Assembly (NCBI GenBank): GCA_028716005.1
Contig: JAQUQQ010000004.1
Coordinates: forward strand, 1 to 35,651
Length of the DNA stretch: 35,651 bases
Direction: 5' to 3'
From: Candidatus Moraniibacteriota bacterium
Lineage (GTDB): Bacteria; Patescibacteriota; Minisyncoccia; Moranbacterales; UBA11712
The notes beneath the pieces were generated by a model. That model was not told the DNA's origin and did no database searches. It saw only the letters and a list, made by a program, of their open reading frames with translations. The translations under genes were made by a program, and so were the position numbers. This document shows, piece by piece, positions 1 to 35,651 of this stretch. How positions within the stretch are numbered: position 1 is the first letter of the stretch; every line of letters starts with the position of its first letter.

Positions 1-40
1 GGGCGAGGTCTTTTCTATGATCGACGTGCTGAAGGGATAA
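1..40 (+). CDS. C-terminal end of a CDS entering from the left edge (…GEVFSMIDVLKG*)
   Basis: Open frame from base 2 to TAA at 38-40, followed directly by a terminator hairpin. Confidence 0.5.
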   Translation, partial: GEVFSMIDVLKG

Positions 41-66
41 CCCCTCTTGCCGGAATGATTCAAAGA

Positions 67-106
67 CCCACCATCTCTTCGAGGGGATGGTGGGCTATTT
101 TTTTCT
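67..106 (+). terminator. Rho-independent terminator
   Basis: CCCACCATC / GATGGTGGG stem followed by CTATTTTTTTC. Confidence 0.8.
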
Positions 107-110
107 TTAG

Positions 111-182
111 ATAGAGGCCTCCATAGAAGCCTCTATTTCCTTTCTTCTTCAATCCTATCACCCCTGTTTTTTCGGGCAAGGG
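111..182 (-). repeat. Dispersed intergenic repeat copy A (palindromic module + TTGCCC-N16-TAGGAT block)
   Basis: ATAGAGGCCTCCATAGAAGCCTCTATTTCC … TCCTATCACCCCTGTTTTTTCGGGCAAGG. Confidence 0.75.
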
Positions 183-336
183 CGGATATAATATTCAGGG
201 CAACAAATCATCCATCAGATTGACACAATTGATTTTGAGATGTAGTCTGTTAAGTCAGTCCTGACCGTGAATTTGCAACGAGTTCTTTTTGACAATCGTT
301 CTGCCTGCCTCTCAAAGAGAGGCCACAGGAGGAAAA

Positions 337-810
337 ATGAAGAGAATATTTTCGTCAGCCGGAAAAGCGGCAAGATACTGGTCGAAGAATTTTCTCTTCG
401 GCCAACTGTGCTCATACTTGGGCACGGCTTGGGGCGTCTATACGGCGAGGAACGCCCATTGGCTGGTCATTGCCGAAGTCGGGAATGGCGCGGACTTCGT
501 TTTTTTCTACACCGCTGTTTCCCTTCAAGAGCTGGCCATCTATATTCACCGTCTCGGGAAAGGCAACCGAGGCAACCTTCGGTCTTATCCGGGAATTTTC
601 CTCCGAAGTTTCCGGAACGTGATCTGCGACTTCGGGATCGGAGAGGCTTTGGACGCCACTGTCATCCGCCCGTTTTGCCTCTCGTTTTTCCCGTATATCA
701 TCGGGGATTTGTTCTGGGGCATAATCGCGGGGACCATGACGGCGGATGCGGTTTTTTATACTTCGGCCGCCTTGTCCCGGAAAGGCAGAAAGGCGGTGTT
801 TGGACTATAG
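337..810 (+). CDS. Hypothetical membrane protein
   Basis: ORF track 289-810; ATG at 337 has AGGAGG immediately upstream; hydrophobic segments (CLSFFPYIIGDLFWGIIAGTM). Confidence 0.65.
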   Translation: MKRIFSSAGKAARYWSKNFLFGQLCSYLGTAWGVYTARNAHWLVIAEVGNGADFVFFYTAVSLQELAIYIHRLGKGNRGNLRSYPGIFLRSFRNVICDFGIGEALDATVIRPFCLSFFPYIIGDLFWGIIAGTMTADAVFYTSAALSRKGRKAVFGL

Positions 811-977
811 CGCCCGGTGCGGATTGTCGCGCCGGGCAGCTCTAAATTTAAAGGCAACGCTTCAAGCGCTGTTTTTTGAATTTTCAGAATTATTGCTCTG
901 CTGAGGTCGAACCTTGGCGAAGATTTAATGCTTGTTTTGTGGTATACTGGAGAAAACTAACAATTTAAAATAACAAA

Positions 978-1850
978 ATGCTAAAAACCAGGAAAATTGG
1001 GGGGATGGCAGCGCTCGCTCTTGCGGCTTTGATGCTGGCGGGATGCGGCGCAAAGCCGGCTCCGGACGCGCAAAAAGGAAGTCCGGCGAGTTCCGGCGAC
1101 GCGAGTTCGGCGAATCAAACTGAAACAGCTCCGGTGCAAAATTCTTTCGACGCCGCGAAGACCTATGTCGTTTCCGGACATCCGGAATGGCCGCCGATCA
1201 TGTGGCGCTCTGGCGACAAAATTGTCGGGGCCGGTCCTCAATTAGTCGAAAAAATCGCCGGAGATTTGGGGTTCAAAGTTGAATCAAAATACATGGGGCT
1301 CTGGGACGAAGTTCAGGCGAAAGCCAAAAGCGGAGAAATTGACATGCTCGCCGCCGCCTACAAAACGGCCGAACGGGAAACCTATATGGATTACTCCGAC
1401 GCCTATACGACCGACCCGATCGCGCTTTTTGTGAAAAAAGGGAAAACTTTTTCCTATGCCAAGTGGGACGACCTCGTCGGGAAAAAAGGAGTGGCGACGG
1501 TGGGGGACAGTTATGGCCAGGAATTTGACGATTTCATCAAAGCGAAACTCGCCGTTGACCGGGTAGAAACCGTGGATGAAGCCTTTGCGGCTCTTGCGAA
1601 CGGCAAGGCGGACTATTTCATCTATGCTCTCTATGGCGGACAAAAAGTTTTGAATGACAAAAAAACATCCGGCCAGTTCGAAGCCCTTCCGAAATACGCG
1701 GCGGAAGAAAATTTCTATGTTACCATTTCGAAAAAATCCCCTCTCGTGAAATTTCTGCCTCAAATCAACGAGCTTATTCAGAAATACAAGAGCGACGGGA
1801 CAATCGACCGGCTGATCCGGGAAAACAAAAAAATATCTTTGGGGATATAG
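978..1850 (+). CDS. ABC transporter substrate-binding lipoprotein (family 3 solute-binding, amino-acid type)
   Basis: Lipobox LMLAGCG; SBP_bac_3-like sequence (KIAGDLGFKVESKYMGLWDEVQAKAKSGEIDMLAAAYKTAERETYMDYSDAY). TATACT -10 box near 942. Confidence 0.85.
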   Translation: MLKTRKIGGMAALALAALMLAGCGAKPAPDAQKGSPASSGDASSANQTETAPVQNSFDAAKTYVVSGHPEWPPIMWRSGDKIVGAGPQLVEKIAGDLGFKVESKYMGLWDEVQAKAKSGEIDMLAAAYKTAERETYMDYSDAYTTDPIALFVKKGKTFSYAKWDDLVGKKGVATVGDSYGQEFDDFIKAKLAVDRVETVDEAFAALANGKADYFIYALYGGQKVLNDKKTSGQFEALPKYAAEENFYVTISKKSPLVKFLPQINELIQKYKSDGTIDRLIRENKKISLGI

Positions 1851-1929
1851 AGGAAAAAAATATCTTTCACGAAAAAAACCGCTCGCGAAAGCTTTGCTTC
1901 GGCGAGCGGGCGGAAGAGGAGAAATGAGA

Positions 1930-2235
1930 TCATTTCTTGCCCCGGGGACGGAATTTGAAAAAGGCGTTGTAGGCCGACTTGTCGTATTCGACTTTCCAGC
2001 CGGCTTTCCGGTAGAGCTCTTCGACGTCGAGCCAGTGATTTTCGTAAATTTCTTTTTCTTTCAGGCCTTTTTCGACGAGTAGCTTGACCACCTCCTTCTG
2101 TTTGACGATCGCGTAGGCATTGTTGAAATCTTTGGCGATGAGCTCATTGAAAGCCTCGAACACCGCGTCGGGAATGGAATCTTTCTTTTTTTCCACGACT
2201 TCCTTCGGGCTAAGGGGACGGACGTTAGCGGCCAT
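1930..2235 (-). CDS. Hypothetical protein (101 aa)
   Basis: ORF with AAAAGGAGGCCCGCC just upstream of its ATG; soluble charged composition. Confidence 0.7.
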   Translation of the reverse strand: MAANVRPLSPKEVVEKKKDSIPDAVFEAFNELIAKDFNNAYAIVKQKEVVKLLVEKGLKEKEIYENHWLDVEELYRKAGWKVEYDKSAYNAFFKFRPRGKK

Positions 2236-2315
2236 GGCGGGCCTCCTTTTTTGATTTTCAATGAACTTACATTTTGAGGATAACGCCTATCCGGAATTTC
2301 TGCCGGAAGCATTGA

Positions 2316-2343
2316 CAAAGTGTATCAAATATAATACACTTTG
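2316..2343. promoter_or_regulatory. Perfect 10-bp inverted repeat (CAAAGTGTAT-N8-ATACACTTTG) overlapping a promoter
   Basis: Read directly; TTGACA at 2312-2317 and TACACT at 2335-2340 with 17-bp spacing; ATG at 2347. Confidence 0.75.
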
Positions 2344-2346
2344 GTT

Positions 2347-3078
2347 ATGGACATGAAAGAAACATTTGGCCGCCTCGGGCTTCCGAAGCACTCGGACGCC
2401 GTCTATCGGACGCTCGAAAAGAGGGGGGGGATGCTCGCGACGGACATTTGCACAGTCGCCAAACTCCACCGCCCGGCGGCCTATCGGGCGCTCGCTGCCC
2501 TAGAAGCGCGCCATTTCATTTTTCACGAAAAAAAAGGGAAACGGAAATTTTACCACGCGGCGAGCCCAGTTCTCATTGCGAACGCCTTTTCGAAAACTTC
2601 AACTGAGGTGGCCAAAAGGATGGCGGAAAAAGCCGTCGCCGACGAACAGTACCGGCAAAAAGAAATCCGGTTCCTCGACGGATTCAAAGGGATCCGGGCC
2701 GCTTTTGACGACGCCATCTCGCACTCAAAAAGGGGAGAGACATTCTACCGCTATACCTCGGAAAAGGATCTCGACGCGGTGAACCGCTATCTTTCCAAAG
2801 ATTATCGCGCTCGCCGGGACCAAAAGAAGCTCGAAAGGATGGTCATCAGCAATCCGATCTCTGGGAAAAGAAAAAAACCGCGACTTGAGCGGTTCGTGAA
2901 ATATATTCCGGAGGAAGCGAGCCTGTTTGACCAAAACATCATCCAGCTGATCTATGGCGACCGGATTTCGCTCATTGACCTCAACGCCGAAAGGGTTCTC
3001 ATTATCGAAAACAAAGCCCTCGCGGATTTTCAGAAAGTCATCTTCCGCCAGCTCTACGACAAGCTGCCTCTGCCGTAG
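2347..3078 (+). CDS. TrmB-family / sugar-specific transcriptional regulator-like protein
   Basis: N-terminal wHTH (DAVYRTLEKRGGMLATDICTVAKLHRPAAYRALAALEARHFIFHEKKGKRKFYHAA) followed by a TrmB-like effector region. ORF track begins at TTG 2341; ATG 2347 preferred. Confidence 0.75.
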   Translation: MDMKETFGRLGLPKHSDAVYRTLEKRGGMLATDICTVAKLHRPAAYRALAALEARHFIFHEKKGKRKFYHAASPVLIANAFSKTSTEVAKRMAEKAVADEQYRQKEIRFLDGFKGIRAAFDDAISHSKRGETFYRYTSEKDLDAVNRYLSKDYRARRDQKKLERMVISNPISGKRKKPRLERFVKYIPEEASLFDQNIIQLIYGDRISLIDLNAERVLIIENKALADFQKVIFRQLYDKLPLP

Positions 3079-3092
3079 AAAGACTAGTTTTT

Positions 3093-3182
3093 GAATCCTC
3101 TTTGGAAGCTTCTATTTTATTTTAACAGAGCCGGAAAAAAAGAAAAGCTGGCCGTAGGCGTTGATTTGCCGTTGAGCCAGCT
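3093..3182 (-). repeat. Dispersed intergenic repeat copy B, including a minus-strand terminator hairpin
   Basis: GAATCCTCTTTGGAAGCTTCTATTTTATTTTAACAGAGCC shared with 4399-4440 and 12906-12948; CTGGC…GCCAGCTTTTCTTTTTTT on the minus strand. Confidence 0.75.
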
Positions 3183-3213
3183 TGTTTTCACTTTAGGGTT
3201 TCTCTGCCCGCGC

Positions 3214-4185
3214 TTAGCAGATAATCAAGAGCGGGATTGAATAGAGGCATCCATAACCGAAAGATCCCGGAGGGCCGATTGTTATCGTAGTATTCTTTTT
3301 TTCGTTTGCCAGGTTGATTTCGATGTCAACAAAAGGCGAATTTTTGTCGGACGCCGAGATGGGAGCACGGATCGGAAGGATTCCTCGTCTGATTGGGTCA
3401 TCGGCGGAGGCGAGATAGCGCGACACGATGAGGAATATCGATTCCGCCGCGGTGGCCCACCTCATATCGTTGTAAAAGCCGATCCCTCTGAACGACTTCC
3501 GCTGGTGAGCCAGCAATTCTTCCTGTCCCAATTCCAAATGATTGGTCCAGGGGTTGCTGAAGTCGGCGGGAAACAGCACTAGATGAGCATCTTTTCCGCA
3601 TCCGTTTTCAAGGGACCCGACGATTTCTTCTCTCTGAAGTTGCGTCTGGTGCCGAAGAAACGGCGACCGGACAAATTCTCTCCAGAAGAAATTGGGCCAC
3701 ACCTTGGGCAACATCGCGGGGAGCCAATCGCGAATCGGCTCAATTCCCTGCACAGGTTCCAAATCATGAATCTTGGTCACCCGCAGGGCCGACTTTTTTT
3801 CATCGACGGTCTTGTGGTTCACCCGGTTTATGATGATGTCATAGTCGTTGTAGTTGTTGTCTACGCGGCAGAACATCTTTTTCAGAATGTCCCCACGGTA
3901 GCCAAGGGCGATTGCCAGGCGACAGGCGCCATAGGCCATTGGATGGAAGGCATAGGCCAGATTTGAGTAGCAAAATTCATTGATATGGAGGTTGCGGCTG
4001 GCCAATTTGATTTTCTCCGGCGGAACGCCGGCGGCAATGAGCTCGGACAATTCGCCGAAGAGGGAAAGGGTGTTCAGCATTTTTTGAAAACCATCCTCGC
4101 AAATTTGCCAGAGGCCCTCTTTGCTTCGGCTGATCAGCTGGCTCACCTGATCCAACCCAATCCGTTTTCTGGTTACCAATGCCAT
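3214..4185 (-). CDS. Hypothetical protein (~320 aa)
   Basis: Long ORF (track 3214-4212); internal ATG at 4185 (MALVTRKRIGL) likely the start, with GAAGGAGAACG upstream. Confidence 0.65.
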   Translation of the reverse strand: MALVTRKRIGLDQVSQLISRSKEGLWQICEDGFQKMLNTLSLFGELSELIAAGVPPEKIKLASRNLHINEFCYSNLAYAFHPMAYGACRLAIALGYRGDILKKMFCRVDNNYNDYDIIINRVNHKTVDEKKSALRVTKIHDLEPVQGIEPIRDWLPAMLPKVWPNFFWREFVRSPFLRHQTQLQREEIVGSLENGCGKDAHLVLFPADFSNPWTNHLELGQEELLAHQRKSFRGIGFYNDMRWATAAESIFLIVSRYLASADDPIRRGILPIRAPISASDKNSPFVDIEINLANEKKNTTITIGPPGSFGYGCLYSIPLLIIC

Positions 4186-4398
4186 CTTCGTTCTCCTTCG
4201 CCCGTCTGACAATCAATGCGTAGCGGTTCTTGACCGCAGAGCAAATAAATCAGGGGGCAAAAAATTAAGGTGCTTCAATTTGCCAAAGGAATCCAATAGC
4301 AAATCAATTCAAAATACTTTATAAAATGTGTCTTGTCAAATACAGCTGGTAGTCTCATTCGATATAAAAAAAGCCGCATCGGGCTTTAAAATATTTCT

Positions 4399-4475
4399 TA
4401 GAGGCCTTCATAGAAGCTTCTATTTTATTTTAACAGAGCCGCCAGAAAAGAAAAACAGGCGATCAACCTGTCATT
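4399..4475 (-). repeat. Dispersed intergenic repeat copy C (palindromic module + promoter-like AT block + terminator hairpin)
   Basis: TTAGAGGCCTTCATAGAAGCTTCTATTTTATTTTAACAGAGCC; minus strand ACAGGttgatcgCCTGTTTTTCTTTT. Confidence 0.8.
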
Positions 4476-4535
4476 GTTTTCTGGTAAAATATCCCAAAGT
4501 TGAGCTTTCGTAACGATATTTTTTGTAAAATAAAA

Positions 4536-4574
4536 GGCCGTATATTCAGGGGGCTTGGTCCCCGAAATACGGCC
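4536..4574 (-). terminator. Rho-independent terminator downstream of the TPM-domain gene
   Basis: GGCCGTAT(A)TTC…GAA-ATACGGCC stem with inner GGGG/CCCC; T-rich tail on minus strand. Confidence 0.7.
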
Positions 4575-4657
4575 ATTTTGTTCTTGTTCATGAAACCGAA
4601 CTCTTCCGGCAATCAAGGATTCCGAATGAGTTTTGACTGTGCTTTTTCGGTTTTGTT

Positions 4658-5521
4658 CTATCCGTCTGCTCCGCCTCCGCCGAAGCCTCCGCCTCCGCCG
4701 AAAATAGAGTCGCCCGAAGAGGAGGACCAGGAGCCAGATGAATAACTACCTCCCCCACCGCCACCTGATCCCAGTGCTTCAATGAGGATTTTTGCTAGCA
4801 GCCCGATCAGGATGCCGCCGATAATCAGCACCGAGTAGCCGACATTGCCCAGAGAGAACAGGGCGGCAACTCCTCCTCCGAGAACAGCGCCGACAACAGC
4901 ACCGATTATCTCGTGAGCGCATCCGGCAAGCAACGTGATAAAACCGGCAACGATCAGGAGCACCAGGAGGAGGGCCTCCTCACCGTCTGACTTCTTCATG
5001 CTTTTCCCCGAGGGATCCTTGGCATATTCAGCGAGGATGATTTTGGATATCCTCTTCGCCGCAGAGATGAAGGCGCCATCAAAGTCCCTTGCGCCTTTTT
5101 TGGGGTCAGCGTGTTTCCTCAACTGCTCCCGAATGATGTTACCGGCCACGCCATCGGGAATCGCACCTTCAAGCCCGTAACCGACTTCGATCCGGTAGCG
5201 GTCTTCCTTGACCGTATAAAGGATCAACAGGCCGTTGTCTTTTCCCTTCTGCCCGAGTTTCCAGGTTTCGGCGACCTTGAGAGAAAAGGATTTGATATCC
5301 TGTCCTTGCAGGTCGTTTACGGTCAGAACGGCCACTTGGGCGGAGGTCTTCTCCTCCAGAAATTTCAGGTCCTGTTCGATTTGGCTCCTTGCGACCGGAG
5401 TCAGCAGATTCGCATTATCGTTGACCCGGCCTTGAAGGGTTGGGACGTTGAATGCCAAAATGCTGGCCGGCAGAAAAAACATGGCGAACAGAGTGACGAC
5501 AAGCACTAACTTTAATTTCAT
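4658..5521 (-). CDS. TPM-domain (YgcG-like) membrane protein with Gly/Ser-rich tail
   Basis: Signal peptide; VNDNANLLTPVARSQIEQDLKFLEEKTSAQVAVLTVNDLQGQDIKSFSLKVAETWKLGQKGKDNGLLILYTVKEDRYRIEVGYGLEGAIPD; C-terminal SGGGGGGSYSSGSW…GGGGGFGGGGADG. Confidence 0.9.
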   Translation of the reverse strand: MKLKLVLVVTLFAMFFLPASILAFNVPTLQGRVNDNANLLTPVARSQIEQDLKFLEEKTSAQVAVLTVNDLQGQDIKSFSLKVAETWKLGQKGKDNGLLILYTVKEDRYRIEVGYGLEGAIPDGVAGNIIREQLRKHADPKKGARDFDGAFISAAKRISKIILAEYAKDPSGKSMKKSDGEEALLLVLLIVAGFITLLAGCAHEIIGAVVGAVLGGGVAALFSLGNVGYSVLIIGGILIGLLAKILIEALGSGGGGGGSYSSGSWSSSSGDSIFGGGGGFGGGGADG

Positions 5522-5554
5522 AGGCGGTCTCCCGATCCGTTGTATTTTGTGCCG

Positions 5555-6160
5555 CTAGCCCTTTTTCCGCTGGAAGTCCACGGTGGGCACCTTCTGTTCA
5601 TTTTCCGGTGCCTCGTAGTATTTCTTGGCCGTAAACCCAAAAAATCCAGCGAAGATATTGCTCGGAAAAATGCGGATTGACTTGTTGAAATCACGCGTGT
5701 TATTGATGGCGCGGCCGCGGGCGACTGCAATCCGGTTTTCCGTTCCAGCGAGCTCATTCTGAAGCTGGAGGAAGTTCTCACTGCTCTTGAGGTTCGGGTA
5801 ATTTTCCGCCACTGCTATGAGCCTGCCGAGCGCGCTGTTGAGGTTTTGCTGGGCATCCAAAAGCTGCTTCTGCAGGACCGGGTTGTTGGCGAGTTCCGAC
5901 ACGTCAATCTTGACCGCCTGGCTCACTTTTGCCCTGGCCTTGGTCACTTCCTCGAAAACGCCGCGTTCATGGCTTGCATAGCCCTGGACAGTATTCACCA
6001 GGTTGGGAATGAGGTCGTTGCGGCGCTTAAGCTGGTTTTGCACCTCGCTCCAAGCGCTGTTGACGTTCTCGTCAACGTTAACCAGGTGATTGTAAATGAA
6101 AAACATGATGACCAGGATGCAAGCCGCAATTCCGAGTAACCATTTTCCGCTGTTCTGCAT
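5555..6160 (-). CDS. lemA: LemA family protein
   Basis: N-terminal TM then VDENVNSAWSEVQNQLKRRNDLIPNLVNTVQGYASHERGVFEEVTKARA; adjacent to a TPM gene. Confidence 0.93.
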   Translation of the reverse strand: MQNSGKWLLGIAACILVIMFFIYNHLVNVDENVNSAWSEVQNQLKRRNDLIPNLVNTVQGYASHERGVFEEVTKARAKVSQAVKIDVSELANNPVLQKQLLDAQQNLNSALGRLIAVAENYPNLKSSENFLQLQNELAGTENRIAVARGRAINNTRDFNKSIRIFPSNIFAGFFGFTAKKYYEAPENEQKVPTVDFQRKKG

Positions 6161-6232
6161 TGCGTTCCTCCAAAATTAGTTGAGATTTAGGTGATCGGTT
6201 GCCACTGAACCGATGATGGAATCTGCGCTTTT

Positions 6233-6276
6233 ATAGCCGCATTCTTAAGGAAAAAAATCCTTAAGAATGCGGCTAT
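6233..6276. repeat. Perfect 19-bp inverted repeat with A6 spacer
   Basis: ATAGCCGCATTCTTAAGGA-AAAAAA-TCCTTAAGAATGCGGCTAT. Confidence 0.85.
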
Positions 6277-6619
6277 GTTTTAAAAGAGCTGATAGAACAA
6301 GATAATACAATAGAAGAGAAATGTCAATAGCTCTTGTATTTGCCTAAAATAACGAAGGAACTTTTGGACAAGCCTTGTTTCAGTCGGCTTGAGAAACGAA
6401 GAAACGAGCATTATTTTGCTCCTCAGAGGTCCCCAGAGAGGTTTTTTCAGCTTCTTTTTCATTTTTTTTTGCCGCCAATCTCTTCCTTGACAACCCCGAA
6501 AGAAAAAATCTCCTCGAGAGGGGAGAATCGAAAAGGAAACGTCTGGCTATTTCGATGTTTGTGGGAAAGGTGGTTTGAGATTGAAGACCCCCTGAGATCA
6601 AACGCCGATTGGTGGAATA

Positions 6620-7354
6620 TTACGAAATTGATCGGACTGCTGTCGGAAGAGCGACTATGTCTTCTATGTTTAAAATTTTGTCCGGTTTTATATCGCCAAT
6701 ATTATTTTGTTTGTCCGTCAAGGGGTTTCTGATCAGAATTGCATAAAGTCCGACCGATTTTGGAATGACGATATCCTGCAAATAATTGTCGCCGACCATC
6801 AAGCATTCTTCCGGTTTTTTCCCGGTAATTCTCAAGCAGATGCGGTAAAATTCCGGGTCAGTTTTTTTGTATCCAATATCGGAGGAAAAAATGAAGCGCG
6901 AAAAATATTTCGCAATACCGAGTTCCTCCAATTCTCTTTTTGTGTAGGAACTTTGCGCGAAACTGGCAACAGACAAAGAATATTTTTGGGACAATTCTTC
7001 GAGAACAGATTTCACTTCCGGATAAAGTGCGACGTGAGGGCAATTCATCTTCCGAAATTTCCAGATCAAATCAAGCAAAGTTTTTTTCTCGGCTTGAATT
7101 CCGTATGCTCGAAACACGGAGTTTATCAAATCAAACAAGTTGTGGTGCCGAAATTTCCTTTCAGGATCGCTGACAGAAAGATAGAAATTTTGTTTTTGTT
7201 GATCAAACTTTTCTTGGAACTGGGAAGGTTCGACGGAAACGCCCAGATCGTTCAAAAAATCTGAAAAAACAGGCCAGCCTTTTTCATTTGGGCCCAAATT
7301 CGCAGAAAGCAGTGTCTGGTATACGTCAAAGAAGATGGTTTTTTTTGGTTCCAT
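6620..7354 (-). CDS. HAD-superfamily hydrolase
   Basis: IFFDVYQTLLSA (HAD motif I), KKTDPEFYRICLRITGKKPEECLMVGDNYLQDI (motifs III/IV). Confidence 0.85.
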   Translation of the reverse strand: MEPKKTIFFDVYQTLLSANLGPNEKGWPVFSDFLNDLGVSVEPSQFQEKFDQQKQNFYLSVSDPERKFRHHNLFDLINSVFRAYGIQAEKKTLLDLIWKFRKMNCPHVALYPEVKSVLEELSQKYSLSVASFAQSSYTKRELEELGIAKYFSRFIFSSDIGYKKTDPEFYRICLRITGKKPEECLMVGDNYLQDIVIPKSVGLYAILIRNPLTDKQNNIGDIKPDKILNIEDIVALPTAVRSIS

Positions 7355-7363
7355 AAGCTTGAA

Positions 7364-7533
7364 TCACTTCCTCCGCCAGTCACTAACTTCTATCTTGCCA
7401 CGGCCTTTGTCTCGGACGACCAGCTTTTGCTTTTCGCGCCATTTGTATTTTCCACTATTTTTTTGGGGATCGTGACGGAAAAACTATGCGCGCTCGCTTT
7501 TTTCAATTTGTGGACACCTTTTTGTTCGGGCAT
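7364..7533 (-). pseudogene. AbrB/SpoVT-type small DNA-binding protein, frameshifted
   Basis: Manual minus-strand translation: MPEQKGVHKLKKASAHSFSVTIPKKIVE-[1-nt loss in A-run]-KYKWREKQKLVVRDKGRGKIEVSDWRRK*. Confidence 0.6.
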
Positions 7534-7557
7534 AGTTATTAATATCAAAGATAAAAG

Positions 7558-8613
7558 TTACTTTAACACATAAGCAGACGATGGGCCTTTTCCAATTTGT
7601 TTGATCACGCCGATTTTTTTCAGCTTTTGCAAATGAAATTGCGCGGTTCTTTTGGGGCATCCCAAAATATCCACTACGTCGGATACGCTAATTCTGCCCA
7701 TTTTGTCCGCAAAATCAAGTATCTTCATTTGATCCGCCTCCAAATAGACCTGCGAATTAATATCGCCCCTTATTTTTCGCATGGATAAAGATGCGACTTT
7801 ATTTTTTACGTTGTCAATCTCCTGTTTGAAGCCTAAAACGAAGTATTCTAGCCAAGGCGTGAAATCAACTTTTCTCTCAAAATAAGTCTTGCCGGTGTTG
7901 ATGGCCTTGTAGTAACTTGGGCGGTCTTTGTTGTAGTAATCCTCCAAAGCGAACAACCGGCGAAAGTCATAACCCATTTTATATAAAATCAATGTGGCCA
8001 TGGCTCGAGCAGTCCGCCCATTGCCGTCTGCAAAAGGATGGATGGCGGCAACTTCCTGATGCACGATTCCAGCTACGATTACCGGATTGATATCGACTTT
8101 TTCACTTTCATTGATCCAGTTGATCAAATCAGCGCAAAACTTTGGAACTTTTTTGGCTTCCGGACCGGTATACATAACTTCAATTGGAAATCCCCTCCGG
8201 CGCCGAACCACATAAACCGGAGTTTTCCTGTAATGCCCGGATTGTTCTTTGGGCAGAGTTTTGTCTGTCACCAATTTGTGAATTTTAAGCAGCACTTTTT
8301 CGCTGACGGCTTGTTTCTTTTGTACGATTTCCTCAATATATTTCAAAGCTTTCAGATAATTTTGCACTTCAAAAATATCCCGCTCCGGAGCATCTATTTT
8401 CTTGCGTCCCATCAGCGCTTCGACTTCATGGGCATTTAGCTGGTTGCCCTCGATCGCCGTTGAACTGTGCGACATGCGCACCAGAGCCTGCCGCCGCAAT
8501 TTCAATTCAAGTTTCGGTAATATCCTAGCGCGCTCAATGATGGCTTTTGCTTCCGCGATAAAAGTCAGCATTTTTACGATACTATTGGTAAGTTTGTATT
8601 TTGGTTGAAACAT
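7558..8613 (-). CDS. Fic family protein (Fido domain + C-terminal wHTH)
   Basis: HPFADGNGRTARAM Fic motif; inhibitory-like STAIEGN; C-terminal ISVSDVVDILGCPKRTAQFHLQKLKKIGVI wHTH. Track start 8652; MFQPKYK (8613) preferred. Confidence 0.92.
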   Translation of the reverse strand: MFQPKYKLTNSIVKMLTFIAEAKAIIERARILPKLELKLRRQALVRMSHSSTAIEGNQLNAHEVEALMGRKKIDAPERDIFEVQNYLKALKYIEEIVQKKQAVSEKVLLKIHKLVTDKTLPKEQSGHYRKTPVYVVRRRRGFPIEVMYTGPEAKKVPKFCADLINWINESEKVDINPVIVAGIVHQEVAAIHPFADGNGRTARAMATLILYKMGYDFRRLFALEDYYNKDRPSYYKAINTGKTYFERKVDFTPWLEYFVLGFKQEIDNVKNKVASLSMRKIRGDINSQVYLEADQMKILDFADKMGRISVSDVVDILGCPKRTAQFHLQKLKKIGVIKQIGKGPSSAYVLK

Positions 8614-8663
8614 ATAATTCACTCTTATTCTTATGCCGGAAGTATAGCACAAAAATGATAATT

Positions 8664-8692
8664 GCGCAATAATCGCGCAAGATATCGCGCAA
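8664..8692 (-). promoter_or_regulatory. Three tandem TTGCGCRATTA-like iterons upstream of fic promoter
   Basis: Minus strand TTGCGCGATATC-TTGCGCGATTA-TTGCGCAATTA; TATACT at ~8641-8646 (minus strand). Confidence 0.6.
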
Positions 8693-8696
8693 CCCG

Positions 8697-8792
8697 TTAT
8701 TTGTATTTTTCGACGATTTCTCTCGGGATGGTCACGGAAAAACTATACGCGCTGGATTTTTTAAGTTTGTGAACGTTTTTTCGCTCGGACAT
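8697..8792 (-). pseudogene. Truncated AbrB/SpoVT-type ORF (31 aa), paralogous to 7364-7533
   Basis: MSERKNVHKLKKSSAYSFSVTIPREIVEKYK* aligns with MPEQKGVHKLKKASAHSFSVTIPKKIVE(K)YK. Confidence 0.6.
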
Positions 8793-8846
8793 AATTTTTT
8801 ACCCCGTTAAATTGCTTGCACCATTTAACTGGGGTTGGGTTTAATT

Positions 8847-8872
8847 TCTAGAGGCCTCTGAAGAAGCTTCAA
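8847..8872 (-). repeat. Dispersed intergenic repeat copy D (palindromic module only)
   Basis: TCTAGAGGCCTCTGAAGAAGCTTCAA. Confidence 0.6.
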
Positions 8873-8873
8873 G

Positions 8874-10841
8874 TTATTGATTCACTATATTTTCAAGTAT
8901 ACCTCTAATTTCCTTAGGTATTTGATTTGTATCTCTCTCCAATTCTTGCATCTTTTTTATCGCAGATTCAATTGAGAAATGAGTTATTGGAGGAAAGTAT
9001 GTTTCAAGCTCTCCTTCAGACAAAATAAATATTTGATCTTTTTTTAATGAAGTTATCTCTGAGATAAATTCCTCTTTATTTTCAGCTTTTATCGTTGAAG
9101 ATCTGCTTAATATATAGTTTATAGCATTTTCAAATTTTTGTTCACATTCACTTTTTTGCTCTAAATCTAAATTTTTTTTGAAGATATTTTTAAGCAATTT
9201 TCTTAAGTATTCTCCATCCTTGCTGCCCTTTTCCTTTAAATTGTCGGTAACTTTTTTACAATCAACAGCAAGGGAGACTTTTTTGAATTCAGTTAAACTG
9301 TCCAAATCCCCTACAATATATGTCTTAATTTTCCAGCTGGATATAAAATCGCTGAAACGTTTAAAACTATTTTTTCCTCCCACATCAAGAATTTCGATAA
9401 TTTCATTATTTTCTTTTTCTTTTTTAATTATTTCTAATATTTTTCCATAAATAATTTGATCTACAACCCCCTCCACAAGAATAACCTTGTCTGAAAAGAA
9501 AATTCTCTCATTGTTAAGAGAATTTACAATTTGCACTAAATCCTTGTCATTCGCCTCTAACTTTTTACAAGGATAATATGTCCGACTTCCTCCGCTTTTT
9601 TCGTTTCTGTATATCCTAAAAACATTTTCAATCGAATCTTTATTAACAAATGAGGGAGAGTGCGTGACAATAAAAAATTGTATTTTATTCTCCTCTGATA
9701 TTTCCTCTATAATTCTTAGCAATCTTTTCTGCATTTGTGGGTGTAAATGTAATTCTGGCTCATCGAAAAGGATGATTCCATTTTTTATGTCATAAGAGAA
9801 TATAGAACAAATAAAATTAAATATTTCTTTTTCTCCAGAGCTTAATTTTATATTTTTATTGTCTGGCCTACTTATTTCTAATTGATAATTGTTTTGATGT
9901 TTTCCTTTAAATTTAATATCAATATCTAAATCAAGAAATTTTTTCATTAATTCTTTGAAATATTCATTCAGATTTTCTTTTCCATAAAGATGATTGTTGA
10001 ACAATTTAATTTTCGCTCGGTCATAATCAGACGAAGATGTATATTCTTGTGTAACATTTTTCTGAGACAATTGCATAGAGTCCAGCCCTCGCTGTGCCAA
10101 AGATACTACTGGTTCATCATATGTTATACTCGAAGTTGCTCGGAGGGGAGGTATATATAGAAAATTTGAATTAAAATCAATTTTTTCATCCTTTTCAAGA
10201 TTATAGAGCTTTACATATGATTCAAGGACTTTATAATTTTTTATTATCTCTTTAAAGGTTTTGAAAATTTCTAGATCATCAGCCGTAAAATTATTATCGG
10301 GTTTTATAGTCGCCCTGCCTTCCGAATATTCAATACTAAATGATTTATTTATAAGTGAAGAAAAATCATTTTTTGAATAGATAAGAAGTTTCAAAGCATT
10401 ATAATCAAATTTTTGACCAGGGTTATCATGATCAATTTCTTTTTCGATAAATTCATCTAAATTATCACGATTGTTTATTATATCCTGTAAATTTTTAATA
10501 TCTTGATCTAATACACTTATTACTATCTTTATTCTTTGACCTTCTTGCTCACGACCTCTGAATTTTTCAAGTATGGAAGTATATTTGCTCCCATAATCTT
10601 GTCTTTGAACAGTAAAAAGTTTATTAGAAATAACTGATCCTCCCGGCGATTGATTCTTGAATTGGATTTGAATCTCTTCTTGAAATAAAATCCAGCTAAT
10701 CAAAGCATGTATAATTTCGAATAAATTGCTTTTTCCACCCGCATTTGGCCCAACAAAAATGTTTATATTATCCTTAAAAATAATTTCGGTAAATTCCAGG
10801 AAACTTTTTACATTTTGTAACTCAATTTTTTCTATTTTCAT
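8874..10841 (-). CDS. OLD-family ATP-dependent endonuclease (AAA/ABC ATPase + TOPRIM)
   Basis: Walker A GPNAGGKS; LSSGEKEIF signature-like; Walker B ILFDEPELHLHP; TOPRIM VILVEGVVDQIIYG and YIVGDLDSL. Confidence 0.88.
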   Translation of the reverse strand: MKIEKIELQNVKSFLEFTEIIFKDNINIFVGPNAGGKSNLFEIIHALISWILFQEEIQIQFKNQSPGGSVISNKLFTVQRQDYGSKYTSILEKFRGREQEGQRIKIVISVLDQDIKNLQDIINNRDNLDEFIEKEIDHDNPGQKFDYNALKLLIYSKNDFSSLINKSFSIEYSEGRATIKPDNNFTADDLEIFKTFKEIIKNYKVLESYVKLYNLEKDEKIDFNSNFLYIPPLRATSSITYDEPVVSLAQRGLDSMQLSQKNVTQEYTSSSDYDRAKIKLFNNHLYGKENLNEYFKELMKKFLDLDIDIKFKGKHQNNYQLEISRPDNKNIKLSSGEKEIFNFICSIFSYDIKNGIILFDEPELHLHPQMQKRLLRIIEEISEENKIQFFIVTHSPSFVNKDSIENVFRIYRNEKSGGSRTYYPCKKLEANDKDLVQIVNSLNNERIFFSDKVILVEGVVDQIIYGKILEIIKKEKENNEIIEILDVGGKNSFKRFSDFISSWKIKTYIVGDLDSLTEFKKVSLAVDCKKVTDNLKEKGSKDGEYLRKLLKNIFKKNLDLEQKSECEQKFENAINYILSRSSTIKAENKEEFISEITSLKKDQIFILSEGELETYFPPITHFSIESAIKKMQELERDTNQIPKEIRGILENIVNQ

Positions 10842-10911
10842 TAATATGTTTTATTGTTTTATCGATTCACTGGCAATCTGCGTAGCTGAGCACTGGTTGA
10901 TGCCTTTCCTT

Positions 10912-10940
10912 TAGAATCCTCCATAGAAGCATCTATTTCC
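10912..10940 (-). repeat. Dispersed intergenic repeat copy E (palindromic module)
   Basis: TAGAATCCTCCATAGAAGCATCTATTTCC, nearly identical to copy A. Confidence 0.65.
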
Positions 10941-10943
10941 CCT

Positions 10944-11687
10944 TTAATCCTTTTTAAATCCGTATTCTTTGAACTCATTTTCTAAAGGATTGCCTTGGCA
11001 GTAAATTGCTTTTCGGCTTTTTGTATCAAAAATGAAAGCGGAATGAGTGAAACATTCAACTTCTTTTTTTGTGAGACAAATCGCCGTCTTTTTCTCCGCG
11101 TTTTTCCGGTCTCTCAAGAGGTCTTGAAAATCTTCGAGGCTATCGGCACCCTTGATCAATTCTTTTGCTCTTTCAAAACGATCACGGGACCATTGTTCAA
11201 GGCCCGGATCAACTTGGAAATTCAAATTTTCATTCGGCAGATTGGTGAGGTGATTTGTTTTCACGGCCGGTTCAGATATTTTTTCAACGAAATATTTTTC
11301 CGGAACGCCTTCAACCCCATAGCATTCATTGGGGTCGGCCACAAACATATTTCCGCCAATGCGAGGATTGAAAGCCTTGATTATCTCGACTGCTTCTTTT
11401 GCCGTTGCGGCATCCAGGAGCAAACGTACATAAGGCCTGAGGATATATGAAACTTGATCATCCGCGACTTTGACAAACGTGGCGACGAAAGCCACTCCTT
11501 TCTCGTTGATTCCTCCGTAGTATCCATCCTCATTCGGATTGGGATTTTGAATAATTAGTTTTTTATATTTATCATCTTTGGAATCGAAAAGCTTGATTTC
11601 ATCGTCCCATCTCATCCAGGGGACAGGGTCCCTTGTTTTGAGCAAAAACCAGCCGTTGTTTACATTTTTTGCTGCTGTAGTGCACAT
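10944..11687 (-). CDS. Ntn-hydrolase fold C45 peptidase / acyltransferase-like protein
   Basis: Begins M-C-T-T (candidate N-terminal Cys nucleophile after Met removal); NNGWFLLKTRDPV, GINEKGVAFVATF, NHL…RFERAKELI pattern typical of this superfamily. Confidence 0.65.
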   Translation of the reverse strand: MCTTAAKNVNNGWFLLKTRDPVPWMRWDDEIKLFDSKDDKYKKLIIQNPNPNEDGYYGGINEKGVAFVATFVKVADDQVSYILRPYVRLLLDAATAKEAVEIIKAFNPRIGGNMFVADPNECYGVEGVPEKYFVEKISEPAVKTNHLTNLPNENLNFQVDPGLEQWSRDRFERAKELIKGADSLEDFQDLLRDRKNAEKKTAICLTKKEVECFTHSAFIFDTKSRKAIYCQGNPLENEFKEYGFKKD

Positions 11688-11723
11688 ATCTTTGTGAAAT
11701 TTTTGATAGCTTGTTTATATATT

Positions 11724-11758
11724 TATCCTATCACTCCTGCTTTTTCGGGCAAGGTGAG
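11724..11758 (-). promoter_or_regulatory. Repeat-family promoter-like block (TTGCCC-N16-TAGGAT), copy G
   Basis: Shared with 151-182 and 18033-18063; 37 nt before ATG of the C45-like gene. Confidence 0.55.
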
Positions 11759-11760
11759 AC

Positions 11761-12888
11761 TCAATAATCCTTGTGCCCCGCGTTTCTCAATTCCTCTTTC
11801 GCTTTTTTCAAAAACTTTCCGAACTGGCGGTTTTTTTCTTTTTTTTCAAACTCAGTCATCGCATAATGCTCGGTTTCCTTTTTGAGACTGATGTAATTTG
11901 CGTGTCGGCCTTTGTCCAGCCGGCCCGCTTCGACGGCTTCAACGACCGCGCAGCCCGGTTCGTGGACATGTGTGCAGTCGGCATATTTGCAGTCCTTCGC
12001 GAGAGCGGTTATTTCATCGAAAAAACTGTCGACTCCCGCGCCCATGTCGGCCATTCCCACTTCCCGCATTCCGGGGTTGTCGATCACGATGCCGCCTGCC
12101 CCGGCCGAAGCGTCGGGGCCCTCCCGCAAAAAATACATTTCCCGCGCGGTGGTCGTGTGTTTGCCTCTGCCTGAGCGGGATCCGATTTCGCCCGTCTTTA
12201 TCCCGTCCGTGCCGAGAAGCTGGTTGATGAGGGTTGATTTTCCCACGCCGGACGAGCCAAGAAAGCAGTATGTTTTTCCCCTGGCTATATATTTTTTTAG
12301 CTCGTCCAGCCCTTTGTCGTGCAAGGTGCTGGTCAGAATAAAGTCGATATCTTTGAATCTGTTTTGCATTTGGAAAAGCTTGGCACTCAGATCTTCTTCG
12401 GAAACCAAATCTGTTTTGTTGAGTATTATGGCGGGACTAATTCCGCCGTCAATTGCGAGGGCAAAGTATCTTTCCAGGCGGTTCAGGTTGAAATCCCGGT
12501 CGACCGATTCGACGACAAAAGCCACGTCGATGTTTGTGGCGATGATTTGGGCGTCATTTTTTTCACCTGTTTTGTTTTTGTCGCCATATTTTCTTTTGAT
12601 TATCGTTTTTCTCGGTAAAATACTGCGAATGATTGCCTGCCGTTCGCCGGCGTCTGTTATGGCGACCCAATCGCCGACGGCCGGATAATCTTCCCGCGAT
12701 TTGGCGTCGAATATCCGTTTGCCGGTAATCTTTGCCAAATATTCTCCCTTGGTGTTTTTGACCTTGTAGGCCCCGCGATGCTCGGCAATCACCCGGGCAA
12801 TTTGAAAAGCGTCCAAGCCGAGTTTCACTCGTTCCGTTTCAAAAAAGGCATCCCAGCCCAAGTCTTCAATTGTCAGCTCCTTTTCCAT
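11761..12888 (-). CDS. rsgA: Ribosome small subunit-dependent GTPase A
   Basis: Circularly permuted GTPase: NKTD, GSSGVGKSTLINQL, TTTAREM, DNPGMRE; C-terminal DCKYADCTHVHEPGCAV zinc motif. Confidence 0.95.
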   Translation of the reverse strand: MEKELTIEDLGWDAFFETERVKLGLDAFQIARVIAEHRGAYKVKNTKGEYLAKITGKRIFDAKSREDYPAVGDWVAITDAGERQAIIRSILPRKTIIKRKYGDKNKTGEKNDAQIIATNIDVAFVVESVDRDFNLNRLERYFALAIDGGISPAIILNKTDLVSEEDLSAKLFQMQNRFKDIDFILTSTLHDKGLDELKKYIARGKTYCFLGSSGVGKSTLINQLLGTDGIKTGEIGSRSGRGKHTTTAREMYFLREGPDASAGAGGIVIDNPGMREVGMADMGAGVDSFFDEITALAKDCKYADCTHVHEPGCAVVEAVEAGRLDKGRHANYISLKKETEHYAMTEFEKKEKNRQFGKFLKKAKEELRNAGHKDY

Positions 12889-12905
12889 ATATTTTATGAT
12901 CGGGG

Positions 12906-12990
12906 ATAGAAGCCTCTATGGAAGCTTCTATTTTATTCTACCAGAGCCACAAAAAAAGAAAAACAGGCAATCAGCCCGTTATCTTTTCGT
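12906..12990 (-). repeat. Dispersed intergenic repeat copy F (palindromic module + AT block + terminator hairpin)
   Basis: ATAGAAGCCTCTATGGAAGCTTCTATTTTATTCTACCAGAGCCACAAAAAAAGAAAAACAGGCAATCAGCCCGTTAT, aligns over ~75 nt with copy C. Confidence 0.8.
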
Positions 12991-13009
12991 TGCTCTAAAT
13001 AATTATATC

Positions 13010-13660
13010 TTAAACTGAAAAACTAGGATTAACTAGCAGCTCTGAAAGATAATAATGAGAAATAATACTCTCGGGCTTATGCTTCTTTGCTTGTATTATA
13101 ATTTTTGCAGATAAACTAGAAACAGATATAAGACCAATCCCTCTCTCTTTAAGAAACCTTCTCTCCACCTTATCGAGATACTCCGCAGAGATAGCGAGAT
13201 AAGAGCAATTTGAAAAGGCGCCGTACTTAACTGCTTGATAAACGCCAGATTTCCAGTCGCGAAGCTTAGCCTCTATTGAGACAAATTCATTTGCAACAGG
13301 TTTGTATTTTTTGCGAACTATAAAACGATCTTTATCCATGAACTCGATAAATCCAGACTCGCTTAATTTATCCAACACCGGTTTGATCTTTTTCGAGCTG
13401 CGTACTTCTGTACCAAATATTTCATCAACGTGAATCACCCTTCCTGCTTTGTTCAAATATTCGATTAACAAGTGAAGCATTTGATAATCAGGCGGCACTC
13501 TTTTCCAAAGCGATTGTTCATTTGAAGCACAGGCGAAAACTAGATCAGGCCTTCCATTGCCACTGATGAATTCTTCAGCGGTATGAGTCGAACCAAAAAT
13601 CTTTGCAAGATCCCTCTTTAAGATGGGGATCATTTCTTTTTCCAAATGAAACATTTTCAT
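13010..13660 (-). CDS. Putative PD-(D/E)XK-like nuclease with internal winged HTH
   Basis: GRPDLVFA … FVSIEAKLRDWKSGVYQAVKYGAFSNCSYLAI (PD and ExK elements) separated by a wHTH-like QMLHLLIEYLNKAGRVIHVDEIFGTEVRSSKKIKPVLDKLSESGFIEFMDKDRFIV. Confidence 0.6.
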   Translation of the reverse strand: MKMFHLEKEMIPILKRDLAKIFGSTHTAEEFISGNGRPDLVFACASNEQSLWKRVPPDYQMLHLLIEYLNKAGRVIHVDEIFGTEVRSSKKIKPVLDKLSESGFIEFMDKDRFIVRKKYKPVANEFVSIEAKLRDWKSGVYQAVKYGAFSNCSYLAISAEYLDKVERRFLKERGIGLISVSSLSAKIIIQAKKHKPESIISHYYLSELLVNPSFSV

Positions 13661-13669
13661 TTTTTTATT

Positions 13670-15730
13670 TTATTTCAGTTTTTGAAACACTTCTTTCCAG
13701 GCATCAAGATATTTGTAATCGGAAGGCTTAAAAACATCAGGAGTGAGAAGAGCAAAATTATCAAGAGCGGTATCGATTCTTTTTAGGAAGTAATCTATCC
13801 TTTCTTGCTCTGGAAGATCAGCGATTTCCTCGACTTCGTTTAACCTAATCTCCAGGAAATGAAGCTTTGTATTGGCAGTCAAGATAGATTCTTGAGTATT
13901 CTTTCCTCCGCAATACTTACAATCACACACTCCAATTCTTTCTTTTATCAGGTCAAATTTCCCAGGATCTTTCCGGAGGATTGGAACGAGTTTGAGCAAG
14001 GAGGGATAATAATAACGTTCGTACATATTGAATGGGGCTTTCTCCTCGCTGTATAAATCTTCAGAAAAAGTATCAAATCTTGCAGCACCAGAAGTAAACC
14101 CTGCAACTCCAGCACACATCAATCCAAGTCCAATTCCATTAACTCTCCCTGCGACTACTGGCTTTCCGGTGTTTGATTGAAGCTCACGAAGTAAAGAAAT
14201 ATAGTTAAAAAGTGTAGATCGAGAACTATTTTCATCAATGCAATCCACATAAACAATATATCCATCGCAATCGAATATTGAGAACGTGTTTAAAATATGC
14301 TTGCGTTCTCGGTCGTTGTTTAGAGATGAGTGGTGTATGCAAATACCAGCGTAGATCGGTTTTTTTTGTAAATCTTTAGTCTCATTACGATAATCAACAG
14401 CTTCTTTCAACAGCTTAACGTCCAGATCAAACCATTCAGCGTGCGGGTTAACTGTTGTAAGTGAAACACTGCTATTATGCGTATAGTGAAAGGGCGCAAG
14501 AAGTATGTCTGCATCCAGCGCTTTCTCGGTGTCGATAACTTTTTTCACATACTCTTTTTGCTCTTTATAGCTCTTCAAGTTGTCCGGAGTTATCGGCTGG
14601 AAGTCACCCCTTGCATAAGAAAGTTTTTTTAATCCCTCCACATCGGAAAAGGTGTCATAGGCAAGTCGCATTGTTGCAGGGTCGATAATTTTGCAGACGT
14701 TTTTGTTTTCTCGGATAAGCTTAAGCAAGCCTTTTTGATGATCAGCTAAGTTGGCAGGAAATTCAACAAAGAATTTCTCTTTATGCGCAGGAAGGAATTT
14801 TTCAAGAGTACTCTTGTCGTCATAAAGTCTCAAAATAAATCTGGGACTTAAATCATATTCCCTTTTCGTGAGCACAACCCTTTCTTTTTTCAACGACTCA
14901 CGAAGCTGGGCAATATTAATGAAACGTTCATATGCGTATTTCTCAAGACATTGCAAAATAATGTTTTCGGTAGTATTTGTTATCTCTGTTATTCTCCTCC
15001 TTGGAGGGATCGCGGGTTCATTCTTTATCTTATCGATAAGCTCTGGCTCTGATTGAAAATCATACGGCAATTGACCAGTCAGCATCTCATATAAAACAAC
15101 CCCAAGAGTGTAGATGTCGGAACGCCTATCAATGTGTTTGCTATCGACGATTTGCTCGGGAGACATATAAGGACTTGTGCCGACAAAATCTCCCGTGCTG
15201 GTAAGTGAAGTATAGTCGATAATTTTGGAAATACCAAAGTCTGATATTTTTATCTTTCCCTCTCCGTCGATAAGAATATTTTCCGGTTTAAGGTCTCTGT
15301 GAACCACCCCTGACACACCATTGGAAACTGCCGCGTGGTGCAAAGCCTCTATTCCATCCATCATCTGACAAAAAAAACCCAAAGCTTCTTTTTCGCTTAA
15401 TTTTTCTTTTTCTTCAAGCAATTCTCTGAGGTTTGTCCCTTCGACGAATTCCATCACGAGGAAGTGATGTTTGGACCCGTCAATATCGATTATAAAATTA
15501 TCAACATATTGTACGAGGTTTTTATCCTTAACTGATTTTATTATATCTATTTCTCTTTGTATCCTGTTATCAGTGCCTCTCCTATATTCTTTTAAAACAT
15601 AGGCTTCCCTGAAAAGCTTCAGCGCATAGAAAGCGGCGTCTTTTTTTGCTTTATACACAACACCAAAACCTCCGTCATTGACAAAATCGATGATGGCGTA
15701 TCCATTTACTGTTTTCCCGATTAGATTCAT
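13670..15730 (-). CDS. Hanks-type Ser/Thr protein kinase fused to a C-terminal TIM-barrel / TGT-like domain
   Basis: GGFGVVYKAK, HRDLKPENI, DFG, SPYMSPEQ, DIYTLGVVLYEMLTG; C-terminal KPVVAGRVNGIGLGLMCAGVAGFTSG and CDCKYCGG…H. ATG at 15730 preceded by GGAGG; track start 15772. Confidence 0.85.
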   Translation of the reverse strand: MNLIGKTVNGYAIIDFVNDGGFGVVYKAKKDAAFYALKLFREAYVLKEYRRGTDNRIQREIDIIKSVKDKNLVQYVDNFIIDIDGSKHHFLVMEFVEGTNLRELLEEKEKLSEKEALGFFCQMMDGIEALHHAAVSNGVSGVVHRDLKPENILIDGEGKIKISDFGISKIIDYTSLTSTGDFVGTSPYMSPEQIVDSKHIDRRSDIYTLGVVLYEMLTGQLPYDFQSEPELIDKIKNEPAIPPRRRITEITNTTENIILQCLEKYAYERFINIAQLRESLKKERVVLTKREYDLSPRFILRLYDDKSTLEKFLPAHKEKFFVEFPANLADHQKGLLKLIRENKNVCKIIDPATMRLAYDTFSDVEGLKKLSYARGDFQPITPDNLKSYKEQKEYVKKVIDTEKALDADILLAPFHYTHNSSVSLTTVNPHAEWFDLDVKLLKEAVDYRNETKDLQKKPIYAGICIHHSSLNNDRERKHILNTFSIFDCDGYIVYVDCIDENSSRSTLFNYISLLRELQSNTGKPVVAGRVNGIGLGLMCAGVAGFTSGAARFDTFSEDLYSEEKAPFNMYERYYYPSLLKLVPILRKDPGKFDLIKERIGVCDCKYCGGKNTQESILTANTKLHFLEIRLNEVEEIADLPEQERIDYFLKRIDTALDNFALLTPDVFKPSDYKYLDAWKEVFQKLK

Positions 15731-15861
15731 TGTATATTCCTTACCTCCTTTTTTTAATTTTAGCACATACAAAAATACTCGCCAGCTCTCTCCTGCTCGT
15801 GCTGCCTACTGAGGTTTCTTACTCTTATTATTTGGCTACTTGCGCGTTTTTTTTGAAATAG

Positions 15862-15867
15862 TATAAT
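15862..15867 (+). promoter_or_regulatory. -10 box (TATAAT) for the FGE-protein transcript
   Basis: GAAATAGTATAATGAAG, ~196 nt before ATG. Confidence 0.55.
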
Positions 15868-15887
15868 GAAGTCAACAATTTACGCCT

Positions 15888-16020
15888 AAACTCCGACTTT
15901 TCGCCGGAGCATGGCATCTAAAACCAACCAAGATTTAGTCTCCTCGTCGGAGCACCTTGGTTGGTCATATCCTGAAAGGGATATGGGTGGCCTGAAAGGG
16001 TCATCGTCGGCGGGGAGTTT
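15888..16020 (+). ncRNA. Structured 5' leader RNA (candidate riboswitch or cis-regulatory element)
   Basis: Outer AAACTCC/GGAGTTT closing helix; 10-bp ACCAACCAAG/CTTGGTTGGT stem (15923-15932/15956-15965); abutting 20-nt GAAA-loop hairpins at 15966-15985 and 15986-16005. Confidence 0.6.
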
Positions 16021-16062
16021 TGTGTTTTCCGCTGGCACTTTAACCGGCTAAAGGAATCCAAA

Positions 16063-17877
16063 ATGAAAAACAAAAGAGCAGCCGCAATCCTGGCCATTAC
16101 ACTTCTCTTCGCTGCGGTTTCTCCGGCTCTGGCTGCCACGAAAGTCAATCGCTCAAATATTGTCATCACTCAAATTGACGGCACCACCATCACCGCAATG
16201 AAAGGCAGCGCAGCCTACATCATCAATGCTGAAAGAGCAACTCTTAAGAATGCCAAGAATAAAACCGCCACCCTCGACCAGTTTTTTACGGGAGATCAAA
16301 TTGATGTTTCCGGAACCAGAGGAACAGACGGCGCCATTATCGCCAAAACCATCCAGAACCGCTCCCTCAAAGATGAAAGCCTCACTCGCGGAGCCATCAC
16401 CGACGCTTCCGTTGCCGCCAATGCCAACATCTCCGCTTCCAAATTGAACCTTTCGAATGCCATCACGGGAGATGATATCCAAAGCCACACTATAACGAGC
16501 GACAAATTGGCCGACGGCATCACTCTCACCACCGGAAACATCACCAATCTCAACCTTGGAACCCACACCATCTCTGACGGAAACTTCACGGGGAACTGGA
16601 ATTGGAACGGTGGAAGTCTTTCCAATATGATAGACCTTTCCGCTACCGGAAACATCTCGGCTCTCACCTTTACTTCCACCCAGACCACTGGAACCGCCCC
16701 TTTCACCGTTGCTTCCGCAACCAAAGTCGCGAACCTCAACGCCGATCTTTTGGATGATCTCCATGTCTCAACAATCGGAGGAGTGAGCGTCATCCCCGCC
16801 ACCGATTCTTCGGGAAACCTGACCCTCACTAATGCCAAACTAAATATCGGAACCCTGAAGCTTGATTCCCAAACCACTGCTCCCTCAGCCGAAGAAGGGA
16901 AAATTTATTACAACTCCACCCAAAAAACCGCCAAGATATACAACACCCAGGCCAGCTCGACTGATGAATACCTGGATGTTTCCACCGACCCCCATGTCCA
17001 GCCCACTAGTTGCCCCGATGGGTACGTTCCCGTTCCCGGAGATGTCCGCTACGGCACCGGTGGTGGATTCTGCATCATGAAGTATGAGGCTAAATGTGAT
17101 TTTGATAATGATGGGGTTGGAGACACTTCGCCGGCGACAAACAGCCACGACGGCTACGACAATAGTTCACAAGCCTGTACCGCATTGCACGTCAAGTCGC
17201 TTGCAACAGGCTATCCTATTGTCAACATTTCCCAGACCACTTCTATTTCTTACTGCTCCGGCCTCGGCGCTGGTTACCATCTCATCACCAACAACGAGTG
17301 GATGACGATGGCCAGGAACATTGAGAACATTGGTGACAACTGGACGTCGGGGACAGTGGGAACAGACGGACTTTTTCGGGGGCATTCTGACAGTGTTCCT
17401 AATGTGGCTCTGACAGCTAATTCAGACGATTCACAGGGTTATGAAGGCACCGGACAATCAGCACCCTCAGAGCAAAGAAGAACGTTTACTCTTTCCAACA
17501 GTGAAACGGTTTGGGATATTGCAGGAAACATGTATGAGTGGATTTTCGATACGATTAAAAGAAAAGATGAGCCTCATTCAATCACTGGTCCTGATAATAG
17601 TTGGAGTCAGGAAGAATTTGATACGATCGACAATTATGGAACGATGAGTTATGCCAGTTTGCGTCCGGGAAATCCTGGCTGGAATTCGACACAGAATATG
17701 GGAAAGCTTAACACAATATATAATCCGAACGGCGATACGGGTACAACTATCTATGCCTTTATGCGTGGAGGATTTTTTCGCGATGGTACTGTCGCTGGCC
17801 TCTTTACAATACGTTTAGATGATACTCCTAGTAGTTCATATAATACTCGCAGTTTTCGCTGCGTATACCGCCCGTAA
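16063..17877 (+). CDS. Exported protein with tail-fibre-like region and C-terminal FGE-sulfatase/CLec-fold domain
   Basis: Signal peptide; DUF5666-like N-region; TGTAPFTVASATKVANLNADLLDDLH tail-fibre motif; NNEWMTMARNIENIGDNW, WDIAGNMYEWI, AFMRGGFFRDG…SFRCVYRP FGE motifs. Confidence 0.88.
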   Translation: MKNKRAAAILAITLLFAAVSPALAATKVNRSNIVITQIDGTTITAMKGSAAYIINAERATLKNAKNKTATLDQFFTGDQIDVSGTRGTDGAIIAKTIQNRSLKDESLTRGAITDASVAANANISASKLNLSNAITGDDIQSHTITSDKLADGITLTTGNITNLNLGTHTISDGNFTGNWNWNGGSLSNMIDLSATGNISALTFTSTQTTGTAPFTVASATKVANLNADLLDDLHVSTIGGVSVIPATDSSGNLTLTNAKLNIGTLKLDSQTTAPSAEEGKIYYNSTQKTAKIYNTQASSTDEYLDVSTDPHVQPTSCPDGYVPVPGDVRYGTGGGFCIMKYEAKCDFDNDGVGDTSPATNSHDGYDNSSQACTALHVKSLATGYPIVNISQTTSISYCSGLGAGYHLITNNEWMTMARNIENIGDNWTSGTVGTDGLFRGHSDSVPNVALTANSDDSQGYEGTGQSAPSEQRRTFTLSNSETVWDIAGNMYEWIFDTIKRKDEPHSITGPDNSWSQEEFDTIDNYGTMSYASLRPGNPGWNSTQNMGKLNTIYNPNGDTGTTIYAFMRGGFFRDGTVAGLFTIRLDDTPSSSYNTRSFRCVYRP

Positions 17878-17929
17878 ATTTTTCCAATATTCAATTTCAG
17901 AAAATATAAATTTTTCAAAGGAATACACA

Positions 17930-17960
17930 AAAACAGCATCAAACCGGGCGCTGTTTTAAT
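17930..17960 (+). terminator. Terminator for the FGE-protein gene
   Basis: AAAACAGC-N12-GCTGTTTT. Confidence 0.5.
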
Positions 17961-18011
17961 ATTTGCCTTTCTGTCGCACAACGTTTCCTAAAGTCGAACT
18001 TTAGAAATTAT

Positions 18012-18069
18012 TCAGAAGTCTCTAATTTTTCTTATCCTATCACTCCTCATCTTTTGGGCAAGGGGGGAG
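18012..18069 (-). repeat. Dispersed intergenic repeat copy H (degenerate module + TTGCCC-N16-TAGGAT block)
   Basis: CAGAAGTCTCTAATTTTTCTTATCCTATCACTCCTCATCTTTTGGGCAAGG, aligns with copy A. Confidence 0.65.
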
Positions 18070-18190
18070 TTTGTTGAAAAAACGGTCGAAGGGCCGCCTT
18101 TTCCAATTTTCCCTGGTTCGCAAGGTCCTGGCCTTCGCAAAAGTCGGGTCTTGACGAGAAAAAGAGGTATAAGAAAATTTTTTCAAAAAA

Positions 18191-18221
18191 GGTCACAGTC
18201 CCTCCCCCGGAGACTGTGACC
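18191..18221 (-). terminator. Terminator downstream of 18254-19117
   Basis: GGTCACAGTC…GACTGTGACC with TTTTTT on minus strand. Confidence 0.75.
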
Positions 18222-18253
18222 TGGTGTTCGCGCTGCTGAGCAGCGTTTTTTCC

Positions 18254-19117
18254 CTAGGCGGCCTTGCGAGCGAACCCGAGATCGCGGATAAGATGGCTCT
18301 TTCCGCTTTCCTTCAATTTCGCGGCGATGAGGCCGTTGAAGCGCACCGGCATCTTGGACTTGCGGTGGATGAAATGCCTCCGCCAGCCCTTCACCGTGTT
18401 GCAGATGCCGGAGGAAATCATCCTCGCTTTCCAAGCCGACTTGAAGCCGTCGGCTTCGAACTGAACCTCGAAAATCGCTCCCTTGAAATCGGTGTTCCAC
18501 TCGAACCGTCCCGGGCTCTCGGCAAATTTGTTGTTCATTATTCTGCCGACGAAAACTTTTGCTCGGATAAGGGTCTTGACGGCCTGAATTCGCCGGGCCA
18601 GCTTTTCCCGCGCGAGTTCTGAAGCGGCGTCATATTGCATCAGAAGACGCTGGTGAGCGATGGCCGGGCTCAAGCTGTTCGTGCAGACGACATAAACTTC
18701 GCAGTTGCGCGAAAGCGTCTGCAGGGCGCGTGGTTTTTCTTTGAGCAGACTCTTTTTCGAAGGCTCATTTTTCGGCTTGGGGCGAGGGGAAGCTACTCGC
18801 GGATTCGCGGCCAACCACTCGAGCCTGGACCGCTTCATCTGCTGTGTCCGCCAGGATTTCACCATTCGCCGAATCCAGACTTCGCACTGGCGGGAGCCTT
18901 GGAAATTCGGATGGCGGCTCACTTCCGCGTACCAATCCGAGGCCAACACGGCCGCCCGGACATTGCCGTGTTCGATCACCAGCGATGCGAATTCGGCTGT
19001 CCCCGCGAAAGCCTTCAGGTCAAAATAATACTGCTTGGGCAAGCGGCGTCTTCTTTTCTTTTCCGCTTTGCCCCGCCTCAAAAGTCGCTGTTTTTGGATC
19101 TTCGACGCTATCGACAC
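18254..19117 (-). CDS. Hypothetical basic protein (287 aa)
   Basis: Long ORF with terminator just downstream; KIQKQRLLRRGKAEKKRRRRLPKQYYF N-terminus. Confidence 0.65.
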   Translation of the reverse strand: MSIASKIQKQRLLRRGKAEKKRRRRLPKQYYFDLKAFAGTAEFASLVIEHGNVRAAVLASDWYAEVSRHPNFQGSRQCEVWIRRMVKSWRTQQMKRSRLEWLAANPRVASPRPKPKNEPSKKSLLKEKPRALQTLSRNCEVYVVCTNSLSPAIAHQRLLMQYDAASELAREKLARRIQAVKTLIRAKVFVGRIMNNKFAESPGRFEWNTDFKGAIFEVQFEADGFKSAWKARMISSGICNTVKGWRRHFIHRKSKMPVRFNGLIAAKLKESGKSHLIRDLGFARKAA

Positions 19118-19306
19118 GTTTGGTCTCCTCTTGGCTGAAGGTTTTTCCTGTTTTATACTCTGCCGCAGACCTCCTTTGTATTTTTACGGAAAAAACCGGA
19201 ACGCGTTTTTTTTGCGAGGACGTGTTTTGCTTGTCCGGCAAAAAGAAAACGCGAGATTGGACCGGCTTTGACCATTATACAAAGGAAATCAAAATCAGAA
19301 GTCATA

Positions 19307-19732
19307 TTAAAAGAGCTGAAAACGTGACCAAAACCTAGCATAAGGCATATTCACTGTCAAAACCTGAAACAAAAAAAGGCTTTGAAAAAGCCTGAAAAAT
19401 GCGGCTTCCCCTGACGGATATATTCCGCCGCCTGAATATTCCTCAGATGGAAACGAAAATAGAAATATTATCTTTTGCCAATCAGTCCATAAAAATTTGA
19501 CCGGCTTGATCTTCCTGATTTTATGCGAAAGCAAGAAATAATTGACGAGAGAGAAAAATCCGAAAAAGATAATTGATAGAATCAAGAGGATTTTCCAGTC
19601 CAATGAAACCGGAATGGGGGCGGTTACCGTTCTCGCGATATTGTTTTCAGTCGGCAAAAAATGGGGCTTGGCGATATTCCATTTGCTCCTTGTCCGGATT
19701 GACGATGACTCCTCTGAAAGATATTGACCCAC
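19307..19732 (-). CDS. Possible small membrane protein (3' part doubtful)
   Basis: TM-like LDWKILLILSIIFFGFFSLVNYFLL; but a terminator hairpin (AGGCTTTTTCAAAGCCTTTTTTT, minus strand, ~19374-19393) lies inside its 3' end. Confidence 0.3.
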   Translation of the reverse strand: MGQYLSEESSSIRTRSKWNIAKPHFLPTENNIARTVTAPIPVSLDWKILLILSIIFFGFFSLVNYFLLSHKIRKIKPVKFLWTDWQKIIFLFSFPSEEYSGGGIYPSGEAAFFRLFQSLFLFQVLTVNMPYARFWSRFQLF

Positions 19733-19781
19733 CGGAATCTGACGTATGTCGAGATGAAATGGCAGACGCCAGTCTTTTTTT

Positions 19782-20753
19782 TTATTTTCCCAAAATCAGG
19801 TTGAACAGATATCCGGTGAAGATTATGCCGATTCCGACAATGCCGGCAAAGATGGCAATCAGCCTCGTTTTCATCACTTTTTTCAAAATCATAAATTCTG
19901 GGAGAGATAAGCCTGTGACAGCCATCATGAAAGCCAGCGTCGTTCCCATACTCACTCCCTTTTCCGTCAGAACGCTTACGAGAGGTATTATGCCAGCCGC
20001 GTTGGAATAAAGCGGAATGCCAATGAGAACCGCGAGCGGCACAGAATACCAATTCCCATTGCCTGCATATCTAGCCAGAAAATCAGTCGGCACATAACCG
20101 TGGATCCAGGCTCCGATGCCGATTCCCAAAACGATATAAAGCCAAACTTTTCGGATAATTTCCCAAGTGTAGCTTCTCGCATAATCCGTTCGCTGTTTCC
20201 AGGTCAGCGAGGGCAAGGACAGTTTTCCGTTTTGGTTGCTTTTATACACAAATTCTTCGACCAGATTTTCCACCTTGAGATGCCCGATAACGATTCCGGA
20301 AAAAATGGCGATGACGAGTCCGCTCGCGATATACAGCAGGGCAATTTTCCAACCAAAAAGACCAAAAAGCAAAACCAGCGCCACTTCGTTGATCATCGGC
20401 GAAGCGACCAAAAAGGAAAAGGTGGTTCCCAGCGGCACTCCGGCTTCCAGAAAACCGAGGAAGAGGGGAATGGCGCTGCAAGTGCAAAAAGGCGTGATGA
20501 TTCCGAGAAGCGAGGCCAGGACATTGCCAAAATATTTTTTCTCGCTGGAAAGTATGGTTCTGATTTTTTCAGGCGGCAGAAAGGATCGGATGATTGAGAC
20601 AACGAAAATTATCACCGCGAGCAGCAGGAAAATCTTGATGGTGTCAAAAATGAAAAAATTAACCGCGCTCGCCAGCAAGGTTTTTTGAGCGATGCCGAAA
20701 ACAGAATAGGTCAGCCAATCGGCAAAAATTTGCACGGGATAGAATATATTCAT
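19782..20753 (-). CDS. Permease (DUF318/YraQ/ArsP-like)
   Basis: LLGIITPFCTCSAIPLFLGFLEAGVPLGTTFSFLVASPMINEVALVLL and VLIGIPLYSNAAGIIPLVSVLTEKGVSMGTTLAFMMAVTGLSLPEF. Confidence 0.93.
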   Translation of the reverse strand: MNIFYPVQIFADWLTYSVFGIAQKTLLASAVNFFIFDTIKIFLLLAVIIFVVSIIRSFLPPEKIRTILSSEKKYFGNVLASLLGIITPFCTCSAIPLFLGFLEAGVPLGTTFSFLVASPMINEVALVLLFGLFGWKIALLYIASGLVIAIFSGIVIGHLKVENLVEEFVYKSNQNGKLSLPSLTWKQRTDYARSYTWEIIRKVWLYIVLGIGIGAWIHGYVPTDFLARYAGNGNWYSVPLAVLIGIPLYSNAAGIIPLVSVLTEKGVSMGTTLAFMMAVTGLSLPEFMILKKVMKTRLIAIFAGIVGIGIIFTGYLFNLILGK

Positions 20754-20755
20754 AA

Positions 20756-20989
20756 TTATTTTTCCAGCAGCTCTTTTATTTCTTCAGCATTCGGTACTCG
20801 TCCAGAGATCTTGGCTTCCCCGTCAATGACCAAAGCCGGCGTTCCCATAATGCCATAGCTCATAATATCTTGAATTTCGGTGACTTTTTCTATATCCGCT
20901 TTTATTTCCAATTCCTCCAATGCTTGCTTCGTGTTGGCTTCCAGCCTCTGGCAATTGGGGCAACCTGTCCCTAGGATTTTGATATTCAT
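20756..20989 (-). CDS. Small thioredoxin-family protein (redox-active disulfide protein)
   Basis: MNIKILGTGCPNCQRLEANTKQALEE … MSYGIMGTPALVIDGE. Confidence 0.93.
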   Translation of the reverse strand: MNIKILGTGCPNCQRLEANTKQALEELEIKADIEKVTEIQDIMSYGIMGTPALVIDGEAKISGRVPNAEEIKELLEK

Positions 20990-20993
20990 AGGA

Positions 20994-21302
20994 TTATCTG
21001 ATTATTTGATTGAACAGCGACTTATATTTTTTGATGGCCTTTCGGTCTAGGGAATAGCGGATGAAATTTCCTTCCCGCTTTTCTGTCAAAAGCCCGATTT
21101 TTTTCAGCTGCTTGAGATGATGCGAAACCAGCTTGTCCGATATTCTAACCGCGGGGACAATCTCGCAAACACATTTTGAACCGCTTTGAAGAACGCAAAG
21201 AATCTTCAGCCGGTTCGGATCGGCAATGGCTCGCAGAAAGGCATATACTTTTCCGACATTGGCTGCTTCCGCAGAGCTTTTTGCACAACATTTGAATTTC
21301 AT
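20994..21302 (-). CDS. ArsR-family metalloregulator
   Basis: wHTH: RAIADPNRLKILCVLQSGSKCVCEIVPAVRISDKLVSHHLKQLKKIGLLTEKREGNFIRYSL. Confidence 0.93.
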   Translation of the reverse strand: MKFKCCAKSSAEAANVGKVYAFLRAIADPNRLKILCVLQSGSKCVCEIVPAVRISDKLVSHHLKQLKKIGLLTEKREGNFIRYSLDRKAIKKYKSLFNQIIR

Positions 21303-21308
21303 AAAAAA

Positions 21309-21338
21309 ATACTATTCTAATTTATATTAGAATAGTAT
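21309..21338. promoter_or_regulatory. ArsR operator: perfect 12-bp inverted repeat
   Basis: ATACTATTCTAA-TTTATA-TTAGAATAGTAT directly upstream of the arsR start. Confidence 0.8.
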
Positions 21339-21387
21339 ATCTATTCGTAAGATGTGTCAAAAAAGTTGGGAAGTCGATTTGGGGTAT

Positions 21388-21420
21388 AAAAAATAACCCT
21401 TTGTATAAGGGCTATTTTTT
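21388..21420 (-). terminator. Bidirectional terminator, probably the native terminator of tRNA-Asn before element insertion
   Basis: AAAAAATAACCCTTTGTATAAGGGCTATTTTTT hairpin; lies 6 nt beyond the 14-bp att repeat. Confidence 0.6.
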
Positions 21421-21425
21421 TCAAG

Positions 21426-21439
21426 GCTCCCGGGACAGG
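21426..21439. repeat. attL-like direct repeat
   Basis: GCTCCCGGGACAGG identical to 31746-31759. Confidence 0.7.
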
Positions 21440-21457
21440 TATCCTTCGCTCGGTATC

Positions 21458-21772
21458 CTACGCCTTCGGCTTCGGAGTACCATGCTTCGGACTACCATGG
21501 CGTCCTTCAGAAAAATCCTTCGCCAAGGCCGCAGAAACAAATCTTTTATAGGCAAATGCTTTTCCAGATCCTGATTTCAGATAAAGTTCAAAATCTCTTG
21601 CTTGTTTTTCAGTTTCAAAAGCGCAATACCAAGCCAACTTCCAAGGAATATGCGGCCTTGTTGATTTTACTTGACCGATATTATGCAACTTTAATCTTTC
21701 CTTTAGATTATTTGTTGAACCAAAATAAAAAATGTGAGATTTTGAGCTTAGCAAAATATAAGTATAATGCAT
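21458..21772 (-). CDS. GIY-YIG (URI) nuclease-domain protein
   Basis: MHYTYILLSSKSHIFYFGSTNNLKERLKLHN…YLKSGSGKAF. Track start 21784; second Met preferred. Confidence 0.85.
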   Translation of the reverse strand: MHYTYILLSSKSHIFYFGSTNNLKERLKLHNIGQVKSTRPHIPWKLAWYCAFETEKQARDFELYLKSGSGKAFAYKRFVSAALAKDFSEGRHGSPKHGTPKPKA

Positions 21773-22090
21773 ACAAAAAACCAAGGCTTATCTCAGAATA
21801 TTATACCATTTTGGCATGCAATTCCGTAGCCTTGGCGAAGGATTGCTCCCCCTAGCTGACGAACTTGGAACTCTCGATTGGAAGAATATAAAGCACCAAT
21901 TCAAATATTTTATGGAAGCTATGCGAGAAAGTTGCGCGATCATAACGCCGCCGGGCGTCCCCGCGATAGCGGGGCTTGAGTGAAGCTCAAGGCGAAGCGA
22001 CAGCAAGCGCGCCCGCATAACGCCTTTCTGCACGCTCGATGCGAAAGAAAGGCTTTCCCTTTCAAAGGGGGCTGGGGTTGTATAAAATGC

Positions 22091-22213
22091 GCGAAAACAA
22101 ATGTCGCACAACTTCCGTTTCTTGCGACATTCATTCCTTGATTTCCAAAAGTGAAAAAGAATGTTGCAAAAACAAAGTTGTGCGAGAGCTTGACCCCTTG
22201 CGTTTGTTTTCGC
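22091..22213. repeat. Nested long imperfect inverted repeat
   Basis: GCGAAAACAAATG/CGTTTGTTTTCGC, CGCACAACT/AGTTGTGCG, GCGACATTC/GAATGTTGC nested pairs. Confidence 0.7.
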
Positions 22214-22221
22214 TTTCCGAC

Positions 22222-22249
22222 TTGACATGCTTTCAGTACCTGCTATAAT
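22222..22249 (+). promoter_or_regulatory. Strong sigma70-type promoter TTGACA-N16-TATAAT
   Basis: Read directly; precedes gene at 22289. Confidence 0.75.
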
Positions 22250-22288
22250 TGTCTTAGATAAAGGTAGTAAACTTCTTGATGCAAATGC

Positions 22289-22672
22289 ATGCAAACAAAA
22301 GAGCTGTACAAAATATGCGCAACGCAAAGCGAATGCATAAAAAGCATTGAGCAAGCGAGATGGCACGGAAAACCAGAGTGCCCATATTGCCATTCAAAGG
22401 CTGCTACGGCTGTTTCCAGAGAAAACCGCTATCATTGCAATGCCTGTAATACTTCTTTTAGTGCAACTGTCGGGACGATTTTTCACAAAACGAAGATCGA
22501 CTTTCAAAAATGGTTTTGGGCAATTTCACTTATCATCAACAATAAAAATCATATTACCTCAAGAAATTTATCGAGAATAATTGGCGTGAGCCCAAACACT
22601 GGATGGTTTATGCTAAAGCGTATTAATAACGCAATAAAAGAGCAGAATGAATTAATAATTGCTTTATCCTGA
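22289..22672 (+). CDS. IS1595-like transposase N-terminal zinc ribbon + HTH, without DDE domain
   Basis: CPYCHSKAATAVSRENRYHCNACNTSFSATVGTIFHKTKIDFQKWFWAISLI…HITSRNLSRIIGVSPNTGWFMLKRI; stops before a catalytic domain. Confidence 0.8.
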   Translation: MQTKELYKICATQSECIKSIEQARWHGKPECPYCHSKAATAVSRENRYHCNACNTSFSATVGTIFHKTKIDFQKWFWAISLIINNKNHITSRNLSRIIGVSPNTGWFMLKRINNAIKEQNELIIALS

Positions 22673-22681
22673 TTAAAACTT

Positions 22682-23569
22682 ATGGAAGAAAGAATTTTAA
22701 AAGCAACACATCATGGCCTGTTAAAAATCGGAGATACTGAACTAAATTGTTCAGTTCTCGAAGACGGCTCTAGAATAATCTCAAGAAATGCTATTTTTCG
22801 AGCATTTAAAAGAACCAAGAGGGGCAGAGCCAAGAATGAAAATAGGGAGCCCAATATGCCTGCTTTCATCGATGCAAAGAACTTAAAACCCTATATTTCA
22901 AGCGATTTATTGGGTGTGCTCAATCCGTTAACTTATATCGCCAGCAATGGGAGACAGACCACGGGCTTCAAAGCCGAGATTCTACCTTTGTTATGTGATA
23001 CTTACTTGCAAGCTAGGGACGCAAACGCTTTGCTAACCCAGCAACAGCCTCTAGCTACCATCGCAGAAATTCTTGTAAGAAGTCTTTCAAAGGTTGGAAT
23101 TGTCGCACTAGTTGATGAAGCAACTGGTTATCAGGACGTCAGAAAGAGAGATGAACTGCAACAGATTTTAAAGGCTTATATCAGCGAGGAACTTTTACCA
23201 TGGACTAAACGCTTTCCTGATGAATTTTATATGCAAATGTTCAGGCTAAAAAATTTGCCTTATGACCCTTCAACAGTTAAACGACCATCTTTTATTGGTA
23301 AATTAACCAATAAGCTCATTTATGAAAAACTGCCGCCCGGTGTATTAAAAGAACTGAAAACCCGAACGCCAAAGAGCCCAAGAGGAAATTACACTGCTCG
23401 TTTTCATCAAAGTTTAACGGAAGATATTGGGCACCCCACCCTGAAGGGCCAATTACAACAAGTTATCGTTCTCATGAGAATTTCTCCAAACTGGCGATCT
23501 TTTGAGCGTAATTTTGTTAGGGCATTTGGTGGCCAGCAGGACTTAGGTTTTGAAAGCAATGATGAATAG
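22682..23569 (+). CDS. P63C domain-containing protein
   Basis: AFIDAKNLKPYISSDLLGVLNPLTYIASNGRQTTGFKAEILPLLCDTYLQAR … QRDELQQILKAYISEELLPWTKRFPDEFYMQMFRLKNL-type P63C sequence. Confidence 0.85.
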   Translation: MEERILKATHHGLLKIGDTELNCSVLEDGSRIISRNAIFRAFKRTKRGRAKNENREPNMPAFIDAKNLKPYISSDLLGVLNPLTYIASNGRQTTGFKAEILPLLCDTYLQARDANALLTQQQPLATIAEILVRSLSKVGIVALVDEATGYQDVRKRDELQQILKAYISEELLPWTKRFPDEFYMQMFRLKNLPYDPSTVKRPSFIGKLTNKLIYEKLPPGVLKELKTRTPKSPRGNYTARFHQSLTEDIGHPTLKGQLQQVIVLMRISPNWRSFERNFVRAFGGQQDLGFESNDE

Positions 23570-23820
23570 TTTTTATAATCGAAATGTAGCTTAACAATTT
23601 TTCAACCTTTTAGGCGAAAGTCGAGTAGGCGATTACCCGTCCAGTAAGTATTCAGTTTGGAGCTGACGAACAGAAACCTAGAAGGAGATCCAATTAATGC
23701 ATTTAATCCTATCCCAATAGTGGCTCTAGGTAATCATTAAAAGAAGGAAAAAGCTGTGCGCCGCGTGGTTGAAAAAGCCCACAAATAGGCACAAAAAGGG
23801 ATATGGGGCGAATGAGTGCG

Positions 23821-23956
23821 TGGAATTGGTAATTTGATAGACGCCTTTTAGGCATATCTTAAACTCTACAAAGTCTATTACTTTTTTAGTAATGGTTAAT
23901 GTAGGGTAATTACCAATTCTACACATTCAACAAAAAGACGGCTATCAAACAGCCGT
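23821..23956 (+). ncRNA. Structured intergenic region (multi-stem + hairpin terminator); candidate ncRNA or replication origin
   Basis: 14-bp outer stem TGGAATTGGTAATT/AATTACCAATTCTA enclosing GCCttttaGGC and ATTACT…AGTAAT hairpins; then ACGGCTatcaaacAGCCGTTTTA. Confidence 0.45.
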
Positions 23957-23959
23957 TTT

Positions 23960-24106
23960 ATGTTGGAAAAAGAAGAAAATTTACAAATAAACGAGGAAAA
24001 AGAAAAGCAGGATCTCGATAATCTTGTCGGCTTCTTTGATTTGCTCTTAAAAATCGACATGCGGATCAACCCGGATAATTATAAGCAAAAACAAAGCCAT
24101 GATTGA
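23960..24106 (+). CDS. Small ORF (48 aa) overlapping the start of the Rep-like gene
   Basis: MLEKEENLQINEEKEKQDLDNLVGFFDLLLKIDMRINPDNYKQKQSHD*; not in ORF track (<60 aa); 8-nt overlap with 24099 start. Confidence 0.5.
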   Translation: MLEKEENLQINEEKEKQDLDNLVGFFDLLLKIDMRINPDNYKQKQSHD

Positions 24107-25223
24107 CACGATTGTCATCTCTATTCAGCCAAAAAAATTCGTTTCAGAAAGCGATCTTTTCGGCGCGGGCTGGGATCTTCAAAACTTCAGCCAAGGATAT
24201 AAAAAGTTTGTTAAAAATCAGTCTGCCGAACAAAAGCGCGATAAAATATATCGGCCCCGGCCGCGATTCATCAATCGAGGAATTAGCGGATTGCTTCAGT
24301 TCGAGTTTTCCATTCCGAAGCTGATATTTGGAAATAATGTCGATGAAGTTTGCGAAAATGATTTTGATAATATTTTGCAAACACTTCAGGCGCGCCTTCG
24401 CGATTTCGGAATTTACCAGTACAATCAGGATTTGCGGAAAGCCAGCGTTTCGGTTTTTCATCCCTCGAAGAATATTTTGCTTTCCGAAGGCTATACGGCA
24501 AGCGGAGTAATCAAGGAATTGAGGAAAATAAACCTTACGCAGAAAATGGATTTAACCCGGGACAGCTTCAAAAACGACGGCCATGCCCTTCATCTTCACG
24601 CCAATTCTCATGAGCTTGTCGTTTATGACAAGATTCCTGATCTGATTAAGCCGAAAGGCCGGGCCGAGGACAAGGACAAAACATCAATGCAGTTATCCTT
24701 GTTCCAACAATTCAAAAAGCAAGATCGTCCGCCGGAAATTTTGAGGATCGAGGCAAGGCTGGCCAACAAGAGGAAAATGAACGCCGTCCTTGAAAAAAAC
24801 GGCTTTGCCAAAAATCCGACATTCGAGGATATATTCAAGGAAAGCGTATGTAAAAAAATAGTCGCGAGCTACTGGAACGAAATAGTCATAAAGGAAAATC
24901 TGTTTCTTTTCGGCCTCTCATCCGGCCCGAAGCAAGTTTTGAAAAACCTGATAAAAAGCTATCCGTGTATAAAGCCGAAAGAGGCAGCTTACCTCGTGGG
25001 ATTGGATAGGCTAAGCAAGGACGAGAACGGCATAAGAGAATTACGAGGGATGCTGGAGAAACAAGCCACGCGCCGAACTTGGTATAGGATCGCAAATGAC
25101 ATGAAAAAGCTCAACGCGATCCAAAATCCCGCCTCTTGCCACGGCTGGATCAGGCAAGTCCGCGATCAAATCGAGGCATTTCAGCCCCTAAAAATAGATG
25201 ATTTGCTATGTAAAGAAATGTAA
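24099..25223 (+). CDS. Phage/plasmid replication-initiation-like protein
   Basis: MIDTIVISI…, LQFEFSIPKLIFGNNVDEV, HELVVYDKIPDL, LRIEARLANKRKMNAVL: layout typical of gpII/CRI-like Rep proteins. Confidence 0.6.
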   Translation: MIDTIVISIQPKKFVSESDLFGAGWDLQNFSQGYKKFVKNQSAEQKRDKIYRPRPRFINRGISGLLQFEFSIPKLIFGNNVDEVCENDFDNILQTLQARLRDFGIYQYNQDLRKASVSVFHPSKNILLSEGYTASGVIKELRKINLTQKMDLTRDSFKNDGHALHLHANSHELVVYDKIPDLIKPKGRAEDKDKTSMQLSLFQQFKKQDRPPEILRIEARLANKRKMNAVLEKNGFAKNPTFEDIFKESVCKKIVASYWNEIVIKENLFLFGLSSGPKQVLKNLIKSYPCIKPKEAAYLVGLDRLSKDENGIRELRGMLEKQATRRTWYRIANDMKKLNAIQNPASCHGWIRQVRDQIEAFQPLKIDDLLCKEM

Positions 25224-25263
25224 AGTATAATGGAATAGTGCTAATTATGAATATTTAATCGGT

Positions 25264-25506
25264 ATGAATAATGACAAGAAGCAAAAGGGAGAACTTATTG
25301 ATCCGGTTAATACGCAGGATTTGACAGGTTATTTGGTGGAAGCAGAGCAAATACCGGAGGAAGGAGAGTCAGCAGACGATTTTATGAAAAGAACAAAATG
25401 GACGCTGGAAAAGGAAAACTATTGGCGAAAAGTGAACGGAATGCCGCTATTAAAAAGCGAGCAGGAATACCGCAATTTGTTAGAAGATAAGCTAAAAGAT
25501 GAATAG
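25264..25506 (+). CDS. Hypothetical protein (80 aa)
   Basis: ORF in same-strand cluster, overlaps next start by 8 nt. Confidence 0.6.
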   Translation: MNNDKKQKGELIDPVNTQDLTGYLVEAEQIPEEGESADDFMKRTKWTLEKENYWRKVNGMPLLKSEQEYRNLLEDKLKDE

Positions 25507-25963
25507 ACTATCTTACAAAGTAATCAAAGAAAATGAGAATATGCAACCAATTTGCCCGATTTTTCAGATTGTTTTGGACGATAAAGAAACTGGATTTTAT
25601 TTTGACGTTGCAGGATTGGAATTGAGCAGCAAAAAGAGCGGGATATTTCCTATTGTCATCGGCAGATGTGATGTTATAGGTTGTTGCGGAATGTATATCG
25701 AAGTTGCTCAAAAACAGGATAAAGTTTTTTGGAAAAAATTTTGGAACGGGCAATGTTGCGGCGAGCCAGAACCGGATGACGAGTTGAAAGAATTTCGTTT
25801 CGCAGACGGCTTTATAATAAAACCACCTCTTGAGTTCGACATAAAAGAATATCATAATATTTTCGAACAGATTTGGAAAGAATTGCCGAAATTTAAAAGC
25901 GAGTGTGAAAAATATAAAAGAGATTTGATTGACTATAAAGCAGGGAAATTATTTCGTATTTAG
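25499..25963 (+). CDS. Hypothetical protein (154 aa)
   Basis: ORF in operon-like spacing; alternative start at Met15. Confidence 0.6.
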   Translation: MNRLSYKVIKENENMQPICPIFQIVLDDKETGFYFDVAGLELSSKKSGIFPIVIGRCDVIGCCGMYIEVAQKQDKVFWKKFWNGQCCGEPEPDDELKEFRFADGFIIKPPLEFDIKEYHNIFEQIWKELPKFKSECEKYKRDLIDYKAGKLFRI

Positions 25964-25980
25964 CAGATAAGATTTATTAA

Positions 25981-26169
25981 ATGACTAATAAAAATCAAAC
26001 AAGAGAATTCTATACGGCAAAAGAGCTGGCCGACAAACTACAGCTCAATATAATGACGATTTATCGTTATATTGACGCTGGAAAATTGAAAGCTTATAAA
26101 ATAGGAAAAGAATTCCGGATTGATAAAAAAGAGTTTATCAAATTTTTGAAACAAGCTAAAGTAAATTAG
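25981..26169 (+). CDS. Excisionase/MerR-type HTH DNA-binding protein
   Basis: FYTAKELADKLQLNIMTIYRYIDAGKLKAYKIGKEFRIDKKEFIKFLKQ. Confidence 0.92.
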   Translation: MTNKNQTREFYTAKELADKLQLNIMTIYRYIDAGKLKAYKIGKEFRIDKKEFIKFLKQAKVN

Positions 26170-26171
26170 TT

Positions 26172-27899
26172 ATGAAAAAAATAACACGAACACCGGAAGA
26201 TAATAAAAAAGCACAATTAGAGAACGAAATTTCACGGCTAAAGAAAAAGATTGAAAAATACGAAGCGATAGAGCTCAAACAAAATCGCTTTGGCTTGGTT
26301 TGGCTTGATGTGCCGGAAGCCTTTGAAGACGATGTTGAAAATAAATTACCTATTCTTGAAGAAGTGCCGAAACTGGCAATAAACAGCAAAGACGGCAAGC
26401 CAGCACACTTGCTGATCGAGGGCGACAACTACCACGCTTTGACTTGCTTAAACTATACCCACAAAGGCAAGGTTGATGTTATTTATATTGATCCGCCATA
26501 CAATACAGGATCGGATGGTTTTAAATATAAAGACAAGAGAATATTAAAAGAATATCCAGACGGGACGCTAGTACCAAAGGAAAGCCCATTAAGGCATAGC
26601 TACTGGTTGTCCTTTATGAAAAAACGTCTTGAACTTGCAAAAGATATTCTGAAGCAAACCGGAGTTATTTTTATAAGTATAGATGATAATGAAGTCGCAC
26701 AACTAAGATTATTATGTGATGAAATTTTTGGAACTGAAAATTTTATAGAAACCATTATATGGAAAAAAAGAGCCACACCACCAAATGATCGTGAAATTGG
26801 AAGAAACCACGAATATATTTTGTGTTATGGCAAAACCCAAAATGTAAATTTAAATTTACTTCCTCGCACCGAAGAGGGCTTGGCAAGATATAAAAATCCA
26901 GACAATGATCCAAACGGAGTTTGGGCAAGCTCTGATTTGAGTGCAAATGGAAAAGGTGGAAGATTAGTTCAATCTTTAGTTTTCCCCATAAAAAATCCAT
27001 TGAATAAAAAAGAGTATTGGCCGCCAAAAGATAAGTGCTGGCTTTATAACAAAGAGAAGATTAATAAGTTTTTATCTGAAGGAAGAATTGTATTTCGTAA
27101 GAGCGGTGCGCCATTCTTAAAAAGATATTTAAAGGAAGTTAGACAAGGGCAAACTGCACCAACTATTTGGGTTGACGCTGGTTTTTCTCAAGACTCCGCT
27201 CAAGAAATAAAAGATTTATTTAATGGGGAGAATATTTTTGAAAATCCTAAGCCTATAAAATTGATAAGTAGGCTTTGCTTCTTGGGAACACAAAAGAAGG
27301 ACGCAATAATTTTAGATTTTTTTGCAGGCTCTGGCACAACTGGACAAGCAGTTATGGAATTAAATGAAGAAGACGAGGGAAACAGGCGGTTTATTCTGAT
27401 TACAAACAATGACGAAATAACAAACGGCCAGAAACATAAAATAATGTCAGATATTTGCTATCCTAGAATAAAAAAAGTCATTAAAGGATATAGTCTAAAA
27501 AAAGGTTTGGATAATTCAGTGAGGTATTTTAAAACTGCCTTTGTCGGTAAAAATAATATCTTAAAAGCCGATGACGCAGATAAAATAGAGTTAGCACACA
27601 ATGCTGGTGGTATGTTGGCTATCGCCGAAAATGCCTTTGACCAAGTTGAGCAGAATGATTATTGGCAGATTTTTGAAAACAATAAACAATATACAGCCGT
27701 ATATTTCAGGGAAGAATTTGGCAAGTTTGATGACTTTGTAGAAAAAGTTAGGAAGCTAAAAAAACCAGCTGTTGTTTATATTTTTAGCTGGGAAAAGGAA
27801 TTTGAATTTAACGAATTTGAAGACGATAAGAATATAAAAATTAAAACCATCCCGCAACCTATTTTGGAAATTTATAAACAAATTTATAACCTTGTTTGA
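26172..27899 (+). CDS. mod: Type III restriction-modification DNA methyltransferase (Mod)
   Basis: DVIYIDPPYNTGSD (motif IV), DFFAGSGTTGQAVMELN (motif I); followed by Res. Confidence 0.94.
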   Translation: MKKITRTPEDNKKAQLENEISRLKKKIEKYEAIELKQNRFGLVWLDVPEAFEDDVENKLPILEEVPKLAINSKDGKPAHLLIEGDNYHALTCLNYTHKGKVDVIYIDPPYNTGSDGFKYKDKRILKEYPDGTLVPKESPLRHSYWLSFMKKRLELAKDILKQTGVIFISIDDNEVAQLRLLCDEIFGTENFIETIIWKKRATPPNDREIGRNHEYILCYGKTQNVNLNLLPRTEEGLARYKNPDNDPNGVWASSDLSANGKGGRLVQSLVFPIKNPLNKKEYWPPKDKCWLYNKEKINKFLSEGRIVFRKSGAPFLKRYLKEVRQGQTAPTIWVDAGFSQDSAQEIKDLFNGENIFENPKPIKLISRLCFLGTQKKDAIILDFFAGSGTTGQAVMELNEEDEGNRRFILITNNDEITNGQKHKIMSDICYPRIKKVIKGYSLKKGLDNSVRYFKTAFVGKNNILKADDADKIELAHNAGGMLAIAENAFDQVEQNDYWQIFENNKQYTAVYFREEFGKFDDFVEKVRKLKKPAVVYIFSWEKEFEFNEFEDDKNIKIKTIPQPILEIYKQIYNLV

Positions 27900-30277
27900 C
27901 TATGCCAGCCTTCAACCTTTTACCATTTCAAAAAACAGCCATTGATAACTTGAACGAAGCCTTTTTATGTCTTTGGAAAAAACAAGATAGGCAGTTGCCT
28001 TTGGTTTTCAAGTCCCCGACTGGAAGCGGAAAGACTTTGACGACTGCTCATTTTATAAAAGGGCTTAACCATTTGCCACAATGGAAAGTTGACAAGGCGT
28101 TTATCTGGATCACTTTTAGCGATGACTTGGCAATGCAGAGCAAGGATAAATTCAAAGAGTATTTTGAAAATAATTTGGAAAATGCGCTTTTAACTGTAAG
28201 CGATATAAGCAGGGGTAAACTATACGAAAATGATATATTGTTTTTGAACTGGCAAAAGATCGTGCAGGATAACGCCTCAACTAGAAAGCTGAAATTGCGC
28301 AAGCCGAAAGACGAAAGGTTTAAAAAAGAAAACGGAAGTTATTTTGAAGATGTAGTTTTGGAAACAAAAAAGACCGGCCGAGAGATCATTTTATTTGTAG
28401 ATGAAACACCTAATAGTAAAACCATACTGACAAAAGAAATTATTGACCTTGTAGACCCTAAAATAATCGTGCATATAACCGCAACACCAGATGACAAAGA
28501 TGTAGCAAAGGCCGCTGTACTAGACAGTTTCGTGCGAGTTGAAAGGGAAAAAGTTGTTGACGAAGGTTTGATCAAAGAAAAAATTTTGGTGCAAACAGAA
28601 GAGGATTTGGAAAAACACAAAGGCAAAGATTTGGATGAAGTGCTTTTGACTTTAGGAATGGACAAACGGAAAGAGCTGGCGGACGAATTTAAAGCGTTAG
28701 GTAAGGATATAAACCCGCTAATGCTCATCCAGTTGCCCAATGATGATAAAGAGCTTATCGCTAAAGGCGACAAAACGAAAGAAGAAGTTGTGAGCCATTT
28801 TTTAGCCGCAAAGGGCATTAAAAGTAAGCAAATAGCAAAATGGTTTGACAACAAAAAAGAAAATCTGGACTTTATAGCCGACAATGACAGCAAAGCTGAC
28901 TATATGCTTTTCAAGCAGGCTGCCGGAACGGGTTGGGACTGCCCCCGCGCTAGTGTTTTAGTAATGTTTAGAGAAATAAAAAAAGAAACTTTTTATACTC
29001 AAACAGTTGGCCGTATTTTAAGAATGGCCGAGCCGCAGGCAAAGGAAGATTACAAAAATAATCCGAATTTAAGAACCGGCTTTTTATACACGAACTATAA
29101 GCGAAGCCAAGTTGAAGTGCCGGATTTAAAGAAAAATGAAATTCCAAGCCAGTACGCTTACCGGAAAAAAGGCATTAAGAATGTTAATTTGCAATCGGCT
29201 TATATTTCACGCATTGACTATGGAGATATTCCAGCATCTTCAAAATTCCAAGAAATTTTTGGCAAATCAATGAATGAATATTTTGGAATAACCAAAAATG
29301 ATTTTTTAGGAAAAGCTGAAAAGAAATTAGAAAAAGCAGGCATAGATTTAAGTCATAAACTAACCAACAGCATTATTGCCAATGCCAAGTTTGAAGACCT
29401 TGATCAAATGGCCTATGAGTTTAAAAAGAAAGGCGTTGATGTTGAGCTGGAGATGTCAACGAACGATGTTGAAAAAACTTTTAACTATTTTTGCCTAATG
29501 CTTTTGAAAGAGCAAACAGACGAGCGGGCAAAATATACTAATGTAGCCCGTGCTTGGGGCGTGTTTAAATCGGCTATTCGTGTTTGGTTTCATTCTACAT
29601 TAAGTAAAGACAGCAATTACTATTACCGAGTTTTTGTTAAGGATATACAAAAAGGCGCAGGCAGTAAATTTAGGCCAGCTATCACTAAAGCATTGATTGA
29701 TTTTAAGCCTATTGCCCAAGTTATATTAAAAGAAAAAAAGAAAAGACAAGAAGAAAAAGAAGCCCCGACTTTTGAAATTTCCGAACGATATGATTTTACA
29801 GTTGATTATGAAGAAGTGCCACAAAAACTTTGCGCTTTGGATAAGTGCTTTGTATTGAAAGATTATAAAGGAAAACCCAACGAGCTGGATTTCATTAAAT
29901 ACCTTGAGAGCAAGAGTAAAAAGATTGACTGGTGGTTTAAAAATGGCAATTACGGCCAAGAGTATTTTGCGATCAAGTATTTTAACAGTATAGACGGCAA
30001 GGAAGCTCTATTTTACCCCGACTTCATAATACGCTTCAAAAGCGGCAGGATAGGCCTTTTTGACCCCAAAAAAGACCAAACAGCTACAGACCCGGAAACG
30101 GCGGACAAAGCCAAATCATTGGCATTAAAACTAAAAGAATTAGGCAAGGGCTATGTTGGCGGTATTGCGGTTTTTGAAAATGGCGTTTGGAATTATAACG
30201 GCTCAACAATCTATAAATATCAAAAAGGTAAAATTAGCCAAGATAAAAACTGGCAACCAATGGAAAAATTATTTTAA
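27896..30277 (+). CDS. res: Type III restriction enzyme, Res subunit (SF2 helicase + PD-(D/E)XK-like C-terminus)
   Basis: FKSPTGSGKTLTTAHF, ILFVDETPN, HITATPD, QAAGTGWDCPRASVLVMF, QTVGRILRM; YPDFIIRFKSGRIGLFDPKK. Confidence 0.93.
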   Translation: MTMPAFNLLPFQKTAIDNLNEAFLCLWKKQDRQLPLVFKSPTGSGKTLTTAHFIKGLNHLPQWKVDKAFIWITFSDDLAMQSKDKFKEYFENNLENALLTVSDISRGKLYENDILFLNWQKIVQDNASTRKLKLRKPKDERFKKENGSYFEDVVLETKKTGREIILFVDETPNSKTILTKEIIDLVDPKIIVHITATPDDKDVAKAAVLDSFVRVEREKVVDEGLIKEKILVQTEEDLEKHKGKDLDEVLLTLGMDKRKELADEFKALGKDINPLMLIQLPNDDKELIAKGDKTKEEVVSHFLAAKGIKSKQIAKWFDNKKENLDFIADNDSKADYMLFKQAAGTGWDCPRASVLVMFREIKKETFYTQTVGRILRMAEPQAKEDYKNNPNLRTGFLYTNYKRSQVEVPDLKKNEIPSQYAYRKKGIKNVNLQSAYISRIDYGDIPASSKFQEIFGKSMNEYFGITKNDFLGKAEKKLEKAGIDLSHKLTNSIIANAKFEDLDQMAYEFKKKGVDVELEMSTNDVEKTFNYFCLMLLKEQTDERAKYTNVARAWGVFKSAIRVWFHSTLSKDSNYYYRVFVKDIQKGAGSKFRPAITKALIDFKPIAQVILKEKKKRQEEKEAPTFEISERYDFTVDYEEVPQKLCALDKCFVLKDYKGKPNELDFIKYLESKSKKIDWWFKNGNYGQEYFAIKYFNSIDGKEALFYPDFIIRFKSGRIGLFDPKKDQTATDPETADKAKSLALKLKELGKGYVGGIAVFENGVWNYNGSTIYKYQKGKISQDKNWQPMEKLF

Positions 30278-30282
30278 CGAAT

Positions 30283-31773
30283 ATGAAAGCAATAATCCTT
30301 GCCCGAGTTTCGACTGAAGAACAAAAAGAGGCTGGCAATTCGTTGCCCGCTCAAATTCATCGTCTTGAGGAATACTGCAAGCGAAAGGGTTTTACTATTG
30401 CCAAGAGATTCAGCTTTGATGAAAGCGCATACAAACAAAAGCGCGATGAGTTCGATCAGGCTCTTGAATATATCAAGGGAAGCAAGGATCAGCACGCCGT
30501 ATGTTTCGACAAAGTGGATAGGTTTAGCCGGAATGTTTTCGACAAGCGCGTCCCCATGCTCTATGAGCTGGCCATGCAGAACAAAATCGAACTTCACTTT
30601 GCATCTGATAACCTTGTTGTAAATTCAGGCATTTCAGCTAATGAAAAGTTTATGTTCGGCATAGGCTTGAACTTGGCAAAATACTATTCGGACGCCGTGA
30701 GCGACAACACGAGGCGCGCGCTGGAGCAAAAACTTCGAAACGGGGAATGGATCGGCCAGTCGCGCATCGGTTATCTCAATATCATCGAAAACGGAAAAAC
30801 TGATTATGTCCTTGATCCCGAGCGAGCCGAGCTTGTCCGCAAGATGTTTGAGCTATATTCCACAAAAAGCTATTCCGTAAAAACATTAAGAGAGGAAATA
30901 ACAAAGCTGGGACTTCGAAGTCGGAACGGAATGAAGCTAAGCCCGAGCATTGTTCACAAAGTCCTCAAAGACAAGTTTTATGTCGGGATAATGACTTCAA
31001 GGGGCCGGGAATACCCCCATAAATACCCCACAATCGTCCCTAAACGGCTTTTTGAGGACGTTCAGGACATTCTGGCCAGCTACAACAAGAAAACGATAAA
31101 ATACGCCGCCAAGCCCTTTGCCTTGCGCGGATTGATACATTGCGAGAAGTGCGGATGCACGATAACCCCGGAACTGAAAAAGGGCCGCTATGTCTATTAC
31201 AGTTGCTCAAACTTCAAGGGAAATTGCGAGCGCACATGGATTCGCGAGGAAGAGTTGCTTGCGCCGATCAAAACAATGCTCCGAGATATTCAAATGCCGC
31301 AGGAAAAGGTTGATAAAGTCGTTGCGCGATTGAAGAAGATAAACGAGAACAAAAACCAGTTTCACGAACGAGCCATAAAACAGCTTCGAGCAGAATATGA
31401 TAAGATCCAGCAAAATACCGACAGGCTTTTGGATCTCCTCGTCGAAAGCAGTATTACTCGGGATATATATGACACAAAGTTGAAAGAGTACAAAGAAAAA
31501 CAATACGATATAAACATCCGGCTCGAGGATTATACAAAGGCCGATGAAAACTTCCATATTGCCGCATCTATGGTATTTTCTTTAACTAACCGGGCATTGA
31601 AAATTTTTGAAAGTTCTGAAGCAAACGAAAAACGGCAGCTCTTGAGTTTTCTACTTCAGAACTGCCGCCTATCAGGCAAAAACCTTTTATTTGAGCTGAA
31701 ATCTCCCTTCAATACCATCCTTGAACACGCTCATGATCCTTTACTGCTCCCGGGACAGGATTCGAACCTGTAA
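30283..31773 (+). CDS. Large serine recombinase
   Basis: ARVSTEEQKEAGNSLPAQIHRLEEYC, DRFSRN, recombinase domain, zinc ribbon CEKCGCTITPELKKGRYVYYSCSNFKGNCE. Stop codon lies inside tRNA-Asn. Confidence 0.95.
   Translation: MKAIILARVSTEEQKEAGNSLPAQIHRLEEYCKRKGFTIAKRFSFDESAYKQKRDEFDQALEYIKGSKDQHAVCFDKVDRFSRNVFDKRVPMLYELAMQNKIELHFASDNLVVNSGISANEKFMFGIGLNLAKYYSDAVSDNTRRALEQKLRNGEWIGQSRIGYLNIIENGKTDYVLDPERAELVRKMFELYSTKSYSVKTLREEITKLGLRSRNGMKLSPSIVHKVLKDKFYVGIMTSRGREYPHKYPTIVPKRLFEDVQDILASYNKKTIKYAAKPFALRGLIHCEKCGCTITPELKKGRYVYYSCSNFKGNCERTWIREEELLAPIKTMLRDIQMPQEKVDKVVARLKKINENKNQFHERAIKQLRAEYDKIQQNTDRLLDLLVESSITRDIYDTKLKEYKEKQYDINIRLEDYTKADENFHIAASMVFSLTNRALKIFESSEANEKRQLLSFLLQNCRLSGKNLLFELKSPFNTILEHAHDPLLLPGQDSNL
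31746..31759. repeat. attR-like direct repeat in the tRNA-Asn 3' end
   Basis: GCTCCCGGGACAGG identical to 21426-21439. Confidence 0.7.
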
Positions 31774-31818
31774 CCAATTGATTAACAGTCAACTGCTCTA
31801 CCATTGAGCTACCCGGGA
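31747..31818 (-). tRNA. tRNA-Asn (GTT)
   Basis: Minus strand TCCCGGGTAGCTCAATGGTAGAGCAGTTGACTGTTAATCAATTGGTTACAGGTTCGAATCCTGTCCCGGGAG: cloverleaf, GTT anticodon, G discriminator, no encoded CCA. Confidence 0.95.
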
Positions 31819-31830
31819 ATAATTGAATTG

Positions 31831-32094
31831 TTAAGGATTCATCCTTATATTTCCGTCTTCGATTATCTTATCAATATAATCTCTTCTCTTCAATTTCTTT
31901 AATTTCCTCTCAATAGTTCTCGCTTCTCTTATTGTTGAGTATTCTTGAGAAAAAACTAATTTTACCCCTCCAAATCTGCTCGTTGAAGGAGTTAATCTCT
32001 TGTGATGATGTTTTAGTCTTGCGTCGAGATTTGTTGTGCTTCCGATATAATATCTTTTATCCCTTAGACTTTCTAAAATATATACATGTGGCAT
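31831..32094 (-). CDS. GIY-YIG nuclease-domain protein
   Basis: MPHVYILESLRDKRYYIGSTTNLDARLKHHHKRLTPSTSRFGGVKLVFSQEYSTIREARTIERKLKKLKRRDYI. Confidence 0.93.
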   Translation of the reverse strand: MPHVYILESLRDKRYYIGSTTNLDARLKHHHKRLTPSTSRFGGVKLVFSQEYSTIREARTIERKLKKLKRRDYIDKIIEDGNIRMNP

Positions 32095-32114
32095 TGTTCA
32101 TTTTTTTTGATTGA

Positions 32115-32182
32115 GTCCCGACGCTTCGGTCGGGACCCCGACTTTACGTCGGGGCTACCCGGGCTCCGACGCGAGGTCGGAG
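32115..32182. repeat. Three tandem CCGAC/GTCGG hairpins
   Basis: GTCCCGAC-gcttcg-GTCGGGAC; CCCCGAC-tttac-GTCGGGG; CTCCGAC-gcgag-GTCGGAG. Confidence 0.8.
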
Positions 32183-32288
32183 TAAAAATATTCAATTTTC
32201 AAGAACTACGTTGGGATTATAGGTGAAAATATCTCTTTTGGCAAGATTGGACTTTCTTGCGAAAATATGCTAAACTATAATACACTCA

Positions 32289-33533
32289 ATGAGAAGTGAC
32301 GAAGGAACAATGATCAATAAAACAAATATAAAAAATACCTCATATAAAAAGGCTTTAGCGATTGTGTTTGTGGCGGCCGTGGTTTTTTCCAGCGGTTTTT
32401 TTTGTGATCGAAACATTGCCGAAGCGAAAAAGAAAAAAGCGAAATCGAGCGTGACCAAATGGCAAGTGCTTCTCGAAAAAAACGGCGTGGACCGCTCTCT
32501 CTGGGAAAAATGCCTTCCCAAAGTGAGCCACGCGGAATACAAAAAAGTGGTGAAAACTCTCAAAAAGCAGGGAACGGTTTCCGGGGGCGGTTCGCTCGGG
32601 CCGGATATCAGGATTGGGCTCATAAGACTTGAAGGAAGCAAAAGCGACCGAACGATAAAAATAAGATCAGTCGAAGGGAATTACGTGGTAAAAAATTCTG
32701 CAGGAGAAACAATAAAAAACGTAGCTTCCGATGATTCCACGACAATAAAACAAAGCGACAATCAATTTCTAGTCAAGGGGTTGGATCCCAATGACTTGTC
32801 TGCTTATGTGGCAAAAGGGGATTTATTGAAAATAGAGCCGGACGGAGGCGAAGGAATTTTTGAAATTTATGATTGCGGCGCAAAATTCAATTTTGTGGAT
32901 GGAAAACCGGATAAGGTCAACCCAGTCGGCTGCTATGGAGACGGGGAATACAACCGCTTTCGCGGAAAACTTGAATTGAGCTTCGATAAAAACAACGATG
33001 CCTGGGCGATAAATATTTTGCCGCTCGAGCAATATACTTGGGGAACGGGAGAAATCGGGGATTTGAAATATGAATATTACAAGCTATTCTCGATTGTTTT
33101 TAGAACTTATGGATACCGCAATATGGAAACCAGGAAGTCATCCCACGAAAATCACAATTTTGATCTTTCAGACACCTCGCTTGATCAAATTTACAAAGGT
33201 CAAAAGATTGAAAGCAAGTTTGAGGATATGAAAAGAGCCACACAAGAAACAAGAGGGAGCATAATTACTTACAAGGGAAAAACAGCTCTGACGCCGTATT
33301 GTTCATGGTCGGATGGAACAAGAAAAGCTTACGGGGATTATCCTTATCTCAAAGAGATGAAAGATAAATATGGAAAACATCCGTCAAAGAGCACAAAGGA
33401 ATTAGAAGACGAAGGAAATCATATGCAGGGGCTCATCGCCAATGGCGCAAGAAAAATGGTGGAGGATGGAAAAAGCTATAGCGATATAATCCAATATTAT
33501 TATCCCGGCGTGAAAATCGACGGAGCGTATTAA
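32289..33533 (+). CDS. Secreted SpoIID/LytB-domain protein
   Basis: Signal peptide; VVKNSAGETIKN, INILPLEQYTWGTGEIGDLKYEYYKLFSIVFRTYGYRNMETRK…HNFDLSDTSLDQIYKGQ…LTPYCSWSDGTRKAYGDYPYL…HMQGLIANGARKMVEDGKSYSDIIQYYYPG. Confidence 0.88.
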   Translation: MRSDEGTMINKTNIKNTSYKKALAIVFVAAVVFSSGFFCDRNIAEAKKKKAKSSVTKWQVLLEKNGVDRSLWEKCLPKVSHAEYKKVVKTLKKQGTVSGGGSLGPDIRIGLIRLEGSKSDRTIKIRSVEGNYVVKNSAGETIKNVASDDSTTIKQSDNQFLVKGLDPNDLSAYVAKGDLLKIEPDGGEGIFEIYDCGAKFNFVDGKPDKVNPVGCYGDGEYNRFRGKLELSFDKNNDAWAINILPLEQYTWGTGEIGDLKYEYYKLFSIVFRTYGYRNMETRKSSHENHNFDLSDTSLDQIYKGQKIESKFEDMKRATQETRGSIITYKGKTALTPYCSWSDGTRKAYGDYPYLKEMKDKYGKHPSKSTKELEDEGNHMQGLIANGARKMVEDGKSYSDIIQYYYPGVKIDGAY

Positions 33534-33590
33534 TTGGTATCTAGTATCTGGTGTCTAGTATTTTGTGTCCGGCTTGCGCCGGATATTTTG

Positions 33591-33614
33591 TTTCCTAATC
33601 TCGGAGATTAGGAA
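33591..33614 (+). promoter_or_regulatory. Hairpin in the obg leader
   Basis: TTTCCTAATCTCGGAGATTAGGAAA; a second hairpin TCCGGCttgcGCCGGA just upstream is likely the SpoIID-gene terminator. Confidence 0.5.
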
Positions 33615-33656
33615 AAGGGAATTGCCAAAAGCGCCGATGAAAGGTAAGGTGACTTT

Positions 33657-34610
33657 ATGATTACCGATGAAGTGAAAATTATCGTGCGGGCGGGGCGGGG
33701 CGGAGACGGCGTCGCCTCTTTTGACAGGGCCAAAATGGGACTTGGTCCAACCGGCGGAAAAGGCGGAGACGGCGGGAATGTTTTTCTGGAAGGCGTGACG
33801 GATTTGACCGCGCTCAACAAATACAAGCAAAAGAGAGAATATTTCGCCGGACGGGGTCGAAATGGGAAATCGGACCGCTCAACCGGACCGGGCGGCCGGG
33901 ATTTGACTTTGACCATTCCGGCGGGATCCGTCGTTCGCAACGTGAAAACCGGAGAAGAATTTGAAATCACGAAGGGCGGAGAAAAAATTCTGGTCGCGAA
34001 AGGCGGTTCGGGCGGGCGGGGCAATTTTCTTTTCCGCTCGGCGGAGAACACGAGCCCCCGAGAATTTGAGGAAGGGTATCCCGGGGAAGAGTTTGAGTTT
34101 TTCATCGAACTCCGACTCATTGCCGACATCGGACTCGTCGGCCTTCCAAATGCCGGGAAATCAAGCCTGCTGAACGAAATCACCAATGCCAACGTGAAAG
34201 TGGCCAATTACGCTTTCACGACGCTCGAGCCGAATCTTGGAGTTTTGGGCAGTCTCGTCATTGCCGACATCCCCGGTCTCATCGAAGGCGCGTCGCTTGG
34301 CAAAGGTCTTGGTGTCAAATTTCTGAAACATATCCGGCGGACGAAGATGCTGGCGCATTGTTTGTCGCTGGAATCCGAAAATATTCTCAAGGATTATAAA
34401 ACCGTGCGAAAAGAACTCGAAGATTTTTCAAAAGAGCTGACAAAGAAAAAAGAAATTATCCTGCTCACCAAATCCGACCTTGCCTCGAAAGAAAAAATTG
34501 CCAAAAGCAAGGCTCTCATGAAAAAAATAACTCCCGATGTATATCCCGTTTCAATCCATGACTGGGACAGCTTGCAAAGTCTTTTGAAAATACTTTCGCG
34601 CCAAAAATAA
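33657..34610 (+). CDS. obgE: Obg family GTPase
   Basis: Obg N-domain glycine-rich region (AGRGGDGVASFDRAKMGLGPTGGKGGDGGNVFL), GLPNAGKSSLLNEITNANVKVANYAFTTLEPNLGVL, DIPGLIEGASLGKGLGVKFLKHIRR. Confidence 0.96.
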   Translation: MITDEVKIIVRAGRGGDGVASFDRAKMGLGPTGGKGGDGGNVFLEGVTDLTALNKYKQKREYFAGRGRNGKSDRSTGPGGRDLTLTIPAGSVVRNVKTGEEFEITKGGEKILVAKGGSGGRGNFLFRSAENTSPREFEEGYPGEEFEFFIELRLIADIGLVGLPNAGKSSLLNEITNANVKVANYAFTTLEPNLGVLGSLVIADIPGLIEGASLGKGLGVKFLKHIRRTKMLAHCLSLESENILKDYKTVRKELEDFSKELTKKKEIILLTKSDLASKEKIAKSKALMKKITPDVYPVSIHDWDSLQSLLKILSRQK

Positions 34611-34671
34611 AAAAACTTCGGCAGGCTAATTTGCTGAAGCGCATCACTGCGACTAATCGCGGTGAATTTTT

Positions 34672-35651
34672 TTAATAACCCGCGGCTGCTTGCAAAGCTT
34701 TCAAGAAATTCACTTTTCCGCCGGACAAGACTTTCCCGGCGAGGCTCGCGTTCGTGTCGACGGAGTTTTTGATAATTTCGATTATTTGCGCGCTTGATAA
34801 ATTGGGATATTTGGAAAAAAGAAGTCCCGCTTCGGCGCTCACAAACGCGGCTGAAAGCGAGCTACCCTCCGCTTCGTCGTAGCCGCTTTTTGATTTGGAA
34901 AGTCCGATGAGAGGAGAATCACTGCTCCCGCCGGGCGCGGCGACGTCAACAGAAGTCGCGCCAAAGTCGGAATAATCAGCCAGGTTCCCGTTTTGGTCCG
35001 TCGCGCCGACGCAGATGATGTTCGAGAGTTCAAAATCGCAAGGATACATTTTCTGGTTCGCGTCTCCGCTTTCGTGATCGTAGCCTTCATTTCCGGAAGC
35101 GGTGACAAACACGCCGGGATATTGCGAGATTGCGTCTTTCAAAGCCAGGTCCAAACCTTCCTCGCCATAGCTTCCCCAGCTGGCATTCACGACCGAAACG
35201 CCCTTGGCGTTGGCATAGTTCAGGGCTTCGATGGCTTGGGAAGTGGTGAAATCAAAGCGAAGAGGCATGACGCGAAGATGATTGAAGAAACTTCCTCCGG
35301 ATACTCCGCGCTTGTTGTTCGCCATCGCGGCTATGATTCCGGAAATAAAGCTTCCGTGCCCGTCGTTGTCAGCCATCTTCTTTTTTGGAAATTCGAAATT
35401 TCTGCCTTTGGCCGAACCGGCTGTCAGATTTTTTTTGAGGTCCTTGTGTTTCGTGTTCACGCCGCTGTCGATGACGGCCACCGCCACATTGCGCTGGTTT
35501 TTTGATTCGAGATCCCAGGCCGCATCGGCGCTCACTCCGCCGGCGCTTGCGGCGGGGTCGAAAAGCCACCATTCGTCGGAGAAATAGGCATCATTTGCCG
35601 AACGCGTGAGCGGCTTGTATTTGAAATTCGGCTGGACGAGTTCGATACGGC
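34672..35651 (-). CDS. Subtilisin-like S8 serine protease (partial; N-terminus beyond right edge)
   Basis: VAVIDSGVNTKHKDL (Asp), DGHGSFISGIIAA (His), GSSLSAAFVSAEAGLL (Ser). Frame stays open to 35651 (RIELVQPNFKYKPLTRSANDAYFSDEWWLFDPA…). Confidence 0.93.
   Translation of the reverse strand, partial: RIELVQPNFKYKPLTRSANDAYFSDEWWLFDPAASAGGVSADAAWDLESKNQRNVAVAVIDSGVNTKHKDLKKNLTAGSAKGRNFEFPKKKMADNDGHGSFISGIIAAMANNKRGVSGGSFFNHLRVMPLRFDFTTSQAIEALNYANAKGVSVVNASWGSYGEEGLDLALKDAISQYPGVFVTASGNEGYDHESGDANQKMYPCDFELSNIICVGATDQNGNLADYSDFGATSVDVAAPGGSSDSPLIGLSKSKSGYDEAEGSSLSAAFVSAEAGLLFSKYPNLSSAQIIEIIKNSVDTNASLAGKVLSGGKVNFLKALQAAAGY

What the first reader, a model, noticed from the sequence alone, without database searches (positions are those of the whole stretch)
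15888..16020. Structured leader RNA with twin abutting GAAA-tetraloop hairpins
Seen: after a TATAAT box the ~190-nt 5' UTR folds by eye into an outer AAACTCC/GGAGTTT helix, a 10-bp helix (ACCAACCAAG/CTTGGTTGGT) with an inner CTCC/GGAG hairpin, then two contiguous 20-nt hairpins (CATATCCU-GAAA-GGGATATG; GGUGGCCU-GAAA-GGGUCAUC). They have equal 8-bp stems and share CCUGAAAGGG. An alternative CTCCG/CGGAG hairpin (15891-15895/15905-15909) competes with the outer helix, suggesting a switch. I do not recognise a known riboswitch.
Basis: partly seen in the sequence, partly recalled or inferred. Interest (0 to 1): 0.7.

Follow-up and report, generated by a model that had tools for sequence, protein, structure and literature searches.

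The report
LOOT leader RNA with pseudoknot switch
The folded stretch in front of this surface-protein gene is a copy of LOOT, a known but unexplained RNA of tiny Patescibacteria; comparing 130 copies shows that it folds into a pseudoknot and, in about a quarter of them, carries a strand that can cover the start site of the gene behind it, so it probably acts as a gene-specific on/off leader.

Summary
The hairpins are real. 15883-16005 is a full-length match to Rfam RF03000 (LOOT; 77.2 bits, cut-off 46.4), a candidate class without known function, so 'not a known RNA' is wrong. Comparison of 130 non-redundant LOOT loci, nearly all from Patescibacteria, shows features missing from the Rfam model. 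(1) A pseudoknot helix P5 joins the P2 apical loop to the segment just 3' of the model (here 15940-15950/16007-16017). It covaries strongly and replicated in held-out loci. (2) The conserved P1 internal loop resembles the 11-nt GAAA tetraloop receptor, and the P3 loop is GAAA in 126/130; the four GGAA exceptions are the four with an altered receptor. The 'twin' GAAA of P4 is coincidental. (3) In 29/130 loci the P2 3' strand is complementary to the start-codon region (0-1/130 in other windows of equal size); homologous genes with different P2 sequences have matching start regions. (4) In about a quarter, including this one, the P5 3' strand can instead form a downstream hairpin, P7. Best explanation: a cis-acting 5'-UTR riboregulator of accessory genes, with mutually exclusive helices gating translation. 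Trigger and direction are unknown; no experiment exists. The strong start-region match is absent in this window.

The parts
15862..15867 (+). TATAAT -10-like box; predicted transcription start about 15874
   Evidence: read in the sequence; formal -35/-10 scan did not pass; -10-like boxes modestly enriched upstream of LOOT RNAs, 101/130 against 63/130 shuffled
15883..16005 (+). LOOT RNA, Rfam RF03000, full model
   Evidence: cmscan 77.2 bits, gathering score 46.4, E 4.7e-13
15884..15915 (+). P1 hairpin; internal loop CCUAAA (15885-15890) / CAUGG (15910-15914) resembles the 11-nt GAAA tetraloop receptor (CCUAAG/UAUGG), with A.C in place of the G.U wobble
   Evidence: canonical receptor sequence from PMC10004510
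15916..15922 (+). J1/2, A-rich single strand
15923..15932 (+). P2 5' strand ACCAACCAAG
15940..15950 (+). P5 5' strand CTCCTCGTCGG (P2 apical region), pseudoknot with 16007-16017
15956..15965 (+). P2 3' strand CTTGGTTGGT; in other loci this strand can pair with the start-codon region (P6)
15966..15985 (+). P3 hairpin with GAAA loop (15974-15977), proposed to dock into the P1 receptor
15986..16005 (+). P4 hairpin, here with a GAAA loop; loop not conserved in the family
16007..16017 (+). P5 3' strand TCGGCGGGGAG, outside the Rfam model
16018..16024 (+). conserved U-rich segment UUUUGUG (loop of P7)
16006..16036 (+). P7 hairpin GTCGGCGGGGAG/TTTTCCGCTGGC (16006-16017/16025-16036), mutually exclusive with P5
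16050..16055 (+). Shine-Dalgarno-like AAAGGA, 7 nt before the ATG at 16063; partly paired in a small hairpin in the predicted fold
16063..17877 (+). downstream gene: 604-aa protein with signal-peptide-like N-terminus and C-terminal FGE-sulfatase domain

Best explanation
The element is a LOOT RNA acting in cis as the 5' leader of the gene at 16063. SHOWN by comparison: P1, P2, P3, P4 plus a pseudoknot P5 between the P2 apex and the segment 3' of P4; coordinated change of the P3 loop and the P1 internal loop; in a subset, a segment at the start codon complementary to the P2 3' strand (P6), and in another subset a downstream segment complementary to the P5 3' strand (P7). INFERRED: P1 and P3 dock as receptor and tetraloop, making a compact core in which P2 and P5 form an H-type pseudoknot. 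The P2 3' strand can exchange its partner between the upstream P2 5' strand (start region free, gene on) and the start-codon region (P6, gene off); where P7 exists, it takes the P5 3' strand away from the core. The helices are nearly equal in energy, as expected of a bistable switch. In this window P5 and P7 are both strong, and P6 is weak (9 pairs with three G-U at 16042-16050), so here the switch would work mainly through P5/P7, whose link to translation or termination is not established. The trigger (ligand, protein, temperature, co-transcriptional timing) is unknown. Because the genes behind LOOT are diverse accessory genes, a general signal is more likely than one metabolite of one pathway.
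For: LOOT identity. P5: own pairing mean 24.1 against 13.8 with swapped partners, 117/130 at score 18 or more against 12%, 0/20000 permutations; 199 cells changed on both sides against 64 +- 8 shuffled. An all-against-all segment test finds three strong pairings (P2, P5, P2-3'/start region) and one that extends P5. P6: 29/130 at score 20 or more against 0.6% swapped; 29/130 in the start-codon window and 0-1 in seven other windows of equal size; matched sequence mostly ends 0-4 nt before the ATG, and flanking identity is no higher than with swapped flanks, which fits selection for pairing better than DNA duplication. Genes of one DNA methyltransferase family (L015, L036, L051, L065, L107) and a homologous pair (L063, L097) have different P2 sequences, each matched by its own start region. 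P2 and P6 duplexes differ by 3 kcal/mol or less in 22/29. Held-out loci: P5 14/15, P6 4/15 against 0 swapped; 0 and 2 of 20000 permutations. P7: 34/123 against 5.8% swapped, including this locus. Receptor: P3 loop GAAA in 126/130, and the four GGAA loops coincide with the four CCCAAC/AGUGG receptors. Cis position: 111/127 have an ATG-started ORF of 80 codons or more within 120 nt downstream on the same strand, against 28 divergent ORFs upstream.
Against: No transcript, probing or reporter data. The strong start-region pairing is absent in about three quarters of loci and in this window (best 16.5, reached by about 6% of swapped pairs). P2 is local and forms first, so P6 needs something to open it. 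Mutual exclusivity is read from pairing, not shown; P5 and the lower part of P7 might coexist as a loop contact. The four GGAA loci come from two related genomes and may be one event. Rfam files LOOT as 'Gene; sRNA', so a trans-acting role is not excluded.
Confidence: 0.5

Rival explanations
1. LOOT is a separate trans-acting small RNA that ends at the U-rich segment after P5 and merely sits in front of genes.
For: Rfam type 'Gene; sRNA'; the GC-rich P5 helix followed by a U-rich run resembles a terminator; copies are patchy and their neighbours diverse.
Against: P6 and P7 partners lie downstream of the U-rich run, so the selected sequence extends past it; the distance to the next start codon is tightly distributed (median 56 nt, 5-95% 29.5-79.5); the U-run is interrupted by a common G; no local intrinsic terminator was found in the window.
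Confidence: 0.2
2. Transcription attenuator: P5 plus the U-rich segment ends transcription, and failure to form P5 lets the gene be read.
For: P5 is GC-rich and directly followed by a U-rich segment in nearly all loci; P5 has 9-18 pairs in most.
Against: The P5 5' strand lies about 55 nt upstream with two hairpins between; a G in the U-run is common; P7 is transcribed after the U-run and cannot prevent ending there; P6 at the start codon points to translation.
Confidence: 0.2
3. Metabolite riboswitch with a conserved ligand pocket.
For: Conserved core and expression-platform-like alternative pairings in a 5' leader.
Against: Downstream genes share no pathway, and the most conserved internal loop is better explained as a tetraloop receptor.
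Confidence: 0.12
4. DNA-level feature: the P2/start-region match is a short direct repeat left by insertion of a mobile leader, or serving deletion of the leader.
For: Patchy distribution, several copies per genome, different genes even within a genus; start-region copies are mostly identical to P2 5' (300 identical, 31 unpaired and 6 wobble-preserving differences).
Against: Identity ends at the helix edges, the copy sits at the start codon and not elsewhere, and homologous genes keep the match with different sequences.
Confidence: 0.1
5. Chance structure or non-functional sequence.
For: None found.
Against: Rfam E 4.7e-13, covariation, fold z -4.4.
Confidence: 0.01

Closest known systems
LOOT RNA (Rfam RF03000; from the ZWD alignments, Rfam 14 paper PMC7779021)
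   Same: Full-length match with P1-P4; same host group; 5' of genes.
   Different: The Rfam model ends at P4 and holds neither P5, P7 nor the start-region pairing; function unassigned, typed as sRNA.
GAAA tetraloop / 11-nt receptor (UAUGG:CCUAAG; PMC10004510)
   Same: CC-UAA-N / N-AU-GG internal loop in P1 and a near-invariant GAAA loop in P3; four loci carry the canonical sequence.
   Different: Here CCUAAA/CAUGG, an A.C in place of G.U; docking not shown; a sub-group pairs GGAA with CCCAAC/AGUGG.
Translation-controlling riboswitch expression platforms
   Same: A core strand with two exclusive partners, one overlapping the ribosome-binding region.
   Different: No ligand known, and no shared pathway among regulated genes.
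Intrinsic terminators and attenuators
   Same: GC-rich helix followed by U-rich sequence.
   Different: Helix strands are about 55 nt apart around hairpins, and the U-run carries a G.

Membership tests
LOOT RNA (RF03000) | score above the curated gathering threshold over the full model | tested here: met
   77.2 against 46.4 bits, model 1-121/121
LOOT RNA (RF03000) | P1 with conserved CCUAA/AUGG internal loop, P2, P3 with GAAA loop, P4 | tested here: met
LOOT RNA (RF03000) | close relatives hold it too | tested here: met
   21/96 relatives, 83/380 genomes of the phylum, 33/131 of the order
Riboswitch | direct binding of a ligand that changes the fold | not testable with these tools
   needs in-line or SHAPE probing
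Riboswitch | expression platform with mutually exclusive helices in a 5' leader | tested here: inconclusive
   P2/P6 and P5/P7 complementarity shown by comparison; exclusivity and effect on expression not shown; P6 weak in this locus
Riboswitch | downstream genes linked by one pathway or ligand | tested here: not met
   42 Pfam families among 127 downstream proteins, the largest in 6 of them
GAAA/11-nt tetraloop-receptor motif | receptor sequence CCUAAG:UAUGG and a GAAA loop elsewhere in the molecule | tested here: inconclusive
   this locus CCUAAA:CAUGG with GAAA; canonical in four loci; loop and receptor change together in one sub-group; docking not testable here
Intrinsic terminator | short local GC-rich hairpin followed by an uninterrupted U-run | tested here: not met
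   no site found in 15780-16080

The most novel reading that the evidence does not exclude
LOOT is a widespread Patescibacteria-specific riboregulator that carries a gene-specific antisense strand: a tetraloop-docked pseudoknot core holds a strand complementary to the start region of whatever accessory gene follows, and that strand is retuned as the gene changes, so one RNA chassis serves DNA methyltransferases, surface proteins and many unknown genes under a common signal.
Probability: 0.35. Interest if true: 0.8.

Novelty: new member of a known kind. Interest (0 to 1): 0.6.

Why it matters
LOOT has been an orphan candidate RNA since it entered Rfam; the only papers in the held library naming RF03000 are two Rfam database papers. 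The pseudoknot, the receptor-like loop and the start-codon complementarity turn it into a testable regulatory device in ultra-small, mostly uncultivated bacteria, and give exact compensatory mutations to make. If right, it would be a common cis-regulator of accessory genes in Patescibacteria.

Tried and rejected
Outer AAACTCC/GGAGTTT helix: no better than swapped partners across 123 loci. Twin GAAA hairpins as a conserved pair: the P4 loop varies. Pairing of the A-rich leader or J1/2 with the U-rich run: no signal in the segment test (up-ur z 0.9; J1/2-ur not among the top pairs), though invariant pairing would escape it. Trans target in the same genome: AACCAACCAAG occurs once more, inside the coding region of an ORF, antisense to it, at no start site; treated as chance. 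A diversity-generating retroelement behind the FGE-domain gene: no reverse transcriptase in the 86%-complete genome. DNA relatives in phage and plasmid records: none. A file of the whole genome was not available. The original LOOT description (doi 10.1093/nar/gkx699, from memory) is not held, so whether it mentions P5 could not be checked.

Full report
WHAT IS THERE. The stretch 15883-16005 (+) is a full-length match to Rfam RF03000, LOOT RNA (77.2 bits against a gathering score of 46.4, E 4.7e-13), the only match to any of 4227 families near the site. It lies between a TATAAT box (15862-15867) and an ORF with an AAAGGA ribosome-binding-like site at 16050-16055 and ATG at 16063. The leader folds at -72.6 kcal/mol against -54.0 +- 4.2 for shuffles. 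The host is a 1.06-Mb metagenome-assembled genome with one LOOT copy. LOOT occurs in 21/96 relatives, 33/131 genomes of the order and 83/380 of the phylum, with up to seven copies per genome, patchily even within a genus. A scan of 84,980 species genomes with one LOOT P3 sequence found 35 loci, nearly all labelled Patescibacteria lineages. The gene behind our copy has an FGE-sulfatase domain and a signal-peptide-like start; no full-length relative was found in 20 relatives.

DATA SET. I fetched 140 LOOT loci and kept 130 non-redundant ones with a clear P2. The control throughout is swapping partners between loci, which keeps composition and conserved motifs.

PSEUDOKNOT P5. The apical part of P2 pairs with the segment directly 3' of the Rfam model: own score 24.1, swapped 13.8, 0 of 20000 permutations as high, 117/130 at score 18 or more against 12% of swapped pairs. 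In an 86-sequence alignment, 13 of 15 P5 pairs have changes on both sides, with 199 such cells against 64 +- 8 shuffled, and sliding the register destroys the signal. Here it is CTCCTCGTCGG (15940-15950) with TCGGCGGGGAG (16007-16017), -17.6 kcal/mol as a duplex. The Rfam model ends at P4, so this helix is outside it. Rfam 15 lists LOOT among the families improved with CaCoFold (2 covarying base pairs), and the CaCoFold paper notes unusual cross-covariation in LOOT (PMC11701678, PMC7657543).

TETRALOOP AND RECEPTOR. The conserved P1 internal loop is CCUAA(A/C/G)...(C/U)AUGG; the known 11-nt GAAA receptor is CCUAAG:UAUGG (PMC10004510). Four loci have the canonical receptor; the commonest form replaces G.U by A.C, which is isosteric to it (established knowledge). 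The P3 loop is GAAA in 126/130. The other four have GGAA, and exactly these four have CCCAAC...AGUGG; they come from two related genomes, so this may be one event. In one of those genomes a GAAA/CCUAAG:UAUGG copy also exists (L029). The likely reading is that P3 docks into P1. The P4 loop is GAAA (43), GCAA (31), GUAA (13), UUCG (9) and others, so the 'twin' look of this locus is coincidence.

START-REGION PAIRING P6. In 29 of 130 loci the P2 3' strand is complementary (score 20 or more) to a segment around the start codon; swapped pairs reach this in 0.6%. Windows of the same size further downstream or upstream give 0-1 per 130. The matched segment mostly ends 0-4 nt before the ATG (a few overlap or follow it), and identity with P2 5' does not exceed background outside the helix, which argues for selection on pairing rather than duplication. 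Among five homologous DNA methyltransferase genes and one homologous pair of small membrane proteins, P2 and start region differ between loci but match within each. The P2 and P6 duplexes differ by 3 kcal/mol or less in 22/29. In 15 held-out loci, P5 is found in 14 and P6 in 4 against none swapped (0 and 2 of 20000 permutations). An unbiased test of all segment pairs gave P2, P5 and P2-3'/post as the strong signals, then a segment pair that extends P5.

P7. The P5 3' strand can instead pair with a segment just downstream (34/123 at score 18 or more against 5.8% swapped, z 9.6). This locus has it: GTCGGCGGGGAG (16006-16017) with TTTTCCGCTGGC (16025-16036), as in the minimum-energy fold. P6 is weak in this locus: nine pairs with three G-U at 16042-16050, score 16.5, which about 6% of swapped pairs reach.

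GENES. LOOT is followed on the same strand by an ATG-started ORF of 80 codons or more within 120 nt in 111/127 loci (median 56 nt), against 28 divergent ORFs upstream. The proteins are diverse: DNA methyltransferases (six N6_N4_Mtase, one C5, one D12), DUF2726, nucleases, zinc-ribbon proteins, an integrase, secreted proteins, and many without a family. No shared pathway is visible.

MECHANISM. Shown: the helices and their covariation, the loop/receptor coincidence, and the position of P6 and P7 partners. Inferred: docking of P3 into P1; an H-type pseudoknot core from P2 and P5; partner exchange of the P2 3' strand (P2 or P6) and the P5 3' strand (P5 or P7) that gates translation initiation. 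Unknown: trigger, direction, and whether transcription also ends after P5. The start-region logic applies directly to about a quarter of loci; for this window the P5/P7 pair is the stronger candidate.

LIMITS. No transcript or probing data. Swap tests control composition but not all shared ancestry. Loci were found with the Rfam model, so divergent relatives are missing. The original LOOT paper was not available.

VERDICT. A new member of a known orphan RNA class, with comparative evidence for a pseudoknot, a receptor-like tertiary contact and, in part of the family, gene-specific pairing with the start region. I did not find the last described in the held literature.

Noticed in passing
L015 downstream of its LOOT (about +48 to +94): A second, partial LOOT-like P1/P2 copy (agcccaacc...gagtggttataaaatccatcc) lies between the first LOOT and the start codon, so elements can be tandem.
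   Followed up: partly
L142 (record labelled TM6, complete genome) and L157 (contig labelled Woesearchaeota): LOOT in two records labelled outside Patescibacteria, both similar to copies already in my set; the first may be a labelling matter, the second possibly a mis-binned contig.
   Followed up: partly
L178 and L179 (IMG/VR contigs): LOOT RNAs on two contigs classed as viral (82.5 and 82.4 bits); L179 also carries a tRNA. Whether phages carry LOOT was not settled.
   Followed up: partly
L099, L106, L127, L133, L136, L137: A LOOT sub-type without P4: the P5 3' strand (such as CAAGCGGGTGGCC before the T-run) is force-fitted to P4 by the Rfam model.
   Followed up: partly
L073 (G207:C3): Two LOOT RNAs about 240 nt apart, each before a small homologous ORF: an apparent duplication of a LOOT-gene unit.
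   Followed up: no
window 13670-15772 (-): Divergent neighbour gene encoding a serine/threonine protein kinase with a long C-terminal extension (Pfam Pkinase, E 3.8e-51).
   Followed up: partly
window 17700-17874: The C-terminus of the FGE-domain protein (RGGFFRDGTVAGLFTIRLDDTPSSSYNTRSFRCVYRP) recalls variable regions of diversity-generating retroelement targets, but no reverse transcriptase was found in this incomplete genome.
   Followed up: partly
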